A stretch of DNA of 36,105 bases. Origin: Bacteroidota bacterium. Lineage in GTDB: Bacteria > Bacteroidota > Bacteroidia > J057 > JAJTIE01. This document shows positions 1-36,105 of this stretch, in pieces. The notes beneath the pieces are model-generated. The model searched no databases, was not told the origin of the DNA, and saw only the letters and a list, made by a program, of their open reading frames with translations. Position 1 is the first letter of the stretch. Each line of letters opens with the position of its first letter. The stretch covers positions 1-36,105 of the forward strand of contig JAHBTG010000024.1 in the NCBI GenBank assembly GCA_019638695.1, in the 5' to 3' direction. Position numbers and translations under genes: made by a program.

Positions 1-19
1 AACCTCCTGCATACAAAGA

Positions 20-496
20 CTAGGATTGCATCCTGGATACGATACTCGTTGTGCTCTGGCCCTGCACCAGGGGAATGCGTTCCACCCGGCCCCCATAGGC
101 CATTACCTCCTGTGCCCCTACAATCTGCTCCAGCGTATAATCTGCTCCTTTGGCCAGCACATCGGGTCTCAGGGTGGTGATCAGGTGCAAGGGGGTATCT
201 TCCTCAAAAATGACCACCGCATCTACACAAGCCAGCGCCGCCAGCACCCGGGCACGATGTGCGGCTTCCTGGATCGGCCGGGCGGGGCCTTTTAACCGCC
301 GCACGGAGGCATCGCTATTGATACCCACCACAAGCCGCTGACCATAACCGGCGGCGGCTTCCAGGTAGGTAACATGACCGGCATGCAGCAGATCAAAACA
401 GCCATTGGTAAATACTACGCAGTCGCTTTTGAGCCGCCAGGTATTTACCTGGCGGATGGCCTGTGCCAGGTCTGCCGTTTTGTATGAGGTATCCAT
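20..496 (-). CDS. rfaE2: D-glycero-beta-D-manno-heptose 1-phosphate adenylyltransferase (RfaE2 / HldE C-terminal type)
   Basis: A 158-residue stand-alone nucleotidyltransferase of the cytidylyltransferase-like family. It is expected to join ATP and heptose-1-phosphate to make ADP-heptose for lipopolysaccharide core or other heptosylated surface glycans, in the cytoplasm. Seen: the nucleotide-binding motif [11 protein letters not shown] at residues 31-41, the conserved GINSD segment at 59-62, and the C-terminal QGQSTTSIV motif at 145-153. It matches only the C-terminal half of E. coli HldE; the sugar-kinase half is absent, as in organisms with a separate RfaE1. The ATG at 494-496 is preferred over a longer reading frame that would run into the upstream protease gene. 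It lies 10 nt behind that protease stop codon, so co-transcription is likely. Close relatives such as glycerol-3-phosphate cytidylyltransferases are the main alternative, but the QGxSTT ending favours RfaE2. Confidence 0.88.
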
Positions 497-506
497 AAAC
501 AGGAAC

Positions 507-2717
507 CTATTGCCTGACGACCCGATGTGTAATCTGCTGGCTGCCGCTCTGCACATGGAACAGGTACAGCCCTGCGGGCAGGTGCTCCAGCGAAACGGGC
601 AATACATTCTCACCGGCATGAAGTGTAAATGACTGCGGAGCAATTACCACGCGGCCCTGCATATCCAGTACCTGCACCCGTGCCGGCACGGGCTGCGCGG
701 CCACGAGCAACAGGTCTACGGCACCGGCAGTAGGATTGGGCATGATCACAGACTGTTGTACGGGCGTCTGGCGGCCGGCACGGGCAGTAGGCAAGCAGGC
801 ATCTGTGCTTTCAAATACACTGATATTATCCAGGAAGATATTTCCTCCCATACCTGTGATATTGAGGAAACGCAGCATCAGGGTACCCCCCAGCAGTTCA
901 GGCTGCACACAGGTGGTATCCTTGCGCCAGTTGCCGTTTCCACTGGGGAATTGCCCTGTATTCGTGGCTTCTGTGGTTTCCAGTATGCTGGCCCAGGTGT
1001 TGAGATCCAGCCCCCCTTTTTTCCAAAGCGTGAACCAGCTGACCCCGCCATCGGGTGAAGCTTGTATCAGCAGAGTATCGGTATAGATGAGGTTGTTGCT
1101 GACGGGTGTAGCGGTGGCTCCATTATAACGCACAGGGCGATAGTTATAAGAAAAGGCTACCTTGAGGCCCTCAGCCGCATCCGCATCCAGGTAAGGCAGT
1201 ACGACGGCGTCCCGTTGCCCCAGATCCGGGTATACGGCATTGCGCATGACCAATGCCCCACTGGCAGTGGTCTCTCCGCTGCTGGCGCTGTATTCCCAGG
1301 TGAAGGGGGAAGTAAAGGCATCTGCCTTACCGGCATCCGGGTTGTCAAAACGCCACCCACTGGGAAGCCCGGAAGCGAAGGTAGCCGTGAGCGGAAAGGT
1401 CTGGCGTTCGTCAGAGATGACGATATAGTCTTCCAGTGTCACCTCCGAGGAGCCCTCGAAGTTGGTTACCCGCAGGGTAACGTCATAGCTGCCCGGCGTA
1501 TCCCAGGTCACTACAGGACTGGGCTGGTCGCTGGTAGCCGGAGTTCCGCCTTCAAAGGTCCACTCATACGTCTGGGCAATGTTGCGGGAATAATCCTTAA
1601 AGGTGACGGAAGTGCCGGTATAGGCATGCGTAAGGGTAGCCGCAAAACGGGCATCCAGGGCTCCCCAAAGACCTATACCCGTAAGCTCATGGTTTTCTTC
1701 CTGCCACATATCATAGCGGCGGGGTTCTCCGGGTGCAGCAATAAAGCTGTGTGCACGCGCACGCTGGCCGGCCGTGAATAAAGACTGGCGAACAGTGGGC
1801 GTAGAATAGTCCATAAAATCATGATGGAGATCCGCACGGTCATTCGTCTCCGCGCAGGAATTGAGGCGCGCCAGTGCATTGGCAAATACTGCGGGATTGC
1901 CGCCACGGCCTACTGCCGGAGGAGTATCGCACACCCAGTCCCCGGAAATATTACAGGGCGTGGTATGGCAGCTGCCCTGGAAAGGATGGAAGAGGCCCAG
2001 CCAGTGGCCCAGCTCATGCACAGTGGTAGATTCCCAGGGAGAATCTGCTGAACCCTCTGTGCCCCAAAGACGCCCCAATATCACAACACCATCGGTATTG
2101 GCATAAGTGGGATGAACTGCACTGGGGAAAGCAGAATTGGGAAACTGGGCATAGCCTCCCAAAGGCAGACCGCCGCCACCCGTAATAGAGCGGGTGAGCC
2201 ATACATTACAGTAGCGCTCTGTATTCCACCGGATGGTGTTCTTCAGTGTGGCATTGTCCGCATCGCTATTGAGGTTGGCCAGGGTACTGTTACGGGTATA
2301 GGTAATGCCTGTGGTAGGGTTCCCCTGGGGGTCTATAGTGGCCAGCTCAAACTCCACGTACATATCCACCCCGGCACCGCCATGATAGGGAGAACCCGGG
2401 TACTGGCGCAGCTGCATATTAAGCAGCGGAAACATACTGCGCACCTGAGCCTCACTCAGGGAGTCCACCTGTCCGTTCCCGCTATGGATCACATGCACTA
2501 CCACGGGAAAGAGGATACGATCAAAATTCTCGCCGCTGGAACGCTTGTTTACCTGTTGCAGGCGCTGCAAATAGGCCTGCTGGTGCGCCCGATAAGCCTC
2601 GGTAGCCATTTCTTCCGGCGACACCTCGTAATGTGACCCGCACTGGAGGTCCTGTGCCATGGCAGGAGTCAATAACAGGGGAAGCAACAGGGCAAGGAAT
2701 ACCTTTTTACTATTCAT
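507..2717 (-). CDS. Secreted M43-family zinc metalloprotease with PKD domain and T9SS sorting domain (paralog 1)
   Basis: A 736-residue exported metalloprotease. Seen: Sec signal peptide at 1-21 (cleavage after AMA), extended zinc motif [11 protein letters not shown] at 234-244 with the ligands H234, H238 and H244, and a Met-turn segment FMDYS at 301-305 typical of pappalysin-like metzincins. A PKD domain follows at about 360-435 (WTFEGG, then [13 protein letters not shown]), then a jelly-roll-like region around 440-640 and a type-A C-terminal sorting domain from about 657 (PNPTAG, then [10 protein letters not shown]). Known of the family: M43 proteases cleave extracellular proteins, and the C-terminal domain directs export through the type IX system and anchoring or release at the surface. 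The gene sits 94 bp downstream of a paralog with the same layout and 10 nt upstream of rfaE2. The substrate is unknown. No frame break is seen, and all catalytic residues are present. Confidence 0.9.
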
Positions 2718-2811
2718 AACAAAACAAACTTGGCGTCTAAAGAAAAAATGAAACAGCGAAGGAACACAAAAGCGATTGGCAAACCAAATATGATTCCATC
2801 AGAGGATTGCA

Positions 2812-4944
2812 CTATTGTTTAACGAACCTGCGGGCAGATGTGTTGTTACCTGCAGCAAGCAATAAGGTATAGATACCCGGGGGCAGATGGCTTGCCTCGC
2901 ACCACAAACGCTGCACACCGGCAGCCACCGGCAAGGACTGCACGGTCTTGCCCTGCACATCCAGCACCTGCAGCTCTGCGGGCGACGCCAGCGGGGCATT
3001 CCACTGGAGACAGAGTTTATCGCGCACAGGATTGGGATACACAGACAGTTGAGGCCATACAGAGGCTCTGTCCCTGCCCACCTGGGAGTTCTCCGTTACA
3101 GACACATCATCCAGAAACAGGTGATTGCCATAGCCGTTCTTAGCCGCAAACCGAATGCGCACCGATTGCCCGTTCCAGGCCCGCAGGTCCACCAGTTCAT
3201 CCCGCCATTCCTCTTCCGCAGGGGTAAAGACATAGTCGCCAGGCGCATTCACTACCGGGTTCACCTGTGGAGTGGTCATCAGTTCCTGGCCGCCTTTCTG
3301 ATAGGCCACATGCCAGGTAGCGCCATTATCTGCAGATACTTCTACCGACAGGGTGTCTGTAAACATATGAGCCAGTTGCAAGCCGGCTCCTATATACATG
3401 GCAGGGGCATCTTCTGCTATATATAACGGACTGTAAGCTACCGAGAAGGATATGGCAGCATACTGTGCCGGCAACGTCAGAGGAGGCAGTACCAGCCAGT
3501 CCGTGGTATTGCGGTTCTGATTATCAAAGAAGGGGACATGAGCGCAGCCGTCATTGAAACCATAGGCGCCCACATCTGCGCGGTGCTGCCAGCCGGGCTG
3601 TATCACAGAAGAAACATCCTGGCTCACCAGCTGCCAGCCTGCTGGCGGAAAGGAGGTGCCGGAGAAGTCCTGGGACAGCGGCAGGCTGGCCTGCCCGGCA
3701 GCGACAGTGATGAAGTCTTCCCGCAGCAGGGAATCCTTGCGCCCGGAAGCATTTTCCACCACCAACTTAACACTGTAAGTACCGGGAGTACTCCAGGTAA
3801 CCACAGGACTGGGCTCCAGGGATACGGCGGGGCTGCCCCCTTCGAACTCCCAGCGAAAATGCTGGGGCTGTCCCATGGAATAGTCCTGAAACCGCAGGGA
3901 CTGCCCTGCGGCTATGTACTGCAAGGGCGCCCAAAAATACGCCCGAATGCGCCCCCATTTGCCGCAACCGGCAGCTTCCAGGTTTTCCGGGGCATACAAG
4001 CCTATCCGCCTGTCTAGCAGGGGGTCCTGCAGAGCCGAGAGGCAGCGGGCCATCTGGCCGGGTGTAAACTCATTGGGATGAGCGCTCACGGAATTGTAAT
4101 CCATGAAGTTGCGGGGATTCTCGGCACCGGCGAGCAGTTCGCTGGCGCAAAAATTATAGCGCACCGGGTCATATTTGAATACAGACGCAGAGGTAGGGGT
4201 ATCACATACCTTGTCTCCAATATTGAGACAATCTCCCATGCTGCAGTTCAGGCTGTCAAAAGGATGGATGAGACCTAGCCAGTGACCCAGTTCATGCGTG
4301 GCAGTGAAGTTGTACACTTCTGTACCAAAGTTACTGAATTTCACCACCACACCATCGGTACTGGGGCGGTTATCCCAGGGGTACTGCGCATAGCCCGCCA
4401 AAGGGCCGGCTCCGCTCTGTATGGTATTCACTACCCAGATATTACAATAGCGGGTACTGTCCCAGCGCGAGAGGGATTTGAGCTGGTAGTTATCTCCCGA
4501 AGGATCGGAAGAGGCATAGTCTGCGTCAATATTAGCGAGGGCATCCTGCACGAACACGACTCCGGGATGCGGGTTACCTTGCGGATCTTTGGTGGCCAGC
4601 TGGAACTCCAGGTGAAAATCCGGCGAAGCCCCCCACGGCCGGGAACCGGGCAGGTTGCGGTAATCTTCGTGCATATAGTAAAAATGCCGCTCCACATCCG
4701 CCACAGTAAGGGGGGGCTCGGGGGTATTATATACTACGTGCACTACGCAGGGAATCACAAACGTATCGGGCTGAGCATTTGTTTTGGAAAGGATACGCTG
4801 CTGCCACTGGCGGTTAAACAGCTCAAAGGCATCCCGGCCGGGACCGGTAACAGGCAAATTCGTGCCGCATCCTTCAGGCGACTGGGCATGCAAGCGGACC
4901 AGTGGGCAGCCGATAAGGAAAACAAGCAGAGACAGGTATTTCAT
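2812..4944 (-). CDS. Secreted M43-family zinc metalloprotease with PKD domain and T9SS sorting domain (paralog 2)
   Basis: A 710-residue protein with the same domain order as its downstream neighbour. Seen: signal peptide at 1-20 (LHA then Q), zinc motif [11 protein letters not shown] at 217-227, Met-turn MDYN at 281-284, PKD domain at about 340-415 (WEFEGGSP, PSPVVTWSTPGTY), and a C-terminal sorting domain from about 629 (VYPNPVRDKL, then LPPGIYTLLL). Cysteines flank the active-site region (CSMGDC, KVCDT), as in the paralog, and suggest disulphides in the secreted form. The two genes are a tandem duplication that has diverged well beyond recent identity, with clearest similarity around the zinc site and PKD domain. 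It probably acts outside the cell in protein degradation or processing of surface proteins. It follows fadD on the same strand after about 97 bp, so it may have its own promoter; none matching the phylum consensus was found. Confidence 0.9.
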   Translation of the reverse strand: MKYLSLLVFLIGCPLVRLHAQSPEGCGTNLPVTGPGRDAFELFNRQWQQRILSKTNAQPDTFVIPCVVHVVYNTPEPPLTVADVERHFYYMHEDYRNLPGSRPWGASPDFHLEFQLATKDPQGNPHPGVVFVQDALANIDADYASSDPSGDNYQLKSLSRWDSTRYCNIWVVNTIQSGAGPLAGYAQYPWDNRPSTDGVVVKFSNFGTEVYNFTATHELGHWLGLIHPFDSLNCSMGDCLNIGDKVCDTPTSASVFKYDPVRYNFCASELLAGAENPRNFMDYNSVSAHPNEFTPGQMARCLSALQDPLLDRRIGLYAPENLEAAGCGKWGRIRAYFWAPLQYIAAGQSLRFQDYSMGQPQHFRWEFEGGSPAVSLEPSPVVTWSTPGTYSVKLVVENASGRKDSLLREDFITVAAGQASLPLSQDFSGTSFPPAGWQLVSQDVSSVIQPGWQHRADVGAYGFNDGCAHVPFFDNQNRNTTDWLVLPPLTLPAQYAAISFSVAYSPLYIAEDAPAMYIGAGLQLAHMFTDTLSVEVSADNGATWHVAYQKGGQELMTTPQVNPVVNAPGDYVFTPAEEEWRDELVDLRAWNGQSVRIRFAAKNGYGNHLFLDDVSVTENSQVGRDRASVWPQLSVYPNPVRDKLCLQWNAPLASPAELQVLDVQGKTVQSLPVAAGVQRLWCEASHLPPGIYTLLLAAGNNTSARRFVKQ

Positions 4945-5041
4945 AAATAATTATTCAACCAACAGGCCAAAAGAGGGTAAATTTTCCATAACAAACAACC
5001 CATACCCACCCATTTGAATAAAAAGAGCGCCCAGTGGAAAG

Positions 5042-6703
5042 TTACTGTTCGTCTCGCAGCATGCGGCGCAGGATCTTACCCACATTGGTCTTGGGAAGCT
5101 CATCCCGGAATACCACATACTTGGGACGCTTATAGCCGGCAAGCACTTCTTTGGCATACGCACGCACCGCTTCCTCGGTAAGACCAGGATCCTTGCGCAC
5201 GCAGAATACTTTGACGGCCTCGCCGCTGTCTTCATCCGGCACGCCTATGGCGGCACACTCCAGGATACCCTCATGGGCGGCGAGCGCTTCCTCCACCTCA
5301 TTGGGGTAGACATTAAACCCGCTTACCAGGATCATATCCTTAATGCGGTCCACAATGCGGAAGTAACCATCCGGGTCGCACACGGCCACATCACCGGTAT
5401 GCAGCCAGCCATCCTGAATGGTCTTGGCCGTCTCATCGGGACGATTCCAGTAACCGGCCATCACCTGCGGCCCCTGTATACACAGCTCGCCCCGCTCTCC
5501 CGGGGCCACCTCCTGGCCCGCCTCATTCACAATACGAAACAGCGTGGAAGGATACGGCACCCCAATGGTACCGTCCCGGTTCTCTCCTACTAGGGGGTTG
5601 CAACTGGCTACCGGGCTGGTCTCGGTGAGGCCGAAGCCCTCATGTATGGGTTTGCCCACCACCTCTCTCCACCGGCGCGAGACCGGCTCCTGCAAGGCCA
5701 TCCCCCCTGCTACACATATCTTCAGGGCACTAAGGTCCAGTTGACGAAAGGGCTCGAAATGGAGCAGGCCGTTGAACAGGGTATTGACCCCCGTGAGCAC
5801 CGTAAAACGGTATTTAGCCATCTCTTGTGTAAAAGCCTTCAGATCACGCGGATTGGTAATGAGAATATTCTGCCCCCCATACTGGATAAAGGTCATACAG
5901 TTGACCGTGAAGGAAAAGATATGATACATGGGCAGCGGCGTCATGACGATCTCTTCGCCTTCCTTGAGCAGCGGCTGCATCCAGGCGGCATTCTGCATAA
6001 GATTGGCCACCAGGTTACGATGGGTCAGCATCGCGCCTTTGGCCACACCGGTAGTCCCTCCGGTGTATTGCAGTACTGCAACGTCCTGGCTTTGAGGAAT
6101 ATGCTCCCGGAACGCAGATTTAGCGCCCCGGGCTATTGTTTTGCGAAAAGCAATGGCCTGCGGAAGATGGTACTCCGGCACCAGTTTCTTCTTGTACTTG
6201 ACCACCAGCTGCACCAGGTCTCGTTTGGGCCAGGGGCAGAAATCTGCCAGATGTGCCAGAAACACATACTGTATATTCGTCTGGGGCAGAATATGCTGTA
6301 GCTTATCTGCAAAAAAGTCTATGATCACGATAGCCCGGCAGCCACTGTCTGTAAACTGGTGCAGCATCTCCCGCTCGGTATACAGGGGGTTGGTATTGAC
6401 AATGATAAGCCCGGCCCGCAGCGCGCCGAACAGCGCCACCGGGTAACTGAGCATATTGGGCATTTGCAGGGCAATGCGGTCTCCGGGTTTAAGGTCCGTA
6501 TGCTGCTGCAGATAGGCCGCAAAGTGGCGGCTCAGTTCTTCCACCTGCGCAAAACTGAGGGTCTTTCCCATATTGGTGAAAGCCGGGCGCGGACCAAACT
6601 TACGGCAGCTTTCGGTAAACACGGCATTCACACTGGGGTAAGCATCAGGGTTAATGTCGTGGGGTACACCGGGGGGATAGTTCTTGAGCCAGATTCTGTC
6701 CAT
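5042..6703 (-). CDS. fadD: Long-chain fatty acid-CoA ligase (FadD-like, ANL superfamily)
   Basis: A 553-residue acyl-adenylate-forming enzyme that activates long-chain fatty acids to acyl-CoA using ATP and CoA, at the inner face of the cytoplasmic membrane. Seen: P-loop YTGGTTGVAKG at 213-223, the A5 motif GLTETSP at 358-364, the A7-A8 motifs WLHTGD (433-438) and the YPNEVEE hinge region (466-472), and the catalytic lysine in GKILRR (K543). Length is normal for bacterial FadD. The ATG at 6701-6703 gives the typical N-terminus (MDRIWLKNYPPG); a longer frame upstream has no family support. A TATTTTG element at 6735-6741, one base shorter than the phylum -7 consensus, lies upstream. The gene is divergent from the oxidoreductase at 6929. 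Expected role: use of exogenous or recycled fatty acids for beta-oxidation or lipid synthesis. Medium-chain or other acyl specificity cannot be excluded. Confidence 0.92.
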   Translation of the reverse strand: MDRIWLKNYPPGVPHDINPDAYPSVNAVFTESCRKFGPRPAFTNMGKTLSFAQVEELSRHFAAYLQQHTDLKPGDRIALQMPNMLSYPVALFGALRAGLIIVNTNPLYTEREMLHQFTDSGCRAIVIIDFFADKLQHILPQTNIQYVFLAHLADFCPWPKRDLVQLVVKYKKKLVPEYHLPQAIAFRKTIARGAKSAFREHIPQSQDVAVLQYTGGTTGVAKGAMLTHRNLVANLMQNAAWMQPLLKEGEEIVMTPLPMYHIFSFTVNCMTFIQYGGQNILITNPRDLKAFTQEMAKYRFTVLTGVNTLFNGLLHFEPFRQLDLSALKICVAGGMALQEPVSRRWREVVGKPIHEGFGLTETSPVASCNPLVGENRDGTIGVPYPSTLFRIVNEAGQEVAPGERGELCIQGPQVMAGYWNRPDETAKTIQDGWLHTGDVAVCDPDGYFRIVDRIKDMILVSGFNVYPNEVEEALAAHEGILECAAIGVPDEDSGEAVKVFCVRKDPGLTEEAVRAYAKEVLAGYKRPKYVVFRDELPKTNVGKILRRMLRDEQ

Positions 6704-6734
6704 ATACTTACTTTCAGGTGAGTGGTGGGGGATG

Positions 6735-6741
6735 CAAAATA
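6735..6741 (-). promoter_or_regulatory. Candidate -7 element for fadD (TATTTTG)
   Basis: The minus strand reads TATTTTG, one base shorter than the Bacteroidota consensus TAnnTTTG, 31 nt before the fadD ATG. No good -33 TTTG is visible at the right distance. The same shortened form occurs before the cysteine-rich protein gene at 21981-21987, which makes chance somewhat less likely. Confidence 0.35.
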
Positions 6742-6899
6742 GAAATAAAAGCAGGGCTGCCTTCAAACATGGAGGCCTGCCTGTTTTTAAAACTACGCAA
6801 GGCCAGGAGATGAAGTTACGGAACCTGTACACAGGGATGACCGAACGGCCACCGGGCAGCGGTGGGCAAATAAGAGGGAACCGTACCCCCGCATACCGT

Positions 6900-6907
6900 T
6901 AATTTTG
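6900..6907 (+). promoter_or_regulatory. Candidate -7 promoter element (TAATTTTG) for the oxidoreductase gene
   Basis: A perfect match to the Bacteroidota -7 consensus TAnnTTTG, ending 21 nt before the ATG at 6929. The implied start of transcription is near 6912, giving a leader of roughly 15-20 nt. No clear -33 element is seen. Its position argues against the alternative TTG start at 6905, which would lie inside the promoter. Confidence 0.55.
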
Positions 6908-6928
6908 AAAGTAAAACCGGGCAACATC

Positions 6929-7510
6929 ATGGGTAAAAAGATCTTGATCATCAACGGCAACCCCAGAGAAGGCAGCCTGACGGATGCCCTGGCAGCCGCT
7001 TATGCCCAGGGTGCACGGCAAGCCGGCCACCAGGTGCAATTAATGGTGCTCAGAGACCTGCAGTTTGACCCCGTTCTCTGGAACGGCTATCACAAGATAC
7101 AACCGCTGGAAGCAGACCTGCAGGCGGCCCAGGAATGGATACACTGGAGCGAACACCTGGTATGGGTATATCCTACCTGGTGGGGAGGTCCCCCGGCACT
7201 GCTCAAAGGCTTTATAGACCGCACGCTGCTCCCTGCCTTTGCCTTCAAATATCATGACAAAGGGCCTTGGTGGAACAAGCTCCTGGCGGGGCGCACCTCA
7301 CGCATCATCACCACTATGGACAGCCCCTGGCTCTGGTACCGCCTGGTGTATCGTAGTGCGGGCACCGCCCTCTTACGCAATGCAGTGTTGAAATTCTGCG
7401 GCCTGAAGCCTGTGCGCAGTACCCACCTGGACAGGGTGCGCTTCCGCAAACCGGAAGAGACCCGGCGCTGGATCCGGCAAATAGAGCAACTGGGTGCCAA
7501 AGGCCGGTAA
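6929..7510 (+). CDS. NAD(P)H-dependent quinone/FMN reductase, flavodoxin-2 fold family
   Basis: A 193-residue cytoplasmic flavoprotein of the NQO1/MdaB/Kef-ancillary type. Seen: the N-terminal strand and phosphate loop ILIINGNPREGS at residues 5-16, which binds the FMN/FAD phosphate, and the family hallmark YPTWWGGPPALLKGFIDR at about 81-98. It is expected to reduce quinones or other electrophiles by two electrons from NAD(P)H. The ATG at 6929 is chosen because the only in-frame alternative, a TTG at 6905, overlaps a perfect -7 promoter element. The next gene starts 19 nt downstream but has its own near-consensus -7 element, so co-transcription is possible but not required. The physiological substrate is not shown by the sequence. 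Confidence 0.85.
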   Translation: MGKKILIINGNPREGSLTDALAAAYAQGARQAGHQVQLMVLRDLQFDPVLWNGYHKIQPLEADLQAAQEWIHWSEHLVWVYPTWWGGPPALLKGFIDRTLLPAFAFKYHDKGPWWNKLLAGRTSRIITTMDSPWLWYRLVYRSAGTALLRNAVLKFCGLKPVRSTHLDRVRFRKPEETRRWIRQIEQLGAKGR

Positions 7511-7517
7511 TCCGGTG

Positions 7518-7525
7518 TAATTTCG
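7518..7525 (+). promoter_or_regulatory. Candidate -7 element (TAATTTCG) just before the membrane-protein gene
   Basis: One mismatch to TAnnTTTG (C for the third T). It ends only 4 nt before the ATG at 7530, so a transcript from it would start at or within a few bases of the start codon. No ribosome-binding site fits in that space. This is one of several promoter-like elements in the window placed 4-7 nt from an ATG. Confidence 0.35.
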
Positions 7526-7529
7526 TCCC

Positions 7530-9476
7530 ATGGAGTATCTGCAGATCCTGCTGGGTTATGTGCTGGGTATACTAAGCTATGCCCTAGCAGGGGCAGGCAT
7601 CTGCCACATCCTGGGACTACGCCATCCTATGCAGGCCAGCCTCTGGGGCTGGTTCGTGCGCCTGGTAACGGGCTGGCTGGCCATCACCGCCCTCATGGCC
7701 ATTGTGCTCATGCAGGGCGTGACCATCCTGTGGGGCATTCCGCTGGTGGGGCTGCTCTTTTACCGGGAGGTCAAAACTACCATCACGGCCCCCACAACTA
7801 CCCCCAATCCACCCGGGGTGCCCGCCTGGCAGTGGTTATGCCTGGTGCTGGGCTTGCTGTTCTTTGCAGGTGTCGCCTGGCTCAACATCTATGACTGGGA
7901 AAATCACCTGATGCTGGTCTCCCGCTATCAGCCGGAAGAAACGCTGCACTACGCCCAGGTATCGGCCTGGCTCACCAACGGGCACGAAAGCCGCAATACC
8001 GTGCAACCTGCGCTGATGGAAGCCTACCGGGGTACCACTCCCTATCATTACCCGGACTTATATACCACCTTATGGCTAAGCTGGCTAAGCGGCCTCCCTC
8101 CCCTGCTGAGCCTGCATATGGTGATGAAACCACTGCTGCAAGCATTGCTGCTGATGGGCCTGTGGGGGTTTGGGCAGCAGCAAAGCGGCTGGCGCAGCCC
8201 TCTTCCGGGGCTTTGGGCAATGGTGATCCTGTGCTTCAGCTTCTGGTTGCCACCACAGTACCTACCCCACGGCGGATTGGGCTTTTTGCAGTACTACACT
8301 CCGCTGATCCTGGAAAAACTGTTGCCCTTGTGCCTGGTAAGCCTGGCAGCCACAGCCGCATTTGCGCAAGGCCAGACGATACTTGCCCTGGGCCTCTTCA
8401 GTATGCTCCTGTTCCTCAACGTGGGGGCAGCGCCGGCAGTACTGGGCCTGAGCCTGGGAGGGCTCCTGGCGCTGGCCGGCACCCGCCGGTACCGGTGGAG
8501 GCCCGTATTATGGATGTCCGGGAGGCTTGCTGTCGTGGCGGTGTTCTTTGTGGCGTTCTACGCCCTCACTCAGGTAACTGTAGAAGAAAACCGGCAGGTA
8601 GTCGTCTTTAGCTGGCCGTTTGGGCTGATAGATTATAAAAACTGGGTGGCCAGCACCCTATGGGCAGTAGTTTTACTGGGGTTCCTGCATTTACCTGTTT
8701 TCCTGCCATTAGGAATGCGGCTACTACGAAAGCGGCATATCTGGAAAGCGCCTTCTATGCTTGGAAATTACCTGCTATGCGTGCTGACCGGGCTTTTTGC
8801 AGCATGGGCTGCATTTCAGATATTCTACTGGTTTACCCAGGAAGGGCTACAGCTTTTCTGGGGGATCTATATCCCATTGCTGCTACCGGCAGTGGTTTGG
8901 GGCTTCTCTGTGTTATGGCGCAGCACCTCTCTGCGCTGGCGGATAATCCTCACCCTATGTAGTCTCTTACCCGGCAGTGTCCTGCTGGGAGAACATGTCC
9001 GGCAACTGGCAGAATTGCCTATCCCAAACCGTTTTACCTACAGCGCCGCCTTTATTGCACAAACCGGCGGCATCCTGGATAGTCACCCGCCAAGCCAGTT
9101 CATGGGTATAGGGCTGAAAAGTCCGGCAGACTATGCAAGCCACACACACGTGGACACCTGGATACTGGGCTGCCCGGCGATCTACCTGCACCAGCCCAGG
9201 CTCTACTTTGTACAAAGCTGCTGGGATAGCCTGCCAGCCCCTATGTATAGCCGCAGCGTGGTGCAGGATCATATCCAAGCCGGTTATTACACCCGCTGGT
9301 TAAAAACGCAGCCCACCCGTACCCGCGGCGCGCATATGGCAGCGTTTGTGACACAGCACAAGATACAATACGGACTTGCCTACAAGCATGCCGGCATCCC
9401 GTCGGAGCTCCGGCCCCTGATCAGGCACACCCTCACAGACAGTATCAGTGGTGAACGATTGCTGGTATTTAGATAA
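7530..9476 (+). CDS. Large polytopic membrane protein, GT-C glycosyltransferase-like (function unassigned)
   Basis: A 648-residue inner-membrane protein that I cannot assign to a named family. Seen: about 11-13 hydrophobic segments between residues 5 and 490 (for example 5-30, 42-78, 99-118, 200-216, 227-240, 262-315, 330-347, 373-395, 412-435, 441-462, 470-486). A charged loop lies at about 119-182 (EETLHYAQ, then YHYPDLY), and a C-terminal domain of about 150 residues is mostly soluble. This layout, with an acidic first large loop and a soluble tail, resembles GT-C transferases that use polyprenyl-phosphate sugars. The next gene is a GT2 enzyme of the kind that makes such donors, spaced 9 nt away. 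The inference is transfer of a sugar to a lipid or surface glycan outside the membrane. A flippase or polymerase remains possible. Confidence 0.6.
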   Translation: MEYLQILLGYVLGILSYALAGAGICHILGLRHPMQASLWGWFVRLVTGWLAITALMAIVLMQGVTILWGIPLVGLLFYREVKTTITAPTTTPNPPGVPAWQWLCLVLGLLFFAGVAWLNIYDWENHLMLVSRYQPEETLHYAQVSAWLTNGHESRNTVQPALMEAYRGTTPYHYPDLYTTLWLSWLSGLPPLLSLHMVMKPLLQALLLMGLWGFGQQQSGWRSPLPGLWAMVILCFSFWLPPQYLPHGGLGFLQYYTPLILEKLLPLCLVSLAATAAFAQGQTILALGLFSMLLFLNVGAAPAVLGLSLGGLLALAGTRRYRWRPVLWMSGRLAVVAVFFVAFYALTQVTVEENRQVVVFSWPFGLIDYKNWVASTLWAVVLLGFLHLPVFLPLGMRLLRKRHIWKAPSMLGNYLLCVLTGLFAAWAAFQIFYWFTQEGLQLFWGIYIPLLLPAVVWGFSVLWRSTSLRWRIILTLCSLLPGSVLLGEHVRQLAELPIPNRFTYSAAFIAQTGGILDSHPPSQFMGIGLKSPADYASHTHVDTWILGCPAIYLHQPRLYFVQSCWDSLPAPMYSRSVVQDHIQAGYYTRWLKTQPTRTRGAHMAAFVTQHKIQYGLAYKHAGIPSELRPLIRHTLTDSISGERLLVFR

Positions 9477-9480
9477 ATTG
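9474..9480 (+). promoter_or_regulatory. -7-like element (TAAATTG) built on the upstream stop codon
   Basis: The TAA stop codon of the membrane-protein gene (9474-9476) begins a TAAATTG sequence, a shortened form of TAnnTTTG, ending 5 nt before the ATG of the GT2 gene at 9486. If active it would give a leaderless mRNA for the two downstream genes. The evidence is sequence similarity only. Confidence 0.25.
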
Positions 9481-9485
9481 CCCCC

Positions 9486-10430
9486 ATGAAGCCACTTATC
9501 TCCATAGTCAGCCCGGTATATGGCGGCGAGAAAACCACTGCAGAACTGGTCAGCAGGCTGCATGCCGCACTACAGCCGCTGACCGCAAACTATGAGATTA
9601 TCCTGGTAGAAGACCATAGTCCGGATAATAGCTGGGCGGCCATAGAGGCCACCTGTGCACAGGACCCACGGGTGGTGGGTATCAAACTCAGCCGCAACTA
9701 CGGACAACATTACGCCATTACGGCAGGGCTGGACCACGCACAGGGGGAATGGGTGGTGGTGATGGACTGCGACCTGCAGGACCGGCCGGAAGAGATCCCG
9801 GCGCTTTACCGGGCGGTCCTAGATCAGAACCTGGATTATGTGCAGGCGGTGCGGTCCGCACGGCAGGACAATGCCCGCAAACGCCTGGGCTCCTTCCTGT
9901 TCTACCGGGTGCTCTCTCACATGGTGGGCAAGCTCTATGACCACCGCAAGGCCAACTTTGGCATATACCACCACAAGGTCATCAAGGCCATAGCCAGCTA
10001 CCGGGAGCGGAACCGCTTCTTCCCGGCCCTGGTGCAGATGGTGGGGTTCACAGGCGGAGAGGTGGAGGTCACCCACGCCGAAAGCGGGCGCGGAGGCTCC
10101 ACCTATAACCTGCGTAAGCTGCTGAGACTGGCAGAAGACATCATCCTGTCGCATAGCGACAAGCCCCTGCGGTATATCACGCGTTTCGGGTTCTTCATTT
10201 CTTTTCTTTCCCTCCTGGGGGCAGCCATCACATTTGTGCGCTGGACACTGGGGTACATCGAGGTACTGGGCTACGCCAGTATTATCCTTTCTGTGCTGTT
10301 CAGTACCGGCATCCTGATGTTTACACTGGGCATACTGGGCCTTTACGTGGGCAAGACCTTTGATGCCGTCAAAAACAGGCCGCTCTACATTATTGACCAA
10401 CACCTGGGACAAGCTCCTGCTGCAGAATAA
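9486..10430 (+). CDS. GT2-family glycosyltransferase, polyprenyl-phosphate type (GtrB/ArnC/DPM1-like)
   Basis: A 314-residue GT-A fold enzyme tethered to the inner membrane. Seen: N-terminal strand ISIVSPVYGGE at 5-15, the nucleotide-binding ED pair at 42-43, metal-binding DCDLQD at 94-99, the motif FTGGEVEVTHAESGRGGSTY around 188-207, and two C-terminal transmembrane helices at about 231-252 and 263-288, followed by the common ending NRPLYIID. Known of the family: transfer of a sugar from a nucleotide donor to undecaprenyl phosphate at the cytoplasmic face. The neighbours, a polytopic GT-C-like protein upstream and a hexapeptide-repeat transferase 4 nt downstream, fit a small pathway that decorates a surface glycan or lipid. 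The sugar transferred cannot be read from sequence. Confidence 0.9.
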   Translation: MKPLISIVSPVYGGEKTTAELVSRLHAALQPLTANYEIILVEDHSPDNSWAAIEATCAQDPRVVGIKLSRNYGQHYAITAGLDHAQGEWVVVMDCDLQDRPEEIPALYRAVLDQNLDYVQAVRSARQDNARKRLGSFLFYRVLSHMVGKLYDHRKANFGIYHHKVIKAIASYRERNRFFPALVQMVGFTGGEVEVTHAESGRGGSTYNLRKLLRLAEDIILSHSDKPLRYITRFGFFISFLSLLGAAITFVRWTLGYIEVLGYASIILSVLFSTGILMFTLGILGLYVGKTFDAVKNRPLYIIDQHLGQAPAAE

Positions 10431-10434
10431 TCTC

Positions 10435-11250
10435 ATGACTACCCAGACCCACCCCAATATATCGGCCGAAGAGATCCATATAGGCCTCAACTCTTTTGTG
10501 CACCCTACTGCCAGCATCCGGGGACTCACCGGCAAGGCACGCCGCATCGTGATCGGCGACAATACCTACATCGGGGAACAGGTACAGATCATCCTGGATG
10601 AACTGGAAGTGGGCGACTATACCAAGATCCATCACCACACCAATATTCACGGCTACAAGCCCTGTTTTATCGGGCATAACAACTGGATAGGGCAGTACAA
10701 CATCATAGACAGTATAGGAGGCACCCGGCTGGGCAACAACGTATGCGTATCTGCCCAATGCCAGCTATGGGCACACATGAAATTCGGGGATCTGATGGAA
10801 GGGTGCCGCTTCTACAATGAGAACCCCCTGACCATTGGCAATGACGTCTATTTTGGCGGCAACTGCATTGTCTCACCCATTACGGCAGCAGACCGCAGCA
10901 TGGCGCTGGGAGGATCTGTAGTAACCAAAGACATGGCCTACAATACCATCTATGCCGGCTGCCCCGCCAAAGAAATGACAGACAAACTGGGCGGCCAGTT
11001 CCGGGAAATCCCCCTTTCTGCCAAGATGGAAACGCTGCGCAGGCACCTGGCAGAGAGTGGTGCGGATGCCCGCTACCTTCGTATCGTGGAAAGTGCGGAT
11101 GAGGTGAAAGACGACGGCTGCACTTATTTCATCGTCAGCAAACGGCAATACACCAAGCGCCGCACAGAAGCAGAGATCACTTTCATGCGCTACCTGCTGC
11201 CCGAAAAAGCCAAGTTTGTCCCCACACCGGAGACGGAAACCCGTCAGTAG
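10435..11250 (+). CDS. Left-handed beta-helix (hexapeptide-repeat) acyltransferase
   Basis: A 271-residue cytoplasmic transferase of the WbbJ/LacA-like group. Seen: hexapeptide repeats from about residue 36 to 165 (IVIGDNTYIG, IGHNNWIGQYN, LGNNVCVSAQ, IGNDVYFGGNCIV) and the usual closing motif GGSVVTKDMAYNTIYAGCPAKE at about 159-180. A mixed alpha/beta tail of about 85 residues follows and is longer than in minimal acetyltransferases. It starts 4 nt after the GT2 stop codon, so the two are translated from one message. The expected role is O- or N-acetylation of a nucleotide-linked or lipid-linked sugar for the same glycan. The ATG at 10435 is chosen over an upstream in-frame ATG that lies inside the GT2 gene. 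Its last 7 bp overlap the end of the convergent FabH-like gene. Confidence 0.85.
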   Translation: MTTQTHPNISAEEIHIGLNSFVHPTASIRGLTGKARRIVIGDNTYIGEQVQIILDELEVGDYTKIHHHTNIHGYKPCFIGHNNWIGQYNIIDSIGGTRLGNNVCVSAQCQLWAHMKFGDLMEGCRFYNENPLTIGNDVYFGGNCIVSPITAADRSMALGGSVVTKDMAYNTIYAGCPAKEMTDKLGGQFREIPLSAKMETLRRHLAESGADARYLRIVESADEVKDDGCTYFIVSKRQYTKRRTEAEITFMRYLLPEKAKFVPTPETETRQ

Positions 11251-12227
11251 ATCACGGCTGCGCTACCCCAGGTAAAGCCGGAACCGAAGGCCATCAATAC
11301 CAGCTTGTCTCCCCGCTGCACACTGCCGTCCCGTGCAGCCTCTGCCAAAGCAATGGGGATGCTGGCGGCAGTGGTGTTGCCATACTTCTGTATATTGATA
11401 TAGAACTTATCTTCTGCCAGGCTCAATTGCTCGGCCACCGATTGTGCAATGCGTTTATTGGCCTGGTGAGGGATGAAACGCGCTACGTCTCCGGGCTGCC
11501 ATCCTTGTGCCTGCATGGCCTCGCGCGCCACTTCCGTCATACGGGTCACTGCGTGCCGGAACACCTCGCGGCCATTCATATGAGGCTTGGTGCCCAGGGG
11601 GAGATGACCTACCTTGCCGGGGTACAGGCTGGTAGGCTCCTGTATGGTCAGCTCCTCTGCATATTTACCGTCCGAGTACAGGTGTGTACTGAGGATACCC
11701 ACAGGCTCGTGAGTGGCGGAAACCACCGCGGCACCGGCGCCATCTCCAAAAATAACCCCCACGGTACGCCCTTCGGGACTGAAATCTATACTGGTGCTTT
11801 GCACTTCTGCACCCACCACCAGCACATGACGATACATACCCTGCTGCACATACATCTGGGCAATGGACAGCCCATAGATAAACCCGCTGCACTGCATGCG
11901 AATGTCCAGCGCCGGAATGTTCCGGAAAGGCAGTTTGCGTTGCAGCAGGCATCCTGAGCCGGGAAAATAATACTCAGGGCTCAGGGTGGCGAATACGATC
12001 ATATCCACCTCTGCAGGGGTCAGGCCGGCATCGGCCAGGGCCATCTCCACCGCAGACACCGCCAGGTCAGCAGGACCGGTACCGGGTTCTGCAAAATGCC
12101 GCTCATGAATGCCACTGCGTTCTACGATCCATTCTTCCGTGGTATCATAATACCGCATCAGATCATGATTGGTTACTAGGCGTGGCGGGACGTAATAACC
12201 GGTACCGGCAACTCTGGCGAAAGGCAT
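11244..12227 (-). CDS. 3-oxoacyl-ACP synthase III (FabH-like)
   Basis: A 327-residue condensing enzyme of the KAS III family, which usually starts fatty-acid synthesis by joining an acyl-CoA to malonyl-ACP. Seen: the full catalytic triad, with Cys113 in MQCSGF, His254 in IPHQAN and Asn284 in YGNTTAASIP. The glycine-rich GDGAGAAVV lies at about 161-169, and the N-terminal start GTGYYVPPRLVTN and the WIVERSGI motif are typical. Start at ATG 12225-12227, supported by a promoter with both -33 and -7 elements just upstream. The partner across that promoter is a lipid acyltransferase, so the synthase may serve branched or specialised acyl chains rather than the main housekeeping step. Bacteroidota often encode several FabH paralogs, so the housekeeping role is not assured and I give no gene symbol. 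Confidence 0.9.
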   Translation of the reverse strand: MPFARVAGTGYYVPPRLVTNHDLMRYYDTTEEWIVERSGIHERHFAEPGTGPADLAVSAVEMALADAGLTPAEVDMIVFATLSPEYYFPGSGCLLQRKLPFRNIPALDIRMQCSGFIYGLSIAQMYVQQGMYRHVLVVGAEVQSTSIDFSPEGRTVGVIFGDGAGAAVVSATHEPVGILSTHLYSDGKYAEELTIQEPTSLYPGKVGHLPLGTKPHMNGREVFRHAVTRMTEVAREAMQAQGWQPGDVARFIPHQANKRIAQSVAEQLSLAEDKFYINIQKYGNTTAASIPIALAEAARDGSVQRGDKLVLMAFGSGFTWGSAAVIY

Positions 12228-12257
12228 ACTGGCGCAACAATAAGGGGAGTGCAGCTC

Positions 12258-12288
12258 CAAAATTAATTCTTTGTCCGCTACGGCCAAA
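12258..12288 (-). promoter_or_regulatory. Full consensus Bacteroidota promoter for the FabH-like gene (TTTG-N19-TAATTTTG)
   Basis: On the minus strand TTTG at 12288-12285 is followed after 19 nt by a perfect TAATTTTG at 12265-12258. This matches the known -33/-7 architecture of the phylum. The start of transcription should fall near 12253, giving a leader of about 25 nt before the ATG at 12227. It lies inside the longest possible reading frame of the divergent acyltransferase, which argues that this gene starts further downstream. Confidence 0.7.
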
Positions 12289-12315
12289 TGCGCAAGGCGG
12301 GCCGCACGGGACATC

Positions 12316-14223
12316 GTGGCGATTTCGTATCTTCACCCCCAAGATGGCAAACCGCAAGAGTACGCCTGCTCGCGCAAGCTCCGGGAACCGAAGCTCATCA
12401 ATACTTCTGAGCTCTTTCAAAACCCGCTCAAACGCAAGCTATACTCTTTTTTGCTGAAGCCCGGCCTGGAAAAGGCCCTGAGCATATCGGACCTGAACAA
12501 CCTGTATGCCGACTCCCGCAAGCGTATGCACACAGAGCATATCACCTTCATGGAGGCGGTGTTGCGCAACCTGGATATCCAGTTCGACATACCCGAAGAG
12601 GAGGTGGAGCGGCTGCGCAAGATAGAAGGACCCATCGTGGTAGTGTGCAATCACCCGTTTGGCGGCCTGGAAGCCCTGTTCCTCATGATCGTCATGGACA
12701 AGATCCGCCCGGGGAAGTTCAAGACCATGGCAAACTTTATGCTGCAGATCCCGGAGCTCGTCCCACACCTCATTTTTGTAGATCCTTTTGACAATGATGA
12801 GAGCAAGCAGCGCAACATTGGGCCGCTGAAGGATGTTATGCGCTATCTGAATGAAGGCGGGTTGCTGGGCATATTTCCTGCCGGCGAAGTAGCCAGCTTT
12901 GACCTGAAGACCCGCAAGGTGCGCGAACCGGAATGGAATGCCAATATCACGAAGATCATTCAGCGGACCAAAGCTACCGTGGTACCGCTCTACTTCCACG
13001 GGCACAACAGCTTCCTGTTCCAGATGGCGGGGGTTATCCACGCACGGCTGCGGACCACGCTGCTCATCCGGGAGTTCACCCACCCGCGAAACAACCGCAT
13101 TGTATACGCCCTGGGGAAACCCATTTTACCGGAAAAGCTCAAGGACTACAAGACCCCGGAGGAGATCACGGAATACCTGCGCCGCAAGACCCTGCTGCTG
13201 AGAGCTATGGTGGAGGAGCAGGAGCAAGGGGTATTACACAAGATCCGCCGTATAGTACCCAGGCGCAAGGCGGGCCTGCGAGACCTGCAACCGGTAGCGG
13301 CGCCTGTAGACCCTGCCATCCTGAGGGATGAGATCCGCCGCATGCCGCAGAATGTGCTCTATACGCACAATAACTTCCAGGTCATCTGCTTCCGAGCAGA
13401 TGAAGGCCCGGGGCTCCTCATGGAGATCGGACGGCTACGCGAGCTCACCTTCCGCGAGGTAGGTGAGGGTTCGGGCAAAAGCATAGACCTGGACCAGCAT
13501 GACTATTTCTATCACCAGCTTATCGTATGGGATGAAGAAACCGGCAAGGTGGTGGGCGGTTATCGTATGGGAGAAGTAGATACCATCCTGCGTGAGCAGG
13601 GAATGGGCGGATTATACATTACCTCCCTCTTTGATATTCAGCCGGAGCTGTTTGCCCAGATAGGCGGCGCACTGGAACTGGGCCGTTCTTTTGTGGCCAA
13701 AGAATACCAGAAGAACTTTTACAGTCTCTTTCTGCTATGGGTGGGCATTGGGCGCTTTATGGTGCGCAATCCCTATTACAAGAACCTGCTGGGGCCGGTA
13801 TCCATCAGTAATGATTACCACGTGGTGAGCAAGAACATGCTGGTCAATTTCCTGCTGGAGAATCATTTTGACACCAACCTTCAGAATTATGTGCAGCCGC
13901 GCAACCCCTTCCGCCGGCGCCTGGCCTATGAACAGGAGTTCTACGAGGTCTTCCAGCCCCAGAAGCTGCAGGATGTGCATGACCTGATCTCCGAGATAGA
14001 GAAACAAGACAGAGGAGTGCCCATTCTCATCAAACACTACCTCAAGATGGGCAGCCGCATCCTGGCCTTCAATGTGGATCCCGAGTTCCAGAACTGCCTG
14101 GATGCCCTGATGCTCACGGACCTTACCCGCACGGAGCCCTCGCTGGCCAGGAAGTATATGGGTGACGATGGTTATGTTGAGTTCATGGCCTATCACTCAC
14201 AGGGGCAGGCCGCCCAAAAGTAA
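12316..14223 (+). CDS. Bifunctional acyltransferase: PlsC-like domain plus hemolysin/OlsB-like GNAT domain (OlsF / glycine-lipid type)
   Basis: A two-domain protein of 635 residues from a GTG at 12316, or 650 from a TTG at 12271. In the 650-residue numbering the N-terminal half carries the glycerolipid acyltransferase motif CNHPFGGLE (126-134, an Hx5E variant) and the motif FPAGEVAS (202-209). The C-terminal half at about 368-545 is a GNAT domain of the hemolysin/OlsB type (RLRELTFREVGEG, GGLYITSLFDI, ELGRSFV). Known of the family: OlsF in Serratia and Flavobacterium, and the GlsB/GlsA pair in Bacteroides, N-acylate then O-acylate an amino acid to make ornithine or glycine lipids. Inference: this enzyme makes a phosphorus-free aminolipid in the membrane. 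Oddity: no in-frame ATG precedes the conserved region; the only nearby ATG, at 12344, is in another frame. The exact start is uncertain. Confidence 0.8.
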   Translation: MAISYLHPQDGKPQEYACSRKLREPKLINTSELFQNPLKRKLYSFLLKPGLEKALSISDLNNLYADSRKRMHTEHITFMEAVLRNLDIQFDIPEEEVERLRKIEGPIVVVCNHPFGGLEALFLMIVMDKIRPGKFKTMANFMLQIPELVPHLIFVDPFDNDESKQRNIGPLKDVMRYLNEGGLLGIFPAGEVASFDLKTRKVREPEWNANITKIIQRTKATVVPLYFHGHNSFLFQMAGVIHARLRTTLLIREFTHPRNNRIVYALGKPILPEKLKDYKTPEEITEYLRRKTLLLRAMVEEQEQGVLHKIRRIVPRRKAGLRDLQPVAAPVDPAILRDEIRRMPQNVLYTHNNFQVICFRADEGPGLLMEIGRLRELTFREVGEGSGKSIDLDQHDYFYHQLIVWDEETGKVVGGYRMGEVDTILREQGMGGLYITSLFDIQPELFAQIGGALELGRSFVAKEYQKNFYSLFLLWVGIGRFMVRNPYYKNLLGPVSISNDYHVVSKNMLVNFLLENHFDTNLQNYVQPRNPFRRRLAYEQEFYEVFQPQKLQDVHDLISEIEKQDRGVPILIKHYLKMGSRILAFNVDPEFQNCLDALMLTDLTRTEPSLARKYMGDDGYVEFMAYHSQGQAAQK

Positions 14224-14255
14224 GGGGCCTTCCCACCTGCGCTACGCATTGCCAG

Positions 14256-17108
14256 TTACCACCCCAGGCGCAACACACCGGTATTGCGGTCATCTCCCCG
14301 AAACTGCCCCCACAGTACATGGCCTGCACTGCGGGTACCATAGCAATACAAGTAACCATCCAGCCCGGCATACAGGATATCCAGGTACCCGTCTCCGTCT
14401 ATATCCTTGACAGTAGGGGTGCACTCTGTGCCGGCAGGCAAGGAAAGAGTCTCCAGGCGGGTGCCCTGTTCATCCAGGATAAACAGCTCGCCAAACTCGG
14501 AGGGTGCCAGTACCTGGTGCTGATAGCGCCCCAGCACATCCGCAACCACAGGCGTGGCGCTTATTCTCCAGCCCGGGCAGGCCGGAGCCTGCGGCCAGTC
14601 AAAACCCGGTACTCCCAAGGGGCTCATCTGGCCGGGTTTTGTGCGAATATCCCCGGTGAAGAGCCCCCCAGCCGGGGCATTATATCCGGAGCTGCGGCCA
14701 ATGAACAGATGTGAGCCTGTGCGGTTAAACACAGGGCTGCTATAAAGACCGTCACCCATCACATATGAACGCCTGAGCATCCCCTGCGGGCTGTAGCCAG
14801 CTACTTCGCCTTCCGTGCCCGCCACCCAGATAGTGGTATCCCTGCCCTGGATAACGACCAGCGGAGAAGCCTGTGCACCGTAGGGAATACGCACCTGCCA
14901 CAGCAGATCGCCGGTGCGTCCATTGAGCGCGCACAGCGCAGGTCCCAGGTATTCATCCGAATCATTGATATAGTTGCCGGTGGGCACGATCACGTCTGCC
15001 ACGCCATCCTGGTTCAGGTCGCACACTGCCGGGCTGGCGAGCGAAGTGTAATGATCCTCAAGCTTGCGCGGATAGGCCCACAAGGAATCGCCGTTGTGCC
15101 CGTTGAGGGCATAGACCTGCCCGTTCCGCAGGAGGGTCACCACATCCGGCTGGCCATCTCCGTTCAGGTCTGCCACAGCAGGGCAGCCCTCCAGGTTCTG
15201 CTTCAGCAACCGTTTCCACAGAAGCCGCCCCTGGGTATCCATGCCATAGCAAAAACCATTGTCACAATTAAGGAACAGACGGTCTGAAACCCAGGCCAGG
15301 CCATTGATATCCCGGTTATAGGCAGATGCGTATTCATCCAGGCTATCCGGCACAGAGAAGTGGCGAAGGAGCTTACCCGTGCGGGCATCCAATATCGAAA
15401 CCACATCCAGGGAATCTTCCAGCCCTCCGTGATTGCGCAGCTGGCCATTAGTGGAGAGGACAACCTGGCCATTACGGGCCAGGATCGTATGACGATAGGT
15501 GGTAATGCCCACGGGCGTGCGCCATTTCAGCGGGAAACGAGTCGTCACAGCCGGGTGCATCTGCGCCTTGCCGGATGGCAGATGTAATAATCCTACCTGG
15601 TCCTTCTCCCGCACATACAGCGTGACGCTATCTACAATCTCCACCTGGCTAAAGCGCGGAGGCTCCACCACCTCGAGGCTGGTATTAGCTACTCCATAGT
15701 GGTCTTTCCTATCCTCAATGAGGATATAGTCTCCCCAGTAGGAACGCACGGGGAAGGAGCTGAACTCCCCGGGCTTCACTACCCAGCGAGCCTGCTCCAG
15801 GTGATAAATACCCACGTTGCTGGGTTCTTCAAAACGCATGAGGTGAATGGCCTTCCAGGGTTGCTGGTGCTTATCCTGCAACTGATACAGGGTAACGGAG
15901 CTCCAGTCCGGCGGGATCAGCCAGGATCGGGTGCGGGCATCCCAGACTCCGGTAGAATCTACCGCAACTTTCACAGTAAAAAGGTCTTGTGTGCCCAGGT
16001 AGTTGATACTGATAACCGGGCGCGCAAACAAGGGTTCCAGGTTCTCATCTACCAGCATGCGCCCGCCATGGACCATTTGCACCACAGGATACCCATTCTT
16101 GACAGCCACAATCTCGGAGAAAGATACGCGCCGTGGGGGGTCTAATGCAGGATAGGGCCACACAAAGAACTGGCCACTGGTATCTGCCCCCAAAAGGTAT
16201 CGTTTCCCATTATCATAATCATAGCCATCCTGGTCTATCTGGCCTATGTAGTATACATGCAAAGATTTCCATAGGGGGGCTATCACTTCTGTCAGGGTAC
16301 GGGCATCTACCAGGCCGTGCTGCTTTCCCACCTGCACGCGCAGGTGTTGCTGATTTTCCCCCAGAGAGACACCGGACCAACTGCCGGGAATCTCTTCTAT
16401 ATCCGCCGCTTGTTCCGTATCTGAGGAATACCAGTCCCAGTCATCCTCTGAGCTATTCCAGGAATCCCCGGAAGAGGTGGTGCCAAAATAGTCTGCAACC
16501 GCATCATATCGGGGAGCGGTCACTTGCTGACACCGGGTATTCAGGAATCCCCATTTCTTGTCCAGCCGCATGGCATAGCCCGCCGAAACGAGTGCCAGAG
16601 CAGTATAAGGCGCCGTAGTGCGGGGCTTCAGCTTACTATCCAGCACTTGGTAGCGGATATTCTCATAGGGGCCTGTACCCGCGATCCAGTCCTTGTCATG
16701 CCCGGGCGCCAGGTAAGTATAGCGGGTCTTCTGCACCTTGTAACCGGGCAGTACCACCCCATAGCGGGTATATTGCGGCTCTACCCACCGGGTGGAGTCC
16801 GTGGCCGGACCTATAGGGTCTCCCTCTTCACTCCAGCCATAGTCATTATAGCTATAATCCCAACGCTCCTTACCGGCAGGGGTCACATCTTCCTTGAAGA
16901 GATAGCGCCCGTCTCCCAGCTCCTGGATATCGATATAACGGCCTTTGAGGACGATTTTTTTAGAAGCGGGGTTTCTCAGGATCCAATAGCCATTGTTTTC
17001 TCTGCGGATGGCAAGATTATCGGGGTCAGGATCCGATTCCTGGGTAAAGGCAGCAGGCGCCCAGCAACAAAAAGCGCACAAAATGAAAAGATACCGGTGG
17101 GCAGTCAT
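14256..17108 (-). CDS. Secreted WG-repeat plus FG-GAP/PQQ-like beta-propeller protein
   Basis: A 950-residue exported protein of unknown function. Seen: signal peptide at about 1-22 and degenerate WG-type repeats in the first half (KKWGFLNTRCQQ at 184-195, KQHGLVDARTL at 262-272, DHYGVANTSLEV at 469-480, DQVGLLHLPSG at 503-513). The second half, from about 540 to the end, is a propeller with Ca-binding-like loops DLNGDGQPD (647-655), DLNQDGVAD (697-705) and DIDGDGYLD (902-910), PQQ-like blades (VYALNGHNGDSLW, LCALNGRTGDLLW), and the terminal WGQFRGDDRNTG at about 933-944. An acidic Trp- and Ser-rich insert lies at about 210-240. There is no T9SS sorting domain, so it is probably periplasmic or reaches the surface another way. 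The start at ATG 17106-17108 gives a proper signal peptide. Sensing, binding or scaffolding are all open. Confidence 0.75.
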   Translation of the reverse strand: MTAHRYLFILCAFCCWAPAAFTQESDPDPDNLAIRRENNGYWILRNPASKKIVLKGRYIDIQELGDGRYLFKEDVTPAGKERWDYSYNDYGWSEEGDPIGPATDSTRWVEPQYTRYGVVLPGYKVQKTRYTYLAPGHDKDWIAGTGPYENIRYQVLDSKLKPRTTAPYTALALVSAGYAMRLDKKWGFLNTRCQQVTAPRYDAVADYFGTTSSGDSWNSSEDDWDWYSSDTEQAADIEEIPGSWSGVSLGENQQHLRVQVGKQHGLVDARTLTEVIAPLWKSLHVYYIGQIDQDGYDYDNGKRYLLGADTSGQFFVWPYPALDPPRRVSFSEIVAVKNGYPVVQMVHGGRMLVDENLEPLFARPVISINYLGTQDLFTVKVAVDSTGVWDARTRSWLIPPDWSSVTLYQLQDKHQQPWKAIHLMRFEEPSNVGIYHLEQARWVVKPGEFSSFPVRSYWGDYILIEDRKDHYGVANTSLEVVEPPRFSQVEIVDSVTLYVREKDQVGLLHLPSGKAQMHPAVTTRFPLKWRTPVGITTYRHTILARNGQVVLSTNGQLRNHGGLEDSLDVVSILDARTGKLLRHFSVPDSLDEYASAYNRDINGLAWVSDRLFLNCDNGFCYGMDTQGRLLWKRLLKQNLEGCPAVADLNGDGQPDVVTLLRNGQVYALNGHNGDSLWAYPRKLEDHYTSLASPAVCDLNQDGVADVIVPTGNYINDSDEYLGPALCALNGRTGDLLWQVRIPYGAQASPLVVIQGRDTTIWVAGTEGEVAGYSPQGMLRRSYVMGDGLYSSPVFNRTGSHLFIGRSSGYNAPAGGLFTGDIRTKPGQMSPLGVPGFDWPQAPACPGWRISATPVVADVLGRYQHQVLAPSEFGELFILDEQGTRLETLSLPAGTECTPTVKDIDGDGYLDILYAGLDGYLYCYGTRSAGHVLWGQFRGDDRNTGVLRLGW

Positions 17109-17413
17109 ATTACAGTAATTAGTTGAAGTAAAGCTAGCAGGAAAGCCTGTCGGTACTATTCGCATTTGCAGAAATACGACAAATGCGTACAGAATGCGGC
17201 AAATCGCCCTATGCCGCCTGCCAGCAGCCGATAAAAGAGTATTAACAGTTCTTAACAGGTGCCAAAAACTTCATGCCTGCCGGTTGCGTAAAACTATTGG
17301 GGGCCTTTTGCTTTGGAAATTCATGACTGCCTGATTAACTTTCCTAATAATTGCAGAAACAAGTGGCATGATTATTGAAGCACACAATTACAAACCCGAA
17401 ACTTCTCATCATT
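17109..17413. promoter_or_regulatory. 305-bp divergent intergenic region with two inverted repeats
   Basis: No gene is seen here. The region separates the minus-strand propeller gene from the plus-strand small secreted protein. It holds an 8-bp inverted repeat CGCATTTG (17161-17168) / CAAATGCG (17180-17187) with an 11-nt spacer, and a 6-bp inverted repeat GCGGCA (17196-17201) / TGCCGC (17212-17217) with a 10-nt spacer. They lie side by side and could be operators or RNA hairpins. A promoter-like pair for the plus strand is listed separately. It is the longest gene-free stretch in the window. Confidence 0.4.
17312..17343 (+). promoter_or_regulatory. Candidate promoter TTTG-N20-TAACTTTC for the small secreted protein
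   Basis: TTTG at 17312-17315 and TAACTTTC at 17336-17343 (one mismatch in the last base of TAnnTTTG) are 20 nt apart, fitting the phylum -33/-7 spacing. The implied leader to the ATG at 17414 is about 65 nt. Confidence 0.4.
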
Positions 17414-17806
17414 ATGTTAACTAGAGGCATACACCGAACATTGGCAGTCATACTGCTATGGCTGGGTGTGCTCCCCACCCAGGCTGCGGTGCAAACCCCC
17501 ACACAACCTACCAAACCCCAGATGCGCGACACGCTGTTAAAGGTAGCCGTACACCTGGAGGCCCATACCCTGAAAGTAGAAGTGGAACATCCTACCGCGG
17601 CATTTGTAATGGTAGAGCTGTACAACGCACAGGGCATCCGCGTATATGAGCAGATGCTCCCCTTGCAGGCTGGCAAGGACTATGTGAGCCTGAACCTGGG
17701 CAGCCTCGAAGACGGCCCCGTGCTGGTGCGCTGCAATACCACCGAGAAATTTGCGCCACAAGACATTCTGCTGCAAAAGAACGGCAATGCCCTCACGCAG
17801 CGCTAG
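17414..17806 (+). CDS. Small secreted beta-sandwich protein, sorting-domain/DUF3244-like (function unknown)
   Basis: A 130-residue exported protein. Seen: signal peptide at 1-24 (LLWLGVLPTQA), a short Thr/Pro/Gln-rich linker at 27-37, then about 80 residues that alternate as beta strands (LKVEVEHPTAAFVMVELYN, GIRVYEQML, YVSLNLGSLEDGPVLVR). The strand order, with a VELYNAQG turn and a late LEDGPVLVR strand, resembles DUF3244 and the type-A sorting fold, but the protein is only that domain and lacks the usual PNP start. The ATG at 17414 gives a good signal peptide; an upstream in-frame TTG at 17375 would not. It may be a small periplasmic or surface protein; I cannot name a function. Its stop codon is the first base pair of a long inverted repeat. 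Confidence 0.6.
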   Translation: MLTRGIHRTLAVILLWLGVLPTQAAVQTPTQPTKPQMRDTLLKVAVHLEAHTLKVEVEHPTAAFVMVELYNAQGIRVYEQMLPLQAGKDYVSLNLGSLEDGPVLVRCNTTEKFAPQDILLQKNGNALTQR

Positions 17807-17844
17807 CTGTGCGCATAACACAGGTGTATAATCAAGCGCACAGC
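17806..17844. terminator. Bidirectional stem-loop between convergent genes
   Basis: A perfect 9-bp inverted repeat, GCTGTGCGC at 17806-17814 and GCGCACAGC at 17836-17844, with a 21-nt loop. It lies between two genes that end at 17806 (plus) and 17861 (minus), and its left arm starts on the last base of the plus-strand stop codon. There is no T-run on either side, so it is not a classical intrinsic terminator; it could act with Rho or protect 3' ends. Confidence 0.5.
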
Positions 17845-17860
17845 GGCCGGGAAGCGGTGT

Positions 17861-20281
17861 CTAGAATTTAATACGGTATTCCATCTTGGGAGCAAGGTTG
17901 CGTACAAACTCCGGCTGAGCGTAGGCACCCATACGCAGGTACAACCCAAAACCCAGGAACTGCAGGGTACTGACCAGCTTGACCGCCGGACGGGGCATCA
18001 GGTTAATGAGTGCAACGCCCGTCTCCCAATAACCCAGTTCCGGAGCGCGCAGCGGAATATCCCCGGCATGCGCATCGGGCGCCTGCTGGCCCTGCAAACT
18101 ACCCCAGCCGCCATTGCAGACCAGGCGGATATCGGGGTTATACTTTTTGCCGGGGAACCGCTGGTTCACCAGCTGAAAATGCAGGTACCCCACTGCATAA
18201 CGACTGGCGGTAAAATCATTAAAGAACATGGTGTTAAAGGCATATCCCTCTGCAATAAAATTGGGTTCTCCATTGGCATGGAAAATATATAACCGGGAAT
18301 AGGGCAATGCGCCTTGCAGCACACCGGCATTCACCTGGTAATTGAGGCTAAGCCAGCCGGAAAGCCGCCGCTGCTGAGACACGGAGATCTCCGCCTTCTG
18401 ATAGGCATACTCCCCGCCCAGCAAACCTTCCACCCCCAGGGTAAGCCGGGCTATACACACGGGCCACTTGCTACCCAGGCTATACAGCGTGCGCCCTTCC
18501 CTGCGGAATTTCTCGCTCGGCGCCCAGCGCAGCTCGGCAATGGCTTCTGTGAAGGAAAATACATTGCGGTCTTTATAGAAATAAGTATACGCAGGGCGCA
18601 CCCGGTCCTGCAGCAGGCTAAAGCGATGGTTCAGATTCCCCAGGCTGGAGAAAAACAGACTGACCTGGTGCTGGGTGCTGTAGTCCATGATCTCCATAAA
18701 CAGCATGCGGCTGCTCTGGTACTGGGCCGGGCGGTCATAGAGCATGCGCTTGTTCTTGAGCCCCACATATTGCGCACCGGTCACCACCAGATCCTCATCA
18801 TATTCATAGTGCAGGCGCAGGTTCTTGTTATGAAAGGGATGCAGATGCACATCCAGTCCATATTTCCAGCGGGCATCCCCGGTTCCCCAGCCCCCCCAGC
18901 CCCCCACAGAGAAGGCGGAGCTGAGCCGTTCGTTGGTGTGCAGGCCCATCCCCAGGCGGTTGCTCTCCACGCGGTTCAGCCGGTACAGGCGGGCCAGGTC
19001 CAGGTCAAAAATCCCCACCGCCAGGTAGCCAAACTGTATCTTGTTAAACTGCCGCACCAGCCCTGCCCATTTATATTTGCGGCCCAGGCTGTCCAGCACC
19101 GTATAGGTCTGTCGTTCACGCCCCAGCAGGCTGTCCTGGCGGGCTTCCGACCAAAAGGTATCGGGCTGCTTACCTGCCTGTTCAGACACATCCAGCACAA
19201 TAGCGTTATGCGGAATGGGTTGCGGCTCAAACCCGATGCTGTCCAGGTAGGTGCGCGCTTCCAGCACAAAGAACTCCTGGGGTTTTGCCTGCAGTTTACT
19301 GGGGTGCAAATGCACCTCAGTATAAAGCTGGCGGGGGAACCATATACCCTCCGGGCGCTTTTCATGCACTTGCTTGATCTTGAAGCGGATCCAGAGCCCC
19401 ACGTCATCCGGCAGTATGGCCTCGGCAGATATGCTTTGCAGGGCATAATCTGCGCTGTGGACCCGCATTTCGCCCACGAGCCCCTGCCCAAACCCTCCTT
19501 CGGGAGAGAAATGGATGATATATAGCGTATCCGTGCCCTGGAAGAGGGTATCGCGCAGGTAATAGCGATAGCGTTTGGGCCCGGAAAAGGCAATAGGACT
19601 GAGAAAATCCTGCTCCAGGATACGCACCCAGTCATCATAGAAGCCGATATCCTGCACTTCCGTAGGGCTAAAGGGGATGGCCATGCCCTGCAACCCGCTG
19701 ATACGGCTCCCGGTAATCAATTCATAGTCTTTATCCGGGCGCACATAATACCGGCGAGAGGTACTTTCCCACATCATCAGGCGCATCACCCGCATCAGGC
19801 TATCCATTTGTTTGCTCATGCGGGGGTTCCCGCCCAGCGTGAGTTTGGTATAGCTGGCATAATGATAGGCTTCCAGTTTGCGGGGATTATGCCGGGGACG
19901 ATTGGCTATCATCTGGCGCACAATGGCCAGTGCCGGGTTCTCTCCGGCTTCTACCGTGATGGCATCCGTCTCCACCAGCTTGGGAGACAAGGGGAGCACC
20001 CAGGACCCTGCGCTATCGGGCAGTGCAAACCGGCGGGAGATAAACCCCATGTAACTGGCTTCTACACTGTCTCCCGGCACCTGCAAGCGCAGCATAAAAT
20101 AGCCGTTCACGTCTGTGACGGCACCGGCCTGCCCTTGCAGGGTCTTGACCAGTGCAAAAGGCAATCCTTCGCCACTGGTGGCATCTATCACCCGGCCCAC
20201 CAGCGTGTCTGGCTGCTGGGCAGCTACAGGCACCCCCCAGCCCAGCAACCCCCATAGAAATATGCAGATGCGTGCTTTCAA
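17861..20281 (-). CDS. DUF5686 family outer-membrane protein with carboxypeptidase-like regulatory domain
   Basis: An 806-residue predicted outer-membrane barrel. Seen: signal peptide at 1-21 (VPVAA then Q), a CarbopepD_reg_2-like domain at about 26-110 (LVGRVIDATSGEGLPFA, AVTDVNGYFMLRL), the DUF5686 opening at about 114-150 (NPALAIVRQMI, HNPRKLEAYHYASYTKL), and then many amphipathic strands to a C-terminal EYRIKF. A terminal Phe is the usual outer-membrane insertion signal. The family is widespread in Bacteroidota, often near envelope genes, and has no settled function. The start codon must be a TTG at 20279-20281 to keep the signal peptide; an ATG at 20283-20285 is out of frame. No neighbour shares its operon: it faces a stem-loop at one end and a divergent dehydrogenase at the other. 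Confidence 0.85.
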   Translation of the reverse strand: MKARICIFLWGLLGWGVPVAAQQPDTLVGRVIDATSGEGLPFALVKTLQGQAGAVTDVNGYFMLRLQVPGDSVEASYMGFISRRFALPDSAGSWVLPLSPKLVETDAITVEAGENPALAIVRQMIANRPRHNPRKLEAYHYASYTKLTLGGNPRMSKQMDSLMRVMRLMMWESTSRRYYVRPDKDYELITGSRISGLQGMAIPFSPTEVQDIGFYDDWVRILEQDFLSPIAFSGPKRYRYYLRDTLFQGTDTLYIIHFSPEGGFGQGLVGEMRVHSADYALQSISAEAILPDDVGLWIRFKIKQVHEKRPEGIWFPRQLYTEVHLHPSKLQAKPQEFFVLEARTYLDSIGFEPQPIPHNAIVLDVSEQAGKQPDTFWSEARQDSLLGRERQTYTVLDSLGRKYKWAGLVRQFNKIQFGYLAVGIFDLDLARLYRLNRVESNRLGMGLHTNERLSSAFSVGGWGGWGTGDARWKYGLDVHLHPFHNKNLRLHYEYDEDLVVTGAQYVGLKNKRMLYDRPAQYQSSRMLFMEIMDYSTQHQVSLFFSSLGNLNHRFSLLQDRVRPAYTYFYKDRNVFSFTEAIAELRWAPSEKFRREGRTLYSLGSKWPVCIARLTLGVEGLLGGEYAYQKAEISVSQQRRLSGWLSLNYQVNAGVLQGALPYSRLYIFHANGEPNFIAEGYAFNTMFFNDFTASRYAVGYLHFQLVNQRFPGKKYNPDIRLVCNGGWGSLQGQQAPDAHAGDIPLRAPELGYWETGVALINLMPRPAVKLVSTLQFLGFGLYLRMGAYAQPEFVRNLAPKMEYRIKF

Positions 20282-20380
20282 GCATGTAAAGATTGTGATT
20301 CCTCAGGTATGGCGCGAATTTTTTGGCGGAAATCCGCCCGGCCGTGCAGGCATACGGCATGGGGCTTCCGCCTTGTTATG

Positions 20381-20388
20381 TATCTTTG
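20381..20388 (+). promoter_or_regulatory. -7 promoter element (TATCTTTG) for the threonine dehydrogenase gene
   Basis: Perfect match to TAnnTTTG, ending 36 nt before the ATG at 20425. No -33 TTTG is visible at 19-20 nt upstream. The in-frame upstream ATG options at 20323 and 20359 lie before this element and would be untranscribed from it. Confidence 0.55.
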
Positions 20389-20424
20389 GGCTCTGCTATC
20401 AGATCATACTCCCATCCTTCACAC

Positions 20425-21372
20425 ATGTCCACTCCCAAAGTTCTCATTATAGGCGCAGGCGGCCAATTGGGCCAGGAACTGGCGCCGGCCCTGGCCCGGC
20501 AATTCGGCCAGGAACAACTGGTGCTCAGCGATCTTAAACCCCTGGGCAGTGTATATGCAGAAGAGCTGCTGGATGTTACTGACAAAGCAGCCCTGGCGGC
20601 CGTCGTGCAAAAACACCGCATCACCCACATCTACCACCTGGCCGCTTTGCTTTCCGCCACCGGGGAGAAGAATCCCGGCCTGGCCTGGCAGATCAATATG
20701 CAGGGCCTCCTTAATGTGCTGGATGTGTGCGTAGAAGCCAAGATAGAACGCTTGTTCTGGCCCAGTTCCATAGCCGTATTCGGCCCCACCACGCCCCGCC
20801 ACAATACCCCTCAGCGTACGATCATAGAGCCGGCTACCATCTATGGCATTACCAAGCAGGCAGGCGAGCACCTGTGCGACTGGTACTTCCGCAAGCATGG
20901 CCTGGACGTGCGCAGCCTGCGTTACCCCGGTCTCATCAGCTGGAAGGCAGAGCCCGGTGGCGGCACCACAGATTATGCCGTGCACATCTTCTTTGAAGCC
21001 CTGCGCCATAATGCCTATACCTGTTTCCTGGGTGCAGGCTCCGCCCTGCCCATGATGTATATGCCCGATGCCGTGCGCGCCACCCTGGAACTGATGGCAG
21101 CACCTGCCGAAAAACTGAGCATCCGCACCAGCTATAACCTGAGCGCACTGAGCTTTACCCCTGCCGAACTGGCCGCAACCCTGCAAAAGCTGCTGCCGGA
21201 CTTCCGGATGGATTATGCCCCGGACTTCCGGCAAGCGATCGCCGATAGCTGGCCTGCCAGTATAGATGACAGCGAGGCACGCAAAGACTGGGGCTGGCAA
21301 CCCGAGTGGTCGCTGGATGCCATGGTACAGGATATGCTGACGAATATCCGACAGAAACTACAGGTGGCATAG
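20425..21372 (+). CDS. L-threonine 3-dehydrogenase, short-chain (NAD-dependent epimerase-like) type
   Basis: A 315-residue extended short-chain dehydrogenase. Seen: Rossmann dinucleotide loop GAGGQLG at 10-16, the acidic residue D36 after strand two that favours NAD, the catalytic YGITK (Y140, K144), and the characteristic segment RYPGLISWKAEPGGGTTDYAV at about 166-185. That segment marks the threonine dehydrogenase branch known from Flavobacterium and Cytophaga, as opposed to sugar epimerases. It oxidises L-threonine to 2-amino-3-oxobutyrate in the cytoplasm, normally followed by a CoA ligase (KBL) to yield glycine and acetyl-CoA; no KBL gene lies nearby. The ATG at 20425 is chosen because it starts right at the Rossmann strand and follows a perfect -7 element. 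It faces a convergent gene 12 bp away. Confidence 0.82.
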   Translation: MSTPKVLIIGAGGQLGQELAPALARQFGQEQLVLSDLKPLGSVYAEELLDVTDKAALAAVVQKHRITHIYHLAALLSATGEKNPGLAWQINMQGLLNVLDVCVEAKIERLFWPSSIAVFGPTTPRHNTPQRTIIEPATIYGITKQAGEHLCDWYFRKHGLDVRSLRYPGLISWKAEPGGGTTDYAVHIFFEALRHNAYTCFLGAGSALPMMYMPDAVRATLELMAAPAEKLSIRTSYNLSALSFTPAELAATLQKLLPDFRMDYAPDFRQAIADSWPASIDDSEARKDWGWQPEWSLDAMVQDMLTNIRQKLQVA

Positions 21373-21384
21373 CCCGGCAGAGGC

Positions 21385-21975
21385 TTAGCGGCAGCCTTCC
21401 AGTATGGGCTGAGTGCGCTCAGCTATTTTAGGCACCAGTTCGGCCTCGTCCCGATAATGCTGGTCAAACAACGCGGTCATAATCTCCACGCGGTCGGCGC
21501 AAGGCAACTCACCGGGAATATCCTGTGGGGTTTTGCAGGCACATATGGCACGGGCCACTTCTTCGGCCAGGTCAACGGGATCGGTCGTATCCAGCTTATG
21601 AACAAACGCCTGGTGAAAGGCATTGCGCAGGGCAGCGCGCTCCTCCTCGGTCAGCTGAGAGGTATGCTGGCGGCGGACACATGCCTGCAGCTTGCCCTCA
21701 AAGTAACGGTGAATGTGGGCAGGCAGGTTGCGGTCTGTAGCCATGGCCTGCTGCTCCAGGTGACTAAGGGCCTCTCCCAGCGGCTCCAGGCACTGCCGGA
21801 AAGCGGCATCATCACCAGCCGGCTCCCGCTGTGCAGCGCAGGTACAGGCTTTGTCCAGCAGGGGGTCTACTTTTTCTTGCCAGCCGGGGGGCAGCACAGG
21901 CGTACCGGCAGGTGGTTGCGCCCGGGCAATGGCAGCGCCCAGCATCATCACAAATGCCAGATATAAGTACTTCAT
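21385..21975 (-). CDS. Secreted cysteine-rich protein with a duplicated CxC...C...C pattern (function unknown)
   Basis: A 196-residue exported protein I do not recognise. Seen: signal peptide at 1-19 (IARA then Q) and eight cysteines at 44, 46, 62, 99, 145, 147, 159 and 195. They fall into two similar sets: CxC, then C after 12-16 residues, then C after 36-37 residues. This indicates an internal duplication of a mostly helical unit of about 55-60 residues (ACTCAAQ and ICACKTP at the starts). The rest is rich in Glu, Ala, Gln and His and looks helical. Disulphide-bonded helical hairpins in the periplasm are a reasonable picture. The start at ATG 21973-21975 is fixed by the signal peptide. It is divergent from prmA across only 40 bp. 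Confidence 0.7.
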   Translation of the reverse strand: MKYLYLAFVMMLGAAIARAQPPAGTPVLPPGWQEKVDPLLDKACTCAAQREPAGDDAAFRQCLEPLGEALSHLEQQAMATDRNLPAHIHRYFEGKLQACVRRQHTSQLTEEERAALRNAFHQAFVHKLDTTDPVDLAEEVARAICACKTPQDIPGELPCADRVEIMTALFDQHYRDEAELVPKIAERTQPILEGCR

Positions 21976-21980
21976 ATACG

Positions 21981-21987
21981 CAAAATA
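21981..21987 (-). promoter_or_regulatory. -7-like element (TATTTTG) for the cysteine-rich protein gene
   Basis: The minus strand reads TATTTTG, one base short of TAnnTTTG, ending 5 nt before the ATG at 21975. Transcription from it would start at or near the start codon. It shares a 40-bp intergenic space with the plus-strand prmA promoter. Confidence 0.35.
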
Positions 21988-22000
21988 GCAAAAAACGCAG

Positions 22001-22008
22001 TAGGTTTG
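22001..22008 (+). promoter_or_regulatory. -7 promoter element (TAGGTTTG) for the prmA operon
   Basis: Perfect match to TAnnTTTG, ending 7 nt before the prmA ATG at 22016. The expected transcript has a leader of only a few bases and no room for a ribosome-binding site. No -33 TTTG is visible at the right distance. Confidence 0.55.
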
Positions 22009-22015
22009 TAGTACT

Positions 22016-22828
22016 ATGTGGCAAGTGACGCTGAGTCCCTGCTCTGAGCAGGAGCAGGAAACCCTGATCTCCCTGCTGGACGGGCTGGGGAGTGACGGTT
22101 TCTGGCAGGAGGGCCCGCACCTGCACAGTTTCTGGCTGCAGGAACCTCCGGCAGAGGTCATATCGGCGGCACGGGATGCGGTAAAAGGCCTGCAAGCGCC
22201 TGTCATCCAGCTACTGCCGGATACCAACTGGAACGCCGCCTGGGAAAGCAGCTATGAGCCGGTGAACATCCCGGGTATCTGCCAGATACACGCCACCTTC
22301 CATGAACCGGCTCCCGGCTACCCGCTGCATATCGTCATCCAGCCGCAGATGTCCTTTGGCACGGGCCATCACGATACCACCCGGCTCATGATAGAGATGC
22401 TGGCGGCAGCAATCTCTCGGCCCGGGCGCACGCTGGATATAGGATGCGGCACAGGCGTGCTGGGTATTTATGCCTTACTGAGTGGGGCTTCAGAAGGGTT
22501 ATTCATAGACATAGACCCCAACTGTGTGCACAACACGCAGGAAAACCTGGCCCTCAACGGACTGACGGCACAGGTGTTACAAGGCGGGAGTTCAGCCATT
22601 CCTCCAGACTGGCGGGCAGATACCCTGCTGGCCAACATCAACCGCAATGTACTGCTGGCGGACGGCGTTTATTATCAGCAGGCACTAGTCCCGGGCGGGC
22701 ACCTGCTGCTCAGCGGATTTCTTGATTTTGATACGGATGCCATCATCCGGCACTATACGACCCTAGGACTTCACCTCACTGCCCGGCGCGAAGCGCAAAG
22801 CTGGCAATGCCTTTGTTTTCAGCGATGA
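22016..22828 (+). CDS. prmA: Ribosomal protein L11 methyltransferase
   Basis: A 270-residue class I SAM methyltransferase that trimethylates ribosomal protein L11 in the cytoplasm. Seen: the PrmA hallmark MSFGTGHHDTT at 112-122, SAM motif I DIGCGTGVLG at 141-150, acidic FIDIDPN at about 163-169, and the catalytic-domain motif LLANINRNVLL at 204-214. The N-terminal L11-binding domain at 1-60 is present. Its TGA stop overlaps the ATG of the next gene (ATGA at 22825-22828), so translation of the two is coupled. Linkage of this housekeeping enzyme to a giant secreted protein and a two-component system is the odd part of this locus. Confidence 0.93.
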   Translation: MWQVTLSPCSEQEQETLISLLDGLGSDGFWQEGPHLHSFWLQEPPAEVISAARDAVKGLQAPVIQLLPDTNWNAAWESSYEPVNIPGICQIHATFHEPAPGYPLHIVIQPQMSFGTGHHDTTRLMIEMLAAAISRPGRTLDIGCGTGVLGIYALLSGASEGLFIDIDPNCVHNTQENLALNGLTAQVLQGGSSAIPPDWRADTLLANINRNVLLADGVYYQQALVPGGHLLLSGFLDFDTDAIIRHYTTLGLHLTARREAQSWQCLCFQR

Positions 22829-25800
22829 AAAAGAACTTACTCACGCTCCTTCTTATCTGTGGCAGCATGCTTCCGGCAAGCCTGCAGGCGCAGTTTACCG
22901 GCAAGGCCGAGACCTTTCTGCCTGAGCTCAAGGACCAGATCAGCCGCCAGGGAGTAGCCGAGCTTAATGCCTGGTATACCACATTCGCGGCTTTTTATGA
23001 GTCCAGCCTGCTGGATGAAAAGGATAAAAAGACAGTAGCAACCACTTTACCCATTATCCTCAAGGTGCGGGGGTATTCACTGGCCGGGCAGGGGGTGATG
23101 TTCCTGCGCACCCTGCAGATGCTGAAGGACAGTACTGCAACAGTGGAGATCTCCCATGCCAGCTACCTCAAAGCCCTGCGCAGCAGTGTAGAGGGGCTCT
23201 CCACCCAGCAATATGCCAAGCTGCATACCAACCTGGAGGCTTTCCTCAAAACCAAGACCCTGTTTGCCAGTAAAGATTTCAGATGGACCACCGATGTGGA
23301 AAAGGCCAGCTTCAAAGTGGTGGAAATCTATGATGAGAAGCTGAATGACTACCGCACGATGCCCCGGCTGGAACTGCCCCAAAGCAATCTTACCTTCAAA
23401 AGCGAGTTCACACAAGCCACCATCCAGCAAACCGGGGGACTGTTTGACCCCATCAGCTGGACATGGGCAGGGCAGGGCGGCCGCTATGACTGGGACCGGG
23501 CGGGCCTGGATACCCGCGATGTCTTTTGCGAGCTGGGGAAATATGACATCAACCTGTACCAGGAGCAATGGAAATGCGACTCTGTGGTATTTACCTACAG
23601 CACCATGGTAGGCAAACCCCTCAAAGGGCGGCTGGAAGAAGTGTATGAACACAACAAAGACCGCAAGACCTACCAGTACCCGCACTTCACCAGCCATGAC
23701 TCCTGGGTGGAGATGCCCAATATAATGCCGGAGATTGACTATGCGGGAGGGTTCAGCCTGCGGGGCAGCCACCGCTATGGTACTGCAGACGGCAAGCGCC
23801 TGGCCGAGCTCACGATCAAATACCAGGGAGACCGCCGGGTGCGTGCCGGCCTGAAAGAGCTAGACCTGGACAACCCGGATATCAACCAGCCCAACGCCCG
23901 CATCACCATTTTCCTCCCGGGCAAGGATACGCTCTCGCACATAGATATGAAGCTGCGGTATAATAACGGCACCAAGGCGCTGGACCTGGTTATCGACCGG
24001 GACAGCCCCGCCCACTGGCAGCCCATTCTCTCCAGCTACCATAAGATGGGATTTTGGTTTGACCGCATTGTGTGGAACCTGACCGAAGACACCCTCCTGT
24101 TCACCAGTACCATTGCCCAGGATTACAAGAAGTTTGCCATTGAAAGCCAGGATTTCTTCCGCCTGGAGTTTTTCCGCCAGTATCAGGGCACCCTGGATTT
24201 CAACCCCATCAACGTCATCAACCGTGTGTACATGGAGGACCTGAACGGCCAGATCCAGGCACGCAACAAGGAGTTCCACAAACGCCAGAAGGCCAGGAAC
24301 GAACCAGAGAAGACCCCGGAAGAAGAGGAGGACGACTATAACCCCTATGAATATGGCTGGGATGCGCCCCCGCCGGTAGTGGCCGTACCGGAAACCACCG
24401 CTACCGGGGAAATCAAGGAGCCCCCGCTGCCGGAGGTCAGGCCGCGGTATGTATATACCGTGGATGAGGTGCTCAAACGATTTGACAAGATGGACCGCAA
24501 GAATGCCTTCAAATACCAGTTAGGCATCCTGGCAGGCGCCGGATTCCTGTATTTCGACGGCAAAACAGAAGAGATCACCATGCTGCCCAAATTGGTGCGC
24601 TGGGCAGCCGCGGCCCAGAAAGCCCGGGATTATGACGGCCTGCAGCTCCTCTCTTATGCCGCAGACGGAAAAAATGCGTACTTGTCCTACAAAGACAAAA
24701 CCCTGCAGCTCAATGGTTGCGAGACCTTTTACCTGAGCGATACGCTGCTGGTCAGCGCTTTCCCAGAAGACTACAAGGTATGGGTGCATGAGAACCGCAA
24801 GATGAACTTTGGCGGCGGGGTAAAAGCCGGCAAACTGAACCTTACGGGCAAAGGCAGCCATATGTTCACCTATAACTGGGAAGACCACAAGATCTTCTGC
24901 GACTCCATAGATTTCCTGCGTTTTGTGCCCAGCCGGGATGCCGAGCTCGAAGCCAAGCAAGACCCCTCCCGCCTGCTGACCGCACTCAAAAAACTGCGTA
25001 TAGAAGGCATTACAGGCGCCATATACGTCTCCCAACCGGGCAATAAATCCTGCATCAAACCCTTTGCCGGCTACCCAGTCTTCGACTGCTATACCGAGTC
25101 CTTTGTCTATTGGAATGATTCCACCATCCAAAAGGGGGCCTATCCCAAAGACCAGATCCGCTTTATCCTGGACCCCTTCGTGATCGACAGCCTGGAGAAC
25201 TTCGACAACCGTGCACTGGAGTTTCAGGGCGAGTTTTTCTCCAACGGTATCTTCCCGGAGTTCCGGGACACGCTCATGCCCGTGGCAGACAATACTTACG
25301 GCGTACATGAATATACCCCGGAAAACGGGCTCAAGCTTTACAAGGGCAAAGGACAATACTATAATGAGATCACCATGGACAACTACGGTCTATGGGGCAA
25401 TGGCAAAATAGATTACCTCTCCAGTGTGGCAGAAAGTGATACCTTCACTTTCTACCCCAATATGGTGACCGCCAAAACCCGCAGCTTCAAACTCAAGGGC
25501 GGCGCTTACAATGGTATACAATACCCGGAGATAGAAGCTAATAATCTGAAGTATACCTGGCATCCCCAGGAAGATAAACTGGTGATCGAAACCGCTTACA
25601 AAGAACCCATGCGCATGTATGGCGGCACCTCCGAGTTCTTTGGCAAACTGGTGATCACCCCCAAAGGTGTGTATGCCGACGGTGCGCTGGCAATGGGCAA
25701 TATGCAGATAGAAAGCGATTCTATGGATATGCGCGAGGGTAAGCTCACGACCGACAAAGGCACGCTCAAGATATCTGACCCGGATATGCCCACCAAATAC

Positions 25801-27708
25801 CACTTTATCAGCGCCAATTCCGTCATCGAGTACAATGTAGAATCTGCCAAGGCCGATTTCTTTAACCGGGAACCTGAAAAAGCCAATATCTCATTCCCGC
25901 AGATCAAATATGAAACCACTGTGGGCAAAGGCGTATATGACAAAAAAGCCAATGTCATTACCCTGGTAAGCAATACAGAGCGCCCCAAGACCAATGTCTT
26001 CACCAGTACAGATCCGGGTCAGAAGGGCCTCAGCTTTAATGGACAGGCCAGTGTATATGCCGTCAATGAAGCGGCGCTCAAGATCACAGGAGCAGACTCC
26101 ATCAAAGTAGCGGATGCGGTGCTGTTCCCCAACAGCGGGAAGGTTACCATCCTGCCTACGGGCAAGGTAGCGCCGCTGGACAGCGCCCGTATCGTATGTA
26201 ACGATACCAGTCGCTATCACCTCATTTACGATGCCAAAGCAACGATTGCCCATGCCAAGAGTTTCACGGGCAACGGACAATACACCTATGCCACCATACA
26301 GGGTAAGCAGCAGGTCATCTTCTTTGACAAGATCAGTGTGCAGGGAGATAGCCTGACCATAGCCACCGGCAAGGTGACGGAAGACCAGGGGTTCTTTGTC
26401 TCGGAAAAGATGTACTTCCGCAACACAGCCACCCTTACAGCCAACCGCCGCTTCCTGGGCTTTGACGGAGAAGTCAAGGTAGAGTTTGACAACCCGGCCT
26501 TTGACAGCTGGATAGCCTTCTCAGACGGGTATGTAAACCCGGACACGGTTATCGTTAAAATAGATGCCGATAAGCTCAAAGGCAAATATGTGGGCATGAG
26601 CTACTATAGCTCATTGCGCAACCGCTATCTCTACCAGCTCTTCCTGGAGCCCAAGACCGCCAGCCAGCGCAAAGACAGGGATATACTGCTGGCCACCGGG
26701 GCCCTCACCTATGATAAAGCCACCGGCAAATTCCGCATCGGTCCGCCGGAGAAGCTGCTGAACCATATTTACACCGGCAATGTGATGGAAACGGACGAAC
26801 GCCTGGAGGTAAAAACGGCCCGCGGATACTTTGGCCTGCCCGTAGCAGATAACCCGGTGACCAAGACCCTCAAGATCCGCATGGCCGGCCAGCTTACCCA
26901 GTTTGGAGACCCTGTTAAAATGAATGGTGAAATGGTGCTGGCGCTGGACCTGCCGGTCAACCTGCGGGAAGCATTTGTTAAATATGGCAGCCGCATGACC
27001 AAAGATGCCATACAGGAGTTTCCGGCCAGCTTTGACAGCCGCCTGATCCAGGAATCCATCTCCGAGATCATGGACCGCGGCAACCCGGCAGAGCCGTTGA
27101 GCAAGCAGCTATGGGAAAAGGACCTGCCGGCCGTCAAAGACCCTGCCCAGCTCAAAGTGGGTAAATACCTGCCGGCCGACCTGGTGCTGAGCAACGTCAA
27201 GTTCAAGTATTGCAGCGTAGCCAACGCCCTGTATACCGCAGAAGACGTCTCCCTCCTATCCGTAGCCGGAGAGCCGATCAACCGGGTAAATACAGCGCGG
27301 ATCATCTACGCCTTTGGCCGCCCGGATGCCCGGGGTAACCAACGGCCAGATACCCTGCGCCTCTACGTGGGCTGGGCCAATGACTTTGAATACCTGTTCA
27401 TAGAAGCCACGGAAGGGTATGTCCGCATGACCTCCACACACATGGGAACCCGCCAGGTAGTAGAAGAACAAGTGGGCAAAATGGCCAAGAAGAACGAACT
27501 GGGCTATACCCTGGTCAATGCCACGCCTGAAGACGTGGATATATACCGCAACCGTTTCTCCCTGCGCTACTCGCCCACCGCCTGCGAAGCCGCCACCGAA
27601 GACGGAGAAGAAGCGCCGGAAGAAGAGGAACAGCCAGAGGAAGAAGCCCCTGCCGAAGAAAAACCCGGCGATACCCCGCCGGGAAACACTCCTCCCAAGC
27701 CGGAATAA
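22825..27708 (+). CDS. Giant secreted protein of unknown function (1627 residues)
   Basis: An exported protein I cannot place in a family. Seen: signal peptide at 1-22 (SLQA then Q), a partly helical N-terminal region to about 180, then long stretches of short beta strands separated by turns through most of the protein (for example GLKLYKGKGQYYNEIT and YGLWGNGKIDYLSS at about 835-865). This pattern suggests stacked beta structure such as an OstA-like or solenoid fold. An acidic, proline-rich linker lies at about 493-540 (TPEEEEDDYNPYEYG), and an acidic Glu/Pro tail at about 1588-1627. No T9SS sorting domain, transmembrane anchor or protease motif is visible. The ATG chosen overlaps the prmA stop by 4 bp, and the histidine kinase starts 6 nt after its stop, so all belong to one message. 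Inference: a periplasmic or envelope protein, possibly sensed by or regulated through the kinase. Confidence 0.7.
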   Translation: MKKNLLTLLLICGSMLPASLQAQFTGKAETFLPELKDQISRQGVAELNAWYTTFAAFYESSLLDEKDKKTVATTLPIILKVRGYSLAGQGVMFLRTLQMLKDSTATVEISHASYLKALRSSVEGLSTQQYAKLHTNLEAFLKTKTLFASKDFRWTTDVEKASFKVVEIYDEKLNDYRTMPRLELPQSNLTFKSEFTQATIQQTGGLFDPISWTWAGQGGRYDWDRAGLDTRDVFCELGKYDINLYQEQWKCDSVVFTYSTMVGKPLKGRLEEVYEHNKDRKTYQYPHFTSHDSWVEMPNIMPEIDYAGGFSLRGSHRYGTADGKRLAELTIKYQGDRRVRAGLKELDLDNPDINQPNARITIFLPGKDTLSHIDMKLRYNNGTKALDLVIDRDSPAHWQPILSSYHKMGFWFDRIVWNLTEDTLLFTSTIAQDYKKFAIESQDFFRLEFFRQYQGTLDFNPINVINRVYMEDLNGQIQARNKEFHKRQKARNEPEKTPEEEEDDYNPYEYGWDAPPPVVAVPETTATGEIKEPPLPEVRPRYVYTVDEVLKRFDKMDRKNAFKYQLGILAGAGFLYFDGKTEEITMLPKLVRWAAAAQKARDYDGLQLLSYAADGKNAYLSYKDKTLQLNGCETFYLSDTLLVSAFPEDYKVWVHENRKMNFGGGVKAGKLNLTGKGSHMFTYNWEDHKIFCDSIDFLRFVPSRDAELEAKQDPSRLLTALKKLRIEGITGAIYVSQPGNKSCIKPFAGYPVFDCYTESFVYWNDSTIQKGAYPKDQIRFILDPFVIDSLENFDNRALEFQGEFFSNGIFPEFRDTLMPVADNTYGVHEYTPENGLKLYKGKGQYYNEITMDNYGLWGNGKIDYLSSVAESDTFTFYPNMVTAKTRSFKLKGGAYNGIQYPEIEANNLKYTWHPQEDKLVIETAYKEPMRMYGGTSEFFGKLVITPKGVYADGALAMGNMQIESDSMDMREGKLTTDKGTLKISDPDMPTKYHFISANSVIEYNVESAKADFFNREPEKANISFPQIKYETTVGKGVYDKKANVITLVSNTERPKTNVFTSTDPGQKGLSFNGQASVYAVNEAALKITGADSIKVADAVLFPNSGKVTILPTGKVAPLDSARIVCNDTSRYHLIYDAKATIAHAKSFTGNGQYTYATIQGKQQVIFFDKISVQGDSLTIATGKVTEDQGFFVSEKMYFRNTATLTANRRFLGFDGEVKVEFDNPAFDSWIAFSDGYVNPDTVIVKIDADKLKGKYVGMSYYSSLRNRYLYQLFLEPKTASQRKDRDILLATGALTYDKATGKFRIGPPEKLLNHIYTGNVMETDERLEVKTARGYFGLPVADNPVTKTLKIRMAGQLTQFGDPVKMNGEMVLALDLPVNLREAFVKYGSRMTKDAIQEFPASFDSRLIQESISEIMDRGNPAEPLSKQLWEKDLPAVKDPAQLKVGKYLPADLVLSNVKFKYCSVANALYTAEDVSLLSVAGEPINRVNTARIIYAFGRPDARGNQRPDTLRLYVGWANDFEYLFIEATEGYVRMTSTHMGTRQVVEEQVGKMAKKNELGYTLVNATPEDVDIYRNRFSLRYSPTACEAATEDGEEAPEEEEQPEEEAPAEEKPGDTPPGNTPPKPE

Positions 27709-27714
27709 TCCGCC

Positions 27715-28482
27715 ATGAACTCGCGCATTCCCCCCCTGGGTATCCTGCTGCTGGCAGCCCTCATCAGCCTGGCACTGGTACGCTTGCTACACAAACGCAA
27801 GCCCGCGGCCTCGTCTCCCGCAGAGGAAGAAGAACCCGAGGAGCAGCTTCAGCGCAGAGCTATCATAGAGGGGCAGGATGCCGAACGTCAGCGCATCTCG
27901 CGCGAATTGCATGACGGCATAGGCCAGATGCTGAATGCACTCAACTTCAAGGTAAATGAGGTAGTTAAGGATGAACTGGCCAAACAGCAGCTGATCTCTA
28001 TGGTGGACGAAACCCGCAACGAGATCCGCCGCATGAGTAACAACCTGATGCCCAGCGTTCTCGGTGATTTTGGCCTAGTACCGGCGCTCAAGCTCCTGGC
28101 TAAAAACAGCCTGCAGCATGCCGGCACCTTTGTAGAACTGCGCTGCCAGATACCCGAAGACCGGCGCTACAATCCGTCCCTGGAGATGGCCGTATACCGC
28201 ATAGCGCAGGAAGCCCTGAGCAACGTGATGAAGCACGCCAAAACCAAAGAAGCGACACTCCTGCTGGAAGAACGCAACGCCCACGTGTTACTGCAGGTGA
28301 CGGACCACGGCCTGGGCTTTGATGCGGCACAGGCCTACAAACACAGCCAACCCGCGCACCACGGACTGCGCAACATGCGCGAACGTACCGAACTGCTGGG
28401 CGGCATCTTCTCCATTAACAGCAACCGGGGCAAGGGCACACGCATCTCCGTATCTTTCCCCTTAACTTTGTCTTCACATTAG
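27715..28482 (+). CDS. Sensor histidine kinase, NarX/DegS-type (HisKA_3 + HATPase_c), without sensor domain
   Basis: A 255-residue membrane-anchored kinase. Seen: one transmembrane helix at about 7-24, a basic stop-transfer stretch (HKRK), an acidic linker at 36-43, the phosphoacceptor motif ERQRISRELHDGIGQ (H66), the N-box EALSNVMKHA at 166-175, the G1 box DHGLGFD at 197-203 and the G2 box HHGLRNMRER at 215-224. This is the HPK7 group that pairs with NarL/FixJ regulators. No periplasmic or cytoplasmic input domain is present; only about six residues precede the helix. The cognate regulator is 11 nt downstream. It probably senses through its membrane helix or a partner protein, the co-encoded giant secreted protein being an obvious candidate. 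Confidence 0.92.
   Translation: MNSRIPPLGILLLAALISLALVRLLHKRKPAASSPAEEEEPEEQLQRRAIIEGQDAERQRISRELHDGIGQMLNALNFKVNEVVKDELAKQQLISMVDETRNEIRRMSNNLMPSVLGDFGLVPALKLLAKNSLQHAGTFVELRCQIPEDRRYNPSLEMAVYRIAQEALSNVMKHAKTKEATLLLEERNAHVLLQVTDHGLGFDAAQAYKHSQPAHHGLRNMRERTELLGGIFSINSNRGKGTRISVSFPLTLSSH
28463..28470 (+). promoter_or_regulatory. Internal -7 element (TAACTTTG) before the response regulator
   Basis: Perfect match to TAnnTTTG inside the last codons of the kinase gene, ending 23 nt before the regulator ATG at 28494. It could allow the regulator to be made separately from the long upstream operon. No -33 element is evident. Confidence 0.45.
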
Positions 28483-28493
28483 TTGCTATATCT

Positions 28494-29135
28494 ATGAGCA
28501 AAATCAAAGTATTGCTGGCAGATGACCACCGCATGGTGCGCACCGGCATCCGCAACCTGCTGCAGCAGGCCGGCGACATAGAAGTAGTGGCAGAAGTAGA
28601 CTCCGGTGAACAGGCGGTGGCCCTGGCAACAGCCTCCGGTGCAGAAGTCATCCTGATGGATATTTCCATGCCAGGCCTCAACGGACTGGAAGCCACCCGG
28701 CAGATCAAGCTCAAATACCCCGACCTGCGGGTACTCATGCTCAGCATGCACGAAGAACCGGAATACGTCATCCGGGCAATGAAAAGCGGAAGCTCCGGCT
28801 ATGTGCTCAAGAGCGCAGACCGGGACGAACTGCTCAATGCAGTACGCCGCGTACACTCAGGAGAAAAATACTACAGCCCCGGCGTAGCAGGCATAATGCT
28901 GGAAGATGGCCCTTCTGCCCAGAACCATGATCCCAATCTTATCCTCACGGCCCGTGAGCGGCAGATCCTCCACCTGGTAGCCAACGGCAAGGTCACCAAA
29001 GAAATAGCAGAAGAACTCAACATCAGCCCCCGCACCGTAGAAACGCACCGGGTAAACATCATGCGCAAACTGGATGTGGCCAACACTGCCGAGCTCATCA
29101 AGCTGGCCGTGCTCTACAAACTGGTAGAAGCCTAG
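28494..29135 (+). CDS. NarL/FixJ-family response regulator
   Basis: A 213-residue DNA-binding response regulator. Seen: receiver domain at 1-120 with acidic pocket D10/D11, phosphoacceptor D56 (ILMDISMPG), switch residue in MLSMHEE and the conserved lysine in YVLKSAD. A LuxR-type helix-turn-helix follows at about 147-210 (LTARERQILHLVANG, ISPRTVETHRVNIMRKL). All phosphotransfer residues are intact. It is paired with the kinase 11 nt upstream and may have its own promoter inside that gene. The target genes are unknown; the operon itself and the giant secreted protein are natural first guesses. Confidence 0.95.
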   Translation: MSKIKVLLADDHRMVRTGIRNLLQQAGDIEVVAEVDSGEQAVALATASGAEVILMDISMPGLNGLEATRQIKLKYPDLRVLMLSMHEEPEYVIRAMKSGSSGYVLKSADRDELLNAVRRVHSGEKYYSPGVAGIMLEDGPSAQNHDPNLILTARERQILHLVANGKVTKEIAEELNISPRTVETHRVNIMRKLDVANTAELIKLAVLYKLVEA

Positions 29136-29142
29136 TACCTGC

Positions 29143-29160
29143 CCCGCACCTATGAGCGGG
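29143..29160 (+). terminator. Weak stem-loop after the response regulator gene
   Basis: CCCGC (29143-29147) pairs with GCGGG (29156-29160) around an 8-nt loop, 7 nt after the stop codon. No T-run follows, so intrinsic termination is doubtful. It marks the likely end of the prmA operon before panB. Confidence 0.3.
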
Positions 29161-29219
29161 TAAAATACCCCCGGGCCAGTCACCTACTCCACTTCTTTAC
29201 CCTCCAAAACTCATCTGTT

Positions 29220-30038
29220 ATGTCTGTCCACAAACCCTCAGATAAAAAAGTCACCACGCACAGGCTCCAGGAGATGAAGGAGCGTGGGGAAAAGATAGCC
29301 ATGCTCACCGCCTACGACTTCAGCATGGCCCGCATCCTGGATGGCGCGGGGCTGGATGTCCTCCTGGTAGGCGACAGCGCCAGTAACGTCATTGCAGGCC
29401 ACGAGACCACATTGCCCATCACCCTAGACCAGATGATCTTTCTGGCCTCTTCTGTGGTGCGGGGAGTGGACCGGGCGCTGGTGGTAGTGGACCTGCCCTT
29501 TGGCACCTACCAGGGAGACAGCCGCAATGCCCTGCAAAGTGCTATCCGCATTATGAAAGAAAGCGGAGCACATGCCGTAAAAGTAGAAGGTGGTGAGTTT
29601 GTTATCGAAAGTGTACGGCGCATCATCAGCGCAGGCATCCCGGTCATGGGCCACCTGGGACTTATGCCCCAGAGCATCTATAAATATGGCACCTATGCAG
29701 TGCGCGCCACAGAAGAGGCAGAAGCCGCACAGCTGCTCAAAGATGCCCGACTGCTGCAGGAAGCGGGTGTTTTTGCCCTGGTACTGGAAAAGATACCGGC
29801 CCAGCTAGCCCAGCAGGTAACGGCACAGCTGCACATTCCCACGATAGGTATAGGAGCAGGACCTCATACGGACGGGCAGGTACTGGTCACACACGACATG
29901 CTGGGCGTAAACCAGGAGTTCAGCCCGCGCTTTCTGCGCCGCTATGCGGACCTGCATACCGAGATGACCAGGGCCTTTGCCAGCTACATTTCCGATGTAA
30001 AGGCCAATGATTTTCCCAATGAGCAGGAATGCTACTGA
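29220..30038 (+). CDS. panB: 3-methyl-2-oxobutanoate hydroxymethyltransferase
   Basis: A 272-residue TIM-barrel enzyme of pantothenate synthesis. It transfers a hydroxymethyl group from 5,10-methylene-tetrahydrofolate to alpha-ketoisovalerate, giving ketopantoate. Seen: metal-binding D51 ([10 protein letters not shown]) and D91 (VVVDLPFG), substrate-site E123 (KVEGGEF), the motif GHLGLMPQS at 144-152, general-base E190 (LVLEKIP), and [14 protein letters not shown] at 210-223. Length is normal. No panC or panD lies nearby. No consensus promoter is obvious in the 84 bp upstream. Its last 7 bp overlap the end of a convergent outer-membrane protein gene (shared CTACTGA). Confidence 0.96.
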
Positions 30039-30787
30039 CCCAGGAATAACACCAGGCGGAGGTTACTGACCGGCATCTGCACATCCAGCGGCAGGCGGTT
30101 AGCCTTGAAGTAGTCCGTCAAACGGTGCTCATACTCCAGGCAGATAAAACGATAGCCCAGGCGGGCAAAGCCTGCAAACTGTGGTCCGGCCATATAATCT
30201 TTCAGGTTACGGCTAAGCGCCAGGTCATCCTGGTTGCTGGTATCCGTCAGGCGAGTATAAAGCTGGCCGCTCAATCGCACCAGCAAGCGGCCACCCAGTT
30301 CCAGGAACAACCCCTGCTTGCTGCCGGCCCAGGCATTCCCGGTAAGGTTCAGGTGCCAGGCAGCTCCCAGTTCCAGGTTCCCTACATAGAGCCGCTGGGA
30401 TTTAAACTGCATCGAGTCTGCAAACGGGTGCTGCGCACCCGCCGTCTGCTGTATACGATACGCATGAGAGCTGTAACCCAAGTTAAAGGCCATTGCATTG
30501 CGTTTGGCAAAATAATAGCGGTAAGCACCCCCTGCAGAAAGATTACTCGCGCCAAAGCCCTGTACTTTTACCGGGCCTTCAGGCTCGCCAAAGTTGGCAC
30601 CCATACCATAATAAAAGCCGCCGCCGTGGCGGTTACCTGCAGAAACAGGTACTTCGGCAGTACTATCGGCGCCCGGAGGCGTCACCGTCTCGCTCAGGAT
30701 AACCGTTTGCGCCAGCGCCCCCTGAGAAAGGATCAGCAGAAACCAAACTAAACTATGGGCGATGTATCTCATGGGTATAACCTTCAT
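30032..30787 (-). CDS. Outer-membrane beta-barrel protein (PorT/OmpW-like, small)
   Basis: A 251-residue predicted barrel of about 8-10 strands. Seen: signal peptide at about 1-27 (LSQGALA then Q), then alternating aromatic and small residues with turns ([84 protein letters not shown]) and a last strand [10 protein letters not shown]. The final residue is Gln rather than the usual Phe. The start overlaps the end of the protease gene by 35 bp; a second in-frame ATG at 30770-30772, with AAGG eight nt upstream, would reduce this to 20 bp and is a strong alternative. Translation is probably coupled to the protease. A channel, assembly factor or receptor role cannot be told apart. Confidence 0.75.
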
Positions 30788-32411
30788 AATGTATGCGAAT
30801 GATATCTTCCGTGCCTACCAGCTCAGTACCTTCCGGGTCTTCCACGGTAATGCGGATCTCCATCTCTGAGGAAGCATTGGCATCGCGGGGGAGCACACGG
30901 GCCACTGCATAGGTCTTGAGTCTGCCCCCGGCATCTGCTACATGATAGAACAATGTACGCGTGACTGACTTCAACGGCAGGTGGCTGTTAAGTTTCACTA
31001 CCAATACTTCAGTTTCTTCCTCTTCATCCGTTTCTATGGCAACACTGGCCACATGAAAGGTAACATTAACCGTATCAAACACCTTTCCTGCATCGAGCAG
31101 ACGTTGCGCGGTAGGCACGCCATACCCATGCGAATAATCGAAGTAGGGATACAGGTGGCCTGCCTGCAGGATGCGTGCCTTGAGTTCCATCACCGGCAGG
31201 CTGGGCAAATGCTGGCGGGCGCAGGCAGCAAAGCCTGCCACCAGCGGGGAAGCAAAAGAAGTCCCATAGTGTATACCCAGTCCTTTGCTGTTGCCATTAG
31301 TGCCCGCAGCCATACCCGGTGCGCACACCTCGGGCTTCAGGCGGCCATCTGCGGTAGGGCCATAGCTGGAGAAATTGATGCGGATATCCGTATGCGGGTT
31401 AGTGCCTCCCACCGCCAATACACTATCTGCATCTGCCGGGGTGATCAGGTACTTCCACGAATCATTGCCTTCATTACCCGCAGCATTCACCACCAGCATA
31501 CCCTTGGATGCCGCCTTATTTGCCGCCTTGGCCACGTAACTTTTATGCCCGTCCATATCCCCGGGGGTATAGCGGGGCTTATTGTAGCCCAGGCTGCTAT
31601 TAATGACCTGGGCTCCTTTGCGGTCAGCCCACTCCATAGCCTGCATCCAGAAAACCTCTTCCCGGAAAGGCTCGCGCTGGGACATCTCCGTGCGAGCCAG
31701 CAGGAAATCTGCTTCATGGGCAAGTCCTACAGGCCCCTGAGAGGTCATACCCCCCACGCAGGCCAGCACCGTAGTGCCATGCGTAGCGCCGTGGTACACG
31801 TTCGGGTCATTCCCCACAAAGTCCCAGGTATCCCGGATGCGGGGACGCAAATGGGCGAATACGGGATCTTTATCCACTCCTGTGAAACCCGCATCAAAAA
31901 CAGCCACCAGCACCCCTTTGCCGTTCAGTCCGTGCCGGGCAAAGGTCTCCTGTCCCAGGCGGATCATCTGGTACTGGCGATAAGACTCCGGCACATATTT
32001 ACCCGCCATTGCCTGGGTACGGGGCTCAGCAGCCAGCACAGCTTCAGTGGGCACAGGGCGCTCCACGGCCTGGACAAAAGGTAAGGCAGCAATCTGCTGC
32101 AGCTGGGCTTCGGTAGCGCGCACAGCTACCATATTGAACCAGCGGCTGGCAAAGCACACACTATCCGACCCGGCACGCAACACCTCTATATAAGCACTGT
32201 GAACGGGGTAATCCGTCGCATCCCAGAGTGCCAGTCCCTGCGCCGCACGGCGGGCAATCGCCTCCTGTGAAAGATCCTCCGGTGCAACGGAAAGGTCACA
32301 CGGCTTGTCTTTCAGCAGTACCCAGGCATACGATTGCGCAGCCGAAGGCTGGGCCAGCAACCATATCCATGCAATGACCAGGGCAAGACGTGACGGGTTC
32401 CGTTTGTGCAT
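30753..32411 (-). CDS. Subtilisin-like serine protease (S8 family), exported
   Basis: A 552-residue secreted or periplasmic protease. Seen: signal peptide at 1-25 (QPSAA then Q), a propeptide-like region at about 28-125, then the complete triad: D173 (VAVFDAGFTG), H211 (HGTTVLACVGGM) and S385 (GTSFASPLVAGFA). The oxyanion N313 sits in NAAGNEGN. A C-terminal domain of about 120 residues is beta-rich with an acidic ATDEEEETEV-like stretch near 457-466. There is no T9SS sorting domain, unlike the two M43 proteases in this window, so it probably stays in the periplasm or is lipid- or partner-anchored. It follows the TPR gene by 12 nt and overlaps the barrel gene. The substrate is unknown. Confidence 0.92.
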   Translation of the reverse strand: MHKRNPSRLALVIAWIWLLAQPSAAQSYAWVLLKDKPCDLSVAPEDLSQEAIARRAAQGLALWDATDYPVHSAYIEVLRAGSDSVCFASRWFNMVAVRATEAQLQQIAALPFVQAVERPVPTEAVLAAEPRTQAMAGKYVPESYRQYQMIRLGQETFARHGLNGKGVLVAVFDAGFTGVDKDPVFAHLRPRIRDTWDFVGNDPNVYHGATHGTTVLACVGGMTSQGPVGLAHEADFLLARTEMSQREPFREEVFWMQAMEWADRKGAQVINSSLGYNKPRYTPGDMDGHKSYVAKAANKAASKGMLVVNAAGNEGNDSWKYLITPADADSVLAVGGTNPHTDIRINFSSYGPTADGRLKPEVCAPGMAAGTNGNSKGLGIHYGTSFASPLVAGFAACARQHLPSLPVMELKARILQAGHLYPYFDYSHGYGVPTAQRLLDAGKVFDTVNVTFHVASVAIETDEEEETEVLVVKLNSHLPLKSVTRTLFYHVADAGGRLKTYAVARVLPRDANASSEMEIRITVEDPEGTELVGTEDIIRIHYEGYTHEIHRP

Positions 32412-32423
32412 AGGGTATCAGGA

Positions 32424-33182
32424 CTATTTTTTGCCTGAGGCGGGTTTGTCTTCTTCATCCATCTGCATCAGGTTAGCCTGAGGCAGCAGAAACTCCTTAT
32501 CTGCCTCCAGCGAAGCGCGGAAGGATTTGCGCGCTTCCTCGCGGGCATTGTTCTCTTTCTGGAGCACACCCAGCACATTCAGGGCGGCGGCTTTGAGCAA
32601 TACCTGCTGCTGGCGGCTGCGGTCTATGGCAATGCTGATCTTCTCCTGTGTGGCCTGCGGGTGATTGATGAGCTGGTTCAGGCTAAGAGTACACTCATAC
32701 GTGCGTTTCAGCGAAAACTGGATGACCGCGATCTGGTACAGGTGAAAAGCCGAATTGCTGAGCTTAAACAGTGCTTCATAGTTGTCCAGGGACTCTTTGA
32801 GCGCCCCGATATTCTGGTAAGAAATGGCCACCAGTTCCATGATGCGCTGGTTCTGGGCATCCTTCTCCAGGATCTCTTTGCCCAGGGCAATACACTGGAG
32901 ATTGGCCCCCATCGCAAAATACATGACCGCAAGGGAATCCTTAAGGGCCATATTATGGGGCTCTTCTGCCAGCTGGTAATAGAGTGCGACAGCGGCAGTA
33001 TTAAAGTCTGCATAAGACTTAGCCATGCGGTAGACTTCCATATGCTTGGGTTCCGGCTTGGGGGCAGTCACAGCAGGGGTTTCTGCCTCGGAGGTAATCA
33101 CATGAGAAGTACCTTTCTTTTGAGCAAAAACAGGGTGCATACCCAGTAAGAGACCCATCACAATAAACGGTTTCGTCATCAT
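32424..33182 (-). CDS. Exported TPR-like repeat protein (function unknown)
   Basis: A 252-residue exported helical protein. Seen: signal peptide at about 1-21 (HPVFA then Q), a low-complexity Pro/Thr/Glu linker at about 28-46, then helical hairpins resembling degenerate TPR repeats from about 50 to 240 (for example MALKDSLAVMYFAMGANLQCIALGKE, ISYQNIGALKESLDNYEAL, AALNVLGVLQKENNAREEARKSFRAS), and a charged tail ending in Lys. Such proteins usually act as scaffolds in the periplasm. It is the first gene of a three-gene unit with a subtilisin-like protease and a small barrel, and has a perfect -7 element upstream. The start may be the second Met, three bases downstream. Confidence 0.72.
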   Translation of the reverse strand: MMTKPFIVMGLLLGMHPVFAQKKGTSHVITSEAETPAVTAPKPEPKHMEVYRMAKSYADFNTAAVALYYQLAEEPHNMALKDSLAVMYFAMGANLQCIALGKEILEKDAQNQRIMELVAISYQNIGALKESLDNYEALFKLSNSAFHLYQIAVIQFSLKRTYECTLSLNQLINHPQATQEKISIAIDRSRQQQVLLKAAALNVLGVLQKENNAREEARKSFRASLEADKEFLLPQANLMQMDEEDKPASGKK

Positions 33183-33216
33183 AGTTTAGGTGTGTTCAAT
33201 ATATTCTTTAGCGTCC

Positions 33217-33224
33217 CAAATGTA
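33217..33224 (-). promoter_or_regulatory. -7 promoter element (TACATTTG) for the TPR-protease-barrel operon
   Basis: On the minus strand, a perfect TAnnTTTG match ending 34 nt before the ATG at 33182. It is the only such match in front of this operon, so all three genes probably depend on it. It lies in a 141-bp divergent region opposite the KAS-bioF promoter. Confidence 0.55.
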
Positions 33225-33299
33225 AGGAATATTCCCTGTGTATAAAGTGCATAGGGCCGCACGAAGACAGTATCCCACCGCAGATGCTCGCAGAAAACG

Positions 33300-33307
33300 T
33301 ACCTTTG
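33300..33307 (+). promoter_or_regulatory. -7 promoter element (TACCTTTG) for the KAS-bioF operon
   Basis: Perfect match to TAnnTTTG, ending 16 nt before the ATG at 33324. It supports that ATG over an in-frame TTG at 33318. No -33 element at the usual spacing. Confidence 0.55.
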
Positions 33308-33323
33308 TGGCCAGATATTGCGC

Positions 33324-34430
33324 ATGCAGCAGCCCATTGCCATCACCGCCTGCCATCGGTTATGCCGTTCCCGGCCCCAGGCATTTTCCCTGCAAGAGGG
33401 GCTGCCGGTAGCTGCATTGCCGGCAGAAGTCGCGGCCGAACTGGCGGCGGCCACCGGCCATGCCCCCCTGCACAAACTGGACCCGGTCACGCGCATGGCA
33501 CTGCATTGCGGAATGGAAGCGGCGCGCAAGGCAGGCTGGGATGCCCGGGCCCAAAACGCCTGCGGCATCAATATTGGGACTGCCCGGGGAGCCACTTCCA
33601 CGCTGGAAGCCACCCACGCCCAGCTCCTGGCAGAGGGCAAGGTGCCCGCGCATACCTCACCCCACACCACTGCCGGACATATAGCAGCTACACTGGCCCA
33701 GGCACTGCAAACCGGGGGCCCTGCCTTTTGCCACAGCATCACCTGCAGCAGCAGCGCCTTCGCACTGGCCAATGCCGCTGCCTGGCTGCGGTCTGGCATG
33801 GCCACACATTTCCTCGCCGGGGGGACCGAAGCCCCGCTCACGCCATACATACTCGCCCAGATGAAAGCGCTGGGCATCTATGCTGCGGCGGAAGAATGGC
33901 CTTGCCGCCCCTTTACCGGCCAGGGGGGCATGTTACTGGGAGAAGGCGCAGCCGTCTTTGCCCTGCAGCCGGCGGCTCCGGGTGTGCCTGCATTGGGTTT
34001 TCTGCAGGGCTTTGGCTTTGGCAATGAGGCCATTCCCAGCGCCACGGGAATCAGCCCGCAAGGCACCTGCCTGCAACATTCCATGACACAGGCACTCACG
34101 GCCTTTGGCCGGAATCCGGATCTTATCCTGGCACATGCCCCGGGCACCCGCCAGGGAGATGCCGCCGAAAAAGCTGCCCTGCAGACGGTTTTCGGTCAGC
34201 AGATCCCCCCGGTATACAGTACCAAGTGGTACACAGGACACACTTTCGGGGCGGCAGCGGGCATTTCGCTGGCCATCGCACTGGACTTGCTGGCCGGGCA
34301 GCCGCTGCCTGTGCCCCCGTTTACAACGCCGGACTTCCACCTGCCGGGGCAGGTCAACAGTGTGCTCATCAACAGCGTGGGGTTTGGGGGAAATGCCGTG
34401 TCCTTTATCCTGACGCGCCACGCCGCATGA
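33324..34430 (+). CDS. Beta-ketoacyl synthase (FabF/FabB-like), coupled to bioF
   Basis: A 368-residue condensing enzyme of the KAS I/II family, shorter than the usual 405-415 residues. Seen: active-site Cys141 in ITCSSSAFA, His271 in LAHAPGTRQGD, Lys301 in STKWYTGH and His306, so the C-H-H triad with its lysine is intact, and the Gly-rich end NSVGFGGNAVSFIL. The N-terminal part is compressed and less conserved than in FabF. The TGA stop overlaps the ATG of bioF (ATGA at 34427-34430). Inference: a dedicated synthase for the acyl chain that feeds 8-amino-7-oxononanoate synthase, such as a pimeloyl precursor, rather than the housekeeping FabF. A polyketide- or aryl-polyene-type partner is the alternative. 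Confidence 0.85.
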   Translation: MQQPIAITACHRLCRSRPQAFSLQEGLPVAALPAEVAAELAAATGHAPLHKLDPVTRMALHCGMEAARKAGWDARAQNACGINIGTARGATSTLEATHAQLLAEGKVPAHTSPHTTAGHIAATLAQALQTGGPAFCHSITCSSSAFALANAAAWLRSGMATHFLAGGTEAPLTPYILAQMKALGIYAAAEEWPCRPFTGQGGMLLGEGAAVFALQPAAPGVPALGFLQGFGFGNEAIPSATGISPQGTCLQHSMTQALTAFGRNPDLILAHAPGTRQGDAAEKAALQTVFGQQIPPVYSTKWYTGHTFGAAAGISLAIALDLLAGQPLPVPPFTTPDFHLPGQVNSVLINSVGFGGNAVSFILTRHAA

Positions 34431-35554
34431 GCTGGGATGCGTACCTGAATGACCGGCTGGCGGCCCTGCGCCAGGCAGGGCTGTACCGTCAGCTGGAACC
34501 GCCGCTCCCCGGCGCCGATTTCTACAGCAACGACTACCTGGGCCTGGCGCGAGACCCTGCCTTGCACAGCCGCCTGGTAGAGCGTATCCGCCGGGAACCG
34601 CTGCTGGGCGCCAAGGGCAGCCGCCTGATCGGGGGCAACTCCCCGCTGGCCGAGGAGGTGGAGCAAGACATCGCCCGTTTTCACCGGGCAGAAGCCGCCC
34701 TGCTGTTCGGTTCGGGTTACCTGGCTAATATCGGGCTGTTCGCCGCGCTCACCACCCGGCAAGACACTATCCTGTACGATGCAGCCATCCATGCTTCCAT
34801 GCGCGACGGCATCCGGTTGAGCCTGGCGCATGCCCACAGTTTCCGCCACAATGACCTGGAGGACCTGCGGCAAAAGCTTACGCATGCCCGTGGTAACGTG
34901 CTGATCGCCACCGAGGGGCTCTTCAGTATGGATGGCGACCAGGCGCCGCTGGCAGCGCTGGCCGATCTCTGCGCACAAAGCGGCGCGCGGCTCGTGGTGG
35001 ACGAAGCCCACAGCGGCGGCATCCTGGGTCCGGAGGGGGCCGGACTGGCGGCGGCACCGGCCATTGCCCCATACTGCCTGGCCCGCATCTATACCTTTGG
35101 CAAAGCCCTGGGGTATCACGGCGCTGGTATCGTGGGCAGCCGCCTGCTGCGGGAAACGCTGGTCAACCTGGCCCGGTCGTTCATCTATACCACGGCATTG
35201 CCGCCCCACAGCCTGCTGGCCATACAGGAGGTGTATCGCCATCTGCCGGACCTCTCAACAGCCCGTGCGCAGTTGCAACAGCAGATCGCCCGCCTGCAGG
35301 AAGGACTGGCGGCCCGCGGCATCCCTTACCTCGGGGGCGAAGGCCCCATCTTTGCCATACCCATACCCGGAAATACGGCAGTGCAGGCCGTTTCGGCACA
35401 ACTTTTGCCAGAGGCGCGGGTGAAGGCCATCCGCAGCCCCACTGTGCCCCCGGGTACCGAACGGCTGCGGATCTGCCTGCATAGTTGTAACACCGAAGCA
35501 GAGATAGCGGCCCTCCTCAACCGCCTGGGCAGTATTCTAACTAAAAACCAATAG
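34427..35554 (+). CDS. bioF: 8-amino-7-oxononanoate synthase (BioF) or close alpha-oxoamine synthase
   Basis: A 375-residue PLP enzyme that condenses pimeloyl-ACP/CoA with L-alanine in biotin synthesis. Seen: FYSNDYLGLA at 32-41, GSRLIGGN at 64-71, the PLP-stacking His122 (AAIHASMRDG), VDEAHSGG with D192 and H195, and the Schiff-base lysine K226 in TFGKALGYHGA. The length and the FGKALG motif fit BioF better than serine palmitoyltransferase or KBL, but the acyl and amino-acid substrates cannot be proved from sequence. Translation is coupled to the upstream ketoacyl synthase through ATGA. No other bio genes are in view to the right before the window ends. Its TAG stop forms the first bases of a -7 element for the next gene. 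Confidence 0.82.
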   Translation: MSWDAYLNDRLAALRQAGLYRQLEPPLPGADFYSNDYLGLARDPALHSRLVERIRREPLLGAKGSRLIGGNSPLAEEVEQDIARFHRAEAALLFGSGYLANIGLFAALTTRQDTILYDAAIHASMRDGIRLSLAHAHSFRHNDLEDLRQKLTHARGNVLIATEGLFSMDGDQAPLAALADLCAQSGARLVVDEAHSGGILGPEGAGLAAAPAIAPYCLARIYTFGKALGYHGAGIVGSRLLRETLVNLARSFIYTTALPPHSLLAIQEVYRHLPDLSTARAQLQQQIARLQEGLAARGIPYLGGEGPIFAIPIPGNTAVQAVSAQLLPEARVKAIRSPTVPPGTERLRICLHSCNTEAEIAALLNRLGSILTKNQ

Positions 35555-35559
35555 TTTTG
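35552..35559 (+). promoter_or_regulatory. -7 promoter element (TAGTTTTG) built on the bioF stop codon
   Basis: Perfect match to TAnnTTTG whose first three bases are the TAG stop of bioF. It ends 5 nt before the ATG at 35565, so the predicted transcript is leaderless or nearly so. This is the clearest example of the stop-codon promoter pattern in the window. Confidence 0.5.
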
Positions 35560-35564
35560 CCGGC

Positions 35565-36041
35565 ATGGTAAAAGTTTTATTTGTCTGTATGGGTAATATC
35601 TGCCGCTCACCGATGGCAGAGAGCATCTTTAAACACCATGTGTTGCAGGCCGGCCTGCCAGACCACATAGGGGTGGACAGCGCCGGTACCGGCGGCTGGC
35701 ACGAAGGGGAGTTGCCCGACGTGCGCACCCTGAACATCCTCAACAAATATGGGCTGGACTCCCAGGCGCGCGCGCGGCAGATCCGCCCCAGGGATATGCG
35801 GGAATTCCACTACATCCTGGTGATGGACCGCACCAACTACAGCGCGGTGCAGCGCCTGCACGCCGGCAGGGAAAGCGCGGCCAAACTCCACCTGATGCGG
35901 GAGTTTGACCCGGAGCCCGGCGACGGCGAGGTGCCCGACCCCTACAGCGACCACGAGGAGGCTTTTGAGCATGTGTACCATATACTGGACCGCAGCACCC
36001 TCCACCTGCTGGGCCATATCCGCCAGCAGGAAGGGTTGTAA
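35565..36041 (+). CDS. Low-molecular-weight protein-tyrosine phosphatase
   Basis: A 158-residue phosphatase of the LMW-PTP (Wzb/YfkJ/PtpA-like) family. Seen: the N-terminal P-loop CMGNICRS, a C8-x5-R14 motif with S15, and the general-acid aspartate D125 in VPDPYSD. Length is normal. It removes phosphate from tyrosine (or arginine) residues in the cytoplasm; in many bacteria the partner is a capsule or exopolysaccharide tyrosine kinase, but no such kinase is nearby. It starts 10 nt after bioF with its own -7 element, so the link to biotin genes is probably only positional. Confidence 0.93.
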   Translation: MVKVLFVCMGNICRSPMAESIFKHHVLQAGLPDHIGVDSAGTGGWHEGELPDVRTLNILNKYGLDSQARARQIRPRDMREFHYILVMDRTNYSAVQRLHAGRESAAKLHLMREFDPEPGDGEVPDPYSDHEEAFEHVYHILDRSTLHLLGHIRQQEGL

Positions 36042-36064
36042 CGCACGAACGCCCCCGCACGCGC

Positions 36065-36100
36065 ACCCTGAGCACAGCGAAGGAACTCTGCCCACAGGGT
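36065..36100. repeat. Inverted repeat after the phosphatase gene
   Basis: ACCCTG at 36065-36070 and CAGGGT at 36095-36100 form a 6-bp inverted repeat with a 24-nt loop, 23 nt after the stop codon. The inner sequence CCTGAGCACAGCGAAGG resembles short dispersed extragenic elements seen in many bacterial genomes. It may be a terminator or a repeat copy; only one copy is visible here. Confidence 0.3.
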
Positions 36101-36105
36101 ACAGT

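Follow-up and report, generated by a model that had tools for sequence, protein, structure and literature searches.

The giant gene directly behind prmA in this Bacteroidota genome encodes a real, widespread and undescribed protein, for which structure models predict an Lpt-type beta-taco fold. The window, i.e., the whole stretch of 36,105 nt that was analysed, is an entire contig (C64) of a fragmented genome of 2.9 Mb that is 96% complete. Four consecutive genes make up the locus:

22016-22828, + strand: prmA, ribosomal protein L11 methyltransferase (PF06325, E 9e-40; NF001785 above cut-off)
22825-27708, + strand: giant gene, 1627-aa exported protein, predicted Lpt-type beta-taco fold (sequence, models, Foldseek, VIA-align)
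27715-28482, + strand: histidine kinase with HisKA_3 and HATPase_c domains and one membrane helix (Pfam; local neighbour)
28494-29135, + strand: NarL/LuxR-type response regulator with Response_reg and GerE domains (Pfam; local neighbour)

The giant reading frame (1627 aa) is uninterrupted by stops. Its ATG shares an ATGA with the stop codon of prmA, its own stop codon (TAA, 27706-27708) is followed by 6 nt and the ATG of the kinase at 27715, and 11 nt lie between the kinase stop and the regulator. This layout agrees with that given in the first-pass annotation, as does the kinase, which has a single membrane helix (residues 3-28) and no sensor domain. Judged on spacing, co-transcription of the giant gene with its neighbours in this genome is plausible; a scan for promoters and terminators gave nothing beyond what shuffled sequence yields. 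Elsewhere in the window, an ArnC-like undecaprenyl-phosphate sugar transferase (9486-10430, + strand; NF007986, E 9e-55, below the curated cut-off of the model) is preceded by a gene for a 648-aa protein (7530-9476, + strand) without a match in Pfam (E 1e-5) or NCBIfam (E 0.01), and the two are possibly a lipid A modification pair. The product of 17861-20281 (- strand), which combines DUF5686 with a carboxypeptidase regulatory-like domain, is likely an outer-membrane protein.

Searches by family assigned the giant protein to nothing known. It had no Pfam match at E values up to 1 and none in NCBIfam, in keeping with the earlier remark that it carries no recognisable motif, and 25 orthologs likewise gave no Pfam match to OstA, OstA_2, LptC or LptD. 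Comparison of the sequence with the PDB resulted only in a weak winged-helix match (a profile match to TFE), and comparison with a viral fold library merely in low-confidence fibre-type matches. No relatives were matched in plasmids, a scan of the genome contigs with the single protein found none either, and an alignment of 25 members was too diverse to yield patterns. Searches of open-licence PMC papers turned up no account of the protein, though it may be named elsewhere. Its earlier designation as an undescribed envelope protein holds.

Based on the sequence, the models and the alignment of relatives, the following order of domains was obtained:

22825-22893, + strand: signal peptide, residues 1-23, A-x-A followed by a near-invariant Gln23 (sequence)
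22906-23253, + strand: N-terminal all-helical domain, residues 28-143 (model)
23257-24150, + strand: beta-taco segment I, residues 145-442 (model, structural comparison)
24160-24633, + strand: winged-helix domain inside the taco, residues 446-603 (model, fold match, hhalign)
24634-26952, + strand: beta-taco segment II, residues 604-1376, matching the LptD taco at 926-1117 (model, Foldseek, VIA-align)
26965-27132, + strand: helical insert, residues 1381-1436 (model)
27181-27435, + strand: beta segment III, residues 1453-1537 (model)
27442-27594, + strand: C-terminal helices, residues 1540-1590 (model)
27601-27705, + strand: acidic C-terminal tail, residues 1593-1627, unconserved (alignment of relatives)

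The signal peptide, which had already been proposed, is of the cleavable type and is followed by no further hydrophobic or membrane segment, so that the protein is best read as a soluble exported protein of the periplasm. Of the two acidic low-complexity segments pointed out before, both are real, one as a poorly conserved loop of the winged-helix domain (about 472-543) and one as the C-terminal tail (1593-1627), but they are missing from most relatives.

For structure prediction, the protein was folded with AlphaFold2 as two overlapping fragments, using alignments of the window protein with 51-52 relatives. The model of residues 1-640 reached a pLDDT of 89.9 and a pTM of 0.78, that of residues 536-1600 a pLDDT of 86.9 and a pTM of 0.51, the latter of which leaves the overall path and the continuity of the trough unfixed. 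A comparison with the LptD/OstA families had been suggested from the start, and by structure the C-terminal half indeed gave LptD as best Foldseek matches (E 1e-7). In VIA-align, it matched the LptD taco with a Z score of 14.9 over 158 residues at 3.0 A, followed by LptC (Z 11.0) and LptA (Z 10.8), while the best non-Lpt row reached only about Z 8, well below the Lpt rows. The N-terminal half matched LptC, LptA and LptD at Z 8.6-9.7, values that are marginal taken alone; within it, residues 152-298 are LptC-like and residues 301-442 LptA/LptD-like. The predicted fold is thus an Lpt-type beta-taco, a beta-jellyroll trough in two long stretches with about 74-89 predicted strands, and looks like a much lengthened form of the trough along which lipopolysaccharide (LPS) passes from one membrane to the other. 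The winged helix at 446-603 resembles MarR and MukE folds (Z about 8). Neither a membrane anchor nor a barrel was found in the hydrophobic-segment scan and the model, in which the C-terminal 220 residues are helical apart from one short beta segment.

Parts of the family alignment were compared with each other by profile, which revealed an internal duplication, with residues 300-445 resembling 920-1080 (probability 94, E 1e-7) and residues 604-660 resembling about 1070-1120 (probability 87, E 4e-6). The two copies were delimited with hhalign as follows:

23689-25044, + strand: copy 1, residues 289-740, split by the winged helix
25561-26496, + strand: copy 2, residues 913-1224, uninterrupted

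When residues 446-603 were left out, 289-740 matched 913-1224 over 265 columns (probability 96.6, E 5.9e-10), while with the winged helix kept the match fell into two weaker pieces (E 5.5e-5 and 1.7e-4); a control with one side reversed gave E 0.05. These profile matches indicate that a taco unit of about 300 residues was duplicated and that one of the two copies received the winged helix as an insert. As evidence at the sequence level, they are independent of the fold search.

The giant protein shares the beta-jellyroll trough with the LptD taco, LptA and LptC, but differs from these Lpt tacos in its internal duplication, its inserted winged helix and its helical N-terminal domain; compared to LptA, it is about ten times longer, in one chain. 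The model shows no C-terminal outer-membrane beta-barrel like that of LptD, and LptD_2 is a separate gene. OstA_2 of the Bacteroidota (PF13100), an LptA-like protein, is also exported and periplasmic and would be expected to have the Lpt superfamily fold, but it too is encoded separately, and in hhalign the profiles of OstA_2 orthologs and the giant did not resemble each other (probability 1% or less). TamB/AsmA-like bridge proteins of the RBG type have been described for Flavobacterium johnsoniae (PMC12045153). The giant resembles such proteins, which are about 1500 aa long, in its size, in its repeated beta architecture and in its periplasmic location, but has no PF04357 match and no N-terminal inner-membrane anchor. 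As to a repeating beta-groove fold of the TamB kind, TamB was not among the structural-comparison rows listed for the giant, but the solved TamB structure is only a fragment.

The window genome encodes OstA_2 (on contig C56), LptD_2, LptC and TamB (G000:C95, 1558 aa), each away from the giant gene. We therefore rejected the idea that the giant is LptA/OstA, LptC, LptD or TamB under another name, since all four have genes of their own. The same inventory bears on the possibility that the giant belongs to the canonical Lpt bridge, as an extended linker that would stand in for LptA, or add to its length, between LptC and LptD in the periplasm. Such a role would fit the fold that the giant has in common with LptA, LptC and the N-terminus of LptD, but with OstA_2, LptD_2 and LptC all present and encoded elsewhere, and OstA retained in 18/18 near-complete genomes of the order, we consider it improbable.

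Relatives of about 1,500-1,800 residues are found in many Bacteroidia, mostly uncultured; the window genome has a single copy. Within its order, relatives were detected in 21 of 22 genomes (18 of 18 near-complete ones), and in an even draw from the class in 171 of 198 (150 of 175 near-complete ones), which points to long-term selection. A profile search in a draw from the phylum found the giant in only 10 of 247 near-complete genomes. Sampling differs between the two draws, and the phylum-draw rows shown belong mostly to a few families without the giant, several of which also lack it in the class draw; the counts thus describe a protein that nearly all members of many families have and that a few well-sampled families lack. 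The 59 relatives in one named genome collection all came from metagenome-assembled genomes, labelled as Bacteroidales, Flavobacteriales, Sphingobacteriaceae and others.

The neighbourhood was surveyed in 84 non-redundant loci, 79 of which included an upstream gene and 77 a downstream gene. In 52 of the 79, prmA lies directly upstream on the same strand, and in 11 further loci this place is taken by tpiA. The gene that is conserved as a partner of the giant is prmA, and both lie in a housekeeping cluster tpiA-prmA-giant-(plsY)-(clpS), the wider order being folP, DUF1599, a MauE/DoxX-like gene, an ABC permease gene, tpiA, prmA, giant, plsY and clpS. Genomes without the giant showed the site empty, as tpiA-prmA-clpS (L217), prmA-clpS (L214) or prmA-plsY (L227). 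The simplest history is presence in the ancestor of the class and loss in some lineages; repeated gain at the same site would be less simple. Distances between giants correlated with those between the PrmA proteins (Mantel r = 0.79, 50 loci; none of 1000 permutations as high), as expected from shared vertical descent. A common function does not follow merely from sharing an operon with the gene for a ribosomal-protein methyltransferase. A specific link to plsY, the next gene in 19 of the 77 loci, was rejected, since plsY also follows prmA in the giant-less L227 and is thus a neighbour of the cluster and not of the giant.

Some loci deviated from this organization. One genome (G046, L077:8197-17546, - strand) carries two full-length giants in tandem, abutting each other, with 30% and 25% identity to the window protein. 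In L147 and L148, a frameshift or an assembly error leaves the gene as two overlapping ORFs. In some relatives, another very large gene, for a product of 1812-2238 aa, separates plsY from clpS (L086:2093-8476, L119:13790-20506, L141:9634-15072, L142:13851-19841); the one that was scanned had no Pfam family and only a T9SS PorE-type stretch.

The kinase and regulator are not part of the conserved cluster. The first-pass annotation had linked them functionally to the giant, which as the input or output of the kinase would form one sensing system with the pair. The spacings of 6 nt and 11 nt in the window genome and a kinase without a sensor domain of its own are in line with this, but none of the 84 relatives' loci (77 with a downstream gene) has a relative of the kinase near the giant; in the nearest relative with data, which belongs to the same family, this place is taken by a gene on the other strand, with the contig ending soon after, and the kinases within the order are merely generic relatives (27-40% identical). 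Relatives thus keep the giant without the pair, an outcome named beforehand as one that would remove the link. We therefore rejected the pair as a conserved partner and consider a common sensing system highly improbable; the two genes are only a local neighbour, added beside the giant and outside the mechanism proposed here.

For the giant itself, we slightly favour a role as a single-chain trough of the Lpt type that would carry a lipid or glycolipid through the periplasm, alongside canonical Lpt. Acyl chains would be held in a presumably hydrophobic interior of the trough, giving the lipid or glycolipid a protected path over much of the periplasm. If all predicted strands stack pairwise as one solenoid, the trough would be about 18-21 nm long, which is close to the typical width of the periplasm. 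At both membranes, the protein may dock to partners through its N-terminal helical domain, its winged helix and the helices at its C-terminus, and the route would run apart from LptC/LptA/LptD and TamB, which the organism also has. While fold, insertion, distribution and adjacency were computed, lipid binding, lipid transport and membrane contacts are what we infer, and sharing the Lpt fold does not by itself establish lipid transport. DNA binding is unlikely for the winged helix, which has the MarR/MukE-type fold but sits in the beta-taco of an exported protein. Since winged-helix and helical domains are typical protein-binding modules when off DNA, these domains might instead bind clients, the giant then serving proteins rather than lipids, as a periplasmic scaffold, chaperone or outer-membrane assembly factor with the Lpt fold. 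That no lipid-specific neighbour is universally conserved beside the gene would suit this reading, yet the closest solved folds are all lipid-carrying Lpt tacos, and we regard it as unlikely, though still to be reckoned with. Several families lack the giant, so that canonical LPS export does not depend on it.

Transport of non-LPS lipids to the outer membrane is poorly known in Bacteroidota, and the giant is a concrete candidate: a near-universal, unnamed protein that is predicted to fold like the LPS trough and occurs beside an otherwise complete Lpt set. Its fixed site behind prmA eases finding and annotating it, and its patchy absence provides natural knock-outs for comparison. Tentatively, and with considerable doubt, many Bacteroidia, chiefly uncultured ones, may possess, in addition to canonical Lpt, a second trans-envelope lipid route via a duplicated single-chain beta-taco reaching almost across the periplasm, in which the winged helix would serve for docking or gating; this route would go back to the ancestor of the class, several families having lost it since.
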